The translations under genes were made by a program, and so were the position numbers. A stretch of 64,000 nt of DNA from the NCBI RefSeq assembly GCF_014203395.1, contig NZ_JACHIW010000003.1:124001-188000 (forward strand), given 5' to 3'. Under the pieces are notes generated by a model. That model was not told where the DNA came from and ran no database searches. It saw only the letters and a program-made list of their open reading frames with translations. Shown in pieces: positions 1 to 64,000 of this stretch. The DNA is from Saccharopolyspora phatthalungensis (GTDB lineage Bacteria > Actinomycetota > Actinomycetes > Mycobacteriales > Pseudonocardiaceae). Position 1 is the first letter of the stretch. Every line of letters begins with the position of its first letter.

Positions 1-2
1 TG

Positions 3-158
3 GTCCGCCAGATCGCCCACCGCACCTATGTGATGCACGCCGGCTGCATCGTCGACAGCGGCGAGACCACCGCACTAGTCGACCAGCCCGGACACGCCTA
101 CACCCGGGAGCTGCTCGCCGCTGTTCCCCGATCCGACTCCTTCCTGACCCGCCCGTAG
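3..158 (+). CDS. ABC transporter ATP-binding protein, C-terminal fragment (oligopeptide type)
   Basis: Only the last 51 codons lie in the window; the gene begins upstream. The peptide reads VRQIAHRTYVMHAGCIVDSG and ends shortly after PGHAYTRELLAAVP. The block G-HAYTRELLAAVP matches the HPYTxxLLxAvP tail typical of the DppD/DppF (OppD/OppF) ATPase family, and the preceding MHAGCIVDSGET stretch matches the end of the nucleotide-binding domain (cf. M..G.ivE.G). It would energise import of a peptide or similar solute across the membrane. The next gene, 18 bases downstream on the same strand, encodes a family 5 solute-binding protein, as expected for the same transporter operon. Confidence 0.8.
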   Translation, partial: VRQIAHRTYVMHAGCIVDSGETTALVDQPGHAYTRELLAAVPRSDSFLTRP

Positions 159-175
159 CCGAGGGAGACAACGAC

Positions 176-1801
176 GTGACGACTCGACGCCCCCACTGGC
201 TGCTCGCCGTGATCAGCGCATGCATCGCCGTTCTCACCGTCGCCGGCTGCACGGCCGGCGACGGCTCGCAGGACGCAGCCGCCGCGACGACACCCCGTCC
301 CGGCGGGACCCTTACCGTCGCCATCCGGACCGCCACCTGCATGGATCCACAACAGCAGTCCGGATCGGTCAACGAAGACGGATTCACCCGCGCCATCGCA
401 GACTCACTCACCAACCAGAACGCCACGACCAAGCAGATCGAACCCTGGCTGGCGAGCTCGTGGTCGGTGAACGCCGACGCGACGATCTACACTTTCCACC
501 TCCGCAGAGGAGTCACCTATAGCGACGGGTCCCCGTTCGACGCCACAGTGGTCAAGGCCAACTTCGACTACATCAAGAACACCCTCGCCGCACGCGCCTA
601 CCGCGGCTCCACATTCCTGGCGGCCTACAAGGGAACCGACGTCGTCGATGACTACACCGCCGTCGTGCGCTTTTCGAAGCCATCCGCTCAGTTCCTCAAC
701 GGCACCTACACCCCGGCCCTGAGCATGCTCAGCGCGGGTACCACGAAGAAAGCGCCGGGCGCGCGCTGCCTGGGTGAGGTGATCGGCAGCGGGCCGTTCA
801 CCCTCGAATCCTTTGATCCGAGTACCGGCGCGGTCCTGAAGAAACGCCCGGGCTACGACTGGGCGCCGGAGAGCGCATCCCACCGTGGGGAGGCATATCT
901 CGACGCGATCGAAGCCAAGGTCATTCCCGACAGCAACGTCCGCGCGGGCGCTCTTCGCTCCGGCCAGGTAGACGCGAGTATCGATCTGGCCGCACAGGAC
1001 GCGCCCAACCTCACCCGCGGGAACACCGCGGTCGGGCACGCATCAGCCCCCGGGATGTCGGGAAGTGTTCTGTTCAATACGAAACTCGCCGGGCTCGGCG
1101 AACAGCCGGTGCGTCAGGCGATCCTGCACGCAGTCGACATCGACACGAACGTGACGACCGTCCTGGGCGGCCTCTATCAGCCCGCCACCAGCCCGATCAC
1201 CAGCGCTCTGGCAGCCCACTCCGACGAGTCCGCACTCATGGCCCACGATCCCGCTCGATCTCGTCGGCTCCTTGACGCCGCCGGATGGACCCCGGGGCCC
1301 GACGGCATCCGCCAGAGGAACGGGCAGCGACTGGCCTACACCCTGGTGCTGTCCTCGGAGTGGAACGGCTCGTTCCAGGCCGACCTGGCCCAGCTCTACC
1401 AGCAGGACCTGAAAGACGTAGGTATCGAGGTGACCATCAACGATGTCGCCCGAAGCCAGTTCCTCGATGCGGCCAGGTCCGAGGGCACCGGCATGTTCGT
1501 CCTGTCGTCGACCGCCTCGGACCCTGACCAGCTGTGGCTGGTCCTGTCGTCGTACTACCCGGACCAGGCCACACTGACATCAGCAGGGATCCCGGCCTTG
1601 ATCGACGAGGAACGCGCCCAACCCGACGTCGCTCAGCGAAACGCCACGTACCAGAAGATTCAACAAAAGATCCTCGCCGACGCTCTCATGCTGCCTGTGT
1701 ACGAGAACGCACAGATCATGGGCTGGCAACGCTCCGTCGGCGGATTGTCGCTCAGCCCGTCCATGCTCCCCCAGTTCTACGACGCCTACAAGCAGCAATG
1801 A
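176..1801 (+). CDS. ABC transporter family 5 substrate-binding lipoprotein
   Basis: 541 residues, the usual length for SBP_bac_5 (DppA/OppA) proteins. The N-terminus is a lipoprotein signal: basic MTTRRPH, hydrophobic LLAVISACIAVLTVAG, then Cys in the lipobox VAGC. Family landmarks include the early PGGTLTVAI block, the YTFHLRRGVTYSDGSPFDA stretch at about 120 and PVRQAILHAVDID at about 313. It should sit outside the membrane and deliver peptides or similar ligands to the transporter whose ATPase ends just upstream. The GTG start at 176 follows the purine-rich GAGGGAGACAACGAC. Its stop overlaps the start of the next gene (ATGA), so the two are probably translationally coupled. The ligand cannot be told from sequence. 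Confidence 0.9.
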   Translation: MTTRRPHWLLAVISACIAVLTVAGCTAGDGSQDAAAATTPRPGGTLTVAIRTATCMDPQQQSGSVNEDGFTRAIADSLTNQNATTKQIEPWLASSWSVNADATIYTFHLRRGVTYSDGSPFDATVVKANFDYIKNTLAARAYRGSTFLAAYKGTDVVDDYTAVVRFSKPSAQFLNGTYTPALSMLSAGTTKKAPGARCLGEVIGSGPFTLESFDPSTGAVLKKRPGYDWAPESASHRGEAYLDAIEAKVIPDSNVRAGALRSGQVDASIDLAAQDAPNLTRGNTAVGHASAPGMSGSVLFNTKLAGLGEQPVRQAILHAVDIDTNVTTVLGGLYQPATSPITSALAAHSDESALMAHDPARSRRLLDAAGWTPGPDGIRQRNGQRLAYTLVLSSEWNGSFQADLAQLYQQDLKDVGIEVTINDVARSQFLDAARSEGTGMFVLSSTASDPDQLWLVLSSYYPDQATLTSAGIPALIDEERAQPDVAQRNATYQKIQQKILADALMLPVYENAQIMGWQRSVGGLSLSPSMLPQFYDAYKQQ

Positions 1802-2526
1802 ATGCAATCAGGGAAAGGCCGGAAGTGAATTCAATCGAGTCGCCCATCGTCCCGCTGCAGGAGAACCACGAGGAGGTCATCGAAGCGCTACCCGGCGAAG
1901 TGGCCGCCGCCTTCGAAAAGATGTGCCGAACCGGTCTCCGCAACAAAAGACTCAGCGACGTAGAACGAGAACTGGTCCTTCTCGGAATCGCTGTGTCCAT
2001 CCAGTTCTACGACACCAACGGTGTTCGCTTCCGACTCCGGCAGGCCAGATCGGCCGGGGCCACGCGCGACCAGATTCTCGGAGTCATTCTCCTCGGGGGC
2101 GGGCAAGGCTCGCACACCTACGGCAAGCCGGGCGACTCGTTCCTCGCCATCGCGATCGAACTCGGACTCATCCCGGAAAAGGATCCCGAAGGCGTCGAAG
2201 CCGCGAACGCCGGGCTCGAACGCCGACGGGGATTCCGCTCGAAGAACTGGCGAGGCTTCATGCGCCTCGATCCCGTCTTCTTCGCGGCCTACCACGACTA
2301 CATGGCTTCGGCCGTCGCCCTGCTCGACGAGCGGCTCACCGAGTTACTGATCATCGCCGCGGATGTCGTAGCGCCGAACCTCGTCGACGCGGGAACCCAC
2401 ATCCGTAGCGCCCTCAGCCGGGGCATACCGCTCGAGGACATCGTCGAGGTGTTCAATCTTGCGATGTTGGCCGCGTGGAAGTCCTCGTTCATCGCCGCGA
2501 ACGAACTCCTCGCCGAGGTCGATTAA
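1798..2526 (+). CDS. Carboxymuconolactone decarboxylase (CMD)-like protein
   Basis: 242 residues, all-helical by appearance, with two CMD-type halves: one around residues 25-110 (GEVAAAFEKMC ... RLRQARSAGATRDQILGVIL) and one around 150-240 (DPVFFAAYHDYM ... LTELLIIAADVVAPN ... ALSRGIPLEDIVEV). The family includes carboxymuconolactone decarboxylase and AhpD peroxidases. The AhpD CxxC redox pair is absent, so a peroxidase role is unlikely. The ATG at 1798 overlaps the stop of the binding-protein gene; a GTG at 1825 after GGAAAGGCCGGAA is an alternative start. Its place as last gene of the transporter operon suggests it acts on the imported compound, but no substrate can be named. Confidence 0.75.
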   Translation: MNAIRERPEVNSIESPIVPLQENHEEVIEALPGEVAAAFEKMCRTGLRNKRLSDVERELVLLGIAVSIQFYDTNGVRFRLRQARSAGATRDQILGVILLGGGQGSHTYGKPGDSFLAIAIELGLIPEKDPEGVEAANAGLERRRGFRSKNWRGFMRLDPVFFAAYHDYMASAVALLDERLTELLIIAADVVAPNLVDAGTHIRSALSRGIPLEDIVEVFNLAMLAAWKSSFIAANELLAEVD

Positions 2527-2572
2527 ACTTGCTCGAGCAAATTTTGGCGGCGTGCCTCGCGGGCGGTCGTCC

Positions 2573-3163
2573 TCAGCTGGGCCGTAACCACGCCGGGGGC
2601 GAGGCATTGTCGGGAGCTGTTGGCTCGTGCAGACCGGGTCCGGCGACCGCACTGATCGCCTCGACCACCTCGGCGACGACATCCGCCGCCGGTTGTCGGC
2701 CCCGGTCCATCAGCCACTGCACGAAGACCGACACCGCGCCGCCCGCAGCGAATCGGAGCGTGGTCGGCGCGGCGTCGACCACCCAGGCGAACTCGTATGC
2801 CAAAAGGTCCACGAGCGACATGGTGGCGGCGACCCCGGTCGGGCCGCCGAACAAACGCTCGTGAAAGGTCGCGTTGGTCGCCAACTCGTCGAGGAGCGAC
2901 GACATCCCCGGCCGCAGCCCACGCGGACGCCCAGACACGGACGCGTCCATAGCTGCGGCGAGCATATCGAGGCCACACTGCAGAATCGCGTCGTCGCGGT
3001 CCTGGAAATACTGATAGAAGGTGACCCGTGTGACCCCCGCCGTCCTGGCAATGTCGCGGACCGTTACCTGCTCTCCGCCACTTCGCTGGACGACGTCACG
3101 CGTGGCGGACAGCAGAGCCGTCCGCGTTCTCGACGGTCGGGGGTCCGGATAAGAATTCGGCAA
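2573..3163 (-). CDS. TetR family transcriptional regulator
   Basis: 196 residues. The N-terminal helix-turn-helix is classic TetR: RTALLSATRDVVQRSGGEQV followed by TVRDIARTAGVTRVTFYQYF at about residues 33-52, where the turn and recognition helix (GVTRVTFYQYFQDRDD) are well conserved. The remaining helical part (about 60-196) would be the ligand and dimer domain and is not assignable. It converges on the CMD-like gene with about 45 bases between the stops. Regulation of the transporter operon is a natural guess, but no operator can be pointed to. Confidence 0.88.
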   Translation of the reverse strand: MPNSYPDPRPSRTRTALLSATRDVVQRSGGEQVTVRDIARTAGVTRVTFYQYFQDRDDAILQCGLDMLAAAMDASVSGRPRGLRPGMSSLLDELATNATFHERLFGGPTGVAATMSLVDLLAYEFAWVVDAAPTTLRFAAGGAVSVFVQWLMDRGRQPAADVVAEVVEAISAVAGPGLHEPTAPDNASPPAWLRPS

Positions 3164-3509
3164 CGGTGTCCTCCCACGGCAGTGACTCCCGTCCGACGCT
3201 CAGCACGTCGATCCTATCCAGACGGCAGCGGAGTCGGCGGGCGGACTCGGATCGCACTGACTGACGCTGTCCTAGCACTCCACCGCCCGGCCCGCACGGG
3301 GAGTGTGTCTCCGACTGACACCGCCGCGCGGTGACCTTCTGATAGAGGGGCGGCCTGTTGCCCGAATTCCCGAGATTTTAACGACTAACGGGCATCATTG
3401 CTGTACATGTGGGGGGTGACGGTTTAGCAGAGAGGCGAGGCTGGCTCATACTACCGGCGCGATGGTCTTTTCGGCCTAGCCCGAGTGTGAGCTGATTGGG
3501 TGCAACTGT
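3164..3509. other. Intergenic region upstream of the giant gene
   Basis: 346 bases between the divergent TetR gene and the giant gene. It should hold both promoters. The part from about 3345 to 3500 is less GC-rich than the rest (for example GAGATTTTAACGAC near 3370). I see no convincing inverted repeat or strong Shine-Dalgarno before the giant gene; only GATTGGG lies ahead of its ATG. Overlapping open frames here have no recognisable content. Confidence 0.5.
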
Positions 3510-6500
3510 ATGTCGCTTATGGTGCCGGTGGAGGTGAGGCGGCTTTTTCAGGTGTTGACCGGTGAGGACATGACGGATGCGGATGAGGATGCGTTGTTCG
3601 CGGTGGCGGAGCGGTTGGAGTCGGATGCGGCGGTGGTGGAGATGTTGGCTCCGGCGGTGCAGGACGTGGTCGGGCGCGTGCGGGGTGGGTTTTCGGGTAA
3701 GGCGGCGGATCGGTTCGCGGAGCGGTCGGCGGGGTTTTCTCCGGTGTTGGAGGCCGGTGGTGGGGGGTTGCGGGAGTTGGCGGGGTTTGTGCGGAATTTG
3801 GCGTTGCAGGTGCAGTATTTGAAGTTTGTGACGGTGGGTGGGTTGGTGTTGTTGTTGGCGGAGATTGCGTGGGCGGTGGCGATGGCGGGTCCCACTGGTG
3901 GGGCGAGTATGGCGTGGTTGGCGGCGCGGTTTGCGGTGATGCGGTTTTTGTTGTCGCGGTGGTGGGGTCAGTTGTTCATGCGTTTGGCGATGGGTCAGGT
4001 GGTGGGGGTGGGGTTGCAGGTGTTGATGGATGCGGGTGCTCAGGGGTTGCAGTTTGCGTTGGGGACGCGGGATAAGTGGGATGCGCAGACTTCGGAGATG
4101 GCGGCGGGGGTGGGGGCGTTTAGTGGGTTGTTGGCGTTGCCGTTGTCGGCGTTGGGGAATGTGGTGGGGAATGCGGTGACGAAGGTGTTGGTGCGGGGTC
4201 TGGGTGATGAGGTGGATAAGGAGGTGTTGGAGGCGGCGGTGCGGAATGTGGTGGAGGAGCATGCGGAGCAGTTTCCGGTGGGGTCGATGGCGAAGTTTGC
4301 CGATGTGGTGTCGAGGAATATTGAGGATTACACGGGGATGTCGGTGCGGGGGACGTGGGCGGCGCGGTTTGGTGGGGGGTTGGGGGAGTCGATTGAGGAG
4401 GGTTTGACGGAGATGTTTGGCGAGGCCGGGTATGGGGCGATCAGTGGTCAGGGGGCGCAGTGGAATCCGTTCTCGTTCACCGCCGGGCTGTCGGAGGCGA
4501 TCGGCTCCGGGATCGGGAACCTGATGGGCCTAGCGGTGCGGGGTGAGTTGACTCCGGCGGGCCGGGCCCGGGAAGCCGCCGATGGGGAGAAGGATTCCGG
4601 CGGTGCGGACACGGACACGGACTTGGACGCGGGTACGACTGAGGAGTTGAAGACCGACTCCGGGTCGCAGACGGGCGAGAAGCTCGGCTTCCAGGAGGCT
4701 GTGCCTGAGGTGGATTCCGGGGTGTCGGTGCCTTCCTGGACACGGGCCGGTGGCCCGGGTCCGGGTTCGGACTCGGTACCGGATTCGGCACCGGGTTCGG
4801 CACCGGGTTCGGTGGCGTCGGGCATTCCGGTGACTTCGGCTATCCAGCCTGCTGGCTCCGGCCCCGAAAAGGCGCCGCTTGGTGGCGGTACCGGCGGCCC
4901 GCGGGGTGGAGACGGCGCGGCGGACAGGGAGGAAACGGCTGGTCTGTCTCCGTCCCCGGGTGCGCCGTTGGCGGACGGTCCGGGATCAGGGCACTCGGTG
5001 CCGGGTACCGCGGTGACTCCGCCTAGCGGTGGTGTGGATACGCCTGGTGGTGAGCCCAGGGGTGTGGATGCAGGTGGCGTCGTGAGTGGAGGCGTTGGGT
5101 CTGGGGTGTCTGTGACGCCGAGGGGTACGACATCGTGGGGTGAGGGTGATGTGGCGGATCCGGATGTGTTGCGGGGGCAGGCTAGGCCGGGTACGCCGCC
5201 ACCGGCGTATAGCCCGTCTCAGGGTGATGGCAGTGGTTCGCCGGGTTCTGGTGGTGCGGTCTGGACGGGGGATTCGCGTGTTGGTACGCCGCCGCCGGCG
5301 TATGGCCCGGTTGCTGGTGCCGATCGCGTTGGTCCTGAATCGTCTGGTGTGGACGGTCCTGGTGGGTCGGTGGGGCATTCGGAGCCGGGGTCGGGTTCGA
5401 TCAAGCAGGGTGGTCCGCTGGTTGCTGGTGGTGGGGTGACGTCAGGGGATTCCCGCGCCGATTCACCTTCGCGTGGCGGACAGGTCGGCGCTGACTCGTC
5501 TGGTCCACGCGGTCCTGGTGGGTCGGTGGAGCATTTTCCGTCGGCGCCGGGGTCGGATTCGTTCAATTCAGGTGGTTCGCTGGCTTCCGATGGTGTTGTG
5601 ACGCCGGGGAATGTCCTTGCCGACTTGCCTTCTGGTGACGGCCACACCGCTCCCGGCTCGTTCGCGGGGGAGCCCACGGTCCAGGTTCCTGCCCCGTTGG
5701 TGGATGGTCCGTCGGCGGGCGCGACTGATGTGCCTGGTGTGTCTTCGGGCGCTGTGGGTTCGGGGGTGGCTTCGTCTGCGGGTGATGTGGTTCCGGGGTC
5801 CGGTGGTGGGGTGGGATTGGCGGGTCAGGGGTCTGTGTGGGGTGACGGGGCTGTTCCTGGGGCGGAGTCGGGCTCTGGTGCGGATTCGGTTGCTGGGAAT
5901 GGGAATTCGGGTCGTGCGGGTGATGGTGTGCCGGAGTTGTCGCTGTCATCGGGGTCGTCGGACGTGGCGTCGTTTGGTGATGCGGTGTTGGGTGCGGGGC
6001 CGGTGGGGTTGCCGGGGGATGCGGTGCGGGTGTCGGTGCCGGTGGATGTGGTGTCTGGGGGCGGGTTTGCGGAGTTTGTGCGTGTTCAGGTGGGGGATGT
6101 GGATGCGGGGCCGGTGGTGTTGGTGCCGGGGGAGGGTTCGCCTGCTGGTGGTGTGGTGGTGTCGCCTGCTCAGGCGTCGGAGGCGGCGCGGGGAATGGGG
6201 CGTGATGTTGTTGCGTTAATGCCGGCTCGGGGTCGTCGTGGTCCGCGGTGGATGCGTTTTGGTGCGGATGGGTCTCGTCCTCGTCCGGTGGGTGGGCCGG
6301 GGTCGGTTCAGGCGCCGGTGCAGGTCGGTGAGGGGCACGGATCTCTGGGTGCGTTGGCGAGTTCGTCGTCCGCTGTTCCGAAGGGCGTGGTGGAGTCGGC
6401 GGTTGGGGGGTCGACCGAGAAGGGGCGTGGTGCTGAGGCGGTGGCTGACTCGACGGCGACGGATACCTCGGGCGATGGGGAGGGTGTACAGGGGGACGCG

Positions 6501-9500
6501 GAGGACGGGGCGGATTCGGCGGGTGTGGCGAACTGGTCGGAGTCGGACCTTCATGGGGAGGTTGCGCGGGCCAGGGAACTGGGTGGGTCGCGTGCGGTGG
6601 CGTCCCGGATTGTGCAGGGGACGCATGATGTCGTGGCGTTGGCGCGGGGGGATGTGGGTGTGTCGTTGGATGATGTGGTGGCGTTGGTGGCGGCGCGGGT
6701 GGGGGAGTTCGGTCGTGGGGCTGCGGTGCGGTTTTCGCGGGAGTTGGCGGCCAGGCTGGGTAGTAGGGGCTCGGGGTTGGGTGTTCGTGCTGGGGCGGGG
6801 GAGGATCCGTTGGCGGACTTGCCGGGGCTTGAGGAGTTCGCGAACGGTGGCCAGGGTAGTCATGGTGGGGTGAGTGGGGGGTCGCCGGATATTCCGATGA
6901 CGTGGGGGTTTGATCCGGACGCGCCGGAGTGGACGGATCAATTGGGGACGTGGGGTTTTGATCCGAGTCCTGGGGAGTTGGCGCATGATTTGGCGACGTG
7001 GGGATTCGATCCGGCGGTTGTTGAGCGATCGGTGGGTTCTGGGTGGGATGTGGCGGGGACGGTGTCGACTGTTGCTGAGGGGGCGGCGGCGGTGGGGGGT
7101 GAGCAGTCTTATTCCGCACCGGGTGCGGGCGGTGAGTTTTCGGGTCAGGGTGGGTCGCGGATACCGGTGTCTAATGAGGACACTGATGCCGTTATCAGCG
7201 GGACGGTGTCGGTCAGTGACGCTGGTGGCCGCAAGCGGGGCCTTCCCGATGATTCGGTCGATGAGGGTGCTGCGCGCAGGACCGCGGGGCCGGGCCGCCC
7301 GACGGCCGAAAGGCTCGAAAACGCGGAGCAGCTGCGCGAGGAGGCGCGTGTGGAGGCGCGGCGTGGTCGAGACGCGGGTAAGCCATACAGCGGTGAAGCG
7401 TTGGGGAAGAAGTTCGGTAGGACCGGGGGATGGGGGCGAAGGCGGCTTGCGGAGATCAGCGATGAGGGTGGGGTGACACACGCGGCTTTGCTGGAGCAGG
7501 AACGGCGGGAGCAGCGGCGGGAGCGGGAGGCGGCGCGGGCGGAGGCGCAGCGCGCGCATGACGCGGGTGAGCGCTCCAACGGTTCGGCGTTGGGGAGGAA
7601 GTTCGGAAGGAGTGCGTGGTGGGGTAAGGCCCGCCTCAGGGAAATCAGGGCCGAAGATGGTGCGACTGGAGGGACTGTGCGGGCGCAGGGCCAGGAGGCG
7701 TTGCGCGAGGAGGCGCGTGCGGAGGCGCAGCGTGCCGCTGAGTCGGCGAATGATCCGATGGCGTGGGCGTTTGATCCGGTGGCGGTTGAGTCGGTGTTTG
7801 ATCCGGTTTCCGCTGAGTCGGTGTTTGATCCGTTGGCGATTGAGTCGGTGTTTGATCCGTTGGCCGTTGAGGGGTTGTTGGCGGGTGTTGCTGAGCGGTC
7901 GCGGTTGGTTGCCGAGTTGGGTGGTTTGGTTGATTCGTTGCGGCGGCTTTTGGTTGGTGCGCCGGCCGGTTATATGCCTGGGTTGGGGGAGCGGGTGGAG
8001 CACTGGTCGCAGACATTGGCCGAGCGTGGGTTTGATGGTGTGGATGTCGTGGCGCTGCGGAAGCGGGTGAGTGATGCTGCGAGGTTGGTGGAGCGGTTGC
8101 GCAGCGACGGTTTGGTGGATGTTACGGCCGATGAGAGTGCCTTGGCGTTCGCGGAATTGGGACCGGTCGGGGCGTCGGTGGGTGAAGCGCTCACCGGTGA
8201 TGAGTTTGCCGGCGGTGAGGGTGTGCTGGAGGGTGACCCTTTGATGGCGGCTGAAGGGTGGTCGTGGGGTCCTGAATCGATGGTCGGTGATATGGCGGAT
8301 TCAGGGTTGTCGGGTGCCGGTCCGGAGGTGGTGAGCGCTGCGGGGCTGGCGGAGCCTTATTGGTCTGGCCCTGATGGCTTGGGGGATGCCTTAGCGGCTT
8401 CGGATCAGGTGTTGCGGGCGTTTGGTGAGCGCAATGGTGAGGGTGCCGTCACTGTGTTGCTGGGTCAGGCGGATTGGGTTTTGGGGCCGGATTTCCAGGG
8501 GGTGGACCGGTTCCGGGTCGTGATGGCGCATCGGTTGTTGTCGCGTCCAGGGGATTGGGACGGTGCTCGGGTGTTGCGGGATCGGTTGGGGCGGTACTTG
8601 GCAGGTGAGTTGGAGGTGGAGGTGGAGGTGCGGACGCGGTTGGGCGGGTTCGAAGGGCTGGACAGTTCGGAGTTGGTCAACAAGGTGGCGTGCGCGGAGG
8701 CGCGTCGTGCTCTTGAGGCGGGTGAGCCTTACACCGCTGACACGTTGGCGCAAAGGTTCCGCAAGAGCGAAAGGTGGGGCAGCCGGCGGCTTGAGGAAAT
8801 CAGCGAAGGCTTGTCACGGGTGACTTCTCTGGAGAAGGAGCGGGAGGAGGCGCGTGCGGAGGCGCGTCGTGCTCGTGATGCGGGTGAGGCCCACACCGGT
8901 GAGACGTTGGCACAGAGTTTCGGAAGGAGCGCGGCGTGGGGTTGGCAGCGGCTTGCTGAGATTAGGGATGAGGGTGGTGTGACCCGGGCGACTTTGCGGG
9001 ATCAGGAGCAGGAGGCGGTGCGGGAGGCGGCGCGGGTGGAGGCGCGTCGTGCTCGTGACGCGGGCGAGGCCCACACCGGTAAGACGTTGGCACAGAAGTT
9101 CCGACGGCGAGAGGTGTGGGGCCGGCAGCGGCTTGCTGAGATTAGGGATGAGGGTGGTGTGACCCGGGCGGCATTGCGGGGTCGGGAGCAGGAGGCGGTG
9201 CGGGAGGCGGCGCGGGTGGAGGCGCGTCGTGCTCGTGACGCGGGCGAGCCCTACAACGGTGAGACGTTGGCCGAGAAGTTCGGAAAGAGCAGGCAATGGG
9301 GCCGGGAGCGGCTTGCGGAAATCAGCCGAGATGGTGCGCCGATTCCGGATTCGCGCACGGTTCCGCTGGCTGGTGATGAGTTCGTTGTCGGGCCGGCTGC
9401 TATGGCCGGTGAGGCGATGGTTGGTGACGTGGCGGGCGTGGAGATGTCGGGTGCTGGGCGGGTGGCGGAGAGGCCTGTGGGGTTCTCGGAGCCTGGTCGG

Positions 9501-10688
9501 ACTGGGCGCCTGGTTGCGTTGCGCGATGCCTTCGAGGCCGCGGATCAGGTGTTGCGGGCGTTCGGTGAGCGCAATGGTGAGGGTGCCGTCACTGTGTTGC
9601 TGGGTCAGGCGGATTGGGTTTTGGGGCCGGATTTCCAGGGGGTGGACCGGTTCCGGGTCGTGATGGCGCATCGGTTGTTGTCGCGTCCGGGGGATTGGGG
9701 TGGTGCTCGGATGTTGCGGGATCGGTTGGGGCGTTATTTGGCTGGCGAGGTGAAGGTGGATTTGGGCGGGGAGCTGGGCGGTGTCGAGGGGCGTGACAAT
9801 GCGGAGTCGGTCAACGAGGTGGCGCGTGCGGAGGCGCGGCGTGCCCGTGACGAGGGTGAGCCTGACAACGGTGAGGCGTTGGCGAGGAAGTTTAAGATGG
9901 GCGCGGCGTGGGGTTGGGAGCGCCTTCAGGAGATCAGGCTTGAGGACGCTTCGGCTCGGCCGGAGTTGGGCGAGCAGGAACAGGAAGACCCTGCAGCGGG
10001 GCTGGAATCGCCCGTCCAGGGTGGAGTGCTGCGGGATTCGCCGGCGGATATCCGGCCTGCGGAAGACAGCGGTGCGGGTGGCGAGACACAGGGCGAGTTG
10101 CTGGAGGGCGAGGCGTTGCGGGAGGCGGCGCTCGCGGAGGTGCGGCGTGCTCGGGACGCTGGCCAGCCCTACACCAGCCGATCGTTGGGGAAGAAGTTCG
10201 GAAAAGGCGCGGAGTGGGGGCGGCTGCGGCTTCGGGAGATCCAGGCTGAGGGTGGTTTGACCGGGGCCGAGATGCGGGAGCGGGAGAGCGAGGCGTTGCG
10301 GGAGGCGGCGCTCGCGGAGGCGCGGCGTGCTCGGGACGCTGGCCAGCCGCACACCGGTGAAACCTTGGGGAAGATGTTCGGAAGGAGCGAAGCGTGGGGG
10401 CGAATGCGGCTTCTGAACATCCGGGCTGAGGGTGGTTTGACGACAGCGGATGTGGAAGAGCAGAAGCGGGAAGCCGGGCGTAGGGAGGCGCGGCGTGCTC
10501 GTGACGCGGGTACCCCTTACCGCGCTGCGGCGTTGGGGAAGAAGTTCGGAAAGAGCAGGGAGTGGGGGCGGACGCGGCTTCGGGAGATCGAAAACGAGGT
10601 TGCTGGTTCATCCGGTGAGGTGGTGGGCTTCGCGGGTGGTACGTCGGCGAATAAACGGGTCGTCGGTGGAGGTGAGGAGTGCGGCTGA
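3510..10688 (+). CDS. Giant WXG100-like protein with tandem HTH-like repeats (2392 aa)
   Basis: Residues 1-345 resemble the WXG100-like N-terminus of actinobacterial giant polymorphic effectors: helices, a hydrophobic stretch at about 105-135 (VTVGGLVLLLAEIAWAVAMA), further apolar helices to about 250, and a Gly-rich end. About 346-1275 is a low-complexity Gly/Pro/Ser/Asp linker with two PPPAY motifs and, near 1131-1171, three TWGFDP repeats. From about 1282 to 2370 there are ten copies of a 35-residue module whose consensus is EARRARDAGEPYTGETLGKK followed by FGKSxxWGRxRLxEI; it looks like a helix-turn-helix. Four xFDPxAVES repeats lie near 1420-1455, and a 71-residue block occurs twice. No known toxin domain is seen at the C-terminus. 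Codon use (TTG, GTG, GGT) is unlike all neighbours. Secretion by a type VII system and nucleic-acid binding are inferences. Confidence 0.7.
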   Translation: MSLMVPVEVRRLFQVLTGEDMTDADEDALFAVAERLESDAAVVEMLAPAVQDVVGRVRGGFSGKAADRFAERSAGFSPVLEAGGGGLRELAGFVRNLALQVQYLKFVTVGGLVLLLAEIAWAVAMAGPTGGASMAWLAARFAVMRFLLSRWWGQLFMRLAMGQVVGVGLQVLMDAGAQGLQFALGTRDKWDAQTSEMAAGVGAFSGLLALPLSALGNVVGNAVTKVLVRGLGDEVDKEVLEAAVRNVVEEHAEQFPVGSMAKFADVVSRNIEDYTGMSVRGTWAARFGGGLGESIEEGLTEMFGEAGYGAISGQGAQWNPFSFTAGLSEAIGSGIGNLMGLAVRGELTPAGRAREAADGEKDSGGADTDTDLDAGTTEELKTDSGSQTGEKLGFQEAVPEVDSGVSVPSWTRAGGPGPGSDSVPDSAPGSAPGSVASGIPVTSAIQPAGSGPEKAPLGGGTGGPRGGDGAADREETAGLSPSPGAPLADGPGSGHSVPGTAVTPPSGGVDTPGGEPRGVDAGGVVSGGVGSGVSVTPRGTTSWGEGDVADPDVLRGQARPGTPPPAYSPSQGDGSGSPGSGGAVWTGDSRVGTPPPAYGPVAGADRVGPESSGVDGPGGSVGHSEPGSGSIKQGGPLVAGGGVTSGDSRADSPSRGGQVGADSSGPRGPGGSVEHFPSAPGSDSFNSGGSLASDGVVTPGNVLADLPSGDGHTAPGSFAGEPTVQVPAPLVDGPSAGATDVPGVSSGAVGSGVASSAGDVVPGSGGGVGLAGQGSVWGDGAVPGAESGSGADSVAGNGNSGRAGDGVPELSLSSGSSDVASFGDAVLGAGPVGLPGDAVRVSVPVDVVSGGGFAEFVRVQVGDVDAGPVVLVPGEGSPAGGVVVSPAQASEAARGMGRDVVALMPARGRRGPRWMRFGADGSRPRPVGGPGSVQAPVQVGEGHGSLGALASSSSAVPKGVVESAVGGSTEKGRGAEAVADSTATDTSGDGEGVQGDAEDGADSAGVANWSESDLHGEVARARELGGSRAVASRIVQGTHDVVALARGDVGVSLDDVVALVAARVGEFGRGAAVRFSRELAARLGSRGSGLGVRAGAGEDPLADLPGLEEFANGGQGSHGGVSGGSPDIPMTWGFDPDAPEWTDQLGTWGFDPSPGELAHDLATWGFDPAVVERSVGSGWDVAGTVSTVAEGAAAVGGEQSYSAPGAGGEFSGQGGSRIPVSNEDTDAVISGTVSVSDAGGRKRGLPDDSVDEGAARRTAGPGRPTAERLENAEQLREEARVEARRGRDAGKPYSGEALGKKFGRTGGWGRRRLAEISDEGGVTHAALLEQERREQRREREAARAEAQRAHDAGERSNGSALGRKFGRSAWWGKARLREIRAEDGATGGTVRAQGQEALREEARAEAQRAAESANDPMAWAFDPVAVESVFDPVSAESVFDPLAIESVFDPLAVEGLLAGVAERSRLVAELGGLVDSLRRLLVGAPAGYMPGLGERVEHWSQTLAERGFDGVDVVALRKRVSDAARLVERLRSDGLVDVTADESALAFAELGPVGASVGEALTGDEFAGGEGVLEGDPLMAAEGWSWGPESMVGDMADSGLSGAGPEVVSAAGLAEPYWSGPDGLGDALAASDQVLRAFGERNGEGAVTVLLGQADWVLGPDFQGVDRFRVVMAHRLLSRPGDWDGARVLRDRLGRYLAGELEVEVEVRTRLGGFEGLDSSELVNKVACAEARRALEAGEPYTADTLAQRFRKSERWGSRRLEEISEGLSRVTSLEKEREEARAEARRARDAGEAHTGETLAQSFGRSAAWGWQRLAEIRDEGGVTRATLRDQEQEAVREAARVEARRARDAGEAHTGKTLAQKFRRREVWGRQRLAEIRDEGGVTRAALRGREQEAVREAARVEARRARDAGEPYNGETLAEKFGKSRQWGRERLAEISRDGAPIPDSRTVPLAGDEFVVGPAAMAGEAMVGDVAGVEMSGAGRVAERPVGFSEPGRTGRLVALRDAFEAADQVLRAFGERNGEGAVTVLLGQADWVLGPDFQGVDRFRVVMAHRLLSRPGDWGGARMLRDRLGRYLAGEVKVDLGGELGGVEGRDNAESVNEVARAEARRARDEGEPDNGEALARKFKMGAAWGWERLQEIRLEDASARPELGEQEQEDPAAGLESPVQGGVLRDSPADIRPAEDSGAGGETQGELLEGEALREAALAEVRRARDAGQPYTSRSLGKKFGKGAEWGRLRLREIQAEGGLTGAEMRERESEALREAALAEARRARDAGQPHTGETLGKMFGRSEAWGRMRLLNIRAEGGLTTADVEEQKREAGRREARRARDAGTPYRAAALGKKFGKSREWGRTRLREIENEVAGSSGEVVGFAGGTSANKRVVGGGEECG
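8401..8613 (+). repeat. Internal duplication, copy 1
   Basis: This block of about 213 bp (residues 1631-1701 of the giant protein, starting SDQVLRAFGERNGEG and ending RLGRYLAGE) recurs almost base for base exactly 1140 bp downstream. Only a handful of substitutions separate the copies. It lies between HTH-like modules and has no domain I recognise. Confidence 0.9.
9541..9753 (+). repeat. Internal duplication, copy 2
   Basis: Second copy of the block at 8401-8613, encoding residues 2011-2081. Differences include GTTTGGT versus GTTCGGT at the start and GGGACGG versus GGGGTGG near the end. With the 1140-bp spacing, the two copies bracket four of the HTH-like modules. Confidence 0.9.
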
Positions 10689-10845
10689 TGCGGCGGTGCA
10701 GGAGGTGATGGAGCAGCAGGGGCCTGAGGTGGTGGCGCGGTTGTTCGCTGCTGGCGGATGAGGCGCTGGGTAGTGGGGCGACGGAGCCGTTGCGGATGGT
10801 GATGGCGCTTCATCTGGTTCCCGACTCGATGAGGCGCCATGTTCC
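10672..10845 (+). pseudogene. Degraded small partner gene after the giant gene
   Basis: A GTG at 10672, overlapping the end of the giant gene by 17 bases, opens a frame reading MRSAADAAVQEVMEQQGPEV then VARLFAAGG and a stop at 10761. Directly after, a different frame reads ADEALGSGATEPLRMVMALH and then runs into the end of the convergent peptidase gene. The two pieces look like one small helical protein broken by a frameshift and cut short. It shares the G-rich composition of the giant gene, so the two probably arrived together. A partner or immunity-like role is only a guess. Confidence 0.4.
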
Positions 10846-11976
10846 TGGTTGACCTGTCAGGCAGGTTGCGCCGCTGGGTCCTACATGGACGAGGTCTTCG
10901 TAGTGATAACCGACGTTCTCGTCGACCCACCCGAGCTCGATCTCCAGGAGCATCCCCTCGACGATGGGGTCGTCATATTCGGGGGTCAGATGCGGTTCTT
11001 CATGGAGAACCAGACCGATCCCGTGCCCCACTATGGGCCAGCGGAATTCGAGTCCGAGCCGCTCGTAGTTCTTCTTGGCCAACTGGAAGATCTCCGAAGC
11101 CACCACGCCCGGGCACACGGAGTCAACCACGATGTCGAAGACCTCGAGGATCCGGGAGAAATGATCACGCTGGTGAGCGTTGGCCGTACCGACGACTGTG
11201 GTCCTGGCGATGTCCGAGCGGTAGCCGTTCTTGCGGATGCCCCAGTCGGCTCGCAGCACATCGCCTTTCTCAAGGAGGCGCTCGCTCGGCCATGGGTGCC
11301 ATTGGCCACCCCGGCAGTCGCCGCCGAATACAGTGTGGCTCAGCTCGTCCGCGCCGGCGTCGAGCAGCGTGTGCGTGAGCCGCGATGCGACGCTGCGTTC
11401 CGTCTCGCCTGGTTCGACTGTCGAAAGCACCTTTCCCATGGCCTGCGCGGTCAACTGGTTGATCGAAGTAATCAGCTCAACCTCTGCCGCGGTCTTGATC
11501 TTTCGCATCTCGTTGAGCAGCGGCCAAGCGTCGGCAAAGGTCAGTTTCGGGAACCGCTTCTGGAGACCGCGGACGATTCTGTAGGGGGCAGAGCGGAACT
11601 CGACCCCGACGGTGCCGGCAGTGATGCCGTGTTCCTCAAGTGCATCGCCGATGACGTGCATCGCAGCGGCGTGCTCGCCGTCGAAGCCGCGGATGTCGTC
11701 GATGTGCGGCCGTTGGTCGTCAGGTCCCCAGGGCTGGGAAGTGTTCGCCATCCAGTTCTGCTCGCGCGGTCGAGGGACAACGAAGACGGGTTCATGCCCC
11801 GAGGCCCAGACGACTACGTGGAGTCGTTCCCACGTGAGATGCAGATCCGGGTGATAGAAGCCCGAGACGTAGCCAACGTTCTCGGGCCACGCGACGACGA
11901 TTGCGTCGATCGAGCTTTCCTCGAGCAGACGTCTCGCGCGAGTCATGTCGGAGTAGACAGCGTCCGATAGGGCCAC
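10810..11976 (-). CDS. M24 family metallopeptidase (Xaa-Pro/creatinase-like)
   Basis: 388 residues in the pita-bread fold. An N-terminal domain (about 1-150, with WPENVGYVSGFYHPD) precedes the catalytic domain, whose metal ligands are visible: two Asp in LRADWGIRKNGYRSDIA, His in GHGIGLVLHEEPH, Glu in LLEIELGW and Glu in YHYEDLVHVG. M24 enzymes include aminopeptidase P, creatinase and ectoine hydrolase (DoeA), so the bond cleaved may be a peptide or a small amidine. I chose the GTG at 11976 because GGAG lies six bases upstream; an ATG at 11946 is possible. Two identical palindromes lie just upstream, and a broken TetR gene is divergent. The nearby catabolic operon makes a small-molecule substrate plausible. 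Confidence 0.8.
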   Translation of the reverse strand: MALSDAVYSDMTRARRLLEESSIDAIVVAWPENVGYVSGFYHPDLHLTWERLHVVVWASGHEPVFVVPRPREQNWMANTSQPWGPDDQRPHIDDIRGFDGEHAAAMHVIGDALEEHGITAGTVGVEFRSAPYRIVRGLQKRFPKLTFADAWPLLNEMRKIKTAAEVELITSINQLTAQAMGKVLSTVEPGETERSVASRLTHTLLDAGADELSHTVFGGDCRGGQWHPWPSERLLEKGDVLRADWGIRKNGYRSDIARTTVVGTANAHQRDHFSRILEVFDIVVDSVCPGVVASEIFQLAKKNYERLGLEFRWPIVGHGIGLVLHEEPHLTPEYDDPIVEGMLLEIELGWVDENVGYHYEDLVHVGPSGATCLTGQPGTWRLIESGTR

Positions 11977-11986
11977 GGGGACTCCA

Positions 11987-12017
11987 ATACAGTGTATCTG
12001 AAAAATATACAGTGTAT
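11987..12017. promoter_or_regulatory. Two ATACAGTGTAT operator-like palindromes
   Basis: The 11-mer ATACAGTGTAT (ATAC and GTAT arms around three bases) occurs at 11987-11997 and again at 12007-12017. Starts are 20 bp apart, about two helical turns, so both sites face the same side. They lie between the M24 start at 11976 and the divergent TetR stump at 12035, where a TetR operator is expected. Confidence 0.65.
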
Positions 12018-12034
12018 TTTCGAACCGTAGTGAC

Positions 12035-12174
12035 ATGTCCGCTTCCACGCAAGAGCACCGGCGAAGTTCGACCACCAGCCGGGATCTGGCCCAGTCGACA
12101 GCTCGCGACCAGGTTGCGGATGCTGCGTTCGAGATAGTTCTGGCCAACGGTCTCGAAGCGATGAGCAAGGTCGC
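12035..12174 (+). pseudogene. TetR regulator, N-terminal stump
   Basis: From ATG 12035 the frame reads MSASTQEHRRSSTTSRDLAQ, then STARDQVADAAFEIVLANG and LEAMSKVA, matching the first helices of the TetR DNA-binding domain. Homology stops at about 12174, at the stop codon of the convergent RpiR gene; beyond this the frame only mirrors that gene. The recognition helix and whole ligand domain are missing. It is divergent from the M24 gene and was probably its regulator before a deletion joined it to the RpiR locus. Confidence 0.65.
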
Positions 12175-13152
12175 TCACTCAACGAAGAACTCGTGGGCGC
12201 TTGCGAGTTCGTCGAAGTCGTCGAGGCGTCCGCTGTTGTCTTTCGGTTGGGACTCGACCAGCGCTTGGAGCAGGAGCCCGCACATCACGCTCGGTGCGGC
12301 GTAGGAGTCGAACGTGAAGTCGTGTGAGGGTTCGACGAGTAGCAGGTGGTCTGCGAGATCGGCGATGGAGGAGTAGCGGCTATCCGTGATGAGGATGGTT
12401 TCCAGGCCGAGGGATGACGTGAGGTCGAGGGCGTCGCGTAGCTCGCGTGGGTAGCGGGGCATTCCGATGGCGAGCAACGCGGTGGCGCCGTCTAGTTTCG
12501 CGCGGGTGAGGGCTTCGGTGAGTGCGGAGCCGCCGTGTGTGTAGATGCGGACATCCGGCATGATCTTGGAGGCGAATTGGCCGAGCATGGTCGCCAGGGG
12601 GGCCGAGACGCGTAGGCCGACGATGGGCAGTGGCCTGCTCGCGGCGAGGACGGCCGCTGCTGAGGCGATACCGGCGCCGTCGGCCACGTTCTCCTGTAGG
12701 CGCCGCAGCGCGTCGATCTCCCGCTGGATGCGGTGCTGGGCTGGGCTGTCGGACGGCGTGGACGGGGTAGCCGCGTCCGCCGTCGTCGGCTCCACCGCCT
12801 GGATCGCGACGCGTAGCTCGTTGAAGCCGCGGTAGCCGAGGGCGACCGCGAACCGGCTCACCGATGGTTGGCTGACGCCCGCTCCGGCGGCTACTTGCGT
12901 GATGGATATGCGGGCCGCTTCGTCGACCGGCCGCGAGCTTAGGAACGCCGCGATGCGGCGCTGGCTCGGGGTCAGTGCGTGGCCGGCGAAGAGCTGGGCC
13001 AGGCTCGCGGCGCCGCGCTCCTCCGCCGCGTCGGTGGATACCGTGTTGCCGGGGCGACCGGATGCCACTGTCGTCGGAAGCCGCTTCGAGGGCACGCTCA
13101 CCTGAACCTCCTGCTTCGTCGTTACGGACTCTTCGTGATGAATACTAGACAT
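12175..13152 (-). CDS. RpiR/MurR family transcriptional regulator
   Basis: 325 residues. After a variable 45-residue leader comes the RpiR helix-turn-helix (LTPSQRRIAAFL ... ITQVAAGAGVSQPSVSRFAV at about 100-120), followed by an SIS domain (about 165-300; LPIVGLRVSAPLATMLGQFA ... ALLAIGMPRYPRELRDAL). RpiR SIS domains usually sense phosphosugars, but this family also controls amino acid and purine catabolism. The ATG at 13152 has AGGAG six bases upstream. It is divergent from the ABC importer and catabolic operon at 13205 with only about 50 bases between, and palindromes there overlap its own start, so it probably controls both itself and the operon. Confidence 0.88.
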   Translation of the reverse strand: MSSIHHEESVTTKQEVQVSVPSKRLPTTVASGRPGNTVSTDAAEERGAASLAQLFAGHALTPSQRRIAAFLSSRPVDEAARISITQVAAGAGVSQPSVSRFAVALGYRGFNELRVAIQAVEPTTADAATPSTPSDSPAQHRIQREIDALRRLQENVADGAGIASAAAVLAASRPLPIVGLRVSAPLATMLGQFASKIMPDVRIYTHGGSALTEALTRAKLDGATALLAIGMPRYPRELRDALDLTSSLGLETILITDSRYSSIADLADHLLLVEPSHDFTFDSYAAPSVMCGLLLQALVESQPKDNSGRLDDFDELASAHEFFVE

Positions 13153-13184
13153 TCATCGTACTCCTATGTGAATATCTGCATTCA
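13137..13184. promoter_or_regulatory. Paired TGAAT/ATTCA operator-like palindromes
   Basis: The first palindrome has perfect 7-base arms GATGAAT (13137-13143) and ATTCATC (13151-13157) around 7 bases; the second has TGAAT (13169-13173) and ATTCA (13180-13184) around 6. Both lie between or across the starts of rpiR (13152) and the importer gene (13205). Gapped TGAA/TTCA sites suit an RpiR-type repressor. Assignment to this RpiR is inference. Confidence 0.6.
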
Positions 13185-13204
13185 TCAACCTTCGTGGAGG
13201 CGCC

Positions 13205-14094
13205 ATGGCCGCATTCTCGCTTCTTCGCCGCGTGGCAACGGTTCTCGTGGCACCCCTGGTCGCGGTGTCCGGCTGCGCGCTCGGTGAGCCGCAGGCCGAC
13301 CCGTTTCCCCTCGGCACCTCGGCGGATCCGGCGCTGGTGGCGACCGTGCCCGCCGAGGTGCGGGCGAGCGGGACGTTGACGATCGCGACGGGAAGCGACT
13401 ATGCCCCGCTCGAGTTCAAGAACGAGGACGGCAAGCTCACCGGGTTCGAAGTGGACATCACGCGTGCGTGGCGGCCAAGCTCGGGCTGACCCCGAAGTTC
13501 GTGGAGACCTCGTTCGACGGTGTCGTCCCCGGGATTCAGGGGCGTCGCTACGACCTGGCCGTGTTCGGCGTGCTGGACAAGAAGTCCCGCCATTCGATGG
13601 TCAACCTGGTCGACGACATCAACACCAGCACGTCGATCGTCGTCCGGCAGGAAGATGCCTCCGGGATCGCATCGATCGACGATCTGTGCGGGAAGCGTGC
13701 GGGGGCGGGGAACGGCACGGCGCAGGTCACCGACTTGCAGGAGGCGTCGAAGCGATGCGTCGCGGCGAACCGCCCGCCGGTGCAGCTGCAGGTCTATTCG
13801 TCGGTCCCGGACATGTTCCTCGCCCTCACCTCGAACCGGACCGACGCGGCGTTGAACGGGACCCCGCCGTCGGTGTACCGGGTCGATCGCACGCCCGGCC
13901 TTGCGATCGCCGGTAAGCCGTACCGGCCTCAGCCCTACGGCATCGTCGTGAGCAAGGACCGCCCCGATCTGGCCGCCTCGGTGCACAAGGCCATGCAGGC
14001 CCTCCTCGACGAGGGCACCTACCTACGTCTCGTCCGGCGATGGAATCTCGAATCCGGCGCTCTGACCAGTATCGGCGTCAACACAGGAAAGTGA
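13205..14094 (+). pseudogene. Amino acid ABC transporter binding protein (family 3), frameshifted
   Basis: ATG 13205 follows GTGGAGG and begins a lipoprotein signal ending at the lipobox VSGC. The frame runs through TLTIATGSDYAPLEFKNEDG and GFEVDITRA, typical of SBP_bac_3, then goes off frame near 13466 and stops at 13489. A second frame from 13468 continues AAKLGLTPKFVETSFDGVVP and runs to 14094 with the rest of the domain (DDLCGKRAGAGNGTA ... FLALTSNRTDAALNG). One missing base in CACGCGTGCGTGGCGG explains it. The protein would bind a polar amino acid-like ligand for the permease and ATPase downstream. Either the importer has lost its receptor or the base is a sequencing error. Confidence 0.85.
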
Positions 14095-14104
14095 GGAGCC
14101 CGCG

Positions 14105-15016
14105 ATGACTGATATGACAGCGGCGCTGCGGCAGCCCGAGGCCCGTCTCGGCGAGCCCGTGAACGCCCGGACCCGCTGGCGCACCGGACAGCTGCTCGTC
14201 GCGGTGGTCGTGCTGGTGATCGGGGCGCAGATCGTGTGGGGCTTGATCACGAACCGTCGCCTTCGCTGGGACGTGGTCGGTCAGTACCTGTTCTCCTCGA
14301 CCATTCTCGACGGTCTGGGACTGACCATCGTGCTCACGGTCGCGTCGATGGCCATCGGGATCGTGCTGGGCAGCCTGCTGGCCCTGATGCGGATCTCCTC
14401 GAATCCCGTGCTGGCCAGGGCGAGCCAGCTCTACATCTGGTTCTTCCGCGGAACACCGCTGCTGGTGCAGATGTTGTTCTGGGCCTTCGCGTCCGCGGCG
14501 TTCCCCACCGTCTCGCTGGGCATCCCGTTCGGACCCGTGTTCGTGTCCTGGGACACCAACACCCTGATATCGCTGTTCGCCGCCGGTCTGCTCGCGCTCG
14601 GTCTCAACGAGGCCGCCTATGTCGCGGAGATCGTCCGCGCGGGCATCATGTCTGTCGATCCCGGGCAACTCGAAGCGGGCCAGGCGCTCGGGATGACGCG
14701 CCGCAAGCTCATGTCCCGGATCGTGGCCCGGCAGGCGATGCGGATCGTCATCCCGCCTCTGGGCAACGCGACGATCCTGATGCTCAAAACGACCTCGCTG
14801 GTCTTCACGATCGCGCTGCCCGAACTGCTCACCTCCGCGAAAATCATCTACGGCAACAACTTCCAGCAGATCCCGCTACTGATCGTCGCCTCCATCTGGT
14901 ACCTGGCGCTGACCACCGTGCTGACCTTCCTGCAAAGCCGCCTGGAAAAACGGGTCGGCCGCGGTTTCTCCCGCTCCTCACGCAAGACGCTGCCCACCCG
15001 AGAGGAACTGGTGTGA
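14105..15016 (+). CDS. Polar amino acid ABC transporter permease (HisM/GlnP family)
   Basis: 303 residues with about five to six membrane segments: an extra N-terminal one near 30-47, then the core at about 65-285. The family's cytoplasmic EAA loop is clear near 170-200 ([20 protein letters not shown] ... [14 protein letters not shown]). It would form the channel for a charged or polar amino acid-like solute. The start lies 10 bases after the binding-protein stop with GAGGAG before it, and its end overlaps the ATPase gene (GTGA), so the three form one transporter unit. Confidence 0.92.
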
Positions 15017-15777
15017 ACGAGATCATCATGCGCGCCGAGGGCGTGGGAAAGTCTTTCGGATCGGTCCAGGTCCTCAAGGGAATCGACCTGGAGGTCGCCG
15101 CCGGCGAGGTCGTCTGCGTCATCGGACCGTCGGGTTCGGGCAAGAGCACGTTCCTGCGCTGTATCAACCACCTGGAGAAGATCGACCACGGCCGGCTGTC
15201 GGTGAACGGGACGCTCATCGGCTACGAGGAGACCGACGGCGGCCTGCACGAGCTGCGCGAGGCGGATATCGCGCGGCAGCGCACCCGGATCGGGATGGTG
15301 TTCCAGCGCTTCAACCTCTTCGCCCACCTGTCCGTCCTGGACAACATCGTCGAGGCCCCGATCCACGTCAACGGCGAGAACCGCCGTGACGCCGAGCGCA
15401 GGGCACGCACGCTACTGGAACGGGTCGGGCTGGCCGACCGAGCCGACAGCTACCCGAATGAACTGTCGGGCGGCCAGCAGCAGCGGGTCGCGATCGCCCG
15501 CGCGCTGGCCATGAATCCCGCGCTGATGCTGTTCGACGAGCCCACCTCGGCCCTGGACCCGGAACTGGTGGGCGACGTGCTGGACGTGATGCGCGACCTG
15601 GCCCGCGCCGGAATGACGATGATCGTGGTGACCCACGAGATCGGGTTCGCCCGCGAGCTCGCCGACCGCGTGGTGTTCATGGACGACGGCCGCATCGTCG
15701 AACTCGGACCGCCGGATCTCCTGCTGACCGCACCGTCCCATCCCCGAACGCAGGCATTCCTGTCCACCGTCCGCTGA
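15013..15777 (+). CDS. Polar amino acid ABC transporter ATP-binding protein (HisP/GlnQ family)
   Basis: 254 residues with every ATPase motif: Walker [11 protein letters not shown]-loop [10 protein letters not shown], signature [15 protein letters not shown], Walker [16 protein letters not shown] and the switch His in [11 protein letters not shown] short insertion with [20 protein letters not shown] before the Q-loop is common in this subfamily. The GTG start at 15013 overlaps the permease stop. It powers uptake of the compound broken down by the five enzymes that follow. Confidence 0.93.
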
Positions 15778-15793
15778 AGCGAGGGAACCACCC

Positions 15794-17122
15794 ATGCGCC
15801 GCGCCATCACCGCCTCACTGGTCCACGGGCCCGACGGGTTCCTCGACGACCATGCCGTGGTCATCGAGGACGAACACATCGCCGACGTCCGCCCAAGGTC
15901 CGAAGTGGACCCGGCCGTGCCGGTCGAGGACTGGGGCGACGTCGCTGTCGTCCCCGGCACGGTGAATGCCCACGGGCACGCCTTCCAGAGCCTGTTCAAG
16001 GGCTTCGCCGACGACCGGGATTCCCTGAGCTGGCGAAACGACGTCATGTACCCGTTCGCGGAAACACTGACGGGAGAGGACATCTACTGGGGCGCGGTGT
16101 TCGCCTTCGCCGAGGCCGCGCTGGCGGGGGTCACCACCACGGTGGACTTCTTCTATCTGCACGACCAGGGCAACGCCAACGCCGAGCAGGTGATCCGCGC
16201 GGCCCGTGACGTCGGCGTCCGGTTGGTACTGGCCCGCACTTTCTACGACGACACGGCGAAAAACACCGCGCCCGCCCGCTTCCGGGAGAAACCCGAGGCC
16301 GCGGAGAAACGGCTGCGGGAGCTGGCGGCGCAGCATCAGGGCGAATCCGGCGTCGTGATCCAGCCGGCACCGCACTCGCTGCGGGCGGCGAGTCTGGACA
16401 CCGTCGCGCGTGCCCTCGCCGTGGCCGAGGATCTCGACGCGACCTGCCACCTGCACATCCACGAGCGTCCGGACGCCCGTGCCGACCTTGTGAAGCGGCT
16501 CGGCGCGACTCCGGTCCGGCTGCTCCACAAGGCGGGCCTGATCACGCCCCGGTTGCTTGTGGTGCACGGTGTTTGGCTGGAACAGGACGAGATCGACCTG
16601 CTCGCGCAGGGCGGCGCATCGCTCGTGCACTGCCCGGCCACGTCGATGACCTTCGGCCACCCGGCCCCGCCGATCGTGTCCATAATGGAGCGAGGCATGA
16701 CCGTCGCGCTCGGTTTCGACGGCGGCTGCGGCAACAACCGGCAGTCGATCTTCGACGAGATGCGCACCGCGTCACTGGAAGCCAAGCAACTCGCCCGCGA
16801 CCCGCGAGTGCTCGACGCGCACACGGCGTTTTCGATGGGCACCCAGGCCGGCGCGGACGTGCTGGGCCTGGCCGCCGGGCGTCTGGAGGCCGGGCGGTAT
16901 GCCGACATGGTCGCGCTGGACCTCACCGACCTGTCGCTGCAGCCACGCAAGACCCTCGCCTACCAGATCGCCCATTCGCTGCAAGCCACCGCGATCCGCA
17001 AGGTGATGACCGCGGGCAGGCTCACCGTCGACGACGGACGGCTCACCGGGATTTCTCAGGAGGAACTCGTCGCCGCGGTGAACAGGGTGGCCGGGCGCTG
17101 GCCGGTACCCGTTCGCCACTGA
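15794..17122 (+). CDS. HutF-like amidohydrolase (formimino/guanidino acid deiminase)
   Basis: 442 residues, amidohydrolase superfamily. Metal ligands appear as H60 and H62 in NAHGHAFQ, a His in the CHLHIHE block (about 219-224) and an Asp in GFDGGCG. The segment APHSLRA (H194, R197) is a HutF signature whose His and Arg hold the substrate carboxylate in N-formimino-L-glutamate deiminase; Q65, Y121 in FFYLHDQ and the WRND block near 80 also match HutF pocket positions. It therefore probably removes an imino group as ammonia from a carboxylate-bearing formimino or guanidino compound. No other histidine-degradation gene is nearby and the next enzyme is a carbamoylase, which favours a guanidino acid. 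8-Oxoguanine deaminase-like activity is the alternative. Confidence 0.75.
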   Translation: MRRAITASLVHGPDGFLDDHAVVIEDEHIADVRPRSEVDPAVPVEDWGDVAVVPGTVNAHGHAFQSLFKGFADDRDSLSWRNDVMYPFAETLTGEDIYWGAVFAFAEAALAGVTTTVDFFYLHDQGNANAEQVIRAARDVGVRLVLARTFYDDTAKNTAPARFREKPEAAEKRLRELAAQHQGESGVVIQPAPHSLRAASLDTVARALAVAEDLDATCHLHIHERPDARADLVKRLGATPVRLLHKAGLITPRLLVVHGVWLEQDEIDLLAQGGASLVHCPATSMTFGHPAPPIVSIMERGMTVALGFDGGCGNNRQSIFDEMRTASLEAKQLARDPRVLDAHTAFSMGTQAGADVLGLAAGRLEAGRYADMVALDLTDLSLQPRKTLAYQIAHSLQATAIRKVMTAGRLTVDDGRLTGISQEELVAAVNRVAGRWPVPVRH

Positions 17123-17154
17123 CCCTGCGGCCGAGACACGACGAAAGGACACCG

Positions 17155-18426
17155 TTGCACACCGACATCCCCACCACACGTGAGCACGACCTGCGTGATC
17201 GCGTGGACGAGCTCCTGGCGAGCCTCGCCGACATCGGCCGCGACCCGGCCACCGGCGGCTACCGAAGATTCGCCTGGACCGACACCGACCGGCTATGCCG
17301 CGCCTGGTTCGCCGATCAGGCGCAGCGACGTGGGATGACCGTCGAGGTGGACCACAACGGCAACCAGTGGGCGTGGCTCGGCCAACCGGGACCGGGGTCC
17401 GTGGCGATGGGCAGCCACCTGGACAGCGTGCCAGACGGGGGCGCCTTCGACGGGCCCCTCGGAGTGATCTCGGCCTTTCTCGCGATCGATGTCCTCCGCG
17501 CCCGCGGCACCCTGCTCACCCGTCCCCTCGCCGTGGCGAACTTCGCCGACGAGGAAGGAGCCCGCTTCGGGCTCGCCTGCGTCGGCAGCCGGCTCACCGC
17601 CGGGATGCTCGAACCGGAGCAGGCCCGCAACCTCCGCGACGCGTCCGGAACCACGCTGCGGGAGGCCATGGCGGCAGCCGGGCACGACCCGTCCGGCCTG
17701 GGCCCCGACAACCAGCGGCTCGCCCGGATCGCGGCATTCCTCGAACTGCACATCGAGCAGGGCCGCGGCCTCGTCGAACTCGGCGCGCCGGTCGGCCTCG
17801 CCACCTCGATCTGGCCGCACGGACGGTGGCGTTTCGATTTCACCGGCGAGCCCGACCACGCCGGAACCACCCGCCTGGCCGACCGGCAGGATCCGATGAT
17901 CCCGCTCGCGCACACCATCCTCGCCGCCCGCGACGCGGCCGCCTCTCACGCCGGTGTGGCCACCGTGGGCAAGACGGTCACGCGCCCGAACGGCGTGAAC
18001 GCAATTCCCGCCATGACCAGCGGATGGCTGGACTGCCGGGCGCCGAGCAGGGACGCTCTCGAGCGGATCGTCGCGGACGTCACCGAGGCCGCGACCGCCG
18101 CCGCCCAGCTCGAGAACGTCGCGATGCGGGTCACCCCCGAGTCCCTCACCGCGCCAACCGAATTCGACACGAAACTGCGCGCCACAGCGCAGCGCGCCCT
18201 CGGTGATGTCCCCGAGCTGGAAACCGGGGCAGGCCACGACGCCGGCATTCTCGCCGCGGTCATCCCGACCGCGATGGTGTTCGTACGGAACAACACCGGC
18301 GTCTCCCACTCGCCGAAGGAACACGCGACAACCGACGACTGCAAGGCAGGCGTCCTCGCCCTGGCCCGCGTCGTCGAGTACTTGCAGCGTCACGATTTCG
18401 ACCACCACGATCAAGGAGCCCGATGA
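17155..18426 (+). CDS. M20 family N-carbamoyl amino acid / ureidopropionase-type amidohydrolase
   Basis: 423 residues. Metal-binding blocks of the AllC/HyuC (M20) family are all present: GSHLDSVPDGGAFDGPLGV, FADEEGARFG, LELHIEQGRGL, and SHSP near the C-terminus; the dimer-domain block EPDHAGTTRLADRQDP is also clear. These enzymes cleave N-carbamoyl-amino acids or ureido acids to the free amine, CO2 and ammonia. The start is TTG 17155 with GAAAGGA seven bases upstream, as no ATG/GTG fits the reading frame there. Its end overlaps the aminotransferase (ATGA). Placed after a deiminase and before an omega-aminotransferase, it fits the step ureido acid to amino acid. Confidence 0.85.
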   Translation: MHTDIPTTREHDLRDRVDELLASLADIGRDPATGGYRRFAWTDTDRLCRAWFADQAQRRGMTVEVDHNGNQWAWLGQPGPGSVAMGSHLDSVPDGGAFDGPLGVISAFLAIDVLRARGTLLTRPLAVANFADEEGARFGLACVGSRLTAGMLEPEQARNLRDASGTTLREAMAAAGHDPSGLGPDNQRLARIAAFLELHIEQGRGLVELGAPVGLATSIWPHGRWRFDFTGEPDHAGTTRLADRQDPMIPLAHTILAARDAAASHAGVATVGKTVTRPNGVNAIPAMTSGWLDCRAPSRDALERIVADVTEAATAAAQLENVAMRVTPESLTAPTEFDTKLRATAQRALGDVPELETGAGHDAGILAAVIPTAMVFVRNNTGVSHSPKEHATTDDCKAGVLALARVVEYLQRHDFDHHDQGAR

Positions 18427-19814
18427 GCCTCATGGACATCAGCGCCGACCGCGCATCGGCTGATGCCACCGCCGCGCGAGACCACCTGTGGATGCACTTC
18501 GCCCGTCTCGATCAAGGGCGACAGGCTCCGATCCCGATGATCACCCGCGCCGAGGGCGTCCATCTGTATGACGAGCGAGGCCGCCGGATCCTCGACGGGC
18601 TCTCCGGGCTGTTCGTGGTGCAGGCAGGGCACGGGCGCCGAGAACTCGCCGAGGCCGCCGCACATCAGGCCGAAACGCTCGCGTACTTCCCCGTCTGGGG
18701 CACCGCCACGCCACCCGCGGCGCGGCTCGCCGAGCGACTGGCGCACGAAGCACCAGGCTCCGGGAACCGGGTTTTCTTCACCACCGGCGGCGGGGAGGCC
18801 GTGGAGTCGGCCTGGAAAGCCGCCAAGCAGTACTTCAAGCTCACCGGGAAACCCCTCAAACACAAGGTCATCAGCCGCGCCCTCGCCTACCACGGAACTC
18901 CACAAGGGGCACTCGCGATCACCGGACTACCCGCCATGAAAAAGGACTTCGAGCCACTCACGCCCGGCGGACACCGCGTGCCCAACACCAACGCCTACCG
19001 CCACCCAGAGTTCGGCAATGACCACGAGACGTTCGGGCGCTGGGCGGCCGACCGGATCGAGGAAGCCATCCTCTTCGAAGGAGCCGACACGGTCGCCGCG
19101 GTGTTCCTCGAACCCGTCCAGAATTCCGGTGGCTGCTTCACCCCGCCGCCCGGTTACTTCACGCGCGTCCGGGAAATCTGCGACCGGCATGACGTCCTGC
19201 TGGTCTCCGACGAGGTCATCTGCGCGTTCGGCCGCCACGGCGCGACCTTCGCCTGCGACAAGTTCGGCTACGTCCCCGACATCATCACCTGCGCGAAAGG
19301 CATGACCTCCGGCTACAGCCCGATCGGCGCGATGATCGTCAACGAGCGCGTCATCGAACCCTTTCTGCGCCCCAAGGTCAGTTTCGCGCACGGCTACACC
19401 TTCGGCGGACATCCAGTCTCGGCCGCGGTCGCCCTGGCCAACCTCGACCTCATCGAGCGCGAGGGCCTCAATCAGCGCGTCCTTGACCTCGAAAGCACCT
19501 TCGAAGCGACCCTGAGGCGGCTGCTCGACCTCGACATCGTCGGCGACATCCGCGGCGACGGCTACTTCTGGGCCATCGAACTGGTCCGGGACAAGGCCAG
19601 CCGCGAGACGTTCTCGCCCGCGCAACGCGAACGCCTAGTGCACGAATTCCTGCCCGGCGCGATGCTCGACAACGGCCTGTACTGCCGCGCCGCCGACCGC
19701 GGTGGGGACGTCGTCATCCAGCTCGCGCCGCCACTTATCAGCGGTCCGGCCGAATTCGACGAAATAGAGCAGATCCTTCGCCACACCCTCACCCAGGCCC
19801 AGGCCATTCTGTGA
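18423..19814 (+). CDS. Class III PLP-dependent aminotransferase (omega-amino acid type)
   Basis: 463 residues, normal for the family. Landmarks are GLFVVQAGHGRREL near 62, FFTTGGGEAVESAWKAA near 118, LLVSDEVICAFGR near 260 (cofactor-binding Asp) and the Schiff-base lysine in TCAKGMTSGYSPIGAM near 285. Members of this class such as beta-alanine:pyruvate aminotransferase turn a terminal amine into a semialdehyde. Overlaps of 4 bases with both neighbours indicate translational coupling. With the aldehyde dehydrogenase next, it should convert the amine freed by the M20 enzyme into a semialdehyde. Confidence 0.9.
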   Translation: MSLMDISADRASADATAARDHLWMHFARLDQGRQAPIPMITRAEGVHLYDERGRRILDGLSGLFVVQAGHGRRELAEAAAHQAETLAYFPVWGTATPPAARLAERLAHEAPGSGNRVFFTTGGGEAVESAWKAAKQYFKLTGKPLKHKVISRALAYHGTPQGALAITGLPAMKKDFEPLTPGGHRVPNTNAYRHPEFGNDHETFGRWAADRIEEAILFEGADTVAAVFLEPVQNSGGCFTPPPGYFTRVREICDRHDVLLVSDEVICAFGRHGATFACDKFGYVPDIITCAKGMTSGYSPIGAMIVNERVIEPFLRPKVSFAHGYTFGGHPVSAAVALANLDLIEREGLNQRVLDLESTFEATLRRLLDLDIVGDIRGDGYFWAIELVRDKASRETFSPAQRERLVHEFLPGAMLDNGLYCRAADRGGDVVIQLAPPLISGPAEFDEIEQILRHTLTQAQAIL

Positions 19815-21316
19815 CCTCACGGAAAGAACAGGAAAAAGAACCAGTGGTCGAACTCGAGAACTTGCGGATGCTCATCGCCGGAGAACCGGTCGCCGCGATC
19901 TCAGGGAAGACCTTCGAGTCCCAGAACCCCTACACCGCCCGACCCTGGGCCATGATCCCCGACGGCGGTCCCGACGACGTCGACGCCGCCGTCGCCGCCG
20001 CGCGCGCCGCACTCGACGGCGAGTGGAGCCGAATGACCGGGTTCGACCGCGCCGCCTGCCTGCGCCGCCTCGCCGACCTCATCGCCGCGAACGCCGAGCG
20101 ACTGGCCACCTTCGAGGTCAACGACTCGGGCAAGCTGTACCGGGAAATGCTCGACCAGCTCCGCGCTCTCGGCGGCTGGTACCACTACTACGCCGGGCTG
20201 GCCGACAAGATCGAGGGGCGCCAGATCCCTGCCCCGAACCCGGACTACCTCGTCTACACCCGCCGGGAACCGGTCGGAGTCGTCGCCGCGATCACCCCGT
20301 GGAACTCCCCGCTGATGCTGCTGAGCTGGAAGCTCGCACCCGCACTGGCCGCAGGCTGCACCGTGGTCGTCAAGCCGTCCGAGCACGCCCCCGGTTCCAC
20401 CCTGGCCTTCGCGACACTGTTCGAGCAGTCCGGCTTTCCCGCCGGAGTGGTGAACGTCGTCACCGGCCTGTCCCGCACGACCGGAGAGCACCTCGCCTCC
20501 CATCCCGGAGTCGACAAGATCGCGTTCACCGGCTCCACGGCCACCGGCCGGGTGGTCGCACGCGCGGCAGCCGAGCGACTCAACCCGGTCACGCTGGAGC
20601 TGGGCGGCAAGTCACCGCAAATCGTGTTCCCCGACGCCGACCTGCCGGCCGCCGCCAATGGCCTCGTGGCCGGCGTTTTCGCCGCGACCGGTCAGACCTG
20701 CATGGCCGGCTCGCGCCTGATCGTCCACCGGGACGCGCACGACCGGCTCCTGAGCCTGGTCGCCGACCGTGCCTCGCGGATCAAACTCGGCGACCCATTC
20801 GATCCGGACACCGAAATGGGCCCGGTAGCCAACGCACCGCAGTACCGGAAAGTGCTCAGCTACCTGTCCACCGCGCGCGACGAAGGCGCCACCGTCGCCT
20901 ACGGCGGCACCGCCGAGGAGTCCCTTGGCGGCTACTTCATCAGGCCCACCGTCCTGTCCGTCACACCCCAGGCGACCGTGTTCCGCGAAGAGGTCTTTGG
21001 CCCGGTGCTCTCCGCCGTCACCTTCACCGACGAGCAAGAGGCGATCCGACTGGCCAACGACACGCCGTACGGGCTGGCGGGCGCGGTGTGGACCAAGGAC
21101 GTCCACCGCGCCCATCGTGTCGCCGCCCGCATCAAGGCAGGCACGGTATGGATCAACGCCTACCGCACGGTCGCCCCCAGCGTTCCGTTCGGGGGTGTCA
21201 AACAGTCGGGCCTGGGACGCGAGAACGGCCAAGCCGCGCTCGACGGATACCTCGAGACCAAATCGGTCTGGGTCGAGCTCACCGGTGACACCCGCGACCC
21301 CTTCACCCTCGGATGA
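19811..21316 (+). CDS. NAD(P)-dependent aldehyde dehydrogenase
   Basis: 501 residues with the ALDH plan: coenzyme block ITPWNSPLMLLSWKLAPALA and VVKPSEHAPG near 160-190, IAFTGSTATG near 235, catalytic Glu in LELGGKSPQ near 258, nucleophile Cys in GQTCMAGSR near 295, and EEVFGPVLS near 390. It oxidises a semialdehyde to an acid, most likely the product of the upstream aminotransferase. The GTG start at 19811 overlaps the previous stop; a GTG at about 19844 would trim a charged leader. Confidence 0.92.
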   Translation: MTSRKEQEKEPVVELENLRMLIAGEPVAAISGKTFESQNPYTARPWAMIPDGGPDDVDAAVAAARAALDGEWSRMTGFDRAACLRRLADLIAANAERLATFEVNDSGKLYREMLDQLRALGGWYHYYAGLADKIEGRQIPAPNPDYLVYTRREPVGVVAAITPWNSPLMLLSWKLAPALAAGCTVVVKPSEHAPGSTLAFATLFEQSGFPAGVVNVVTGLSRTTGEHLASHPGVDKIAFTGSTATGRVVARAAAERLNPVTLELGGKSPQIVFPDADLPAAANGLVAGVFAATGQTCMAGSRLIVHRDAHDRLLSLVADRASRIKLGDPFDPDTEMGPVANAPQYRKVLSYLSTARDEGATVAYGGTAEESLGGYFIRPTVLSVTPQATVFREEVFGPVLSAVTFTDEQEAIRLANDTPYGLAGAVWTKDVHRAHRVAARIKAGTVWINAYRTVAPSVPFGGVKQSGLGRENGQAALDGYLETKSVWVELTGDTRDPFTLG

Positions 21317-22689
21317 CCCCAGAAGTGATCATGAACAGCACCGTGTACGACTCGTTCCTGTTCCGCGACCTTTTCGGCACCCCACGGATGCGGGAGGTGT
21401 TCAGCGACACCGGCTACGTCAAGCGCATCGTCCGGACCGAGATCGCACTCGCGCACGCGCAGGCCCGCGTCGGCGTCATTCCGCGGCAAGCCGCGGACGC
21501 CATCGCCGACAAGGCCGACCTCACCCGGCTCGACCGCGACCGGCTGCAGCGTGAGACCGCGAACGTCGGCTATCCCGTCTTGCCGATCGTCACGCAACTC
21601 GCCGAACAATGCGGCGACTCCGGCGGCTACCTGCACTGGGGCGCCACGACGCAGGACATCATGGACACCGCGACGATGCTGCAGTGCGCCGACGGGCTGG
21701 CCTTGATCGCCGGGGACCTGGACCGGCTGCGCGTCACACTGCGCCGGCTGGCGGAGAACCACATCGACACCGTCACCGCCGGGCGCACCCACCTGCAGCA
21801 CGCGCTCCCGGTCACCTTCGGCTACCGGTGCGCCGTGTGGGTGTCCGCGCTCGACCGGCACGCCGAACGCCTCACACAGGTCCAGCAGCGGGCACTCATG
21901 GTCCAGTTCGGCGGAGCCGCGGGCACCCTGGCCTCACTCGGCGAAGGCCCCAGCGGACTTGCCACACGCGCCGCGCTCGCCGAAGAACTTGGCCTGCGCG
22001 ACCCCGCGATCACCTGGCACGTCGCCCGCGACGGACTGGCCGAGATCGTCGGCCTGCTCGCCGCCATCGGCGCCTCGATCGGCAAGATCGGCGCCGATGT
22101 CGCGATCATGTGCTCCTCAGAGTTCGGCGAGCTCGCCGAACCGTTCGCGCCCGGCCGCGGGGCCAGTTCGACCATGCCCCAGAAACGCAACCCCATCTCC
22201 AGCGAACTGATGGTCGCCGCGGCCAAACTGCTGCGCGACAAGTCGTCGACCATGCTCGACGCGATGATGCAGGATTTCGAGCGCGCCACCGGCCCGTGGC
22301 ACCTCGAATGGGCAACTGTTCCCGAGGCATTCCTCCTGGCTTCGTCATCGCTGTCCCAGGCCGACTTCGCACTCTCCGGCCTCGAAGTCAACGCCGAACG
22401 GATGCGTCACAACCTCGACCTCACCGGCGGTCTCATCGTCGCCGAGGCGGTCATGATGACCCTCGCCCCCGTGCTCGGCCGCCAGGAAGCCCACCACGTG
22501 GTCTACGAGGCATGCCGCCGCGCCATCGAAAGCCACACCGATCTCGCATCCGTACTGCTCGGGAATTCCAGGATCGTTGACGAGCTCGGCACCGACAAGA
22601 TCGAGCAACTGTGCGATCCTCGCGGCTACCTGGGCAGCGCGCACACCATGACCCGCTCGGTCATCGCGGAGCGGGATGTGCGCAAGTGA
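21313..22689 (+). CDS. Class II fumarase/aspartase superfamily lyase (PurB/CMLE-like)
   Basis: 458 residues. Conserved regions are HWGATTQDIMDTA near 113, AGRTHLQHALPVTFGYR near 156 and the signature loop GASSTMPQKRNPIS near 285, whose Ser is the usual catalytic base. The fold and length match 3-carboxymuconate cycloisomerase and adenylosuccinate lyase relatives, which often release fumarate from N-succinyl compounds. The ATG at 21313 overlaps the ALDH stop; ATG 21331 is an alternative. As last gene of the operon it may provide an entry step, for example splitting a succinyl-guanidino or N-succinyl amine, but that is inference. Confidence 0.85.
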   Translation: MTPEVIMNSTVYDSFLFRDLFGTPRMREVFSDTGYVKRIVRTEIALAHAQARVGVIPRQAADAIADKADLTRLDRDRLQRETANVGYPVLPIVTQLAEQCGDSGGYLHWGATTQDIMDTATMLQCADGLALIAGDLDRLRVTLRRLAENHIDTVTAGRTHLQHALPVTFGYRCAVWVSALDRHAERLTQVQQRALMVQFGGAAGTLASLGEGPSGLATRAALAEELGLRDPAITWHVARDGLAEIVGLLAAIGASIGKIGADVAIMCSSEFGELAEPFAPGRGASSTMPQKRNPISSELMVAAAKLLRDKSSTMLDAMMQDFERATGPWHLEWATVPEAFLLASSSLSQADFALSGLEVNAERMRHNLDLTGGLIVAEAVMMTLAPVLGRQEAHHVVYEACRRAIESHTDLASVLLGNSRIVDELGTDKIEQLCDPRGYLGSAHTMTRSVIAERDVRK

Positions 22690-22690
22690 T

Positions 22691-22721
22691 CGACAGATCA
22701 CGGAGCACCGCCGATCTGTCG
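22691..22721 (+). terminator. Hairpin after the catabolic operon
   Basis: Arms CGACAGATC (22691-22699) and GATCTGTCG (22713-22721) pair perfectly over a 13-base loop and begin one base after the lyase stop. No T-run follows, which is common for actinobacterial terminators. It lies between converging genes. Confidence 0.55.
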
Positions 22722-22858
22722 GGTGCGGTCGGACTGGCGGGGGGCGGAGGAGACGGTGGCGAAGCTGATAGCCAAGCAAGTCTTCCCGGTTCGGCGGGGC
22801 TGACACATCCCTGTCCGGTCGTTCTGTGAGACGCAGGTGAGAGGACTGCCGACGGCGA

Positions 22859-24076
22859 TCAGGGGGTGAGGATGCTTGGCTTCATGGCAGGTAGGCAGGC
22901 GAGTCCGTCGAAGGCAGTCAGGACGTCCACTGGGATGTGGGTGTTGGCGTGGCGGATCGACGTGGGGCCGGCGCTACCGCGGGCGGGTCGCAGGTCGAGC
23001 AGTACGGGTTCGTGGTGGGGTGTGGTGGAGGCGATGGCCTGCTCGATGCTGTCTTCGGCGGGTGGGTTCAGTGGGCGGGTCACGACTTCGAATCCGTCTC
23101 TGGCGTGGGCGTCGAGGCGTACGTCGGTGGTACTGCCGGTGTGGGCGGTGATGCCCAGCGCCAGATAATCCGTGCCGTAGTCGGCGGCGAGATAGGTGCC
23201 AGCCGAAGGGAAGTGGGTTCCTGGCAGCAGCTGCATCGGCACGCGCTGCGCATGAGCGTTGTGCAGCATGAGCACGATCCGCTCGTCGGGGCCGTACAGC
23301 GCACGTAGCAGGCGCACGGTCTCGGCCTGGTAGATGTCCCGGGAGGAGGGCAGCCAGGCGGGCCGGTTCGGTTCGCTGAGCGCGGCCAGTTCCCGGAGTT
23401 GCTCGTCGAGACGCAACGCCCCGAGCGCGTGATGACGGGCGATTCGATGTGCCTGCCGGTCTGGGCCGGGCGGTAGCGCGTCGAGACGCAGAAGCAGCCT
23501 GCTCAAGGAGGTGGTGGCCGCATCGCGTGCCGCCGCACCGAGCTCGGCATACCGAACCGGGGCCAGGCCGTTGTTTGGCGCGGAGTAGGGCTCGGTCGCG
23601 GTCATGGCCTCCTCGGCGAACCTGAGCTCGCCGGGGGCATGCGCGGCGAGATAGTCACGCACCCGGCGCAAAGCCGGCAGCGGACAGCCGCCCGAGCCGG
23701 GCACGTCGAGACCGGCGAACCGGACCCGGCCACCACCATCGTTGTGTGCGCGCAGCCAGCCCAGCATCTGGCGCATCTCCGCCGAGTCACCGAACCGGAA
23801 CGTCAAGCCCTCCCGTGCCACCGCGTCCAGGTCCCCAGGCCCGCCGCGGATCCAGTCGTCGACCACCGCGGACTCGGCGAAACCCGACTCGAAGCCCAGC
23901 ACACCGAATCCCAGCTCTACCACCAGGAATCGCAGGATCTGCTCGCGTAGCTGGGTGAATTCGCGGATATGGTGGTTGTTTTCGCCGATCGCTACCACCC
24001 GCGCGTGGCCCACCAGATCGGCAAGACCGGATGGGTCGACAATCGGTAGGCGGCGGACCGACCTCGGCAACGACAT
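22859..24076 (-). CDS. Erythromycin esterase family protein
   Basis: 405 residues, matching the Ere/succinoglycan-esterase family length. Landmarks are VVAIGENNHHIREFTQLREQ near 30 (the GExxH region holding the presumed catalytic His), GFESGF near 62, RFAGLDVPGSGGC near 120 and the late LMLHNAHAQR near 270. Ere enzymes hydrolyse macrolide lactone rings; many homologues act on unknown esters, so resistance cannot be assumed. GAGGGG lies upstream of the ATG at 24076. It converges on the catabolic operon and is divergent from the SARP-type regulator gene. Confidence 0.8.
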   Translation of the reverse strand: MSLPRSVRRLPIVDPSGLADLVGHARVVAIGENNHHIREFTQLREQILRFLVVELGFGVLGFESGFAESAVVDDWIRGGPGDLDAVAREGLTFRFGDSAEMRQMLGWLRAHNDGGGRVRFAGLDVPGSGGCPLPALRRVRDYLAAHAPGELRFAEEAMTATEPYSAPNNGLAPVRYAELGAAARDAATTSLSRLLLRLDALPPGPDRQAHRIARHHALGALRLDEQLRELAALSEPNRPAWLPSSRDIYQAETVRLLRALYGPDERIVLMLHNAHAQRVPMQLLPGTHFPSAGTYLAADYGTDYLALGITAHTGSTTDVRLDAHARDGFEVVTRPLNPPAEDSIEQAIASTTPHHEPVLLDLRPARGSAGPTSIRHANTHIPVDVLTAFDGLACLPAMKPSILTP

Positions 24077-24321
24077 GGCTGAATTCCCCTCACATCAACA
24101 AGGACTTCGGGAGGCAGCCCGTCGACGGCATCCGGGATACTGTCTCGATCCTGTTCCACCACAGGTGGCCCGTAACCCTTGGGCTCAAGAACGCGAAGCA
24201 GGACGCAGAAGCGTCCGCGTGCTCCGTGCGCGCGGACGAGATCACGGTACTGCGCCGCCAGGTAGCGCCCCGCCGCCCTGATCGCAGTAGAAGCGTCACG
24301 GCGGTAATCTGCTGCGTACAC
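23992..24321 (-). CDS. Small hypothetical protein upstream of the esterase
   Basis: 109 residues from ATG 24321; the last 28 codons overlap the start of the esterase gene in another frame. The first 80 residues look coding (MYAADYRRDASTAIRAAGRY, then LAAQYRDLVRAHGARG), whereas the overlapping end is Arg/Cys-rich and may be noise. No family recognised. The gene may have lost its proper stop by a frameshift, or the frame may be fortuitous. Confidence 0.35.
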   Translation of the reverse strand: MYAADYRRDASTAIRAAGRYLAAQYRDLVRAHGARGRFCVLLRVLEPKGYGPPVVEQDRDSIPDAVDGLPPEVLVDVRGIQPCRCRGRSAAYRLSTHPVLPIWWATRGW

Positions 24322-24548
24322 ATCTGCAACTCCCGATCAAGGGTTATGCCGTGATCAGTGGTTCTGCCTTTCTACCAGGCCCGCTGCGGTGCTCACCAAG
24401 TGCTCTTTACGCTCGGATCATCGCGCCTGGCCACTTCTTGTCGCCCCGGGTGACTCGACGGTGACACGGGGTTCTGCCAAGGTGTCACCGGACGTAACAT
24501 GGTCAAGAGCGTTTGCGCTGCCGGCTGGGTCTGGGGGTTCATGGGGCT

Positions 24549-26753
24549 GTGGAGTGGGAGTTTTCCGTTCTGGGCCCACTGGAGGTTCGCCGCGACGACT
24601 GCGAGGTGCCCGTGCGGTCGGGGCAGCAGCGCGTGGTGCTCGCGTCGCTGCTGTTACGTGCCAACCACGTTGTGCCGCTGGATGAGCTGATCGACCGCTT
24701 GTGGTGTGAATCCCCTCCCCGGGGGGCACGCAATACACTGCGGGCGTATGTCATGCGACTGCGTCAAAACCTCGGCCTCGATGCCGCGAGCCGAAGCGCT
24801 GTGATCGTGACGCATTCTGAGGGCTACGGCATCCAGGTCAAGCGGGAGAGCCTGGACCTGCTGTGTTTCGAGGATCTCATCACCCAATCGGCCCAAGCGG
24901 GCGACGCCCAGGATCCGGTGGAGGAATCCCGGATCCTGCGGCGGGCGCTGGCACTGTGGCGGGGGCCTGTGCTGTCGAACGTCGACTCCGAATCGCTGCA
25001 CCGCGATGTGATTGCCGGGATGACCGAGCGGCGGTTGCAGACGTTGCAGCGCCGTATCGACCTCGATCTGCGACTCGGCAACGAGGACGAGGTCATCCCG
25101 GAATTGCAAGCGCTGACCTCCGAGTACCCGCTGCGGGAACGATTCTCGGCGCAACTGATGCTCGCGTTGTACCGCAGCGGGCGCCAAGCCGACGCACTCG
25201 ACACGTATCGCCAAGTGCGTGACCTGCTCGACACGGAACTGGGTGTCGACCCCGGTGAGGATCTGCAGGAGTTGCACCAAGCGGTGCTTACCGCCGATCC
25301 TGCGCTCGCACCGTCGCGAACACCACGCATCACCCTCTCCCGGTCGCAGTCGCCTCCTGCGGTACTTCAGGTACCACCTGATATCCGCGGCTTCGTCGGC
25401 CGTGCCGAGCATGTCGACGAGATCACAAAACTGATCACTACGACAGACCCGCAGCAGCAGACGCAGGTCGTCACGCTGTCCGGGCAGCCGGGAGCCGGTA
25501 AAACGGCACTGGCTGTCCACCTCGCCCACCGGTTGAAAGATGAGTTTCCAGACGGAGTTCTTTTCCTGGATCTGCGCGGGTACTCCACCGATTCGGAATT
25601 GACCGCGCACCAAGCACGGTCGCAGCTGTTGCGCATGCTCGGTCTCTCCCCGGAGGCGATCCCGGCGGCGGCCGAGGATCAGGCTCGGCAGTACCAATCA
25701 CTGTTGGCGGGCAAGCGACTGCTGCTGGTGCTGGACAACGTGGCCGCACCCGATGGGGTGCGGCCGCTGCTGCCTGCCGAGTCGCGCAGCGCGGTGTTGA
25801 TCACAAGCCGCGATGAACTCCGCGGGCTGGCCGCACTACACGGAGCACGTTCGGTCCCGGTCGACCCGCTTTCGCCCGAGGAGCCCCAGTATCTGCCCGC
25901 CAACATCCTCGGCGTGCAGAAGGTGCAGTTGAGCACTGTGTGGCTATCAGCCACCATCCTGACGATATACGCCGCTGTCTTCGACTCGTCCGGCGCTTAC
26001 TTCATCGGCTTGCTGCTGATGGGAACGGTCATTGCCATGACCGTGATCGCCCTGGCGATCTCCGGTTGCCGACGTCTCAGGTCCGCCCGGGCGTTCACGA
26101 CCCCACGGTCACGGAAGCATCTGATAGCCCACTCCCTGACGATGCTTCCACTCCTTGTCGCCGGCTACCCGCTCGCCGAACTCACCACCGACTATCTCGG
26201 TCTGTCGGTCAGGTGGCTCGTGCCCGCCTTCGCCACCGCTTTCTACGCCACCGCCGGCATCTTCGGTCTCGTTCCCGCAGGGCGACGCGGACGAATGCTC
26301 GCTTCCCCAACGGCCTTGATGGTGACGGGCTCACTGGGCGCGATCACGGCCGGTTTGACCATCGGCGCCCTCGCCCTCTTCGCGGAGCGCGGTCCCGAGA
26401 CCAGCTGGTCGACTGGCGACAGCGTCGACGGCGCCTACGCCGAAGGCAAGATCCACCAGACCGCACAGGGTGAACTCCAAGTGTCCGGCGAGCTCTTGGA
26501 CACGGAAGCGAACTATCTGGGTACCAGGCTGCATATCCATGTGCAGTACGCCAATGACTCGGTCAAGAGCTGGAACTCCTACAACCACGGGGGTAAAGGC
26601 ACCGTCGAACCGATTGGCGGTGCGGAGGGACTTGTCGTTCCTGGGGACATCAAGTCCATCCATGTGACGGCCTGTGCCGCCGACGCCGACGAAACACGAC
26701 ACGTCGTCGTCGACACGAGGTGCGGTGCACCGATCGAGATCTGGAAACGCTGA
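24549..26753 (+). CDS. SARP/BTAD/NB-ARC regulator fused to a membrane domain (chimera)
   Basis: 734 residues from GTG 24549, which gives the usual SARP opening VEWEFSVLGPLEVRRDD. Residues 1-90 are the winged-helix DNA-binding domain (DELIDRLWCESPPRGARNTL), 95-250 the BTAD helical domain, and about 285-445 an NB-ARC ATPase (Walker A SGQPGAGKTALA, Walker B LLLVLDNVA, ITSRDELRGL). At about residue 445, just after the usual PLSPEE, homology ends abruptly and an unrelated segment starts: two apolar helices (STVWLSATILTIYAAVF, YFIGLLLMGTVIAMTVIAL), more helices to about 610, then a roughly 115-residue soluble tail. AfsR-like proteins normally go on with the rest of NB-ARC and TPR repeats. The frame is open across the join, so a membrane-anchored regulator may be made; otherwise it is a scar of recombination. 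Confidence 0.8.
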   Translation: MEWEFSVLGPLEVRRDDCEVPVRSGQQRVVLASLLLRANHVVPLDELIDRLWCESPPRGARNTLRAYVMRLRQNLGLDAASRSAVIVTHSEGYGIQVKRESLDLLCFEDLITQSAQAGDAQDPVEESRILRRALALWRGPVLSNVDSESLHRDVIAGMTERRLQTLQRRIDLDLRLGNEDEVIPELQALTSEYPLRERFSAQLMLALYRSGRQADALDTYRQVRDLLDTELGVDPGEDLQELHQAVLTADPALAPSRTPRITLSRSQSPPAVLQVPPDIRGFVGRAEHVDEITKLITTTDPQQQTQVVTLSGQPGAGKTALAVHLAHRLKDEFPDGVLFLDLRGYSTDSELTAHQARSQLLRMLGLSPEAIPAAAEDQARQYQSLLAGKRLLLVLDNVAAPDGVRPLLPAESRSAVLITSRDELRGLAALHGARSVPVDPLSPEEPQYLPANILGVQKVQLSTVWLSATILTIYAAVFDSSGAYFIGLLLMGTVIAMTVIALAISGCRRLRSARAFTTPRSRKHLIAHSLTMLPLLVAGYPLAELTTDYLGLSVRWLVPAFATAFYATAGIFGLVPAGRRGRMLASPTALMVTGSLGAITAGLTIGALALFAERGPETSWSTGDSVDGAYAEGKIHQTAQGELQVSGELLDTEANYLGTRLHIHVQYANDSVKSWNSYNHGGKGTVEPIGGAEGLVVPGDIKSIHVTACAADADETRHVVVDTRCGAPIEIWKR

Positions 26754-27224
26754 CGAGAGCAACCACCGTTGTGAGCGCGCCTCCGAAACCACAACCACTG
26801 CTCGGAGGCGGTGCAGGTCACGGTTCATATGTCCGAGGGCCTGAGAACGGTTGCCGAAAGCCGTAACGCGGGGAGCTATTCCGGGCGGAATGCATAAAAC
26901 CACAAAAACGACCTTGCCGGAACCCTGCGGGCCGGGTAGGGGAGCGGGTGGATTCAGCGGAGATGGTTTCTCGCCCGAAAAATTGTGCGCATGATCGTCC
27001 CTTTCGTCGTCTTCGTAAACGCCGCGCGACCCTACGACCTCGTGCATGATTAGTGATGGCATCGTGCCGATGCTGGCCGAGGCATTTCAGCAACTGGCAA
27101 CGGAATTGCCCGTTCTGCGTCTCCGGCGGAGGGAGACGTCACGGACCAGGCGTTCCTCTTGCCTACCCATCCGGGATAGCGTTCTTCGCCGTGTTGCTTT
27201 CGGCTGGTGTCACAAGGAGTTCTC
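26754..27224. other. Intergenic region before the monooxygenase
   Basis: About 470 bases with no credible gene on either strand. It ends in AAGGAG six bases ahead of the monooxygenase ATG, and its first part may hold the terminator of the chimeric regulator gene, though no clear hairpin is visible. Confidence 0.5.
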
Positions 27225-28796
27225 ATGACAGTTGATGTCGTCATCGTCGGCGGCGGCCCCAACGGCCTGATGCTGGCTTGCGAGCTGAGTCTGGCCGGTG
27301 TGCGACCGATCGTCTTGGAGCGGCTGCACCAGCGCAGCGCCGAGCCCAAGGCCAATGGAGTCATTGGGCAGGTGGTTCGACTGCTGGATCAGCGCGGATT
27401 GTATGAGCGGCTACTCGGCGCGCCCGGAGTACCCGAGCCGATGCCGAGGTTCATCTTCGGGGCCGTGCCACTGGACCTAACCAAACTGGACGCCAATCCC
27501 ATGTATGGCCTGGGCGTATCGCAGCAGCGTCTGGAGGAGGTGCTGGAGGAACGCGCAGGGGAACTCGGCGTCGAGATACGGCGTGGGCACGAGCTCGTCC
27601 GGCTGTCCCAGGACGAGGAGGCAGTGACCGTCCAGGTACGCGGATCGCAAGGCTCGTACCGGATGCGCACCGGCTACCTGGTCGGCTGCGACGGGGGGCA
27701 CAGCACGGTCCGCAAGCAGGCGGGCATCGCCTTTCCCGGTGTGAGCACGACGAACATCGTCTCCCGCACGGCGCACGTCGTCATCCCTGGGGCGAAGCAG
27801 ATCGATGGGACCGTCGAAATGGAGGTTCCAGGCCTGGGCCGCATCGGGCTGTACGCCTGGCACCGCACCGAGCGCGGCGCGTATGCGGTCCTGCCGCATG
27901 CCTCCGGCGTCCTGACCGTCAGCAGCACCGAATGGCATAGTTCGCCTGTCGATGACGACGCGCCGATGACGATCGATGAACTACAGGCCAGCTTGCATCG
28001 GGTGCTCGGCGCGGACATTCCCCTCGCCGCACCGCCGTCTTCCGGTCCGCGCCTGCTGCGCCGACTCGTCGGCCGCAATACCCGACTGGCCGAGACCTAT
28101 CGCAAGGACCGCGTCCTGCTGGTCGGCGACGCCGCCCACGTCCACTCCGCGGTGGGAGCCCCCGGGCTCAACCTGGGCCTGCAGGACGCTGCCAATCTCG
28201 GGTGGAAGCTCGCCGCACAGATCCACGGCTGGTCCCCACCCGGACTGCTCGACACCTACCACACGGAACGGCGTCCGGTCGCCGAGCGGCTGGTCCTGCA
28301 CTCGCAAGCCCAAACAGCCCTGATGGCACCTGGCGAGGGCATCACGGCACTGCGCGCAGTGTTCGGCGAACTCCTGCAGGACAAAGAAAGCATCCAGCGC
28401 ATCGCCGACCTGATGGCAGGAACAGACGTCTGCTACCCCACAGAGACTCACCACGAGACACCCACAGCACACCCGCTGGCCGGCCGATTCGCGCCAGAGC
28501 TCCGCCTGGACACCAAGGCTGGCCCAACACGGCTCGCCGAGCTCATGCGCAGCACCCGGCCCCTCATGCTCAACCTCGGCGGACTTGCCGATCTGCCCGC
28601 CGTGGTCGCCCCTTGGAAAGACCGGGTGGACGTGATCACTGCCCGATGCCCGGACACATCCGCAGCTGCGCTCCTGATCCGCCCGGACGGTTACGTCGCC
28701 TGGGCGGCAGCCCCGAACAAGCCGGAGGATCGGTTCGACAGCGCGCTCAAGCAGGCGTTGACCCTATGGTTCGGCACAGGACGTACAACCCGGTAA
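27225..28796 (+). CDS. FAD-dependent class A monooxygenase (aromatic hydroxylase type)
   Basis: 523 residues. The FAD-binding GxGxxG appears as VVIVGGGPNGLMLACELSLA at about 5-24, the mid-protein DG motif as GYLVGCDGGHSTVRKQAG near 150, and the GD motif as RVLLVGDAAHVHSAVGAPGL near 300, followed by GLQDAANLGWKLAA. The C-terminal thioredoxin-like domain (about 400-523) is of the type seen in antibiotic hydroxylases and rifampicin monooxygenase. It hydroxylates an aromatic substrate with NAD(P)H and O2; which one is unknown. AAGGAG lies six bases before ATG 27225. Neighbouring erythromycin-esterase and SARP genes suggest a resistance or secondary-metabolism island. Confidence 0.88.
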   Translation: MTVDVVIVGGGPNGLMLACELSLAGVRPIVLERLHQRSAEPKANGVIGQVVRLLDQRGLYERLLGAPGVPEPMPRFIFGAVPLDLTKLDANPMYGLGVSQQRLEEVLEERAGELGVEIRRGHELVRLSQDEEAVTVQVRGSQGSYRMRTGYLVGCDGGHSTVRKQAGIAFPGVSTTNIVSRTAHVVIPGAKQIDGTVEMEVPGLGRIGLYAWHRTERGAYAVLPHASGVLTVSSTEWHSSPVDDDAPMTIDELQASLHRVLGADIPLAAPPSSGPRLLRRLVGRNTRLAETYRKDRVLLVGDAAHVHSAVGAPGLNLGLQDAANLGWKLAAQIHGWSPPGLLDTYHTERRPVAERLVLHSQAQTALMAPGEGITALRAVFGELLQDKESIQRIADLMAGTDVCYPTETHHETPTAHPLAGRFAPELRLDTKAGPTRLAELMRSTRPLMLNLGGLADLPAVVAPWKDRVDVITARCPDTSAAALLIRPDGYVAWAAAPNKPEDRFDSALKQALTLWFGTGRTTR

Positions 28797-28983
28797 CGGG
28801 GACATCGGCCGCGGACCGCCTCGGGAAACCCGCAATCCTCGGCTGACCCACGCCTCGGTCAACGAGACGCCGATACTCGGCCGAGGAGATCGTGTTCGCG
28901 GTGATCGCGCGGCATGGGTTGACGGTCCGGCGTTGTAATGGGGGCATGGTGGTGCTCCTGGGGTGGGGCGGGGGGAGGAAACC

Positions 28984-30624
28984 ATGCTCGGGGAAACGTT
29001 TTCACAGATTCTTGATCCGTTGTCCAACGTGGTCGCGAGCACCCTGTTGGCCTTGGTGCCCGTGGTTGTGCTGCTGGTGTTGTTAACGGTCTTCAGGCTC
29101 GGCGCGTGGCAAGCGGTGAGTATCAGCGCGGTGGTCACGGTCGTCCTGGCCAGCACTGTGTGGCGGGCGCCGTTGACCGAAGCTCTCACCGCTTACGGCC
29201 TGGGGGCGGCAACCGGGTTTTGGTCGATCGACTGGATCGTGTTCTGGGGCGTCGTCATCTATAACACGTTGGTCGTCACCGGAGCGTTCAGAACGTTCCA
29301 ACGCTGGTTGGTCGCGCAGTCCACCGCCGACATCCGAGTGCAGACGCTGCTGATCGCGTGGGCGTTCGGCGCGCTACTCGAAGGTCTGGTCGGATTCGGC
29401 TACCCGTGGGCGGTGGTGGCACCGTTGCTGATCGGGTTCGGCATCGCCGACCTCGCTTCGATCCGCGTCGCCGCGCTCGCGAATAACGCGCCGGTTTCCT
29501 TCGGCGCGCTGGGCGCGCCGCTCATCGGCTTGGCGGCGGTGACGGGCCTTCCGCTGGCGGCCCTGTCGGCTTCGGTCGGGAAAATTGTCGCGATCCTCGC
29601 GCTCGCCCCGCCCTGGCTCCTGATCTACCTCGTCAGCGGCAAGCGGGGCTTGAAGGACGGGTGGCCGCTGGCCATCGTGGGTTCGCTGGGCTACATCGCC
29701 GGGCAGTTCCCGACCTCGCAGTACCTCGGGCCCTACCTGCCGGACATCATCGGATCCCTCGTGTGCTTCGCTGCACTGCTGCTTCTGCTGCGGGTCTGGC
29801 GGCCGCGCGTCGCGCTGGGATTTGGCGGCAAGGAACTCACCGCGGAAGAGATCGCGGCCCAGCAGGCCAGCGGCACCACCGATGACAGATCCGACACCAC
29901 GCGCTGGACTCCGATGCAGAGCCTGGTGCCGTTCCTGATCCTCATCGGCGTGGTCGTCGCGTGGACGGGTCCGTGGTCGGTGCTGACCAAGTACGTGCCG
30001 TTCAAGCCCGAGGTATCGGCGATATCGTCGTTGTCGCACAAGACCACAAGCGTCTCCTGGGAATTCGCGCCCTTCGTCGCGGGTACCGCCATTCTGGTCT
30101 GCTGGCTGCTGACCGCCGCCTACCTGCGTCCCGATGCCGGTCAGCTCCGGCAGGTGTTCCGCAACACGTTCAGGCAGATGTGGGGAGCGTTGCTGGTCGG
30201 CCCGCTCATTTTCGGACTCGCCCAGGTCTTCAACTACTCCGGCATGGCCAACTCGATGGCCGAAGGCTTCGCGAAGGTAGGCGTGGCTTTCGTGGTGCTC
30301 TCCGCGCTGCTGGGCTGGATCGCGGTCGCGCTTTCCGGCAGCAACACGACGGCCAACGCGCTGTTCGGACAGTTCCAGTACTCGGTGGCGCTGCTGCTGC
30401 ACGCGCCGGTGCTGCTGTTCCCGTCGCTGAACTCGCTCGGTGCCGAAGTCGGCAAGCCGGTCGCTCCGCAAACCGCCAGTGTCGGCGTGTCAACGACCCG
30501 ATTCGTGCGGAACGAAGGGGAAGTGATCCGGTACAACATGGGATGGACGCTGGTACTTCTCGTCTACCTCATCGCTATCGGCGTGTTCTTCTACTTCGTC
30601 ATACCGGGCGCGGTCACGCTGTGA
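28984..30624 (+). CDS. lctP: L-lactate permease family transporter
   Basis: 546 residues with about 12-14 membrane helices from residue 18 on. Typical LctP blocks are FGALLEGLVGFGYPWAVVAP near 128, ALANNAPVSFGALGAPLIGL near 165 and LSGSNTTANALFGQFQ near 455. It imports lactate or glycolate with protons. ATG 28984 follows GGGGGGAGGAAACC. No lactate dehydrogenase gene is adjacent, so it stands alone here. Confidence 0.9.
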   Translation: MLGETFSQILDPLSNVVASTLLALVPVVVLLVLLTVFRLGAWQAVSISAVVTVVLASTVWRAPLTEALTAYGLGAATGFWSIDWIVFWGVVIYNTLVVTGAFRTFQRWLVAQSTADIRVQTLLIAWAFGALLEGLVGFGYPWAVVAPLLIGFGIADLASIRVAALANNAPVSFGALGAPLIGLAAVTGLPLAALSASVGKIVAILALAPPWLLIYLVSGKRGLKDGWPLAIVGSLGYIAGQFPTSQYLGPYLPDIIGSLVCFAALLLLLRVWRPRVALGFGGKELTAEEIAAQQASGTTDDRSDTTRWTPMQSLVPFLILIGVVVAWTGPWSVLTKYVPFKPEVSAISSLSHKTTSVSWEFAPFVAGTAILVCWLLTAAYLRPDAGQLRQVFRNTFRQMWGALLVGPLIFGLAQVFNYSGMANSMAEGFAKVGVAFVVLSALLGWIAVALSGSNTTANALFGQFQYSVALLLHAPVLLFPSLNSLGAEVGKPVAPQTASVGVSTTRFVRNEGEVIRYNMGWTLVLLVYLIAIGVFFYFVIPGAVTL

Positions 30625-30733
30625 TAAGTGGAATGCGGCGTCGAAGCAGACGTCAGGTTCAGTCCGGACGGATATGAAGTTTCATCATCTGCACGTCGAA
30701 GGCCAGGTCGTCGGCATCAAACGCTCTGCAACC

Positions 30734-31021
30734 TCAGCGGGTGGTCCAGCCAAACGATTCGGCGAGGTTGTCCACATAGCCGCGGATGGTGGGGTGGTCG
30801 CCGAATGGTGACACCGGTATGTTCTCGTCGAGCTCGGCGCCTAGACTCGCGACGATCTCGATCAGATTCAGCGAATCGAAGCCGAGGCTGAACAGGTCAG
30901 CATCGGGGTCGACCAGATGCGGGCCGGTCAGCCCAAGCATGGCAGCGACCTCGCGTCGGATGAAATCCACCACGATCTCGGCCTTTCGCCGGCCATCCGC
31001 CGCCTGGAAGCGGCCGCGCAT
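30734..31021 (-). CDS. Stand-alone acyl carrier protein
   Basis: 95 residues. The 4'-phosphopantetheine attachment site is DLFSLGFDSLNLIEIVASLG, with the serine of GFDSL modified; helices before (RKAEIVVDFIRREVAAMLGL) and after (PTIRGYVDNLAESFG) fit the four-helix ACP fold. I chose ATG 31021; the frame stays open upstream without ACP-like content. It carries acyl or aminoacyl groups for a synthase, ligase or transferase, yet no such partner lies next to it, so it is an orphan carrier in this window. Confidence 0.75.
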   Translation of the reverse strand: MRGRFQAADGRRKAEIVVDFIRREVAAMLGLTGPHLVDPDADLFSLGFDSLNLIEIVASLGAELDENIPVSPFGDHPTIRGYVDNLAESFGWTTR

Positions 31022-31280
31022 GGTAAGAGCGGGTCGGGCCGGATCACAGTGATTCGCGACGCCACGTTGACGGGAAACTGGTTGCCGCGGGCCGAACCCA
31101 ATGCCGCTGCAATCGTTTCGTTCTGAAATCCGGCCAGACCGCGCTGGCGAGTTCGGTGGCTTTGACTGGTCCGCTCGGGTGGTTCTGGATACCGGCTTGA
31201 TCAACTAGGTTGCTGGCGGTGCGCCCTCGTGCAAGGGTCAACGGCTGCTCAGTCGGAAGAGCTGAACGTGGGGGTATGGG

Positions 31281-31649
31281 GTGGATCAGATCGCGGTGGA
31301 TTTCCGCGCTCTGGAAGCAGCCGAAGAAGCGCTGCGGCGGGCGGTCGACGAGATCGATGTCCGGCTGTCCGAGCTCGAAGGCGTTGTAGCGCAGCTACTC
31401 GGTTCGTGGACCGGTGAAGCTGCCGCCATGGTCGAGATCGACCTGGAAGCATTCGGGCCATTTGTCAGAAAATTGTTCGATGAATACTGTCGCACTTCGA
31501 ACTTCGTCTTCCGGGAACTGACCCGTGGCGTCCTGGCGCCTTCTTTGGTCATGCTCCAGCGAGCCGGACGCCCTATCGCCGCTCCAACCGACGAGCACCG
31601 CTCTTTCCTGGACAGCCTAAATCAGTACGCTCACTCGATGCCACGTTAA
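31281..31649 (+). CDS. WXG100 (ESAT-6-like) family protein
   Basis: 122 residues, start GTG 31281. Two helices flank the motif WTG in QLLGSWTGEAA at about residue 43, the position of the WxG turn in WXG100 proteins. The first helix (FRALEAAEEALRRAVDEIDV) has the right heptad look. Such proteins are secreted by, or chaperone cargo for, type VII (ESX) systems. The C-terminal 35 residues are longer than the usual 100-residue form. No ESX machinery gene is nearby. Confidence 0.65.
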   Translation: MDQIAVDFRALEAAEEALRRAVDEIDVRLSELEGVVAQLLGSWTGEAAAMVEIDLEAFGPFVRKLFDEYCRTSNFVFRELTRGVLAPSLVMLQRAGRPIAAPTDEHRSFLDSLNQYAHSMPR

Positions 31650-31995
31650 TGACGATCAAGGTCTTGACCACACGCTCTGGTGCCGCTCGGTTGGCGCGGG
31701 CGACTTTTCGCTGTGCCGAGGCCGTCTGCCGATCACAGCACCCGCATGCGCCGAGGAATTCCTCGCTGGCGCCCGTAGCTCCGCGACGCCCAGCGGATCG
31801 GGCACATCGACGGCGGCGAACGCCTCTGCACAACAGCAGGGTGGCCACCCATCGCGGGTGACCACCCTGCCGCTTACTGTTCGGCTTTTTCTTGCCGGGC
31901 CGCTTGGTTACATGGTGTTGCTCCGCTGTCGCCGCATGTCTGAGGGACGCACCGGCGGCGCCCGGAAGGCACTGGGTGCTTGTGTGCGTTCCCGG
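31650..31995. other. Intergenic region with terminator
   Basis: About 346 bases between the converging WXG100 and M20 genes. Apart from the strong hairpin at 31836-31870 I see nothing that looks coding. Confidence 0.5.
31836..31870. terminator. Strong bidirectional hairpin
   Basis: Arms GCAGGGTGGCCACCC (31836-31850) and GGGTGACCACCCTGC (31856-31870) pair at 14 of 15 positions around the loop ATCGC. It sits between convergent genes, and CTTTTTC follows about 18 bases on, so it probably ends transcripts from both sides. Confidence 0.75.
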
Positions 31996-33252
31996 TCAGT
32001 CGTTGAGCAGCTCGATTGCCACCTCAGCCATGAGTTGTACGCCGAGGGTGCAGTCCTCGGGCAGTGACCACTCCTCTGGGGAGTGCGAGATGCCGTCGTG
32101 TTGGCTGCGGACGAACACCATCGCGGTCGGGCAGATCGTGGCGAGTTGCTGTGCGTCGTGCCCGGCGCCGGACCAGAGCCTGCGCGCTGGCAGGCCGTGT
32201 TCCTCGATCCGGCCGGCCACCCGGTCCACCATTGCCGGATCGAACGTCGCGGGCGCGGTTCGGGATATTCGTTCGCAGGTGGTCAGCTCGCATCCGTAGG
32301 TGAGGGCCACGTCTTCGGCGAGAGGGCGGATTGCGCTTTCGGCCTTCGCGAGCACTGCGTCATCCGGGGCGCGCAGGTCGACTGTCAAGGTCGCCGCTGC
32401 CGGCACGACGTTGACCTGTTGCGGGAGGGTGTTCATCGCACCGACTGCCACGGTGAGGCCGGAATGCTCCTCGGCGAGGGCGTGCAGGCGCAGCCGCAGC
32501 GCGGCCATGGCCAGTCCGGCGTCCCGGCGCATTTCCATCGGGGTCGCGCCGGCGTGTGCTGCCGCGCCGGTGAGCGTAATCCGGGTCCACGAGGTGCCAA
32601 CGACTCCGGTGACTGCGGCTACGGCAAGATTTTCCCGGAGCAACACCGGTCCCTGTTCGATATGTGTTTCCAGATATGCGTGCGGCGGGCGGCCGGCCAG
32701 CAGCGGCGCGGTGCCGAGCAGCCCGTGCGCGCGCAGTTCGTGCTCGACGGTTTTCCCTTCGGTGTCGGCGATGGCCAGTGCCTCTTCCGGTTCGATTAGT
32801 CCGCATGTGACGGACGAACCGAGCAAGTCGCGGCCGAAACGAGTGCCTTCTTCGTCGGTGAACACCGCGACCGCGAGCGACCGGCGCGGCCGGGGACCGG
32901 CCGCCACCGCGCGCAGTACTTCTACGGCGCCGAGCACACCGAGGCAGCCGTCAAACCGGCCGGCGTTGACCACACTGTCCACATGGGATCCGAGCAGGAC
33001 CGGGGGAAGGCTGGGGTCGGTGCCGGGCAGGACCGCGATGGTGTTGCCGATGGCATCGTGGTTGATCTCGCAGCCGGTCTCGGCCAGCCAGGACTCCACC
33101 AGGCGTCGGCCCTGCGCGTCCGCCTCGGTAAGCGCCAGCCTGGTGACTCCACCGCCGGTCGCGCTGCCGACCATGGACAGTTCGGCCAACCGCTGCCAGA
33201 GCGACTCGCCGTCGATCTCCGGCACGGTGGTGCGGCGGTATGTCCCGGTCAT
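31996..33252 (-). CDS. M20 family carbamoylase/hydantoinase-type amidohydrolase
   Basis: 418 residues. The metal-binding and catalytic blocks match the HyuC/AllC family: GSHVDSVVNAGRFDGCLGV, FTDEEGTRFGRDLLGSS, YLETHIEQGPVL, AAAHAGATPMEMRRD and SHSPEEWS. It would hydrolyse an N-carbamoyl or ureido group to the free amine. ATG 33252 overlaps the stop of the M24 gene (ATGA). It is the last gene of a unit starting with an MFS transporter, and the opposite unit carries a diaminopropionate-lyase-like enzyme; an ureido-diamino acid is a sensible but unproven substrate. It is a divergent paralogue of the M20 gene at 17155. Confidence 0.85.
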   Translation of the reverse strand: MTGTYRRTTVPEIDGESLWQRLAELSMVGSATGGGVTRLALTEADAQGRRLVESWLAETGCEINHDAIGNTIAVLPGTDPSLPPVLLGSHVDSVVNAGRFDGCLGVLGAVEVLRAVAAGPRPRRSLAVAVFTDEEGTRFGRDLLGSSVTCGLIEPEEALAIADTEGKTVEHELRAHGLLGTAPLLAGRPPHAYLETHIEQGPVLLRENLAVAAVTGVVGTSWTRITLTGAAAHAGATPMEMRRDAGLAMAALRLRLHALAEEHSGLTVAVGAMNTLPQQVNVVPAAATLTVDLRAPDDAVLAKAESAIRPLAEDVALTYGCELTTCERISRTAPATFDPAMVDRVAGRIEEHGLPARRLWSGAGHDAQQLATICPTAMVFVRSQHDGISHSPEEWSLPEDCTLGVQLMAEVAIELLND

Positions 33253-34427
33253 GAGACCACCGTCAGTTCGGGCGCGGCCCTGGTGGTGAGCAGCTCGGCG
33301 CCGTGTTCGCGGATGACGATGTTCTCTTCGTGCACCATCATCCGGCCGGGCGCGAACTCCATGCCTGGCTCGATGGCCAGCACGGTGCCCGCTTCCAATA
33401 CCGTTTCGTCGTCCGGGTGGTTGCTCGGTGGCTCGGTGAGCTGGAGGCCCAGCCCGTGCCCGAGCCTGCCCACGTTGTTGCGTGCCGAGCCGGCCGCGGC
33501 CAGTTCGTCGGCCATCACCTTCCACAGGTCGCACACCCGGACCCCCGGACGGGCGGCCGCGATGCCGGCCTCGGTGGCGTGCCACACGGCTTCGTAGGCT
33601 CGGCGCACCGCGTCGTCGGCCGTGCCGATCGCCCAGTTGCGGTCGAAGTCGCAGAAGTAGCCGTCGAAGACCGTGCCCGTGTCGATGATGAGCACGTCAC
33701 CGGTGTCCAGCGCCCGGTCGGTGGGCCCCATGATGATGTTGTCGTAGCCGCCAGGGCCGGACACGCCGATCAGGTAGGGACTGGTGTCGGCGCCCCGCGT
33801 AATCAGGTCGGCACGCATCCGCTGCACCACGGCGCGCTCGGTGTCACCCGCCCGGATCAGTTCGGGTACTTGGGCGTAGGCGTCCGAGGCGAGTTGGCAG
33901 ACGAACCGGATCTTGTCGATCTCCAGCTCGGACTTGACGTGTCGGCAGTACCGGATCACCGCAGAGCCATCGGTGATGGTCACGCCCGCTCGGTCGGCGA
34001 TCTCCGGCAGTTGTCCTGCAGGCATCCGCAGCTGCAACTCGGGGCCCAGCTCGGCGCCGACGGTGCCGCCCGCGCCGGCCAGCTCGCGCAGGGTGCCGGC
34101 GAGCAGACTGACCCCGTCATCGCCGGGGTTCGGCGCGGGCCAGGTGCGCACGTCGGTGACCCAGGTGGCGCGCATGCCCGGCTCGCCGATCTCGGGGATC
34201 ACCGCGACCGGGGCGCCTGCGGCCGGCACCACCACGTACCAGGGCCGGGTCGGGCTCTCCCAGAACTGGGTGTCGAAGCCAGTGAAGTAGCGCACCTGCT
34301 GGGGTGCGGTTACCAACAGGGCGTCCAGGCCGTGCTCGCGCATCGCGCGCTGTGCCCTGGAGGTCCGCTGTTCGAACTCGGCGGCGGGGAAGCCCCGCGG
34401 CGGGGTTTTCACGGAAATGGCGGTCAT
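33249..34427 (-). CDS. M24 family metallopeptidase (Xaa-Pro/ectoine hydrolase/creatinase-like)
   Basis: 392 residues in two domains: an N-terminal creatinase-like domain (about 20-150; ALLVTAPQQVRYFTGFDTQF) and the metal domain with ligands Asp in IIDTGTVFDGYFCDFDR, His in GRLGHGLGLQL, Glu in AIEPGMEF and Glu in MMVHEENIVI. The family cleaves Xaa-Pro peptides, ectoine or creatine. Co-transcription with an MFS importer and a carbamoylase favours a small imported molecule. It is separated from the MFS gene by 9 bases and overlaps the M20 gene by 4. Confidence 0.88.
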   Translation of the reverse strand: MTAISVKTPPRGFPAAEFEQRTSRAQRAMREHGLDALLVTAPQQVRYFTGFDTQFWESPTRPWYVVVPAAGAPVAVIPEIGEPGMRATWVTDVRTWPAPNPGDDGVSLLAGTLRELAGAGGTVGAELGPELQLRMPAGQLPEIADRAGVTITDGSAVIRYCRHVKSELEIDKIRFVCQLASDAYAQVPELIRAGDTERAVVQRMRADLITRGADTSPYLIGVSGPGGYDNIIMGPTDRALDTGDVLIIDTGTVFDGYFCDFDRNWAIGTADDAVRRAYEAVWHATEAGIAAARPGVRVCDLWKVMADELAAAGSARNNVGRLGHGLGLQLTEPPSNHPDDETVLEAGTVLAIEPGMEFAPGRMMVHEENIVIREHGAELLTTRAAPELTVVS

Positions 34428-34436
34428 AGCGCCTCC

Positions 34437-35831
34437 TCACTTTCCGGTGTCGGTCGGTACCGAGCTGGCTTGGTGCAGGTCGTGGTGGCGGGTTTCCGGC
34501 GCCATGAGCACCGACACGATCAGCCCGATCACACAGATCAGGCCGGCCAGCAGCATGGTGGCGCCGATACCCATGTGCTCCAGCAGGATCGGAGTGACGA
34601 ACGTGCCGATGCCGGCGCCGATCCGGCTGACCGTGGTTCCCAGGCCCACTGCGGTGGCCCGAATGGCGGTGGGAAAGAGTTCGTTGGGATAGATCCATTG
34701 CAGGATCGTCGGCCCGCCGATAGCGAGCGCGTAGAGCACGAACAGTGTCGCGATCACCGAGATGGGTGCGGTGGGCATCAAGCCGAGAAGCAGCAGCGCG
34801 ACGGTGGCCACAGCGAAAGGCCAAATGAGCAATGTTCGCCGGTTGAGCCGGTTGGCCACCAGCGTTGCGATCACGCAACCGGCCAGGAAGACCACGCCGA
34901 TGGCGGCCGAGCCCAGGTTGGCTTGCCTCGGATCGTCGAGATTGAGCGCGCTGAGCAGGGCGGGACCGAAGGCGTAGATGGCGTAGACGGGCCAGAGCGA
35001 GCAGGCCCAGAACACCGCGACGAAGACGGTCCGGCGCAGGTAGCCCTTGGAGATCAAACCGCGCAGGCTGGTCTGGCCCGGTTCGGCAGGCAAATCGTCC
35101 AGCTCCGCGTCCGGTCCGAGTGCTTTGCGCAGCGCGGCCTTGGCTTCCTCGGTGCGCCCCTTGGACAACAGCCAGCGAGGCGACTCGGGTGTGCCGAAGC
35201 GGGCCACCATCAGCACGGCTGCGGGGATCGCGGGAGACAGCAGCATCCACCGCCAAGCGTCCGGGCCGAGCTGGAGTAGCGCCTCGCCGACCAGGTACGC
35301 AATGGTGTTGCCTGCCGCCCACATGGTCGTCAGCCAGCCGAGCATGCTGCCTCGGTGCCTGCGCGGGGTGAACTCCGCGAGCAGCGAGGTGGCGATCGGG
35401 TAGTCCGCCCCGATGGCCAGGCCCACCACGAAGCGCAGGATGAGCAGCCACACCGGCCCGTCCACGAAGAACTGGGCGGCCGAGCCGATGACGATCATCG
35501 CCAGATCGATGGTGTACATCGCCTGCCGGCCGACTATGTCGGTCACGTAGCCGAAGACCAGGCCGCCGAGGAACATGCCCAGCAGCGCGGATGCGGCGAG
35601 CAGGCCTTGCCAGAGCGAGTTCAGCCCCCACAGGGGCACCACCTGCGTGAGGGCAAGCCCGATGATGCCGAGAACGTAACCGTCCAGCAGTGGGCCGCCG
35701 GCGGAGTAGAGGGTCAACCGGCGGTGAAACCAGGTCAGTGGCGCGTCATCCACGCCCGTTTTTGATGTTCGTCGCCCGGGATCCCGGTGAAAGCGGGTCG
35801 TTTCGGCTTGTTCTGTGTCGTGCTGTCGCAT
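34437..35831 (-). CDS. MFS transporter (sugar/metabolite:H+ symporter type)
   Basis: 464 residues from ATG 35831, with 12 membrane helices split by a central loop. Signature loops are GGLVFGYVTDIVGRQAMY near 77, RFVVGLAIGADYPIA near 115 and PESPRWLLSKGR near 205. It imports an organic solute with protons, probably the substrate of the M24 and M20 hydrolases downstream. An in-frame ATG at 35894 falls inside the operator region and I consider it too far upstream to be the start. Confidence 0.88.
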   Translation of the reverse strand: MRQHDTEQAETTRFHRDPGRRTSKTGVDDAPLTWFHRRLTLYSAGGPLLDGYVLGIIGLALTQVVPLWGLNSLWQGLLAASALLGMFLGGLVFGYVTDIVGRQAMYTIDLAMIVIGSAAQFFVDGPVWLLILRFVVGLAIGADYPIATSLLAEFTPRRHRGSMLGWLTTMWAAGNTIAYLVGEALLQLGPDAWRWMLLSPAIPAAVLMVARFGTPESPRWLLSKGRTEEAKAALRKALGPDAELDDLPAEPGQTSLRGLISKGYLRRTVFVAVFWACSLWPVYAIYAFGPALLSALNLDDPRQANLGSAAIGVVFLAGCVIATLVANRLNRRTLLIWPFAVATVALLLLGLMPTAPISVIATLFVLYALAIGGPTILQWIYPNELFPTAIRATAVGLGTTVSRIGAGIGTFVTPILLEHMGIGATMLLAGLICVIGLIVSVLMAPETRHHDLHQASSVPTDTGK

Positions 35832-35883
35832 GGCACCGCCCTGTCTGTGGGGTGGGTTCAACACATGCGGCAGAACACTAGGG

Positions 35884-35947
35884 TTGTTCAACAAAGACTG
35901 TCAATACGCCGCAATATCCGAAGACAGTCTTGAGTGTTGTTGAACAA
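35884..35947. promoter_or_regulatory. Two TTGTTnAACAA operators between MFS and gntR
   Basis: TTGTTCAACAA (35884-35894) and TTGTTGAACAA (35937-35947) are perfect 11-bp palindromes about one base, 53 bp apart, or about five helical turns. Nested inside is the inverted repeat AAGACTGTC (35894-35902) / GACAGTCTT (35923-35931). They lie between two divergent units, exactly where the GntR protein encoded at 35966 would bind, and could be looped together. Confidence 0.75.
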
Positions 35948-35965
35948 AATTGTTAGCGTGTGGGC

Positions 35966-36658
35966 ATGGCTGAAGGCATCGACCTGACGAGCACGACCGC
36001 CGACCGCGCGGCGGAGGAGTTGCGCGAAGGCATCGTCACGGGCGCATTGCCGCCCGGCACCCCGCTGCGCGAGGTCACCCTGGCGGCCGAGCTCGGCGTG
36101 TCCCGAAACACGCTCCGAGAGGCGCTGCGCCTGCTCACCATGGAGGGGCTGGTGAGCCAGCGGCTGCACAAGGGCGCGGTGGTGAACACCATGTCCGCCG
36201 AGCGGATCAGGGACATCTACCTGGTGCGGCGAACTCTCGAACTGCGCGCCGTGGAGGAAAGTGGCGCCGCGACACCGGCCGCACTGGCCGCAATCGACGG
36301 TGCGGTGCGGGCAGAAGAGCGAGCCGAACAGACCGGTAACTGGCGCGAAGTGGGCACTGCGAGCCTGCGTTTCCACTGCGCGATCGTGGCCACGCTGGGC
36401 AGCCCGATGCTGGACGCGATGTTCCGGGGCGTCACCGCCCAGCAGCGACTGGCATTCGCCGTGGTGGCAGAAGAACGAAGGATCCAGCAGCCCTGGGTGT
36501 CGCGGGACCGGGAGATCTGCGATCTCCTCCACGCCGGCTACCGCGCAGCCGCCGGAAGAGCGCTGCGGGAATACCTGGACGACTCGGAACGCGTGGTGCT
36601 CGGCCTGGTCGGCGAGGACGACAACGCGACCCTGGACGCGATCAACAAGGAGGCATGA
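35966..36658 (+). CDS. GntR family regulator, FadR/FCD type
   Basis: 230 residues from ATG 35966 (GTG 35960 is also in frame). The winged helix-turn-helix is plain: LREVTLAAELGVSRNTLREA then LRLLTMEGLV near 34-65. The C-terminal FCD helical domain (about 85-220) includes RFHCAIVATLGSP and would bind a small acid through a metal site. It is divergent from the MFS-M24-M20 unit and overlaps the DUF1989-lyase gene, with two palindromes between, so it most likely represses both units until the substrate is present. Confidence 0.88.
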   Translation: MAEGIDLTSTTADRAAEELREGIVTGALPPGTPLREVTLAAELGVSRNTLREALRLLTMEGLVSQRLHKGAVVNTMSAERIRDIYLVRRTLELRAVEESGAATPAALAAIDGAVRAEERAEQTGNWREVGTASLRFHCAIVATLGSPMLDAMFRGVTAQQRLAFAVVAEERRIQQPWVSRDREICDLLHAGYRAAAGRALREYLDDSERVVLGLVGEDDNATLDAINKEA

Positions 36659-38616
36659 TGGGGTCCTACCCAGCCGCATACCAGCCGGGTGCGAACGCCG
36701 CGTTCGCTGCCGACCGGGACCTCTACCGGCGTATCGGCAACGCCTCGCCGGATCAGCGCACCCAGGTCGAGTCGTTCATCATTCCGCCTCGCTCCGGGCG
36801 GGCCTGGGAGGTGCCGGCCGGCTCGGTCTGCCGGATCATTGCCGTCGATGGCCCGCAGGTCGGCGACCTCAACGTGTGGAACCGGCACAACCCGCGTGAG
36901 CGGATGTGGGCGTCGCGAACCCGCCAACTCCAGCGTGCGCACGTGTCCACCTACGACCGCATCTGGTCCACGCTGCCCTATCTGCGGCCACTGCTCACCA
37001 TCACCGGGGACAGCCTCGAGGGTTACGGCCCGGATGAGCACGGTGGCCGCGTTCACGACCTACTCGGCACCCGGTGCGACCCGTACGTCAACCGGTTGCT
37101 CACCGGGGAGGACTTCGATTTCCACTGTCATTCCAACATCACCCGCGCGGTGCTGCCCTACGGGCTGACCGAGTTGGACGTGCACGACGTGCTGAACGTC
37201 TTCCAGTGCACGGGGCTCAACGACGAGGACCGCTACTTCATGAAGGCGAGCCCAGCGCAGCGCGGCGACTTCCTGGAGTTCTTCGCCGAGGTCGATCTGC
37301 TGTGTGCACTGTCGACCTGCCCCGGCGGCGACTTGAGCATTCCCTTGTGGGGTCCGGACGCGGCCGATCCCAGCGAGGTATGCCGCCCGCTCGGTATCGA
37401 GGTGTACCGGATGGACCCTGCCGTGCTCGACGGTTGGACACCACCCGAACTGGCTCCGTACCGCAACATGCACGGCCTAGCCCTGCCCTCCTCCGGCCAG
37501 TCTCAAGGCGACGGCTCGTGGTGGGTGCGCGACTCTCCGGCGACCGGCGCTGCGGTCGAGCCCCTGGACACCGCAGCGACCGAGTTCCACCGAACGCTGC
37601 CCGGCTACCGGCCCACACCACTGCAGGATTTGCCCGAGCTCGCCGAAAAGTACGGCGTCGGCCGGCTCTGGGCGAAGGTGGAATCCGAGAGGCTGGGCAT
37701 GCCGTCGTTCAAAATGCTCGGCGCGTCATGGGCATGCTGCCGTGCACTTGCCGACCGCGTCGGCGCCTCGCCGTCCCCGGACGAGCTACGGCCGCGGGTG
37801 ACCGGGCGGTTCACGCTGATCGCGGCCACCGACGGCAACCACGGCCACGCGGTCGCCCGCACCGCCCGCTGGCTCGGCGTGGCATGCCGGATCTACCTTC
37901 CCGAGTCGGTCGGCGCCGCGCGGGCCGGTGCGATCAAAGAAGAGGGCGCGGACGTCATAGTGGTGCAGGGCAGCTACGACGACGCGATCGCGCTGGCAGC
38001 AACACAGGAAAACGACAGCACGCTGGTCATCTCCGACACCGCATGGCCGGGCTACGAACAAGTGCCCCGTACGGTGATCGACGGTTACGCCACATTGTTC
38101 GGTGAGATCGAAGCACAGCTCCCGGACGGAGAGCTGCCCGATCTCGTGATCGTGCAGGTTGGAGTAGGCGCACTGGCAACGGCCGTCGCGCGCTGGCTGT
38201 CCCGGCTGCCGGGCCGCCGCCCCCGCTTGTTGGCAGTAGAACCCACCGACGCGGCCTGCCTGCTGCGTTCGCTGCGGGCAGGCGCGCCGACGGAGGCTCC
38301 TCCACCACATCGCTCCGGAATGGACGGCCTGAACTGCGGCAATGTCTCGCCGATCGCCTGGCCGACGCTGGTTGCCGGGATTGACGCGGCACTCGCGGTA
38401 GACGACGCTACGGGCGCAGCGGCGGTGGCGGCGCTGCACAGTAGCGGGGTGAGCACCGCGATGACTGGCGCCGCGAGCATCGCTGGCCTGGATCGTCTGA
38501 CCAGCGACGAGTCGCTCGACTTGCTCCGCCGCCACTTGGACGTCTCGGCGAACACTCGAGTGCTCGTTCTGGTCACCGAGGGGCTACCGCAGGGCTGCGA
38601 CAAAGTCGTTAGGTGA
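36658..38616 (+). CDS. DUF1989 / diaminopropionate ammonia-lyase-like fusion enzyme
   Basis: 652 residues. Residues 1 to about 280 are a DUF1989 (urea carboxylase-associated) domain: WEVPAGSVCRIIAVDGPQVG, DLNVWNRHNPRERMWASRTR, and a Cys/His-bearing NVFQCTGL region. DUF1989 proteins include the two subunits of carboxyguanidine deiminase. Residues about 300-652 form a fold-type II PLP enzyme like diaminopropionate ammonia-lyase, with the lysine in SFKMLGASWA and ATDGNHGHAVARTARWLG. ATG 36658 has AAGGAGG at a better distance than the ATG three bases earlier, and the start overlaps the gntR stop. The fusion suggests a deimination followed by elimination to a keto acid plus ammonia; this is inference. 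Confidence 0.82.
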   Translation: MGSYPAAYQPGANAAFAADRDLYRRIGNASPDQRTQVESFIIPPRSGRAWEVPAGSVCRIIAVDGPQVGDLNVWNRHNPRERMWASRTRQLQRAHVSTYDRIWSTLPYLRPLLTITGDSLEGYGPDEHGGRVHDLLGTRCDPYVNRLLTGEDFDFHCHSNITRAVLPYGLTELDVHDVLNVFQCTGLNDEDRYFMKASPAQRGDFLEFFAEVDLLCALSTCPGGDLSIPLWGPDAADPSEVCRPLGIEVYRMDPAVLDGWTPPELAPYRNMHGLALPSSGQSQGDGSWWVRDSPATGAAVEPLDTAATEFHRTLPGYRPTPLQDLPELAEKYGVGRLWAKVESERLGMPSFKMLGASWACCRALADRVGASPSPDELRPRVTGRFTLIAATDGNHGHAVARTARWLGVACRIYLPESVGAARAGAIKEEGADVIVVQGSYDDAIALAATQENDSTLVISDTAWPGYEQVPRTVIDGYATLFGEIEAQLPDGELPDLVIVQVGVGALATAVARWLSRLPGRRPRLLAVEPTDAACLLRSLRAGAPTEAPPPHRSGMDGLNCGNVSPIAWPTLVAGIDAALAVDDATGAAAVAALHSSGVSTAMTGAASIAGLDRLTSDESLDLLRRHLDVSANTRVLVLVTEGLPQGCDKVVR

Positions 38617-39008
38617 GCGCGAGTAGCCGGAGGACTTCAATGGAGTAACAGCGCAGCCGAGCAAGGCTACCAACGAAATTCTGGCTCCTAGGTGTCCGCG
38701 AACGCCCGCCGCCTTGGTCGAAGTCAGGGGCCCCCGCCCTTCGCCGGGTGAGGCCGGTCCGCGGAAGTCGGCAACCGGAGCAGGCGACCGCAGTGGGGTG
38801 TTCCGTCGGCGGCTCTGTCCACTGTGGTCATGACGGAAGCCGTAGCCCATGCGGGTTTCGGTGAGCAGGTGTCGCCGCTGGTCGGGGCTTGTTTCGAGTT
38901 TCGGCGCAGACGATAAGGTCGGGGTGCCAGTCGGCGGCGCAGCGCAGTGCGGCGATGCCGTCGGCGCGACGGCCTAGGTGCGACGGAGGTCTGTGGTCGG
39001 CGTGGCGG
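38617..39008. other. Intergenic region with a doubtful small ORF
   Basis: About 390 bases. A minus-strand frame 38828-39022 starts within the end of the STAS gene and encodes 64 residues (including GIAALRCAADWHPDLIVC, faintly like a receiver domain). It is too short and isolated to support as a gene. The rest shows nothing recognisable. Confidence 0.35.
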
Positions 39009-39467
39009 TCAGCCGGTGGCATGCAGCTGGCGCGCGCGCCCAGTCACCCCGGCTAGCGCCCGCTCAAGCGTGGCATAGCAGGGGAACACCTCGGTCAGCT
39101 CCGCGGCGGTCAGTGCCCGTTGCAGGCAGCGTGGACCGGTGACCAGGCGCAGTTGCACACGGCGGATGTCAGCCTGTCGCTGAGCGTGCAGTAGCAGTTC
39201 CAGTCCTGCCACGCCGATGAAGGTGAGCCGGGATAGGTCCAGTACGACTGTTTCGGCCATCGAGGACAATCGGGGGGCCAGTAGTTCGTGCAGTCGAGCG
39301 GCGGTTTGGGAGTCCAGGTCACCGCTGACCTGTAGCAGCACGGACGTGCTCGTCGGGCGGGACAGCTGAAGATCGAGATCCGGGTGAGGTTTCGGTGGAT
39401 CCTGCATCTGCTGCCCGCCGCGGTGGGTGTTCTGCGTGGCGCGGTGACGGGGAGCAAGGGCGGTCAT
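39009..39467 (-). CDS. STAS domain protein (anti-sigma factor antagonist-like)
   Basis: 152 residues; a 30-residue leader precedes the STAS domain (about 33-140). The strand-turn before the key helix reads VVLDLSRLTFIGVAGLELLL. In anti-anti-sigma factors such as SpoIIAA this is FIDSSG, with the second Ser phosphorylated; here it is FIGVAG, so that residue is missing. AAGGAGG lies seven bases upstream of ATG 39467. No anti-sigma kinase gene is adjacent. It may be a constitutively active antagonist or a sensor partner rather than a phospho-switch. Confidence 0.8.
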   Translation of the reverse strand: MTALAPRHRATQNTHRGGQQMQDPPKPHPDLDLQLSRPTSTSVLLQVSGDLDSQTAARLHELLAPRLSSMAETVVLDLSRLTFIGVAGLELLLHAQRQADIRRVQLRLVTGPRCLQRALTAAELTEVFPCYATLERALAGVTGRARQLHATG

Positions 39468-39926
39468 GTGGCTGCCTCCTTAGACAGGGCAGCCAGCGAA
39501 GAAGACTGACGATCCCACAACGACATCCCTGGCCCGGTCGGAGGCCGGGACAACAACCCCGAAACGGAACCGACGGAGCAACTCCGTCAGGCTGTCGCGT
39601 TCGGTGCGAGGGTTCATCGGCTGTGTGCTCAACCGTTGGCGCTCACCTTACCGTCCAGCATCGATCTGTCCAACGCCGCGCGAGTGATGGTTTCCTCCCA
39701 CTGGAGGCGGTGCGTCGGGTGCGGGAGCCGCGAAAGTCCACAGCTGTAATGGATACCCTGCGCACAGCCGGCCCACGGTACGAAGTTCACCCGACCCGTG
39801 GGGCCTGCGCGCTGCGGAACCACTCCTCGAACCGGGGCTGAAACGCCTCGCGCAGGTTGCGGCCAGCGGTGTACTGCGTCGCGGAAGCGTTGGCCCTAGT
39901 GGCGGCAGACGCACCCTGGCTGAACG
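39468..39926. other. Intergenic region, no confident gene
   Basis: About 460 bases. A minus frame 39629-39823 (65 codons, ending LDRSMLDGKVSANG) is the only piece with faintly protein-like composition; it has no recognisable family and I do not call it. Confidence 0.35.
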
Positions 39927-40283
39927 TCAAACTTGGTTCTGATTCGGATCGCGCTCAGACCGAGCCTTCTGATGCGCGCGTCTCCGGTTATCAGCCTGCC
40001 TGCGGGCGCGTTCTCGATGCACCACATGGGCTTGCTCCGGAGTCGCGGTCCCCTCGGCTACCGCCACCTCGGCTTCAATGATCCGCCGTTCTCGTTCATC
40101 GGCTTCATTCGCCCGAATCTGCTCGTCGGGGTCGGGCCGCCTAGTGCGGACCGGATGTCTCCTGCGATACGGGTTGTCCGGAGGCAACCCGCCGGATACC
40201 CGGCCGTAGCAGCCAAGGAAGAGCAGCACGAGGCCGACGACGAGGCTGAAAAGGACATTCGACAGGCGGGAGCTCATCGCCAC
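39927..40283 (-). CDS. Small membrane-anchored hypothetical protein
   Basis: 118 residues. One clear membrane segment (VLFSLVVGLVLLFLGCYG at about 10-27) is followed by a Pro/Arg stretch and a long charged helix (ANEADERERRIIEAEVAVAE at about 58-77), then a basic tail. ATG at 40283 or 40277. The anchor-plus-coil layout suggests a scaffold or stator role, but no family is recognised. Confidence 0.55.
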   Translation of the reverse strand: MAMSSRLSNVLFSLVVGLVLLFLGCYGRVSGGLPPDNPYRRRHPVRTRRPDPDEQIRANEADERERRIIEAEVAVAEGTATPEQAHVVHRERARRQADNRRRAHQKARSERDPNQNQV

Positions 40284-40600
40284 CGGTCGGGCCGCCTAGT
40301 GCCTCGCCGAGACAGTCCCAAAGCTGGACATACCAACGGCTATGAGCTTTGCGTGCCGGATAGTGCTTGGCATCTAGGTATGCGTGCAGCTGCACGAGAT
40401 CCACTCCGGTCACGTCGGCGACCACACCGCCTGGTTGCTGTTCGGAACCACCGCCCTGGCCGCGCTCGTCTCGATTCCCTTCTGGCTCAGGTGAATCGAT
40501 CCGCCACGTGCCCGGCCGACGCACCAGCGCGCGCATGGCGCTCGCCGTTGCGGCACGGCGCGCCAGCTGGTCGATCTACGGCCCTGCCTGCGCCAGCACG
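40284..40600. other. Sparse region with a possible membrane protein remnant
   Basis: On the plus strand, 40384-40494 encodes a 36-residue peptide MQLHEIHSGHVGDHTAWLLF, continuing with GTTALAALVSIPFWLR and a stop, like the last helix of a drug-efflux-type transporter; no upstream part remains. On the minus strand a frame covers YLDAKHYPARKAHSRWYVQL near 40340. Neither is secure and they overlap. Confidence 0.3.
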
Positions 40601-40801
40601 TCAGTCGTAGCCCAGCTTGATCACGTCGTTCTCGTCAGCGTCTTCGACCGGCTCCGAGCCGGCTGGACTGCCCATCTCATCATTTGGTTCCGCGGTTGGC
40701 ATGATTTCGCTCTCCACCGCGTTCTCGTCCCAGGAAGCCAATCGGACCATCCCTAGTGCGTCGCGAAAAATCCCATTGCACACCAAGCAGAGCCGTCTCA
40801 T
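40601..40801 (-). CDS. Small acidic hypothetical protein
   Basis: 66 residues from ATG 40801, or 49 from the ATG at about 40750. The C-terminal half is strongly acidic (EPNDEMGSPAGSEPVEDADE, ending IKLGYD). No family recognised. Reported because the acidic composition is unlike non-coding frames in GC-rich DNA, but support is limited. Confidence 0.35.
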   Translation of the reverse strand: MRRLCLVCNGIFRDALGMVRLASWDENAVESEIMPTAEPNDEMGSPAGSEPVEDADENDVIKLGYD

Positions 40802-41266
40802 CGGCCCCAGGCAATTAAGCCGACTAGTGCTCCTCTCGGCTACCCCACCCGGTTCCACGGCAAACGCCGGTTGTCCACGCACTGCCGAGCGCGGAAACAG
40901 CGGCAAGGCAAGGGTGATCCGGTTCTTGCCGCCAGATCATTCGACCTGGTCAGAACAATTGGCCTGCGTAGACACGAGTTTTGCGCGGCGACGCTCCCGC
41001 GCTGCGGTCGCCACCATTCGCCGCACCCGCTGCATCAGGAATCTTGTACTGGCAGCTCCCATGCGACCGACCAGCAGAGCCGCACCGGCGCACATCCCAG
41101 CACCACCAAATTTCACATTGATTAACCCTGATAGACAGGACACAATCGCCACGCATGCCGAACTGCTGACCGCCTCGTCACACCGGGCCCGGCTGCGTTG
41201 CGTTTGCGCGCGGAGCGCGCGGGAAACCGACTGGAAGCAGGCCCGGCGGAAACGGGAGGTGGCGTG
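40802..41266. other. Intergenic region
   Basis: About 465 bases with several stop-rich frames. It has locally lower GC (for example TTTCACATTGATTAACCCTG near 41110) and may contain the promoter of the following membrane protein gene. No repeat or RNA is evident. Confidence 0.4.
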
Positions 41267-41821
41267 ATGGAAGCCCCCATGGACTCGAAGACCCGCGACC
41301 TGTTGCGTGCTGGAGCACGGGGATTGTTCGGCGCCATGGCGATGACCGGTATGCGAACGCTCACTGGGAATGTCGGACTTGTCCACGAGACCCTTCCCGA
41401 AGCGATCGTTATGAAGCACGCACCAGAACCCGTCCGCCGACTGGCCGTAGAACATCGCGTCGCGCTCACCGAGGCTGCGCATTGGTCCTACGGCGCCGTC
41501 GCCGGGCTCGGCTACAGTTTTCTCCCCAACCGGGTCCGGGCGAACCCGTGGTGCGGGCCGGCGTACGGCTTGCTTATCTGGCTGGCATTCGAAGCGGTCA
41601 TCGCTCCGCTGCTGGGAGTGCGCCCGGCTCGGCGACGCCTGATCGGCCGGTTGGTCATCGCGCTCGACCACGTGTTGTACGGCGTGATCGTGGCCGGGCG
41701 GCTCGCCCCCGAGCCTGGTGCGGTCGCGCAGCCAGTCGGGGACGGGCGACAGCACCACGTCGTGGGGGGCGCCCGGCCACGTGGCGGCAACCAAATTGAG
41801 CCGAGTCGGCTCGAAACATAG
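41267..41821 (+). CDS. Integral membrane protein, DUF1440/YagU-like
   Basis: 184 residues. The segment RGLFGAMAMTGMRTLTGNVG near 17 and the pair AHWSYGAVAGLGYSFL and AYGLLIWLAFEAVIAPLLGV (about 75-120) resemble YagU-like inner membrane proteins, with a further helix near 130-145. The last 35 residues are polar and may be poorly conserved. GGGAGG precedes ATG 41267 by seven bases. The function of the family is unclear; a role in membrane homeostasis is only suggested for relatives. Confidence 0.65.
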   Translation: MEAPMDSKTRDLLRAGARGLFGAMAMTGMRTLTGNVGLVHETLPEAIVMKHAPEPVRRLAVEHRVALTEAAHWSYGAVAGLGYSFLPNRVRANPWCGPAYGLLIWLAFEAVIAPLLGVRPARRRLIGRLVIALDHVLYGVIVAGRLAPEPGAVAQPVGDGRQHHVVGGARPRGGNQIEPSRLET

Positions 41822-41990
41822 ATGGCCCGACTCCGCAGCGGCGAGCTGTACGGCAAAGGTGTTCCCATCGTTGGGCGCGAACGGTCGAAGGTCCAGGCAC
41901 CAGGAATCGGCCGGTATGGAATGCAGCGCCGACGGGTACCACCAAGGCACGGAGAGACGGCAGAGCCTCTCAACAGGAGGAAGACGGGTC

Positions 41991-42146
41991 ATGATCACGC
42001 TGGGAATTATCCTGCTCGTTACCGGTTTCCTCACCGGAATTCACATCATCTGGACTCTCGGCATTGTCGCAGTGGTGGCGGGTGCCGTACTAGCCATCGC
42101 CGGCGGTACCGGTCACGCCATCGCTGGCCGCAAGCATTGGTTCTAA
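41991..42146 (+). CDS. Small two-helix membrane protein (DUF6131-like)
   Basis: 51 residues: MITLGIILLVTGFLTGIHII followed by WTLGIVAVVAGAVLAIAGGT and the tail GHAIAGRKHWF. Two hydrophobic helices and an aromatic end (usually RRHYY or similar) match the small actinobacterial DUF6131 family. CAGGAGGAAGACGGGTC precedes the ATG. No function is established. Confidence 0.75.
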   Translation: MITLGIILLVTGFLTGIHIIWTLGIVAVVAGAVLAIAGGTGHAIAGRKHWF

Positions 42147-42352
42147 ACCGCGCGGGCAGGCGCTAAACCGTGCGGACAGCGCCACGGAAGCCGTGGCCAG
42201 CAATTGATGCCCGAGCTACGGAAGGATGCAAAGCAGTGTTGCCGGCGTCGCTGCCCTCCCACTCCCGGTAGGCAGCGACGCATCCGGCCCCGGTTTCGGC
42301 GTCGTCACCGGTTTTCTCCGCCTCTGCGTTGAATGTGGGGGCTCCGTTCTGG

Positions 42353-43711
42353 TCAAAACCGTTCCACCTGTGGGTAGCGGAGCCGGTTGCGGGTATCCAG
42401 CACGCGGTCGGCGTATCGCTCCAGCAGCGCCCAGTCGAGTATGTCGTGGTCGGTGAGCACGATGATCAGGTCAGACTGGGAGATCTGGTCGGCATCGAAT
42501 CCGACCAGTCGCACGTGTGGCGGGACCTCGTCCGGGTCGATAAGGGGGTCGACCGCGCGAAGGTCGGCGCCGAGCCGGTCGAGGCGCTCGGCCACGGCCA
42601 TCGACGGGGAGTTGCGTGCGTCGCCGGAGTTCGCCTTGTAGGTCAGCCCGACCAGCAGGACGGCGCTGCTGTTGACGGGTTTTCGGCGCCGGTTCAGGTG
42701 TTCCGTGGCGCGTGCGACGACATAGTCCGGCATGTGTTTGTTGATATCGTTGGCGACGTCGACCAATCGGAACTCCTTTCCCAGGCAACGCCGCACCTGC
42801 CAAGACAGGTAGGAGGCGTCGATCGGCAGGCAATGCCCGCCGACCCCGGGTCCGGGGGAGAAGCGCATGAACCCGAACGGTTTGCTGGCCGCCGCATCGA
42901 GGACTGACCACACGTCCACCCCGAGGCCGTGCGAGAACACCGCGAGCTCGTTGACCAACGCGATGTTGATGTGCCGGAAGGTGTTCTCCAGAAGTTTTGC
43001 CAGTTCCGCCTCCCGAGTTCCTGGCACCGGAACGGTCACGTCCACCAGTTGGTCGTAGAATTCGCGAACGACGCGCAGCGACGCCGGGTCCACACCGGAC
43101 ACGATTTTGGGCGTGTTGTGGAACTTCCAGGTCGGGTTGCTCGGGTCGATGCGTTCCGGGCTGTAACCAACGTGAAAGTCGGCTCCCGCGCGCAGTCCTG
43201 AACCGGCCTCCAGGATCGGTACGAAGATTTCCTCCGTGGTCCCCGGGTAGGTGGTGGATTCGAGCACCACGCAGCAGCCGGGCGTGATGTGCGTGGACAA
43301 CGCACGGGCGGCCTCTTCTATGTAGCGCAGATCCGGTGCGTCGTCGTGCAGTGGAGTAGGAACACACACCGAAGCGAAGTCGAAACCGCGCAGTTCGGCG
43401 TGCTCGGTGGTCGGTAGGTACCGGCCCGTCGCCAGAGCCGCCGCGAGTCGTTCGTCGTCCACGTCGTCGATGAAGGACTTGCCCCTCTGGAGCAGATCGA
43501 TGCGGTCCTTGTCGACGTCAAGACCGACGACGTCGAATCCCGCCTCGCAGGCGCGCATGGCGACGGGAAGGCCCACGTAGCCCTGGCCCACGATGACAAC
43601 TCGTGCACCGGACACTCCGATCACCTCGTCCGGGCGTTTCCCGTATTCGTCCGTTCGTGGAAATGCAACGGCACGCTTCGTTTTTGGGGCTGTTCGGTCA
43701 TGTCGCTGCAT
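42353..43711 (-). CDS. UDP-N-acetylglucosamine 6-dehydrogenase-like (WbpA type)
   Basis: 452 residues, UDP-sugar dehydrogenase family. The NAD site is VVIVGQGYVGLPVAMRACEA near 38, followed by LESTTYPGTTEE, VGYSPERIDPSN and the catalytic cysteine in FSPGPGVGGHCLPIDASYLS near 285; the C-terminal domain has LVGLTYKANSGDARNSPS. The wording of these blocks fits WbpA/WbpO enzymes that oxidise UDP-GlcNAc to the uronate. It is the last gene of the polysaccharide operon, which also has WbpB- and WbpE-like genes, so it should start synthesis of a diamino-uronic acid sugar. A 40-residue N-terminal extension is non-conserved. Confidence 0.87.
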   Translation of the reverse strand: MQRHDRTAPKTKRAVAFPRTDEYGKRPDEVIGVSGARVVIVGQGYVGLPVAMRACEAGFDVVGLDVDKDRIDLLQRGKSFIDDVDDERLAAALATGRYLPTTEHAELRGFDFASVCVPTPLHDDAPDLRYIEEAARALSTHITPGCCVVLESTTYPGTTEEIFVPILEAGSGLRAGADFHVGYSPERIDPSNPTWKFHNTPKIVSGVDPASLRVVREFYDQLVDVTVPVPGTREAELAKLLENTFRHINIALVNELAVFSHGLGVDVWSVLDAAASKPFGFMRFSPGPGVGGHCLPIDASYLSWQVRRCLGKEFRLVDVANDINKHMPDYVVARATEHLNRRRKPVNSSAVLLVGLTYKANSGDARNSPSMAVAERLDRLGADLRAVDPLIDPDEVPPHVRLVGFDADQISQSDLIIVLTDHDILDWALLERYADRVLDTRNRLRYPQVERF

Positions 43712-43719
43712 GAAGACTC

Positions 43720-45753
43720 CTAGCAGAAGTACCGGTAGAGCAGGGAACCGGCTTTGCCGGTGATGTCATCGGAGACGGATTCGTCGGTGAGCAACCCGGT
43801 GATGTCGCCGAGCACCTTGTCCACTTCGGACCGTGTAGTCGTCCGCTCGTCTTGTGAGCCCAAGGCCACGACCAGCTTCTCGTCGTCGGCGAACTTCCGC
43901 TTGAAGTGCAGCAGCCCCGGCTGGTCGAGGTCGCTAACACCCCAGTCGACCAGCCGCAGCCCGCGCTCGGTGGCCCAGCGGATACCGGCCCAGTAGATCG
44001 CTTCGTTGGGGCGCAGTCGCAGCCGGTCCTGCAGCGACGAACCGAACTTGAAGTGCAGCACGTCGTTCCACCGGAGGAACACCCCAGCGGCGACGGGTTC
44101 GTCGCCCACGCGCGCTGTCATCGTCACGACCGAGTCGTCGGAATGGAACTGCTCCCACAGGTTCTCGAAGAACTCCACCGGCTGGGCCAGCATTCGGTAC
44201 TTGTGCTTGCGCAGCCGGACCTGCATCCGGTGAAAGTTCCTCAGCGCTTCCACACCGGTGTCGGCGACGATCCGGACGCCGTTGCGCTCGGCTACGGCTA
44301 TGTTGCGGCGGGCGGTGCCGGAGATCCGTCGGTGGAGTTCGGACAGGGGGGCGTCCAGCCGCGTCGCGTGCCAGGCGAGCCGGCCGGTTTCCCGCAGCCG
44401 CGGATCCCGCACGGGGACTTCGGAACGCAAACACCGCAGTGCGATGGGGACGCCCTGGTCGACGACCCCGTTGGTAAGCCGGCGCCAGACGGTCTCGTTG
44501 GGCGCGAACGGGTCCGCCCAGTCGGAGAACGGAAGGCTGCACAGCCGTTCGCCGCGGACGTCCCGGACGCGGACCCAGGCGAAGCCGCCGATTGCCGCTC
44601 CGGATGCGTCCACCGCGATGCGGGCTTCAGGGGTGAAACCGTACGTCCGGCACAGTGCCTCCAGCCACGGCTGGGAGGTGAATACGCTGCCCTGCGGACC
44701 AGCGGCGAGTTCGGCCCACCGCGAGTCTTTCCGCGGGTCGACGGTGACGATCTCGGGTGTGGTGCCGCGGGTCTTCGCAGGCGTTCGGGAGAGCTGGAAC
44801 GGCGGTGGCTTCCGCAGCTTTTCCACCGCCGTGGACCGCGCCGCCAGCAGGTCATCGACGGTGATGGCGCCGAGTTCCCGGGGTAGTACCAGGCCGCGGC
44901 GGCCGAGTTCGGTCGCGAGCTGGCGCTGGTGATCGTCGATGGCCTCGCCGAACCGGCGCTCCCGGGTGACCACCACCGGCGCCTTGCCCGCATCGAAGGC
45001 CAGTAGCACGGAACCGGTACCGGAATGGCTGACCACCACGTCGGCCGACGAAAGCGCCTCCGCGAGCTGGGTGATGGGCAGGTACGGCTTGGTTTGGATC
45101 GGCAGGTCGTCCACCGGCGCCGGACCGGTCTGCCAAAGCACCTCGACCGGCAGGCCGGTCGCGCGGTGCAGCGCACCGTCCGGCTCTAGCAGCGGCACCA
45201 GAGATTCGATCATCCGCCGGAATGGGTACACCGATGCGCCGACCGTGACCACCACGCGCAACCTGTTTCCCAGCGGGCGGTCCGCGGTCGCCGCCCGGTA
45301 GACGTCGAACTGGCTGCCGCCGTGGCGCCAGCCGCGGTCGGCAGCATGCGGGTACTGGGTGTAGACCCGGACCCGGGGAACCCAGCGGAGTATTTTTCCG
45401 GTCAGTGACGGACTTTTCACTCGTGCGGCGCTTTCAATGTAGTGGCACTCCACGCCGCGCGCGGCCAGGTAGGGCAGGAAACCGAGTGCGATGCCGGAAC
45501 CGGTGGAAATGGCCCGGGTGATGCCCCGGGCACGCCACAGCCGGTGCGCGATCGGCAGGCACCGCAGCACTCCCGGCACGCTGCGGCATCCGACCGGCGG
45601 GACGTATACGACGTCCCGATCTGCCAGCATCGACTTGCTCTGCTCGTTGCGGCTGGTCACCCACACCGCCGGGCCGTCCGCCGGAATCCGCTCGGACAGG
45701 CTGTGCAGCTGCGCCAGGTGACCACCAGTGGTTGCCAGGAAGAGTGTCGTCAT
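43720..45753 (-). CDS. Glycosyltransferase (PssD/PssE-like) fused to a FemAB/GNAT-like domain
   Basis: 677 residues. The first half (1 to about 315) is an Alg14/Alg13-type glycosyltransferase: N-terminal LFLATTGGHLAQLHSL as in PssD, and ADVVVSHSGTGSVLLAFDAG ... DDHQRQLATELGRRG as in PssE. The second half (about 330-677) resembles FemAB-like/BioF2-type acyltransferases: VFTSQPWLEALCRTYGF, LRKHKYRMLAQPVEFFENLW, AAGVFLRWNDVLHFKFG and LRPNEAIYWAGIRWATERG. PssD and PssE are normally two proteins with no acyltransferase. It should add a sugar to the lipid-linked repeat and perhaps acylate it. ATG 45753 overlaps the upstream gene's stop. Confidence 0.8.
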   Translation of the reverse strand: MTTLFLATTGGHLAQLHSLSERIPADGPAVWVTSRNEQSKSMLADRDVVYVPPVGCRSVPGVLRCLPIAHRLWRARGITRAISTGSGIALGFLPYLAARGVECHYIESAARVKSPSLTGKILRWVPRVRVYTQYPHAADRGWRHGGSQFDVYRAATADRPLGNRLRVVVTVGASVYPFRRMIESLVPLLEPDGALHRATGLPVEVLWQTGPAPVDDLPIQTKPYLPITQLAEALSSADVVVSHSGTGSVLLAFDAGKAPVVVTRERRFGEAIDDHQRQLATELGRRGLVLPRELGAITVDDLLAARSTAVEKLRKPPPFQLSRTPAKTRGTTPEIVTVDPRKDSRWAELAAGPQGSVFTSQPWLEALCRTYGFTPEARIAVDASGAAIGGFAWVRVRDVRGERLCSLPFSDWADPFAPNETVWRRLTNGVVDQGVPIALRCLRSEVPVRDPRLRETGRLAWHATRLDAPLSELHRRISGTARRNIAVAERNGVRIVADTGVEALRNFHRMQVRLRKHKYRMLAQPVEFFENLWEQFHSDDSVVTMTARVGDEPVAAGVFLRWNDVLHFKFGSSLQDRLRLRPNEAIYWAGIRWATERGLRLVDWGVSDLDQPGLLHFKRKFADDEKLVVALGSQDERTTTRSEVDKVLGDITGLLTDESVSDDITGKAGSLLYRYFC

Positions 45754-46493
45754 CGGGCACCGTCCCCGCGCAGCATCGACGGCAGGGTTCGGGCCAGGAT
45801 GCCGAGGTCGGTCTGCAGGCTGCAGGACCGCACGTAGACCATGTCCAGCCGAAGCATGTCCAAGGTGCCCATGGTGCTGCGGCCGCTGACCTGCCACAGC
45901 CCGGTCAGCCCGGGTTTCACCGCGCTCCGTTCGGCGAACTCCGGTGGGAACATCGCGGCCTCCCACTCAAGGCATGGACGTGGGCCCACCAGCGCCATGT
46001 CACCGCGCAGCACGTTGAGCAACTGCGGCAACTCGTCGAGGCTGGTGCGCCGCAGCCAAGAACCAATCGAGGTGATGCGCGGATCGCCGTCCAGCTTGAA
46101 ACTGCCGTCGACGGAGGTGTTCTCGCCGCGCAACTCGCGTGCGATCATGTCGCGCAGCGGTTCGTCGCTGGATCCCAGGCGCATGGTGCGGAACTTGTAG
46201 AGCGTGAACGGCTTTCCGCCCTGCCCGACCCGGCGTTGCCGGAACAGCGCCGGGCCTCGGCTGGTGAGGCGGATGATGCCGGCGACGATGAGCATCGCCG
46301 GCGCGAGCACGGCCAACCCGACGGCTGCGGCGATCACGTCGATTACGCGCAGCATGGCCCGCTCCCACCGCGGTCGCCGACCGCGCAACGTCGACGGTTC
46401 CGGCTTGCGCTTCGCCCGCACCGTCGGCGTTGGTCTCCTACGCTGTGCGAGACCGGTCGAAAGCAGGAATCTGAGTGCCGCGCCCGTCATCAT
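45750..46493 (-). CDS. Polyprenyl-phosphate phosphoglycosyl transferase (WcaJ/PglC type)
   Basis: 247 residues. After a basic leader there is one membrane segment (VIDVIAAAVGLAVLAPAMLI near 50-70), then the monotopic PGT domain: GPALFRQRRVGQGGKPFTLY, KFRTMR, DPRITSIGSWLRRTSLDELP (catalytic region), NVLRGDMALVGPRP and KPGLTGLWQVSGRS. It transfers the first phosphosugar to undecaprenyl phosphate. The start is uncertain because its first 56 bases overlap the polymerase gene; a start nearer the membrane segment is possible. Confidence 0.9.
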   Translation of the reverse strand: MMTGAALRFLLSTGLAQRRRPTPTVRAKRKPEPSTLRGRRPRWERAMLRVIDVIAAAVGLAVLAPAMLIVAGIIRLTSRGPALFRQRRVGQGGKPFTLYKFRTMRLGSSDEPLRDMIARELRGENTSVDGSFKLDGDPRITSIGSWLRRTSLDELPQLLNVLRGDMALVGPRPCLEWEAAMFPPEFAERSAVKPGLTGLWQVSGRSTMGTLDMLRLDMVYVRSCSLQTDLGILARTLPSMLRGDGAR

Positions 46494-47886
46494 TGAGCCT
46501 CCCGGACATGATCGCCAGCAAAACGAACAGCAGATCGCCGAACCCGCGGACCACGAGATGGATGTCGATCAACGACAGAACCAGGACCATCCACCAAGCA
46601 ATCTCCAGCGTTGCCGCGCACGCCCCGACCGAGCCCGGATAGGAGGCCAGCCGGCGGGACTCGCGCAGCACCGCAACCGACAGCCAGGCGAACGCGAGCA
46701 GCAGCGGAATCCCGCCGACCCAAAGGAACTGCAGATAACCGGATTCGAGGTAGATCACGTCCCGCCAGGTCTCCGGGGCAGTGAGCACCGAGTCCGGTGA
46801 GATCCCGAGGACGAAGCGTCCGTCGGCCAGCTGGGGCAGGTAGAAGGTGGTGAGGTTGTCCCACCGGCCGAGCCAGCTGCGGGGCACGTCGTAGCCCTGC
46901 GCGAAGTCGGCCATGCGGCCGAGGAACGCGGGCGCGCCGACGAGCGCGGCGATCCCCACGATCGGCAGGAACCTGGCCACTTGGCGCCGGGCCTGGGGGT
47001 AACGGCGCAGGATCAGCACCCCGCCCACGAGTGCGGAGATCCAGGTCGAGAACTGCCCGCTTGCCAGGACTCCGGCACCGAGCAGGACGCCGAGCCCGAT
47101 CCGTTCCCACTTGCCGAGGATTCCGCGAGTGCCGCAGTACAGCAGGAGTGCCAACCCGACGATGATGTAATCGCCGGTGGCGATCGAGGACGCCAGAGTC
47201 GCCGTGCCGCGTTCGCTGGCGTCGCTCGCGTCCGCATTCCAGAACGCGCTGAGCAACGCCAGCACAGGTTCGACACCCAGCGTCTGCAAGATCGCCACTA
47301 CCGACAACCCCGCGGTCGGCCAGACCACCAGGCGGATGCAGCGAAGCCGCTGTTGTTCGGTGTGCACGGTCAACCGGACGAGCAGGAACAGCGCCGCGAG
47401 TTTGCACACCGGCAGCAGCGCCGCTAGATCGGAACCGTGTGGTTCATTGCCGCGCAGCATCATCGACGTGATCGGCCAGACGGTGCTGAACACCACGAAA
47501 CCGGCCAGCGGAACGTCCAGTGGCCGCAGGCGCAGCGGGATCGGGTCACCACGTAGCAGCCGCAGCCAGCCGCCGAGGCATGCCCCGGCCACCAGCACGG
47601 CGAACAAGGCCTCGTTCGGTCGCGCTCCCGGCACCAGCGTGCCCCGGTCGATACCCGCGAGAAATGGCAAAGTCAGCAGGTAGGCGTAGGTCGCGAACAC
47701 GGGGCGGTACGCGGCCGCGGCAAAAAGCGCCGCAGTCACCAGTGCCCCGGCGACCAGCGGCCCGGCCACTGCGATGGACAGCCCGGCCAGCGATGCGCAC
47801 AACGCCGCCACGGTCATGAGCAGCATTCCCGCGCGGTCTGTGACCCTGCCGGAAATCTCGTCGCGTCGGGGCAGCAAGACGCTCAT
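46438..47886 (-). CDS. O-antigen polymerase/ligase-like membrane protein (Wzy type)
   Basis: 482 residues from ATG 47886, with about 12 hydrophobic helices and a long outside loop near 310-390 (DVPRSWLGRWDNLTTFYLPQ ... WRDVIYLESGYLQFLWVGG). This layout is that of Wzy/WaaL-type proteins, whose sequence is weakly conserved. It would polymerise lipid-linked repeats. The start gives an ATGA overlap with the flippase stop; ATG 47892 is two codons earlier. Confidence 0.78.
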   Translation of the reverse strand: MSVLLPRRDEISGRVTDRAGMLLMTVAALCASLAGLSIAVAGPLVAGALVTAALFAAAAYRPVFATYAYLLTLPFLAGIDRGTLVPGARPNEALFAVLVAGACLGGWLRLLRGDPIPLRLRPLDVPLAGFVVFSTVWPITSMMLRGNEPHGSDLAALLPVCKLAALFLLVRLTVHTEQQRLRCIRLVVWPTAGLSVVAILQTLGVEPVLALLSAFWNADASDASERGTATLASSIATGDYIIVGLALLLYCGTRGILGKWERIGLGVLLGAGVLASGQFSTWISALVGGVLILRRYPQARRQVARFLPIVGIAALVGAPAFLGRMADFAQGYDVPRSWLGRWDNLTTFYLPQLADGRFVLGISPDSVLTAPETWRDVIYLESGYLQFLWVGGIPLLLAFAWLSVAVLRESRRLASYPGSVGACAATLEIAWWMVLVLSLIDIHLVVRGFGDLLFVLLAIMSGRLNDDGRGTQIPAFDRSRTA

Positions 47887-49505
47887 GGGCATCGTCCGAT
47901 CCAGCTGATCCGCACCGCCCCGGCGTAGACGGCGATCGCCGCCAGTCCGCACGCACCGAGAACGATCACGTATCCGGCCTGGCTGATCGCGCCGACGCTC
48001 AGAAACCAGCGGCCGAAAGCGACGATCGGCACCATCGAGATGCAGGCGAGAAATGCCCGCGCGATCTGCGCGTGGTCGATCCAGCCTTCGGGCCGCAACG
48101 CTGCTCGCAGCCCGAAGATCACGGTCACCGCTCCGGCCAGCTCACCCGCGAGCAGGCTCGCGCACAGCACCACCAAGCGGGATTGGTCGTCCGGCACGAG
48201 CAGCGAGGTGGCGGTGACGGTGAGCGACGTGGCCAGCAGCGCGTAGCTGGCCAGCCGCGGGCAGCGGGTGTTCAGCCGCGCGAACAGCGCGTCGAGGCCG
48301 ACCATGTGCACGCTCGCCGCGAACTGGGCGACCGCGATCACCGCGAGGCAGGCCGCGAGTTGGTCGATCAGCTTGTCCGAGTGCATCTGCCCGTTCGCCA
48401 GCATGCTCGCCAGCGGGTGGGCGAGCACGGTGAGCAGAAGCAACGGCGGCAGGCTGGTGATCGATGCGAGGCTTAGGGCTTGTCGCCATGACGCGGCGAA
48501 ACCGCTGTGGTCGTCACGTGCGGCTGCGGCCGACAACCCTGGCAGCACGACGGTCGACACTGCCCGCGCCCCCAACGCGGTGGGGACCTGCATGACCGTG
48601 TATGCGTTCTGCACCACGATGACTCCGCCAGGCACAGTTGACGCGACGCCCAAGAGCACGTACAGCGCGACCGACCGTGTGAGGGGCAGGCTGATCGAAC
48701 TGCGCAGCCGTCGCAGGACGGCCGCCAACTCCGGGTCCGAGCGCCATCGCAGCGACGGGCGCACCGGCAGCCCCACCCGGGACGCCCCGAACAACTGGAG
48801 GCAAGCATGTACCGCCACGGCAAGGGTGCTGCCCAGCCCGAGAACGACCATCGGACCAGCCGAAATGTCCGCGAAATCGAGCCCAGCGCCCCAACGCACA
48901 CCGACCACGACTACGGCGGCGATGAGCACCACGTTCTCCGCTGCGGGAGCCACGGCCGCCAGCGCGAAGCGTTCATGGGCCTGCTGAGCAGCGGCTCCCA
49001 GCGCTGCCAACGTGTAGAGCATGACCTGGGGCGCGACCAGCAGGACGAGCACTGTCGTCGTTTGCTCGGCCTGCTCCCGGAGCGAGGGCTGCGAGATGCC
49101 GAGGCTCAGGCACCACCCGAGCACCGGCGCGACGAGCGCCATGAGTCCGGCTAGCCCCGCTGACGCGATCAGCAAGAATCCGCTGACCCGGCCGAGCAGT
49201 CTGATTGCCACGTCTGGTCCGCCGCGCGCGAGCACCTGCACCACGGTTGGGACGATCACCAGAGCGAGTGCCGGCCCCGCGATGACGCTGTAGGTCAGGT
49301 TGGGAACCATGTTCGTGGCGACGAACGCGTTCGCGAAGTAGGTCGGGCCGAGCACCGCGCCAACCACGACGACCCGGACCAGCCCGGTCAGTCGGCTGAT
49401 GAGGATCCCACCAGCGACGACCGCGGAACGCCGCACCGTTCTGCTGGCAGCTGGCCGGGACAGGTCGCCGCGCGGCACGGAATGGACACTCACCGTGTGC
49501 TCCAC
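47883..49505 (-). CDS. MurJ/MviN-like lipid-linked oligosaccharide flippase
   Basis: 540 residues, 14 helices. The first segment has the MurJ-like SAVVAGGILISRLTGLVRVV, followed by AFVATNMVPNLTYSVIAGPA, matching the family's first two helices. In this operon it takes the place of a Wzx flippase, moving the lipid-linked repeat across the membrane for the polymerase encoded next. Its start overlaps the end of the chain-length gene by 16 bases. Confidence 0.85.
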   Translation of the reverse strand: MEHTVSVHSVPRGDLSRPAASRTVRRSAVVAGGILISRLTGLVRVVVVGAVLGPTYFANAFVATNMVPNLTYSVIAGPALALVIVPTVVQVLARGGPDVAIRLLGRVSGFLLIASAGLAGLMALVAPVLGWCLSLGISQPSLREQAEQTTTVLVLLVAPQVMLYTLAALGAAAQQAHERFALAAVAPAAENVVLIAAVVVVGVRWGAGLDFADISAGPMVVLGLGSTLAVAVHACLQLFGASRVGLPVRPSLRWRSDPELAAVLRRLRSSISLPLTRSVALYVLLGVASTVPGGVIVVQNAYTVMQVPTALGARAVSTVVLPGLSAAAARDDHSGFAASWRQALSLASITSLPPLLLLTVLAHPLASMLANGQMHSDKLIDQLAACLAVIAVAQFAASVHMVGLDALFARLNTRCPRLASYALLATSLTVTATSLLVPDDQSRLVVLCASLLAGELAGAVTVIFGLRAALRPEGWIDHAQIARAFLACISMVPIVAFGRWFLSVGAISQAGYVIVLGACGLAAIAVYAGAVRISWIGRCP

Positions 49506-50401
49506 CGGCGGACCAGCGGCACAGCGGTGAGGGCCGCGACCAGGAGCCCGGCGAGCGCTCCGGCCACCGTAGCGAACATGGGACGGGGGCTGACTGGGTC
49601 GGTCACCAGGTAGGCCAGTACGACGAGCTTGGGTTCGGAGCGCGCGAGTTCGGCCATGCTGAGCTGGTCGAGCTGCGACTGCAACTGCTGCTCGCGTTGC
49701 TGCAGGCCTTGCACCAGCGACTCGGCGGAGGCCAGCGAGGGCGAGCCGGCTACTGCGCGCTCGCGCGAGACCTGTGTGCTTGCCTCGGCGAGCTTCGCCC
49801 GGACATCGCCGAGCTGCCCGCGCACATAACCGTCCACTCCGGACCCGCTGTTGGTGCGCGCGACGTCCCGGTAGCGGTCGACGATCTCCTGGGTCCGGCG
49901 CAGGGCGACGTCGGGGACACCGGCCCTGGCCTCCACCTGCAGGACCTCGCTGCTGTCGAGCAGCGACATCGTAACCGTCTTTTCCAATTCCTCCACCGGA
50001 AGCCGCTCCCGGGCGGCCACTGGCCCGAGCACCTGCCTGCTGCGCAGTAGCACCAGTTGGGTCGTCAGACTCCGGTCCTCGCGCAGGAAACCGGTCGACT
50101 TCTCCTCACCGATCGGGAAGAGGATCTGCGCGCGCGCCGCGTACACCGGCGGCCACACCAGCGCTCCGACGAATGCGGTGCCAGCTCCGATCAGCACGAT
50201 CAGCAGCGACACGCCCAGCAGCCGCCGCTTGTTGGCCAGCAGCGCGGACCACGCTCGGCTTCCCGGCTCGCCCGGCGAAGTCCGCCGGTCCTCTCCAGCG
50301 CCGAGGCGCGGACTGATGGACGCGGCAGCGTTCGCCATCGGAGCGGCGCCCGAGCGCTGAGCGTTGTCCGGCTCGCCGTTGGAGTGTTGGGTCTCGGTCA
50401 A
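49490..50401 (-). CDS. Polysaccharide chain-length determinant-like protein (Wzz family)
   Basis: 303 residues from TTG 50401 (overlapping the previous stop as TTGA); ATG 50338 is the alternative. Two membrane helices (RLLGVSLLIVLIGAGTAFVG near 70-90 and a C-terminal one near 275-295) flank a large outside helical domain with a coiled coil (VQGLQQREQQLQSQLDQLSM). This is the Wzz/chain-length layout without a tyrosine kinase domain. It would set polymer length together with the Wzy-like protein. Confidence 0.78.
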   Translation of the reverse strand: MTETQHSNGEPDNAQRSGAAPMANAAASISPRLGAGEDRRTSPGEPGSRAWSALLANKRRLLGVSLLIVLIGAGTAFVGALVWPPVYAARAQILFPIGEEKSTGFLREDRSLTTQLVLLRSRQVLGPVAARERLPVEELEKTVTMSLLDSSEVLQVEARAGVPDVALRRTQEIVDRYRDVARTNSGSGVDGYVRGQLGDVRAKLAEASTQVSRERAVAGSPSLASAESLVQGLQQREQQLQSQLDQLSMAELARSEPKLVVLAYLVTDPVSPRPMFATVAGALAGLLVAALTAVPLVRRWSTR

Positions 50402-51507
50402 GGCCAGACACCTCGCAATGCATCGCATACCCGCACGACGTCGTCGTCGCCGAGCGTCGGGGAGATGGGCAGGGACAAGATCTGCGTGGCGGCCTCTTCA
50501 GCGACGGGAAGCCGTTCCTCGCATCCGGGGAAAGCCGGTTGCCGATGGCACGGAACCGGGTAGTGCACGCCCCACCCCACACCGGCCGCGGAGAGCGCCG
50601 CACCTACCTGTTCCCGCTGCGGAGTCCGCACGACCGCGAGGTGGTACACGTGCTCGGCTGCGGGGTCCACGGCGACTGGCTCGAAGGACGACGGCAGCGA
50701 TTCCCGGTACCGGCGCATGAGTTCGCGCCGACGCGCGTTGTCCGAGTCCAGGCGCGCGAGTTTCAACGACAGCGCAGCGGCCTGGATGCTGTCGAGCCTG
50801 CTGTTGCGCCCTGACAGCTCGTGGCAGTGCCGGTCGTGCGCGGCCCGACCGTGGTTGGCAAGGCGCCGCACCCGGTCGGCCAACTCGATGTCGCTGGTGA
50901 CGACGGCGCCGCCATCGCCCAGCGCCCCTAGGTTCTTCCCGGGATAGAAGCTGAAACCGGCGGCGCATCCGACACTTCCGGCAGGGTGTCCGTTGTAGCG
51001 CGCTCCGTGCGCCTGTGCCGCGTCCTCGATGAACGCGAGACCGTAGCGGTCCGCGAGCGAGCTCAGCGTTGGCACATCGACCATTTGGCCGAACAGGTGG
51101 ACCCCGATGATCGCTGCGGTACGTCGGTTCACCGCTGCGGCGGCCGCCGCGGGATCGATCAGCAGCGTGTCGGGGCGGACATCGACGAATACCGGCCGCG
51201 CCCCGGCCGCATGCACCGCTTCCGCGGTGGCGACGAAGGTGTTCGCCGGAACGATGACGTCGTCGCCGCCTCCGATGCCCAGCGCGGTCAAGATCAGTTC
51301 GATGGCGTCGGTGCCGTTGGCCACACCGACACAACTGCGCGACTCGCAGTACTCGGCGAACTGCTTCTCGAACCGTTCGACTTCCGGCCCGCCGACGAAC
51401 CGGCCGTGTTGGAGGACCGCCTTCCACGCCACTTCCAGATCCGCGTGCAGCTCGGCGTTGATGTCGACGAGGTCCAGGAAGGGGACCGCACCGGTGCTCC
51501 TGTTCAT
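50398..51507 (-). CDS. DegT/DnrJ/EryC1 family sugar aminotransferase (WbpE-like)
   Basis: 369 residues. PLP-enzyme landmarks: FVGGPEVERFEKQFAEYCES near 37, VGVANGTDAIELILTALGIG near 60, FIEDAAQAHGA near 158 (cofactor Asp) and the Schiff-base lysine in SFYPGKNLGALGDGGAV near 187. The family aminates keto sugars on a nucleotide. Next to a Gfo/Idh oxidoreductase and a UDP-GlcNAc 6-dehydrogenase it corresponds to WbpE, placing an amine at C3 of UDP-GlcNAc uronate. ATG 51507 overlaps the oxidoreductase stop. Confidence 0.88.
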   Translation of the reverse strand: MNRSTGAVPFLDLVDINAELHADLEVAWKAVLQHGRFVGGPEVERFEKQFAEYCESRSCVGVANGTDAIELILTALGIGGGDDVIVPANTFVATAEAVHAAGARPVFVDVRPDTLLIDPAAAAAAVNRRTAAIIGVHLFGQMVDVPTLSSLADRYGLAFIEDAAQAHGARYNGHPAGSVGCAAGFSFYPGKNLGALGDGGAVVTSDIELADRVRRLANHGRAAHDRHCHELSGRNSRLDSIQAAALSLKLARLDSDNARRRELMRRYRESLPSSFEPVAVDPAAEHVYHLAVVRTPQREQVGAALSAAGVGWGVHYPVPCHRQPAFPGCEERLPVAEEAATQILSLPISPTLGDDDVVRVCDALRGVWP

Positions 51508-52536
51508 TGCCCGGCCTCTCTGTACGCCGCCGGCCCCGCGAGCAGCTGCAGGGCTTCCGCCTCCTCGGCGGTGCGCTGGGCTGGAACATCCGAAACCCGC
51601 ACCGACCGACCGGTGACCTGTGCCAGGTCAGTCGCGCTGAGCACCCGGACGACCTCCAGGCCGCTCCGACCGGAGGTGTTGGGGGTTGGCCGGTGCGTAC
51701 GCAGTCGATGAAATGGGTGTCCTGCACGAGCAGCGGCTCGCGGAAAACCACGTGCGGCGAGACGATGTCGCCGGAGCGGTAGGTGACCGGCATCGCGTGC
51801 ACGTCCGCCGGATCGTCGAGGCCGGGCGAGTCCACGCCGATGTCATAGACGCGGATCCGGTCCTCATCGGACGTGTCGTCGTAGACCGCCATCTTGTGGT
51901 CGCCGACGACCGTCACGCGGCGGACCTTCTGTGGATTGAGCCAGCTGACGTGGACGAAGGCGTAGGTCCCGGACTTCTCCAGCTCCAGGCGCACGTGCGC
52001 CACGTCCGCGTGTCGTCCGTCGACGTGATGATGGGCCCACGTGGTGACCGACGCCGGAGTTTCACCCATCAGGAACGAGATGATCGAAAGGTCGTGCGGT
52101 GCGAGGTCCCAAATGACGTTCACATCCCGTTGGTAGAGACCGAGGTTCAGCCGCGCGGTGTCGATGTAGAGCACCCGTCCCAGATCACCGGAGTCGATGA
52201 TCTCCTTGAGTTTCCACACGGCGGCGTTGTACTCGAAGGTGTGACCGGTCATGAGCACCACGCCACGCTCATCAGCGGTGTCGACGAGTCTTCGGGCGTC
52301 CTCGATCGAGGTCGCCAGCGGCTTTTCGACGAGGGTGTGCTTTCCGGCGAGCACGGAGCGCAGCGCGATCTGTGCGTGCGAGCACGGCGGGGTTGCCACC
52401 ACCACCGCCTGCACGCTGGGGAGAACCTCGTCTAGGGAGCACGCGGTGCCCGCCGCCGGGAAGTTTCGGCGGGCCTCGGCCAGCCGACCGAGATCCCGAT
52501 CGACGACCACCGCCTTCACTCCGGGCAACGTGCTGA

Positions 52537-53564
52537 GAGGCTGTTGGGTATGTGAGTGATTACGCTGCGAGATGGGTCTCCACGGTGAGTCGGCGGGCGG
52601 CTTCGCGTTCGGTGGTGTTGGACCACTGGACGGTCTGGCCGGCCAGCCGGGTGGCCATGAGGCGGATCATCGCGAGCTTGATCATGGTTTCGGAGTTGAC
52701 GGTCCGGCGTTCGTAGTCTCGTGCGAGGCGGCGATGACGGATCAGCCACCCAAAAGTTCGTTCGACCACCCACCTGCGCGGTAGCACCTGGAACCCCTTG
52801 ACATCGTCGCTGCGTTTGACGATTTCCAGTACCAGTCCGAGTTTTTCCTTCGCCCAGGCCAGTAGGCCGTTGACGATGGAGTTGGCGTATCCGCCATCGG
52901 CCCAGACCAGCGCGATCGAGGGGAACCGGGCGGCCAGGCGTTGCAGGATCTCCCGCCCGCCGACGCGGTCCTGGACCGACGCGGAGGTGACCATGACGAC
53001 CAGCAGCAGGCCGAGGGTGTCCACGATCAGGTGCCGTTTGCGGCCTGTCGTTTTCTTGCCCATATCGAACCCGCGCGCTTGGCCGCCCTCACTGCTTTTG
53101 ATGGACTGGGCATCGAGCACCGCCGCCGACGGGTCCGCCTGGCGCCCGGCCTGGATACGGACCTGATCGCGCAGCGCGTCGTGAACACGGTCGATGGTGC
53201 CGTCAGCCGCCCAGGTCCGAAACCAGCGGTAGGCGGCGTCCCAGGGCAGCAGATCGCGGGGAATCATCCGCCACTGACAGCCCGAGCGCAGCACGAAGAA
53301 GACCGCGTCCAGCACCAGACGATCGCCGTATCTCCTTGCGGCACCGCCCTTTCGGCGGTCTCGTACCGGCATCAACGGTTCCAGGACCGCCCACACCTCA
53401 TCGGTCAGACTGGACGGATAACATGAGCGGCGATCATCCCCGCCGGTATCGCAGTTGCACACACAACCAGATGACGGCGGGGATGATCTTTTGGTCTTCC
53501 CGACACGCCAACTATGATCAACATCACGTGGCGCTACGTGCCCACCCGGTTACCCAACAGTCTC
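52537..53564 (-). mobile_element. IS5-family insertion sequence (1028 bp), intact
   Basis: Ends are GAGGCTGTTGGGTA (52537-52550) and its near-perfect inverse TACCCAACAGTCTC (53551-53564), 13 of 14 matching. The flanking TGA at 52534-52536 and 53565-53567 is a 3-bp target duplication of TNA type, as made by IS1031-group IS5 elements. A single 300-residue transposase fills it. The element interrupts the oxidoreductase gene. Confidence 0.92.
52560..53462 (-). CDS. IS5 family transposase
   Basis: 300 residues. N-terminal SLTDEVWAVLEPLMPVRDRR and GCQWRMIPRDLLPWDAAYRW are typical of IS5/DUF4096 transposases. The DDE triad can be placed at Asp in AAVLDAQSIKSSEGG, Asp in ALVWADGGYANS and Glu in RRWVVERTFGWLIRHRRLAR. 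The reading frame is full-length and undamaged, so the element may still be active. Confidence 0.93.
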   Translation of the reverse strand: MCNCDTGGDDRRSCYPSSLTDEVWAVLEPLMPVRDRRKGGAARRYGDRLVLDAVFFVLRSGCQWRMIPRDLLPWDAAYRWFRTWAADGTIDRVHDALRDQVRIQAGRQADPSAAVLDAQSIKSSEGGQARGFDMGKKTTGRKRHLIVDTLGLLLVVMVTSASVQDRVGGREILQRLAARFPSIALVWADGGYANSIVNGLLAWAKEKLGLVLEIVKRSDDVKGFQVLPRRWVVERTFGWLIRHRRLARDYERRTVNSETMIKLAMIRLMATRLAGQTVQWSNTTEREAARRLTVETHLAA

Positions 53565-53640
53565 TGAGAACGCGCATGTGCTTGGAACCCCAGTAGCCAT
53601 AACCCACTACCGCAACGCGCACGCTGTCCGTTCGAGCCAT

Positions 53641-54148
53641 GAAAGCCTCCAGAAACGGGGTTGGGAAGCAACTGGGATCCGGTGAGACATCGTTGAACTT
53701 CATCCGGAACTCTGCTTGTTTGGCAATACCAAAGTGGATGCGCACCATCGATTCGTCGCACAGCGTCAGCGCGGTACTGCCTAACGGAGCGGAGGCGAAC
53801 ATCTGATGGGGAAGCGGTGTCGTCACCTGCGCGTTTGACTGCGGGAGCATAAAGTGACCACGATGGCAGAAGGTGAGCTATCTTCGCGGAATAGCTGCAG
53901 GTATCCTGTGTGGACAGACACGATCTTCTTGCCAAAAAACTGGAAATCGCAGCCTGATCGAGTGACGTAGAGCTGCCGCTAGCAGAATGCGGAGCGGACG
54001 AATGGCAGTGAGAGCGCAGCGAACACTAGCGCCGCACATCCGGTGGCCCGCTTGTTGGCGGAACCACCGAACGAGTACACACGATTACCGGACCGTCCAT
54101 ATGGTGACGCGGCAGGCGGCTCTCGTGGCGGCAGGGGAGAATCGCATC
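53641..54148. other. Upstream region of the polysaccharide operon and the GH18-like gene
   Basis: About 500 bases between divergent genes, presumably holding both promoters. It is more AT-rich than the surroundings, especially 53690-53960. I see no clear operator. Open frames on either strand have no recognisable content. Confidence 0.45.
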
Positions 54149-55117
54149 ATGCCGAAGATGCGCGCGCTTTTCATGACCCTCGTGATCGGTTGGGCGTTCA
54201 TCTCGTGCGGAGCGCACGGCGACAGCGCTTCCCGGAGCACGGCCGCGGTGACTTCAGCGCCGTATTTTTTCTTCGGGTGGGGCAACCCCCCCGACCCGGT
54301 TGCGGTGATGAAGGAAACTGGCGTCAAGGCGTTCACTCTTGCTTTCATCCTGTCCGGTAATGGCTGTGATCCCGCATGGGACGCCGAACGTCCGCTGGAC
54401 GGCCACGATGCCACTCAGATCAAAAGAATCCGCGATGCGGGCGGTGACGTCGCCGTATCCATGGGGGGCAGCGCCCAGGAGGGACGAAAGCTGGGCGAGG
54501 TTTGCCCGAACGAGCAGTCCCTGGCGGACGCGTACCAGAAGGTCATCGACGCCTACCAGCTCAAAGCGATCGACGTGAACATCGAGAAGGGCGAATTCAA
54601 ATCCCCTGAAGCGCAAGACCGCGAACTCGGCGCGCTGAAGATCCTCAAGCAGCGCAACCCGGAGCTGAAGACGACCCTCGCATTCCCCACGGAACGTACC
54701 GGCCCGAGCGACTTCGGCAAGCGGCTCATCCGACGAGCGTACGAAATCGGCGCCGGCATCGATGTCTTCACGATCATGCCGTTCAATTTCGGGGGCACCG
54801 ACATGACCCGCGATACGATCTCGGCCACCGAAGGGCTCGTGTCGGAGATCGCCAGCATCTTCGGAATACCGATCGAAGAGGCGTACCGCAAGGCCGGCAT
54901 TTCGTCTAAGAACGGTGGGCTCGAGGAAACCGTGTGGTTGAAGGACTTCTACAATTTCCTGGACTACGCCAACCTCCGACGCCTTGGCCGATTCACCTTC
55001 TGGGCGGTCAACCGCGACCGGCCCGGCGACCCGAGTCATGACGCGGGGAGCGGGATCCCCCAGTTCGACTGGGACTTCACCAAGGTCGTAGCTCGCTACC
55101 ACTCCACGGAGCCCTGA
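54149..55117 (+). CDS. GH18-like (chitinase-fold) secreted lipoprotein
   Basis: 322 residues from ATG 54149, preceded by AGGGGAGA. The N-terminus is a short lipoprotein-like signal (ALFMTLVIGWAFISCG). The body resembles bacterial GH18 proteins: GVKAFTLAFILSGNGCDPAW, GGDVAVSMGGSAQEG, and KAIDVNIEKGEF at the position of the DxxDxDxE catalytic motif. The final Glu acid is kept but the middle Asp is Asn. A Tyr/Asn-rich TIMPFNFGG strand follows, as in the family. It may cleave or only bind a GlcNAc-type polymer outside the cell, possibly linked to the neighbouring polysaccharide genes. Confidence 0.7.
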   Translation: MPKMRALFMTLVIGWAFISCGAHGDSASRSTAAVTSAPYFFFGWGNPPDPVAVMKETGVKAFTLAFILSGNGCDPAWDAERPLDGHDATQIKRIRDAGGDVAVSMGGSAQEGRKLGEVCPNEQSLADAYQKVIDAYQLKAIDVNIEKGEFKSPEAQDRELGALKILKQRNPELKTTLAFPTERTGPSDFGKRLIRRAYEIGAGIDVFTIMPFNFGGTDMTRDTISATEGLVSEIASIFGIPIEEAYRKAGISSKNGGLEETVWLKDFYNFLDYANLRRLGRFTFWAVNRDRPGDPSHDAGSGIPQFDWDFTKVVARYHSTEP

Positions 55118-55198
55118 TCGGTCCGGTCCGAGAACCACAGAACCGAATCTGCTCGTGTCACAAAGGCTTGCTGATTGAACGGTCCGGGAGGTCGGACG

Positions 55199-56581
55199 AT
55201 GTCTCTGCTCCGTCTGCACACCGCCTTGCGCCCGCGCGTGGTCTCAGCCGTTACGCGCGGCGTTGTGGAGCCCGTTCTTCGGGCACCCTATCTGAGCACC
55301 GCCCGATGGTTGCCAGAGTTCTTCACGTGGCCTGAGCAAAAGCGGCGAGCTTGGCAATGGGGCCGGTTGCGCGCTGTCTTGCGGCACGCGCAGGAAGAGG
55401 TGCCGTACTACCGTGACGTGCTGGCCGGGCGGAACGTGGATGGGGTGGACCTCGCCGAGCTCCCCGTGATAGACAAGGCGAAGATGCGGCTATGCATGGA
55501 CAATTTCTTGAGCCGGGGATGGCGAGACATTCCGCACATCGCCAAGAAGACCGGTGGAAGCACCGGCGACCCGTTCCAGTACCCGCTCGACAAGCGCGCC
55601 TGGACGCACATCTACGCGGCGAACCTGTACTTCTGGGAACGCACCGGCTACCGCTACGGGGACCGCCTGGTAATGGTGGGTTCTCCGCCCTCATTGCAGT
55701 CCGCGAGCGAGGGTGTGAAGTCTCGCTTGCGCGCTCGCTTGGAGGGGCGCGTGGTCTCCGCAGCGGGATGCCGCATCGACCCGGAGACGAGCCTGGAACG
55801 CGCGCTCACCGCCGGGCGCGCGGGGGGAGTGCTCTGGTACGGATACGCGAGCCATGTCGCAGCGATGGCCGACGCCGTACTGGAATCCCGTGTGCGCGTG
55901 CCCTCGCCGAAGGCGATCATCACGACGGCTGAGCTGTTGTTCCCGACCTGGCGCGAGCGCATCGAGCAAGCCTTCGAGGCGCCACTGCGCGACCAATACG
56001 GGTGCAACGACGGCGGCATCATGTCGCAAGAATGCTCACACGGTCGGCTTCACCTCGCCGAGAACGTATCGATCGTAGAGATCCTCGACCACGCTGGACG
56101 CCGGTGTCCACCGGGTGAGGAGGGTGACGTGGTCGTGACGAACCTGCACGCCCGGACGCTGCCCTTCCTGCGGTACCGGATCGGGGACCGGGCCGTGCTG
56201 GGCGCGGGGACATGTCCATGTGGCACGGAAGGTACGTTCCTGGAGCGGGTGGTCGGTCGGCAGGGCGACAGTTTGCAATTGCCGAACGGCAAGCACATTT
56301 CCATGCACGCGCTCGGAAAATGCTTGTTCGGTGCCCGTCACGTGCGTCGCTACCAGTTCGTCCAGCCGGATCCCCGTCGCGTCCAAGTGCGTCTGGAGGC
56401 CGAACCGGGTTTCGACGAGGATGAGCGCTCGATGATAATCGGCGAGGTCCGACGCCTGGTGGGCAGCATAGTCGATGTCGACCTGACGACCGACGAGCCG
56501 ATGGAACGCACTCGGGGCGGCAAACATCGCGTAGTCGTGCGGACCTTCGACGGGGAACCGGGTCAGCCGATGGTCTGGTAG
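55199..56581 (+). CDS. CapK/PaaK-like adenylate-forming enzyme
   Basis: 460 residues. Family blocks: LRHAQEEVPYYRDVLAG near 65, the P-loop-like KKTGGSTGDPFQYPLDKRAW near 115, AIITTAELLFPTWRERIEQA near 240, YGCNDGGIMSQECSHGRLHL near 265 and the hinge FLRYRIGDRAVLGAGTCPCG near 325. CapK homologues are found in capsule loci and are related to phenylacetate-CoA ligase; they probably activate an acid for transfer to a polysaccharide. GGGAGG lies eight bases upstream of ATG 55199. Its position beside the exopolysaccharide cluster supports such a role. Confidence 0.82.
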   Translation: MSLLRLHTALRPRVVSAVTRGVVEPVLRAPYLSTARWLPEFFTWPEQKRRAWQWGRLRAVLRHAQEEVPYYRDVLAGRNVDGVDLAELPVIDKAKMRLCMDNFLSRGWRDIPHIAKKTGGSTGDPFQYPLDKRAWTHIYAANLYFWERTGYRYGDRLVMVGSPPSLQSASEGVKSRLRARLEGRVVSAAGCRIDPETSLERALTAGRAGGVLWYGYASHVAAMADAVLESRVRVPSPKAIITTAELLFPTWRERIEQAFEAPLRDQYGCNDGGIMSQECSHGRLHLAENVSIVEILDHAGRRCPPGEEGDVVVTNLHARTLPFLRYRIGDRAVLGAGTCPCGTEGTFLERVVGRQGDSLQLPNGKHISMHALGKCLFGARHVRRYQFVQPDPRRVQVRLEAEPGFDEDERSMIIGEVRRLVGSIVDVDLTTDEPMERTRGGKHRVVVRTFDGEPGQPMVW

Positions 56582-56790
56582 ATCCAGTCCTGGTACCTGG
56601 TCGCGTCGGTGTAGACGGACGGGCCCATGCCGCACACCGGGACGACGCCGCCGAGTCGGCTGGTGACCCCGGTCAGTCGCCAGCCGTCGGGGCCGCCCTC
56701 CAACTGGGGGCCGCCCGAGTCGCCGAAGCAGCGCTCGTCAGTAGTTCCTGGCTGCCGGTGCAGATCTCGGTCTGAACGTCAATCCGGCTC
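56563..56790 (-). pseudogene. Trypsin-like serine protease, C-terminal fragment
   Basis: Minus-strand reading gives TDERCFGDSGGPQLEGGPDG, the catalytic-serine block GDSGGP, then WRLTGVTSRLGGVVPVCGMG, PSVYTDATRYQDWIYQTIG and stop at 56563. Just upstream in another frame is DVQTEICTGSQELL, the preceding strand, so a frameshift lies near 56755. Everything before that is gone, replaced by the transposase fragment. The His and Asp of the triad are absent. Its end overlaps the CapK-like gene by 19 bases. Confidence 0.75.
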
Positions 56791-57366
56791 ACCCAGAATT
56801 AGAACCATCACGGCCAAACTGCCCAACAGCGTGGGCCGGGTCCAAGCCATCCACAGCACCTCGGCCTCTGGGATCCACGCCTCGTCCACGGCGGCCGCGC
56901 CCCGCTGGCGAGGCAGGACGGCCGTGACTCGCGCGCGCATCCGGTCCTTCAGGTACGGCTCGTCGGTCAGGCCCCAGCGCGCCAGGTTCTGGCCCACGGT
57001 CACCGGGCTGAGCAGGATGCCGTGCTCGCGGTTGATCAGTTCGGCGACGGCGTGCCGACTCCACAGTGCGTGGGACAGGCCGTGCCGGTCGGGGGTACCG
57101 GCGACGATCTTCTTGATCGTCCGCGCTTGCTGTGCCGGGGAAAGGGCGAGCTGCTGGCCTGGCCGCCGACCGCGAACCCTGGAGCGAAAGGATTCTTCGC
57201 CCCTCAGCCGATAGGCCCGCACCCATGCCCCGACCGTCTTGCGGGACACGCCGAGCAGGCGTGCCACCTCGGCTTGGGACACACCTGACTCGACCGCGGC
57301 GACGGCCCGACGACGTAGTTCTTCCAGCGCTTCAGGGGAGAGACTGCGCGCGTCACGTGTTGTCAT
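56779..57366 (-). pseudogene. IS630-type transposase, C-terminally truncated
   Basis: 195 residues from ATG 57366. The N-terminal half is a homeodomain-like HTH (VSQAEVARLLGVSRKTVGAW) followed by a basic linker (RVRGRRPGQQLALSPAQQAR) and a second HTH (GILLSPVTVGQNLARWGLT), as in IS630 transposases. The DDE catalytic core has only its first strand (AAVDEAWIPEAEVLWMAW); the other two acidic residues are missing. The truncation point abuts the trypsin fragment. Terminal repeats cannot be found. Confidence 0.75.
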
Positions 57367-57575
57367 CGTGCTCAAGCCAAGAATGTTGCAGGACGTTCGG
57401 TTCAAGCGAAACATCGTTGAAGGAAGGGCTGATCATTTCCCGTGGGCGAACGGCCGGTGTGACCAAATTTCCGAAAAACGGGTCATCTGTCGGGCGGCGT
57501 GAACGGTGCCCATTTCGGCGGCAGGGGTAGTAGGCGCGATCTCTTAGGCGTTGAGCACTGTGGACGATCCCTGCT

Positions 57576-58622
57576 GTGTCGCGCGGAGCGTGCGGAGCGA
57601 CGGCCCGAGGTGAACGTGGTTGCCGCAGCGGTCGTGGACGCACCTGTGACCTGCGGTTTACCGCGAAACTTACCGTCACCGGGGCCAGCCTCGGTAGCTT
57701 TCTCGACAAACGAGTGCTGCGCAATCCCAACGGCACCGCGGCGATCACCGACCCCAGCGAAGACTGCATCTACAGTGACCGAACCCTGCGCGGGATCATG
57801 CGGGCGATGGTTCTGGACAACCTCAGCCAGGACGGGTTCATGCTGCCGTTGGACCTGCCTGCAACCGAGACCGGCACCGCGACCCGCACCTACTACGGCT
57901 ACGAATTGACGACCGTGTGGGAACGCATGCAGGATCTCACCAACGTCATCGACGGGCCGGAGTTTGACTTCCAGCCGTATTTCGTCTCCGGCACCAACAT
58001 GGTCCGCTGGCAGATGCTCATCGGCGGCCCACTGCTGGGCAACCAGCAAACCACGGCCGTGTGGGACTACGGCGGCGCGCTCGGCTCCATTGACGTCGAT
58101 GTCAACGGCTCGACTTCACCGGCCGCCCGGGTATGGGTCAAAGGATCGGGAACCGACCGCAGCCTCCTGACCGGCTACGCCGAAGACACATCGTTGGTAC
58201 AGCAGGGATTCCCGCCGATCGACTACGTAGACAGCGAACACACCTCCGCTACCGAGCAGTCCACGCTGGAGGACTATGCGGACGCCGACCTGGCCGCGTT
58301 CCGATTTCCCACCGAACAGTGGACCTGCTCTGTGCGGATCGACGGTGCCCGCTTCCAGGAAACCGGCGTGGAGATCTCGCCCGCGCTGGGGAACTGGCAA
58401 CTGGGCGACGCACCCACCTTCTACGTTTCCGGGCACCCGTGGCTCCCGGACGGCGGTTACCGACGCCGCATCATCGGCTTCTCCGGTGACGGCCCCGAGC
58501 ACGTGAAGCTGAAATTCGACGAGACCAGCCAATCCGCAACACCTACCCCGCCCGGATCTCACGGGCTCAACGGTCGCTTGGAACGGCTGGAACGCCAGGT
58601 CTCCGAGCTGTCCCGCTCCTGA
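57576..58622 (+). CDS. Phage minor tail protein, 5'-truncated (siphovirus Gp37-like)
   Basis: 348 residues, but the first 25 are Arg/Gly/Cys-rich and look non-coding; homology-like sequence starts at about residue 27 (FTAKLTVTGASLGSFLDKRV). The body has DGPEFDFQPYFVSGTNMVRW and QMLIGGPLLGN, typical of actinophage tail proteins, and ends in a coiled stretch (LNGRLERLERQVSELSRS). About 100 N-terminal residues appear lost at the junction with the IS630 fragment. Small membrane and lysis genes follow as in a phage tail-lysis module. Confidence 0.65.
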   Translation: MSRGACGATARGERGCRSGRGRTCDLRFTAKLTVTGASLGSFLDKRVLRNPNGTAAITDPSEDCIYSDRTLRGIMRAMVLDNLSQDGFMLPLDLPATETGTATRTYYGYELTTVWERMQDLTNVIDGPEFDFQPYFVSGTNMVRWQMLIGGPLLGNQQTTAVWDYGGALGSIDVDVNGSTSPAARVWVKGSGTDRSLLTGYAEDTSLVQQGFPPIDYVDSEHTSATEQSTLEDYADADLAAFRFPTEQWTCSVRIDGARFQETGVEISPALGNWQLGDAPTFYVSGHPWLPDGGYRRRIIGFSGDGPEHVKLKFDETSQSATPTPPGSHGLNGRLERLERQVSELSRS

Positions 58623-58650
58623 GCACCCGCGCCTGGGGAGGTGACGGCGG

Positions 58651-58836
58651 ATGTTGCCCACCGGCCTGGCGCAAGCCGTCGTCGTGCTCGTGTGCGCCGT
58701 GTGGGCCGCGAACTTCGTGGCCCCGTTTTTCGTGCCGGGCTACGTATCTGATCCGCAGCTCAACCTCGTGTTCATGAGCATCGTCGGCGGCGCTCTGGCG
58801 TTGAGCCGAAGCCGCAGACGGGACGGTGACCAATGA
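58651..58836 (+). CDS. Small phage-associated membrane protein
   Basis: 61 residues with two hydrophobic helices (AQAVVVLVCAVWAANFVAPF and NLVFMSIVGGALALS) and a basic end. GGGGAGGTGA precedes the ATG and its stop overlaps the next start (ATGA). Size and place between tail and lysin genes suggest a holin-like or accessory lysis protein, unproven. Confidence 0.65.
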   Translation: MLPTGLAQAVVVLVCAVWAANFVAPFFVPGYVSDPQLNLVFMSIVGGALALSRSRRRDGDQ

Positions 58837-59318
58837 CGGTGGCATACCTGCTGAATTCCGTCGCCTGGTCGTTGGCCGGATTCCTGCTCGGCCTGCTCCT
58901 GGGACAGCTCGGCCGCGCAGTTCAGGATCTCGAAGAAGTGGTGGCAGTGACACACAAAACGACCCCGCCCAGCAGGCGGAGACGACCGTTGCTGACCTGG
59001 GAACGCGCAGCCGGGATCGTGGCGGTGCTCTCGGCCGTCACCCTCGTCACGGCCGCGACGTCGGCCTACCAACTCCAGCAGAAAACCGAGTTCCAAACCC
59101 GCTACAACGTGGCGCTGCGAAACCTGCTGGAAAGCCGCACCCAGGCCAACCAGCGAGTGCGCGACGCGCAGGCCGAGTTCATCGCCGCGCTGGCCGCGCC
59201 CAACCTCAACCCGCGTGACCCCGCGCTGCGTACGGCGCTGGACCGCTACCACGCCGCACTGGAAGCCGACCGCGCCGAGCATGCCCGCGTGCCCGTGCCC
59301 GAAGCCCCCGACTGTTAG
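58833..59318 (+). CDS. Phage-associated membrane protein with coiled coil
   Basis: 161 residues: one helix near 7-28 (SVAWSLAGFLLGLLLGQLGR), a second near 55-75 (GIVAVLSAVTLVTAATSAY), then a long helical domain (NLLESRTQANQRVRDAQAEF). The coupling ATGA links it to the preceding gene. Actinophage lysis modules often have such proteins between tail and endolysin genes. Exact role unknown. Confidence 0.6.
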   Translation: MTVAYLLNSVAWSLAGFLLGLLLGQLGRAVQDLEEVVAVTHKTTPPSRRRRPLLTWERAAGIVAVLSAVTLVTAATSAYQLQQKTEFQTRYNVALRNLLESRTQANQRVRDAQAEFIAALAAPNLNPRDPALRTALDRYHAALEADRAEHARVPVPEAPDC

Positions 59319-59330
59319 CGAGGTGATCGC

Positions 59331-59996
59331 ATGGCATGGCGCGTCGCCCGCTCGCTCGACGTTCTACTGAACCAGCTCAACGCCCGTTTCCCCAATCGTT
59401 CCAAGGTTTCCGATGGCTCGATCGGAGACGCCGCGCACGCTAGCACCGACAGCGACCACAACCCGTGGTACGGCCCCGGCATCGTCACGGCACGCGATTT
59501 CACGCACGATCCCAACGCCAGGGTGGACATTGGCCGGCTGTCCGACGAGCTGGTCGCCTCCCGTGACCCGCGGATCAAATACATCATCGCCAGCGGCCTG
59601 ATCCTGGATACCCGGCCGCAGTACAGCCCGTGGCGCTGGGTCCGCTACACCGGCAGCAACCCCCACACCAAGCACCTGCACCTGTCCGTGATGGACAGCC
59701 CCATCTGCGATGACACTCGGCCGTGGAACCTGCCCATGCTCGGCGGCACCACGACCCCGGGCACCGGAGGACGACTTGCAACCCGACGAACGCGCCGCCC
59801 TGTTCACAATCCAAAACGAACTGCTCGGCCCCCGAGGGCCGCAGGGGCAGATCCAAGGCTGGGGCACCACCAACGGACCCCGCACGGTCGTGGCGATGCT
59901 CGTGGATCTCGTCAACGCCGCATACGCGCCGATCCGCAGCGCGGTGCAGAACTCCGACTACGAAGCCCCGCCACGTCAGTACCTCGCCAACGCTGA
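59331..59996 (+). CDS. Phage endolysin, M15-like peptidase domain
   Basis: The first 142 residues are a peptidase domain with M15-type zinc residues: HASTDSDHNPWYGPG, VTARDFTHDP and the HxH of HTKHLHLSV. Such lysins cut the peptidoglycan peptide. After GGTTTPGTGG (about residue 144) the frame goes on for about 77 Arg-rich residues that mirror the next gene and are unlikely to be native. A base change probably removed the true end, or the frame should pass into the domain encoded at 59776. GAGGTGATCGC precedes ATG 59331. Confidence 0.7.
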   Translation: MAWRVARSLDVLLNQLNARFPNRSKVSDGSIGDAAHASTDSDHNPWYGPGIVTARDFTHDPNARVDIGRLSDELVASRDPRIKYIIASGLILDTRPQYSPWRWVRYTGSNPHTKHLHLSVMDSPICDDTRPWNLPMLGGTTTPGTGGRLATRRTRRPVHNPKRTARPPRAAGADPRLGHHQRTPHGRGDARGSRQRRIRADPQRGAELRLRSPATSVPRQR

Positions 59997-60231
59997 CGCC
60001 TACGGCTACAACGCCGCCCAGCAGCTCGGTGCGCTCCTGGCAGCGTTCGATGCGCTGGCCGACGCCTACGCACAGCACCGCGACACCGATGCGGCAGGCA
60101 TCAAGGCAGCCGTGCGAGAAGCACTCCAGGAAGGCGTAGTCAGCGTTGACGTCAACATCTCGGGTCGTGCCCCGGACAACACGGTTGCCGACGACCGCGC
60201 CCAACTCGAACAGGAGGCGAGCCATGAGTGA
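59776..60231 (+). CDS. Lysin-associated protein (possible detached lysin linker domain)
   Basis: 151 residues from TTG 59776, which has GGAGG four bases upstream. It begins MQPDERAALFTIQNELLGPR and GPQGQIQGWGTTNGPRTVVA, like the QLTGPW-GGRTLVDAL linker domain found inside actinophage lysins, then becomes a helical region (LGALLAAFDALADAYAQHRD). Either an independent gene, or the second half of the lysin separated by a frameshift around 59765. Its stop overlaps the holin-like gene. Confidence 0.6.
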   Translation: MQPDERAALFTIQNELLGPRGPQGQIQGWGTTNGPRTVVAMLVDLVNAAYAPIRSAVQNSDYEAPPRQYLANADAYGYNAAQQLGALLAAFDALADAYAQHRDTDAAGIKAAVREALQEGVVSVDVNISGRAPDNTVADDRAQLEQEASHE

Positions 60232-60502
60232 GCACACGAGCCCGTCCGAGCCGATGCTGAGTCAGGTCGAGCCGGCCGCAGTGGCGGAAGGTGCCCGCAT
60301 GGTTCTCGGGACGTTCGTGGCGCTTGGCTGGATCACCATCGACAGCACCACCATCAACGCGATCATCACCGGCGTGAGCGCGGTCGCCTCCGTGGCGCTG
60401 ACGATCTGGACCCGCCGCCGCGTTACCCCGGCTGCCCGCCCACGCGACGCCGACAGGACAGCCCTCGTACCTGCGCCGCCATCGACCAGACTCGCCGAGT
60501 GA
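60224..60502 (+). CDS. Holin-like small membrane protein
   Basis: 92 residues from ATG 60224 with AGGAGG upstream. A polar head is followed by two close hydrophobic stretches (RMVLGTFVALGWITI and INAIITGVSAVASVALTIW) and a basic tail (TRRRVTPAARPRDADR), the layout of class II phage holins. It would let the lysin reach the wall. Position directly after lysin genes supports this. Confidence 0.7.
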   Translation: MSEHTSPSEPMLSQVEPAAVAEGARMVLGTFVALGWITIDSTTINAIITGVSAVASVALTIWTRRRVTPAARPRDADRTALVPAPPSTRLAE

Positions 60503-60548
60503 GGGACGCTCGGCGACCCGCCCTGTATTAGCTGCGCCGGGCATACGA

Positions 60549-60601
60549 AACGCCCCCGGTCTCCCGCGTTGTGCTCGCTTCGCGGGGAGACCGGGGGCGT
60601 T
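60549..60601. terminator. Perfect 17-bp-arm terminator
   Basis: AACGCCCCCGGTCTCCC (60549-60565) pairs without mismatch to GGGAGACCGGGGGCGTT (60585-60601) over a 19-base loop. It lies between the phage lysis genes and the convergent immunity gene and should stop transcription both ways. Confidence 0.9.
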
Positions 60602-60610
60602 CTCTACGTG

Positions 60611-61027
60611 TTAGCGCGCCGCGATCCACTCAACACACGTCGGGCGCTCGCCAGTGCGTACGTACTCGGCGACGGCCCGTAGTACGAGCTCGATCGGCAC
60701 CTCCGTGTGCGCGTCCATCGGCGTGTGGTGAAGCCCGCCTAGCCAGTAGTCGATCGGCTCCGCATTGGTTCCGTTCGCCGGAACCATCGGCGGTTGATCC
60801 TGCCAGGCGAGCGCGCCCGTCTCGGAGTCGCGAACGCCCACCGACAACGCCGGTTGCTCGTACCACGGAAGATCATCGCGGAGGTTCGACAACGTCCACG
60901 ACCAAGGACAGCCGAGCTCCGGATCTTGGCTCAGTTGCCGAATTGCGTCGACCAGATCAACATCCGGCGGAAGCTGCCGAACATCGATGTCGTTGCTCCG
61001 TAGCAGATCGCTCGTACTCGCCGTCAT
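60611..61027 (-). CDS. Imm1 family immunity protein
   Basis: 138 residues. The second half fits Imm1: MVPANGTNAEPIDYWLGG, LHHTPMDAHTEVPIELVLRA then VAEYVRTGERPTCVEWIAA, with the family's buried tryptophans and the RPxxVxW ending. Imm1 proteins neutralise toxins of polymorphic systems, often deaminases and nucleases. Its ATG overlaps the stop of the deaminase toxin gene (ATGA), the standard toxin-then-immunity order. It should act in the cytoplasm by binding the toxin domain. Confidence 0.82.
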   Translation of the reverse strand: MTASTSDLLRSNDIDVRQLPPDVDLVDAIRQLSQDPELGCPWSWTLSNLRDDLPWYEQPALSVGVRDSETGALAWQDQPPMVPANGTNAEPIDYWLGGLHHTPMDAHTEVPIELVLRAVAEYVRTGERPTCVEWIAAR

Positions 61028-61800
61028 GATCCCTTCCCGTGGTAGGTGTGGCTGAACGGTTTCCCGTCGGCCGTCGTTCCGTGCACGGTCATCGAGCGCC
61101 CCCGTGGCAAGAACCGTTCAAGCATGTCATGGCATCCCCGTGTCTGCCCCGGCTCCGAACCACACGGGGCGTGGTTGATCACGACTTCCTGATGTTGATC
61201 ACCGGTCCGGGTCATCATCGCCGCGATCTTCATTTCGACGTGCCGTCGCAGGTCAAGCGGGCGGCGAACGCCGATCTCCTGTAGGCGTTGGTCGACCATG
61301 TCCGAGAATCCGTCAGCCCCGGACTGAACCCGCGTCGGGAGCCCGTTCACACGGACGTAGCCGACCGTCGGCGAGCCCGCGCCACGCTGCACACGTGGCG
61401 GTAAGCCTTCGTCGACCGCCCACGCCGCCGCCGCTGGGTACTCCGACCCGTCGACACCGACAGCGTTCGGCGGAGGCTTCGGCGCGGCTGGGCGCTCCGG
61501 TTGCGGCGGCGTGTTCCCGGCGGCCGAGCTCGCCCCCGCACCGATGCTCCGGCGATACTGCTCGATCCGTTCCCGCACCGCCGCCAACATCCGCCGTGCC
61601 TCCGTCAGCGTCTCGATCGCCCATTCCTGCGTCTGGACTGCCTCGGCCGCCTCCGGGTCGGTGGAACCCGTGAACGCCCAAACGAGCGCGTCTCGCCCCT
61701 CCTCCCACGCTGTGAGTGCTTGGTCCATCTGGGGGAGCGCCACGTCGAGTTTGCCGACGGCGTTCGCTAACCCCTGGTCGACCTCTTCCAACGCAGACAT
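61024..61800 (-). CDS. SCP1.201/DddA-like deaminase toxin with helical N-terminus
   Basis: 258 residues from ATG 61800 (an in-frame ATG at 61860 adds 20 unlikely residues). Residues 1-85 are helical, like an LXG/ESX-type trafficking domain (LPQMDQALTAWEEGRDALVW, LTEARRMLAAVRERIEQYRR). A Pro-rich hinge (90-112) leads to the deaminase: SGADGFSDMVDQRLQEIG, the catalytic HVE (H187, E189) in RRHVEMKIAAMM, VVINHAPC (C213) and C223 in RGCHDML as zinc ligands, then FLPRGRSMTVHG. This pattern is that of SCP1.201-like deaminases, which include the double-stranded-DNA cytosine deaminase DddA. The substrate (DNA, RNA or nucleotide) cannot be told. The next gene is its immunity. Confidence 0.82.
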   Translation of the reverse strand: MSALEEVDQGLANAVGKLDVALPQMDQALTAWEEGRDALVWAFTGSTDPEAAEAVQTQEWAIETLTEARRMLAAVRERIEQYRRSIGAGASSAAGNTPPQPERPAAPKPPPNAVGVDGSEYPAAAAWAVDEGLPPRVQRGAGSPTVGYVRVNGLPTRVQSGADGFSDMVDQRLQEIGVRRPLDLRRHVEMKIAAMMTRTGDQHQEVVINHAPCGSEPGQTRGCHDMLERFLPRGRSMTVHGTTADGKPFSHTYHGKGS

Positions 61801-61938
61801 GAGCCCCCGATCGTTGCCGCGTTCGCCGGTCGGCGCGATCATGCCGGGCGCCCCCGACACCCCGTTTCAAGATCAACCCCTGCGGGTATCGCCGGCGATA
61901 GGGGATCATGCCTCTGAACTGTGAAAACAGGATCGGGA

Positions 61939-62757
61939 TCAGCGGCGCGAGACGCCCCGTCGGCTCTCGGACCATGCGCGGGCGGTCGCCGCCATCGTCG
62001 TTGCCCACGGGCTGGGGTGATCCCGATCAATCTCGTTCCACATGTTCATGTTCGCGTGGGCGAACACGGCAACATGCTCAGGATCAGCGACGGCATAGGC
62101 GGGAAGTCGTGCCGCGATCGCTTCGGCCTGCGCAATGCTGTGTCCACGGGCCATGAGTCGCAGCAGCCAGAATGCCGGGTCGGTCCAGGATTGCGCCGGG
62201 GTCGCCCATGCCCAGTCGATCAGCCACGCCTGTCCTTGTGAGATCAGGATGTTGTCCGGCACCCAGTCCGTGTGGGTAAGTGCCGACCCGGCAAAAATCT
62301 TCGCGTCGGCAGGATCATCGACGTAGGTCCGCATGCGCGTTTCTATGGGCTTCCACGGACCAGGACCAGCCGGGATCTCAATGGCGCTCAAAACGCCCAT
62401 GAGATCAACCACCAGATCAATGTCAGGTGAGCCCGGCTGGTAGTGCGCCGACCGGCCGTCAATATGCTCGAAACCGTTGACTTTCCAACCGTTTTCGTCG
62501 AACCAAAACAGCAGTTCCGGGGAAATCCCCTTGACCAGCGGCGCGGCGGCGGCCTCACGAGCCTGAGTGATGACCATCCGGTGATCAGACGGCAAGCCCT
62601 TCGCGAATACCCGGCCGTTGCGGGTCTCCAGCACGGCGGCTAGCGGCGAGTTCTGCCCGTCAGTCACGGCGCGTCCCGCAATGATCGGCCCCGTCCGGGC
62701 ACTGATCGACTCGATGAGAGAGCCGGGAAAGTCGGCCCACTGGATACGTTTTGCCAA
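61939..62757 (-). CDS. Aminoglycoside phosphotransferase-like kinase in the RiPP locus
   Basis: 272 residues of APH/choline-kinase fold. The catalytic loop is LTHTDWVPDNILI (H-x-D-x-x-x-x-N, near 160-172) and the metal Asp is in AWLIDWAWATPAQ near 182; an N-lobe Lys is in GRVFAKGLP near 54. Such kinases phosphorylate small molecules or, in some peptide pathways, Ser/Thr side chains. It is the third gene after the radical SAM enzyme and the precursor peptide, 72 bases past the precursor stop. Modification of the peptide's serine run, self-resistance, or an unrelated role are all possible. Confidence 0.78.
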   Translation of the reverse strand: MAKRIQWADFPGSLIESISARTGPIIAGRAVTDGQNSPLAAVLETRNGRVFAKGLPSDHRMVITQAREAAAAPLVKGISPELLFWFDENGWKVNGFEHIDGRSAHYQPGSPDIDLVVDLMGVLSAIEIPAGPGPWKPIETRMRTYVDDPADAKIFAGSALTHTDWVPDNILISQGQAWLIDWAWATPAQSWTDPAFWLLRLMARGHSIAQAEAIAARLPAYAVADPEHVAVFAHANMNMWNEIDRDHPSPWATTMAATARAWSESRRGVSRR

Positions 62758-62829
62758 CGGTGGTCCCTGCTGAATAGGGCGGGCGGCCCGGCATGATCAC
62801 CGGGTCGCCAGCAGCGGTTGGTCACTCGA

Positions 62830-62973
62830 TCACTGGTAGGGGGCGTCGCTGGATGAGCTGCACGCGCACATCGTCATGAGACCATCGGTTTCCCCGGTGA
62901 GTTCCACGGCGTCCGGGTCCAGCATGTCGGACTCCGGCGGAGCCGGGAGCAGTTCGACGGCAACAGCGGTCAT
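62830..62973 (-). CDS. Candidate RiPP precursor peptide (47 aa)
   Basis: ATG 62973 has the near-perfect Shine-Dalgarno AAGGAGGTGA about five bases upstream and overlaps the radical SAM stop. The peptide starts MTAVAVELLPAPPESDMLDP and has an acidic leader (DAVELTGETDG), then the candidate core LMTMCACSSSSDAPYQ with C36, C38, four serines 39-42 and Y46. An acidic leader before a Cys/Ser-rich core is typical of ribosomal natural products. The leader's ESDMLD and the ETDG before the core recall FxLD-type lanthipeptide precursors, but no dehydratase is present here. Radical SAM-made thioether or C-C links at Cys, or serine phosphorylation, are possible products. Confidence 0.72.
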   Translation of the reverse strand: MTAVAVELLPAPPESDMLDPDAVELTGETDGLMTMCACSSSSDAPYQ

Positions 62974-63938
62974 GATTCACCTCCTTTCGCGCTCAGCGGG
63001 CCACTACTGCCGTGCTGGCAGTAGGTCTCTAGGGGTGCCTGTGCCTGCCGGTAGAGATTCGCCAGCGGCATACACGTCCCGCAAGATTTTTGAAGGGTGC
63101 AGCCCGAGCACCCGCCGTGACGGGTGGTGAGCCGGTCGCCGATCACGGCGAGCTTCCGGAGACCTTCCACACCCTCTTCGAGCAGGTTCACCTGCGCTTC
63201 CCGGCCGACCTTGCAGATGCTGGCCATCCCGTGGGGGTCGGCGTGGAAGTGCGTGATCCCCGCGTTGCACCCGGTGTAGGGGTCGTGCCTGCGCAACACC
63301 TCGTTCGCCTGGCTGGGGAGCACTTCGCCCGTGCCGTGAATAGTCGGCGTGATGTTGGTGTACTCGAATGACGGGATGCCGTAGCGGTCGGCTATCGCCG
63401 TCATCTCGTTGCGCTCATGCGCGTTGTGCCTGCTCACAACGATATTGATCCGCATTTTGAGCCCGGCCTCATGGGCGGCTTCAAGCCCGCGCATGAACCT
63501 CTTGAACGCCCCCCTGCTCCGGGTCATCCCGTCGTAGGACTCCTCCGTCGCCCCGTAGAGGCTGAGCGTCAGCCGGTACGGCCGGTAGGTTCTCAGAAGG
63601 TCGAGTGTCTTCCCCTGATACAAGCGCGACCCGTTGGACGAGATCTGGATCATCATCCCCAGCCCGTACGCGTAGGCGAGCGTTTCCGCGAACAGGGGAT
63701 CGATCAGCGGCTCACCTCCGGTGAGCTGAAGCCAGAGAACCCCGGCCTTGGCCATGATGTCCAGGAGCCGTTCACGGTCGCGCCATTCCATGCCCGCAAA
63801 CAGCTTCTCACCGAGATAGCAGTGATCACAGTCGTAGTTGCACCCGAGGCTGAGTTCGTAGCTGGCGCGGGCGTAACCGTACGGGGTATCCGGGCGCACC
63901 ATGATCGTGTCCCCGGCCGCCTTCCCGGCCACGTCCAC
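62970..63938 (-). CDS. Radical SAM/SPASM-type peptide maturase
   Basis: 322 residues if GTG 63938 is used; ATG 63902 (MVRPDTPYGYARASYELSLG) is as likely. The cluster-binding CxxxCxxC reads LGCNYDCDHCYLG, and LTGGEPLID is the SAM-binding GGE block. The C-terminal third is Cys-rich as in SPASM or twitch domains: TGCNAGITHFHADPHG, MASICKVGREAQ, GGCSGCTLQKSCGTCM and YCQHG. Such enzymes install thioether, C-C or epimer changes on peptides. No RiPP recognition domain is fused. The stop overlaps the precursor start, so enzyme and substrate are coupled. More of the cluster may lie past the window end. Confidence 0.88.
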   Translation of the reverse strand: MDVAGKAAGDTIMVRPDTPYGYARASYELSLGCNYDCDHCYLGEKLFAGMEWRDRERLLDIMAKAGVLWLQLTGGEPLIDPLFAETLAYAYGLGMMIQISSNGSRLYQGKTLDLLRTYRPYRLTLSLYGATEESYDGMTRSRGAFKRFMRGLEAAHEAGLKMRINIVVSRHNAHERNEMTAIADRYGIPSFEYTNITPTIHGTGEVLPSQANEVLRRHDPYTGCNAGITHFHADPHGMASICKVGREAQVNLLEEGVEGLRKLAVIGDRLTTRHGGCSGCTLQKSCGTCMPLANLYRQAQAPLETYCQHGSSGPLSAKGGES

Positions 63939-64000
63939 GCCCCACAGAGCATGGGCGGACTGGCCAGCCAGCCAGGCACCGGATCAGTGGTGGCGGCGTC

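Follow-up and report, generated by a model that had tools for sequence, protein, structure and literature searches.

A compact gene cassette lies at the end of the window, the 64,000 nucleotide stretch analyzed here (G000:C3:124001-188000), which belongs to the 8.5 Mb genome of Saccharopolyspora phatthalungensis. The genes are transcribed from the minus strand in the order radical SAM gene, 47-codon ORF and APH-like kinase gene. The in-window part of the radical SAM/SPASM maturase is a 322-aa ORF (62970..63938, minus strand), recognized by its open frame, its Pfam match and the alignment of its relatives. Its TGA stop codon overlaps the ATG of the small ORF (ATGA at 62970-62973). This ORF encodes a precursor peptide of 47 aa (62830..62973, minus strand; whole product MTAVAVELLPAPPESDMLDPDAVELTGETDGLMTMCACSSSSDAPYQ) with the core CACSSSSDAPYQ and was recognized by its frame and its recurrence behind homologues of the radical SAM gene. 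An acidic leader precedes the C-terminal end MTMCACSSSSDAPYQ, and the Shine-Dalgarno sequence AGGAGGTG of the precursor gene is found at 62978..62985 (minus strand), SD-like motifs also being present in relatives. The APH-fold kinase (272 aa, TTG start; 61939..62757, minus strand) was identified by ORF, residues and fold search. We thus recovered what a preliminary description of this DNA had reported: a radical SAM gene with CxxxCxxC and at least seven further cysteines (CNYDCDHC is present, and there are seven others, all C-terminal), an ATGA overlap with a 47-codon ORF that has a Shine-Dalgarno sequence and an acidic leader, and an APH-like kinase downstream. Homologous radical SAM genes are repeatedly followed by precursor and kinase, so the cassette is more than a chance arrangement. 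All three genes are real.

The radical SAM protein matched PF04055 with an E value of 3.6e-18. Its CxxxCxxC motif was invariant across the 13 sequences of alignment A1, as were seven C-terminal cysteines (C281, Gx4C299, C334X2C337X5C343X2C346 and C364). SPASM domains carry the seven-cysteine pattern Cx9-15Gx4C ... CX2CX5CX3C ... C, compared to which the final spacing of the cysteine cluster is X2 instead of X3, and a SPASM family was absent among the Pfam matches listed for the radical SAM proteins. A structure model placed a beta-beta-beta-alpha-alpha block at the N-terminus (block pLDDT 77-96) and had a pLDDT below 50 at the SPASM end. The N-terminal domain of the radical SAM relatives is predicted to be RRE-like; in the window copy, the corresponding stretch is located beyond the window end, out of frame. 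The best structural match was the RiPP maturase SkfB, and SuiB came next, level with MoaA, viperin, BlsE and PqqE; the alignments of SkfB and SuiB begin at residue 3-4, and this list barely probes the residues before 74. None of the NCBIfam models exceeded its cut-off among the best 25 of 54 for the window ORF and the best 25 of 45 for P0117, the top score being 83.5 bits versus a cut-off of 500. Mycofactocin MftC was rejected at 82.3 bits (TIGR03962 cut-off 265), and so were the other named NCBIfam models, which scored under their cut-offs among the best 25. Viperin-type defence was likewise rejected, as the radical SAM fold alone is held in common (PADLOC pVip 58.6 bits); kinase and GNAT proteins gave no PADLOC match at E 0.01. 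Judged from the sequences, the small peptide is very likely the substrate of the radical SAM enzyme.

The radical SAM gene as read in the preliminary description is genuine, but the 322-aa ORF is only a part of it. Relatives mostly have a length of 364-382 aa (among 120 relatives listed), and the start codon is probably a GTG past the window end, at about window position 64106. In two alignments, to L011 (G006) and to the Pseudonocardia eucalypti locus L019, the first ~58 codons were out of frame in the assembly, and one TGA lies inside the match. Neither this start defect nor the phage-type neighbours of the cassette had been part of the preliminary description. The source genome holds two additional cassette copies. 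In one of them (L008), precursor and kinase are near-identical to those of the window (99% over 1020 bases) and just 197 bases of the radical SAM 3' end are left, behind what is probably an insertion sequence. The insertion lies between the precursor and the radical SAM 3' piece, and a different radical SAM gene (PF04055) is located ~1 kb beyond (L008:9914-11414 and L008:12652-14295). The other copy (L009) is diverged, has the precursor end NRCSCTSSDDNPY followed by a kinase, and contains a radical SAM gene with a frame defect close to its start. The three radical SAM genes found in this genome look damaged, or carry small assembly errors. With the frame defect relative to two relatives, the 197-base remnant and the defective L009 gene, we lean slightly towards the cassette of this genome being decaying cargo from which no product is made. 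What speaks against decay is that the precursor and kinase ORFs of the window are intact, that a sequencing error is possible, and that the radical SAM frame is open in G006, a close relative.

The kinase retains K53, E68, H162, D164, N169 and D181. It scored 18.7 bits against PF01636 (cut-off 23.2) and 12 against APH(3') (cut-off 205), PF01636 being carried by some of the relatives listed, in precomputed annotation. Since the kinase profile gave no PDB sequence match at E 0.01, a fold search was used, which returned the APH fold, with LxmK among the matches. An antibiotic-resistance APH was rejected because the scores lie below the family cut-offs, although the fold matches.

We collected cassettes from other genomes. 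The contig search gave 75 loci, of which 66 were used (L019-L084) and L085-L093 were dropped as weak partial matches. Further loci came from genome-search relatives, from eight plasmid and two phage records (L094-L096 of these ten were used) and from seven viral contigs. Altogether, 229 loci comprised 215 radical SAM sites, reduced to 165 by removal of identical 3' ends. At least 1100 nt downstream were available at 160 sites, and a core was assignable in 157, five of them read by eye. L016 and L083 have no precursor, L082 (two fragments) was counted once, and L075, L101, L111, L115 and L123 were too short for the downstream count. Immediately after the radical SAM gene, 153 of 161 testable sites showed an ORF end resembling a core. 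In the controls, the count was 0 for the reverse strand of this region, 1 for the kilobase upstream and 2 for shuffled sequence. Conservation of the small ORF beside homologous radical SAM genes was the check proposed for the compact RiPP-like cassette of SPASM radical SAM enzyme, precursor and kinase, and the ORF proved to be conserved, as is the cassette as a unit.

Precursors of the family are ~40-75 aa long, an SD-like motif accompanies a candidate start in 147 of 153, and their C-terminal pattern is Cys...D-D-x-P-Y. The search pattern demanded Cys, two acidic/polar positions and Pro, so that part of the Cys and Pro conservation comes from the search itself; one search round also restricted the residues allowed after Pro, and PN cores were found by eye. 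Residues were counted over the 157 cores with a Pro motif (L101 included; L097, which ends in QVYNN, excluded). The last Cys stands seven residues before Pro in 104 cores and five before it in the other 53, and Asp occupies the position Pro-2 in 154 and Pro-3 in 139. The residue after Pro is Tyr in 125 cores, His in 18, Phe in 10, Asn in 3 and Gln in 1. The Cys-Ala-Cys core highlighted initially therefore holds for part of the family: CxC is present in 105/157 cores and absent from 52/157, and the five extra cores read by eye have it too. The SSSS run of the window peptide occurs in 6/157 precursors, all six within one part of the tree.

Kinase presence tracks the C-terminal tyrosine. At the sites with at least 1100 nt downstream, a kinase accompanied 122/125 Tyr precursors and 0/32 precursors with Phe, His, Asn or Gln. 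The three Tyr loci without a kinase are L061, where GNAT is absent too, and L228 and L229, which have GNAT only. For 23 loci without a kinase, namely these three and 20 non-Tyr loci, the absence was confirmed over downstream flanks of 4-11 kb. The match persisted when each of the 102 distinct C-terminal 13-mers was represented by one locus (82/83 Tyr and 0/19 others with a kinase). It was also seen in a new set of 43 extra loci, data which had not been used to form the idea and for which any residue after Pro was permitted. Six of these sites were duplicates and 34 of the remaining 37 were counted; L262 (Tyr and kinase when read by eye), L282 and L285 (a broken precursor and GNAT) were left out. 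A kinase was present with 23/23 Tyr and 0/11 other precursors (His 8, Phe 3), and all 11 others had GNAT. Fisher's test for the Tyr-kinase match gives p 2.8e-30, a value that ignores relatedness and should not stand by itself. On the radical SAM trees (short rows L286 and L288 omitted from one), there were 4-6 independent changes between Tyr and non-Tyr, and because independent changes are few, a sign test on independent pairs gave a median p of 0.0625-0.125, above 0.05. Six pairs differed in kinase; Tyr changed along with it in 4.5 of them and stayed the same in 1.5.

These counts bear on what the kinase does. The preliminary description had suggested phosphorylation of the four-Ser run, and a core Ser/Thr might indeed be the target, possibly for a class V lanthipeptide-like dehydration: the window core contains SSSS, LxmK is in the fold list, and an excerpt of PMC9486802 describes APH-like kinases that act in this way in class V. 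Yet Ser/Thr are absent from 49/122 kinase-linked cores and present in 29/32 non-Tyr, kinase-less cores, and SSSS is rare in the family. The HopA1-type lyase family (PF17914) was detected in 3/20 cassette-bearing genomes and not in the source genome, the three matches lying ~65 kb or 0.9 Mb from the cassette or on another contig. On the Ser/Thr counts and the HopA1 search, serine phosphorylation with class V dehydration was rejected, and we regard a Ser/Thr kinase as highly improbable. The kinase being matched to Tyr and not to Ser/Thr, the C-terminal tyrosine is therefore most likely the residue that it phosphorylates, and the four-Ser proposal fails.

A match of this kind could also reflect shared descent, in that a few lineages carry different third genes and a drifted last residue. 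The small number of independent changes, with a sign test that misses 0.05, and the three Tyr loci without a kinase would fit such a history. However, kinase was never opposite to Tyr in the independent pairs, 10/10 loci with both kinase and GNAT have Tyr, and the kinase-less Phe lineage L096/L127 is also without GNAT; we consider shared descent alone quite improbable. With good confidence, then, Tyr would be the acceptor of the kinase, be it on the precursor or on the product. Kinases named for corramycin and amicoumacin phosphorylate antibiotics, and by analogy the cassette kinase might act on the released mature product, for self-protection or as a storage form, with Tyr still the acceptor. 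We think this unlikely, since by our reading an exporter or protease for release and secretion of a product is not widely shared. That Tyr would be phosphorylated on the precursor, as a step of maturation, is the reading we favour with modest confidence.

In some cassettes, the kinase is replaced or preceded by a protein whose C-terminal domain is of the GNAT type (a Pfam scan of one such protein gave PF00583). It was found in 8/10 Phe, 18/18 His, 3/3 Asn and 12/125 Tyr loci. A search by eye for a GNAT target residue gave none: GNAT-linked cores share CxC and DDNP but have no core Lys. In LGCG(D/N)DNPY-type loci, another protein family, of 151 aa and with no Pfam match, is encoded downstream of the kinase (L052:9115-9570 and relatives); it also occurs in the kinase-less NPF members L096 and L127.

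Upstream of the cassette, we noted a group of regulators that forms three sequence clusters; one member per cluster was scanned with Pfam and gave HTH_31 with TPR, HTH_31 alone and no match, respectively. Within 3.5 kb upstream, a regulator was present in 5/57, 16/54 and 4/52 loci in successive bins, farther out in 1/50 and 1/48, and downstream in 0/58, 0/57, 2/56, 0/52 and 0/49. The combination of an HTH-TPR regulator with a small peptide resembles RRNPP systems, an analogy that is only a lead. NUDIX-like genes, identified by reading, are located near the HTH-TPR regulator, 1-3.5 kb upstream of the radical SAM gene (L030, L034, L037, L038 and L040; 5/54 and 7/52 loci in two bins). The lack of a dehydratase, protease or exporter, as reported for the window initially, seems general, since none of the nine gene clusters common to at least five of 66 loci was read as one of these (Pfam on part of them). 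An ABC-transporter-like cluster was seen in three loci. A zincin-like metallopeptidase is encoded upstream in one plasmid locus, so that a protease is possible there.

The pair of radical SAM gene and core-like ORF occurs in Actinomycetota and on plasmids; a Streptomyces phage and one Parcubacteria MAG have it as well. At E 1e-70, the radical SAM gene was detected in 60/343 genomes of the genus of G473 (probably Streptomyces), in 44/200 genomes of the family of G721 and in 31/297 of the order of G616. In the class and the order of the source, the figures were 16/345 and 8/348, with the source genome counted in both. Streptomyces phage Success carries the full unit as its genes 3-2-1, namely a radical SAM gene annotated as 'oxidoreductase', a peptide ending in PGCGDDNPYN and a kinase; at the limits used, it was the only phage (two records) with the cassette among 50,697 records. 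Two viral contigs, L098 and L102, have genes for a regulator, a radical SAM enzyme, a precursor and a kinase and, after these, genes read as holin, lysin and tail genes, and Pfam supports the L098 lysin (peptidoglycan binding) and the L102 integrase. The Parcubacteria MAG locus (L078) encodes a radical SAM enzyme of 34% identity and then a 36-aa peptide ending in CACSSGDDQPQN, with no kinase or GNAT match; it is the core idea of the cassette outside Actinomycetota.

Phage-type genes also neighbour the window cassette (57576..60502, plus strand). They comprise a minor tail protein gene (phrog_1885, 3.1e-40), a phrog_32486 gene that reads as lysin-like and a holin-like gene under the Pfam cut-off. 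We read this region as a prophage remnant, and the tail and holin-like genes beside the cassette suggest that it arrived as phage cargo. Matches to a small phage-gene reference set were found at 15/164 loci, seven of which are sources of the set, and the figure is rough given the short flanks; no tRNA integration site was found in the window and nine loci. Between the phage-type genes and the cassette are genes for a DddA-like deaminase toxin of the type acting on double-stranded DNA (PF14428; 61024..61860, minus strand) and an Imm1 immunity protein (PF14430; 60611..61027, minus strand). This pair sits directly behind the kinase (60611-61860, minus strand), an arrangement also seen at L009:11958-12722 and L032, and DddA-like matches occur at 4/164 cassette loci (L007 and L009, both reference sources, L032 and L074).

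Taken together, we consider it probable that the genes form a RiPP-type modification cassette with a Tyr-phosphorylating kinase, which might work as follows. Gene order and overlap suggest that translation of the precursor is coupled to that of the radical SAM gene. The predicted RRE-like N-terminal domain of the radical SAM/SPASM enzyme would bind the acidic leader, and the enzyme would then alter the core at the C-terminus, with the conserved Cys as the most likely site. One bond that could be formed is a thioether from Cys to one of the Asp residues conserved a few positions downstream, a guess given that the Cys-Asp spacing varies. The APH-fold kinase would place a phosphate on the phenol of the Tyr in D-D-x-P-Y, as the matching of residue and gene suggests, and loci with Phe, His or Asn have no kinase and mostly a GNAT acetyltransferase instead. 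Because there is no widely shared transporter or protease and a regulator lies upstream in many loci, the product may act intracellularly or be processed by housekeeping enzymes. A far-reaching version, in which the cassette defines a widespread RiPP class of actinobacteria and phages whose SPASM-modified peptides, O-phosphorylated at a near-C-terminal Tyr (or carrying Phe/His with GNAT), are intracellular ligands of the HTH(-TPR) regulator, is speculative and in our view rather unlikely.

We know of no RiPP kinase that acts on Tyr, those familiar to us acting on Ser/Thr. No description of the cassette was found among the titles and abstract starts listed from an open-access library, in which subscription papers are mostly missing, and a literature search with the core motif returned a single, unrelated paper. 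What we describe is a real, conserved RiPP-type cassette, with Tyr O-phosphorylation beside SPASM modification as its testable prediction, and the Tyr-matched kinase suggests a phosphorylated natural peptide of a kind not yet described. A specific phosphate acceptor, the C-terminal Tyr, can thus be predicted from sequence alone in an uncharacterized RiPP cassette, and owing to the matching of residue and enzyme, one mass shift would serve as the test for many peptides. With the phage copy comes the question why a virus carries a modified-peptide system. If the product were a regulator ligand, the cassette would represent an intracellular peptide signal on chromosomes, plasmids and prophages.

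Among known systems, the cassette resembles SkfB, SuiB, PqqE and CteB in having CxxxCxxC, seven SPASM-type cysteines, a predicted RRE-like domain and an adjacent small precursor gene, but its precursor core is unlike sporulation killing factor or streptide as we know them. Sactipeptides and ranthipeptides have a thioether from Cys to a carbon of another residue, in its backbone or side chain, and in the cassette Cys and Asp are conserved, Cys partly by design of the search. Mycofactocin is similar in that MftC is among the nearest radical SAM models and the MftA peptide has a C-terminal Tyr; in the cassette, however, one more residue often follows the Tyr, and Phe, His or Asn can substitute for it. 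The class V lanthipeptide kinases LanK (CaoK, LxmK) are, according to the same excerpt, APH-like and phosphorylate Ser/Thr (PMC9486802). Compared to that system as excerpted there, the HopA1-type lyase (LanY) was never near the cassette in the 20 genomes, and core Ser/Thr is not conserved, although the window core does have Ser. A parallel for the kinase comes from paeninodin-type lasso peptides, for which an excerpt of PMC9266682 reports co-occurrence of PadeK/ThcoK kinase genes with a conserved C-terminal Ser acceptor. As far as this excerpt goes, both systems pair a kinase gene with one conserved acceptor at the precursor C-terminus; paeninodin is a lasso peptide phosphorylated on Ser, whereas the cassette combines a radical SAM enzyme with an APH-fold kinase whose acceptor would be Tyr.
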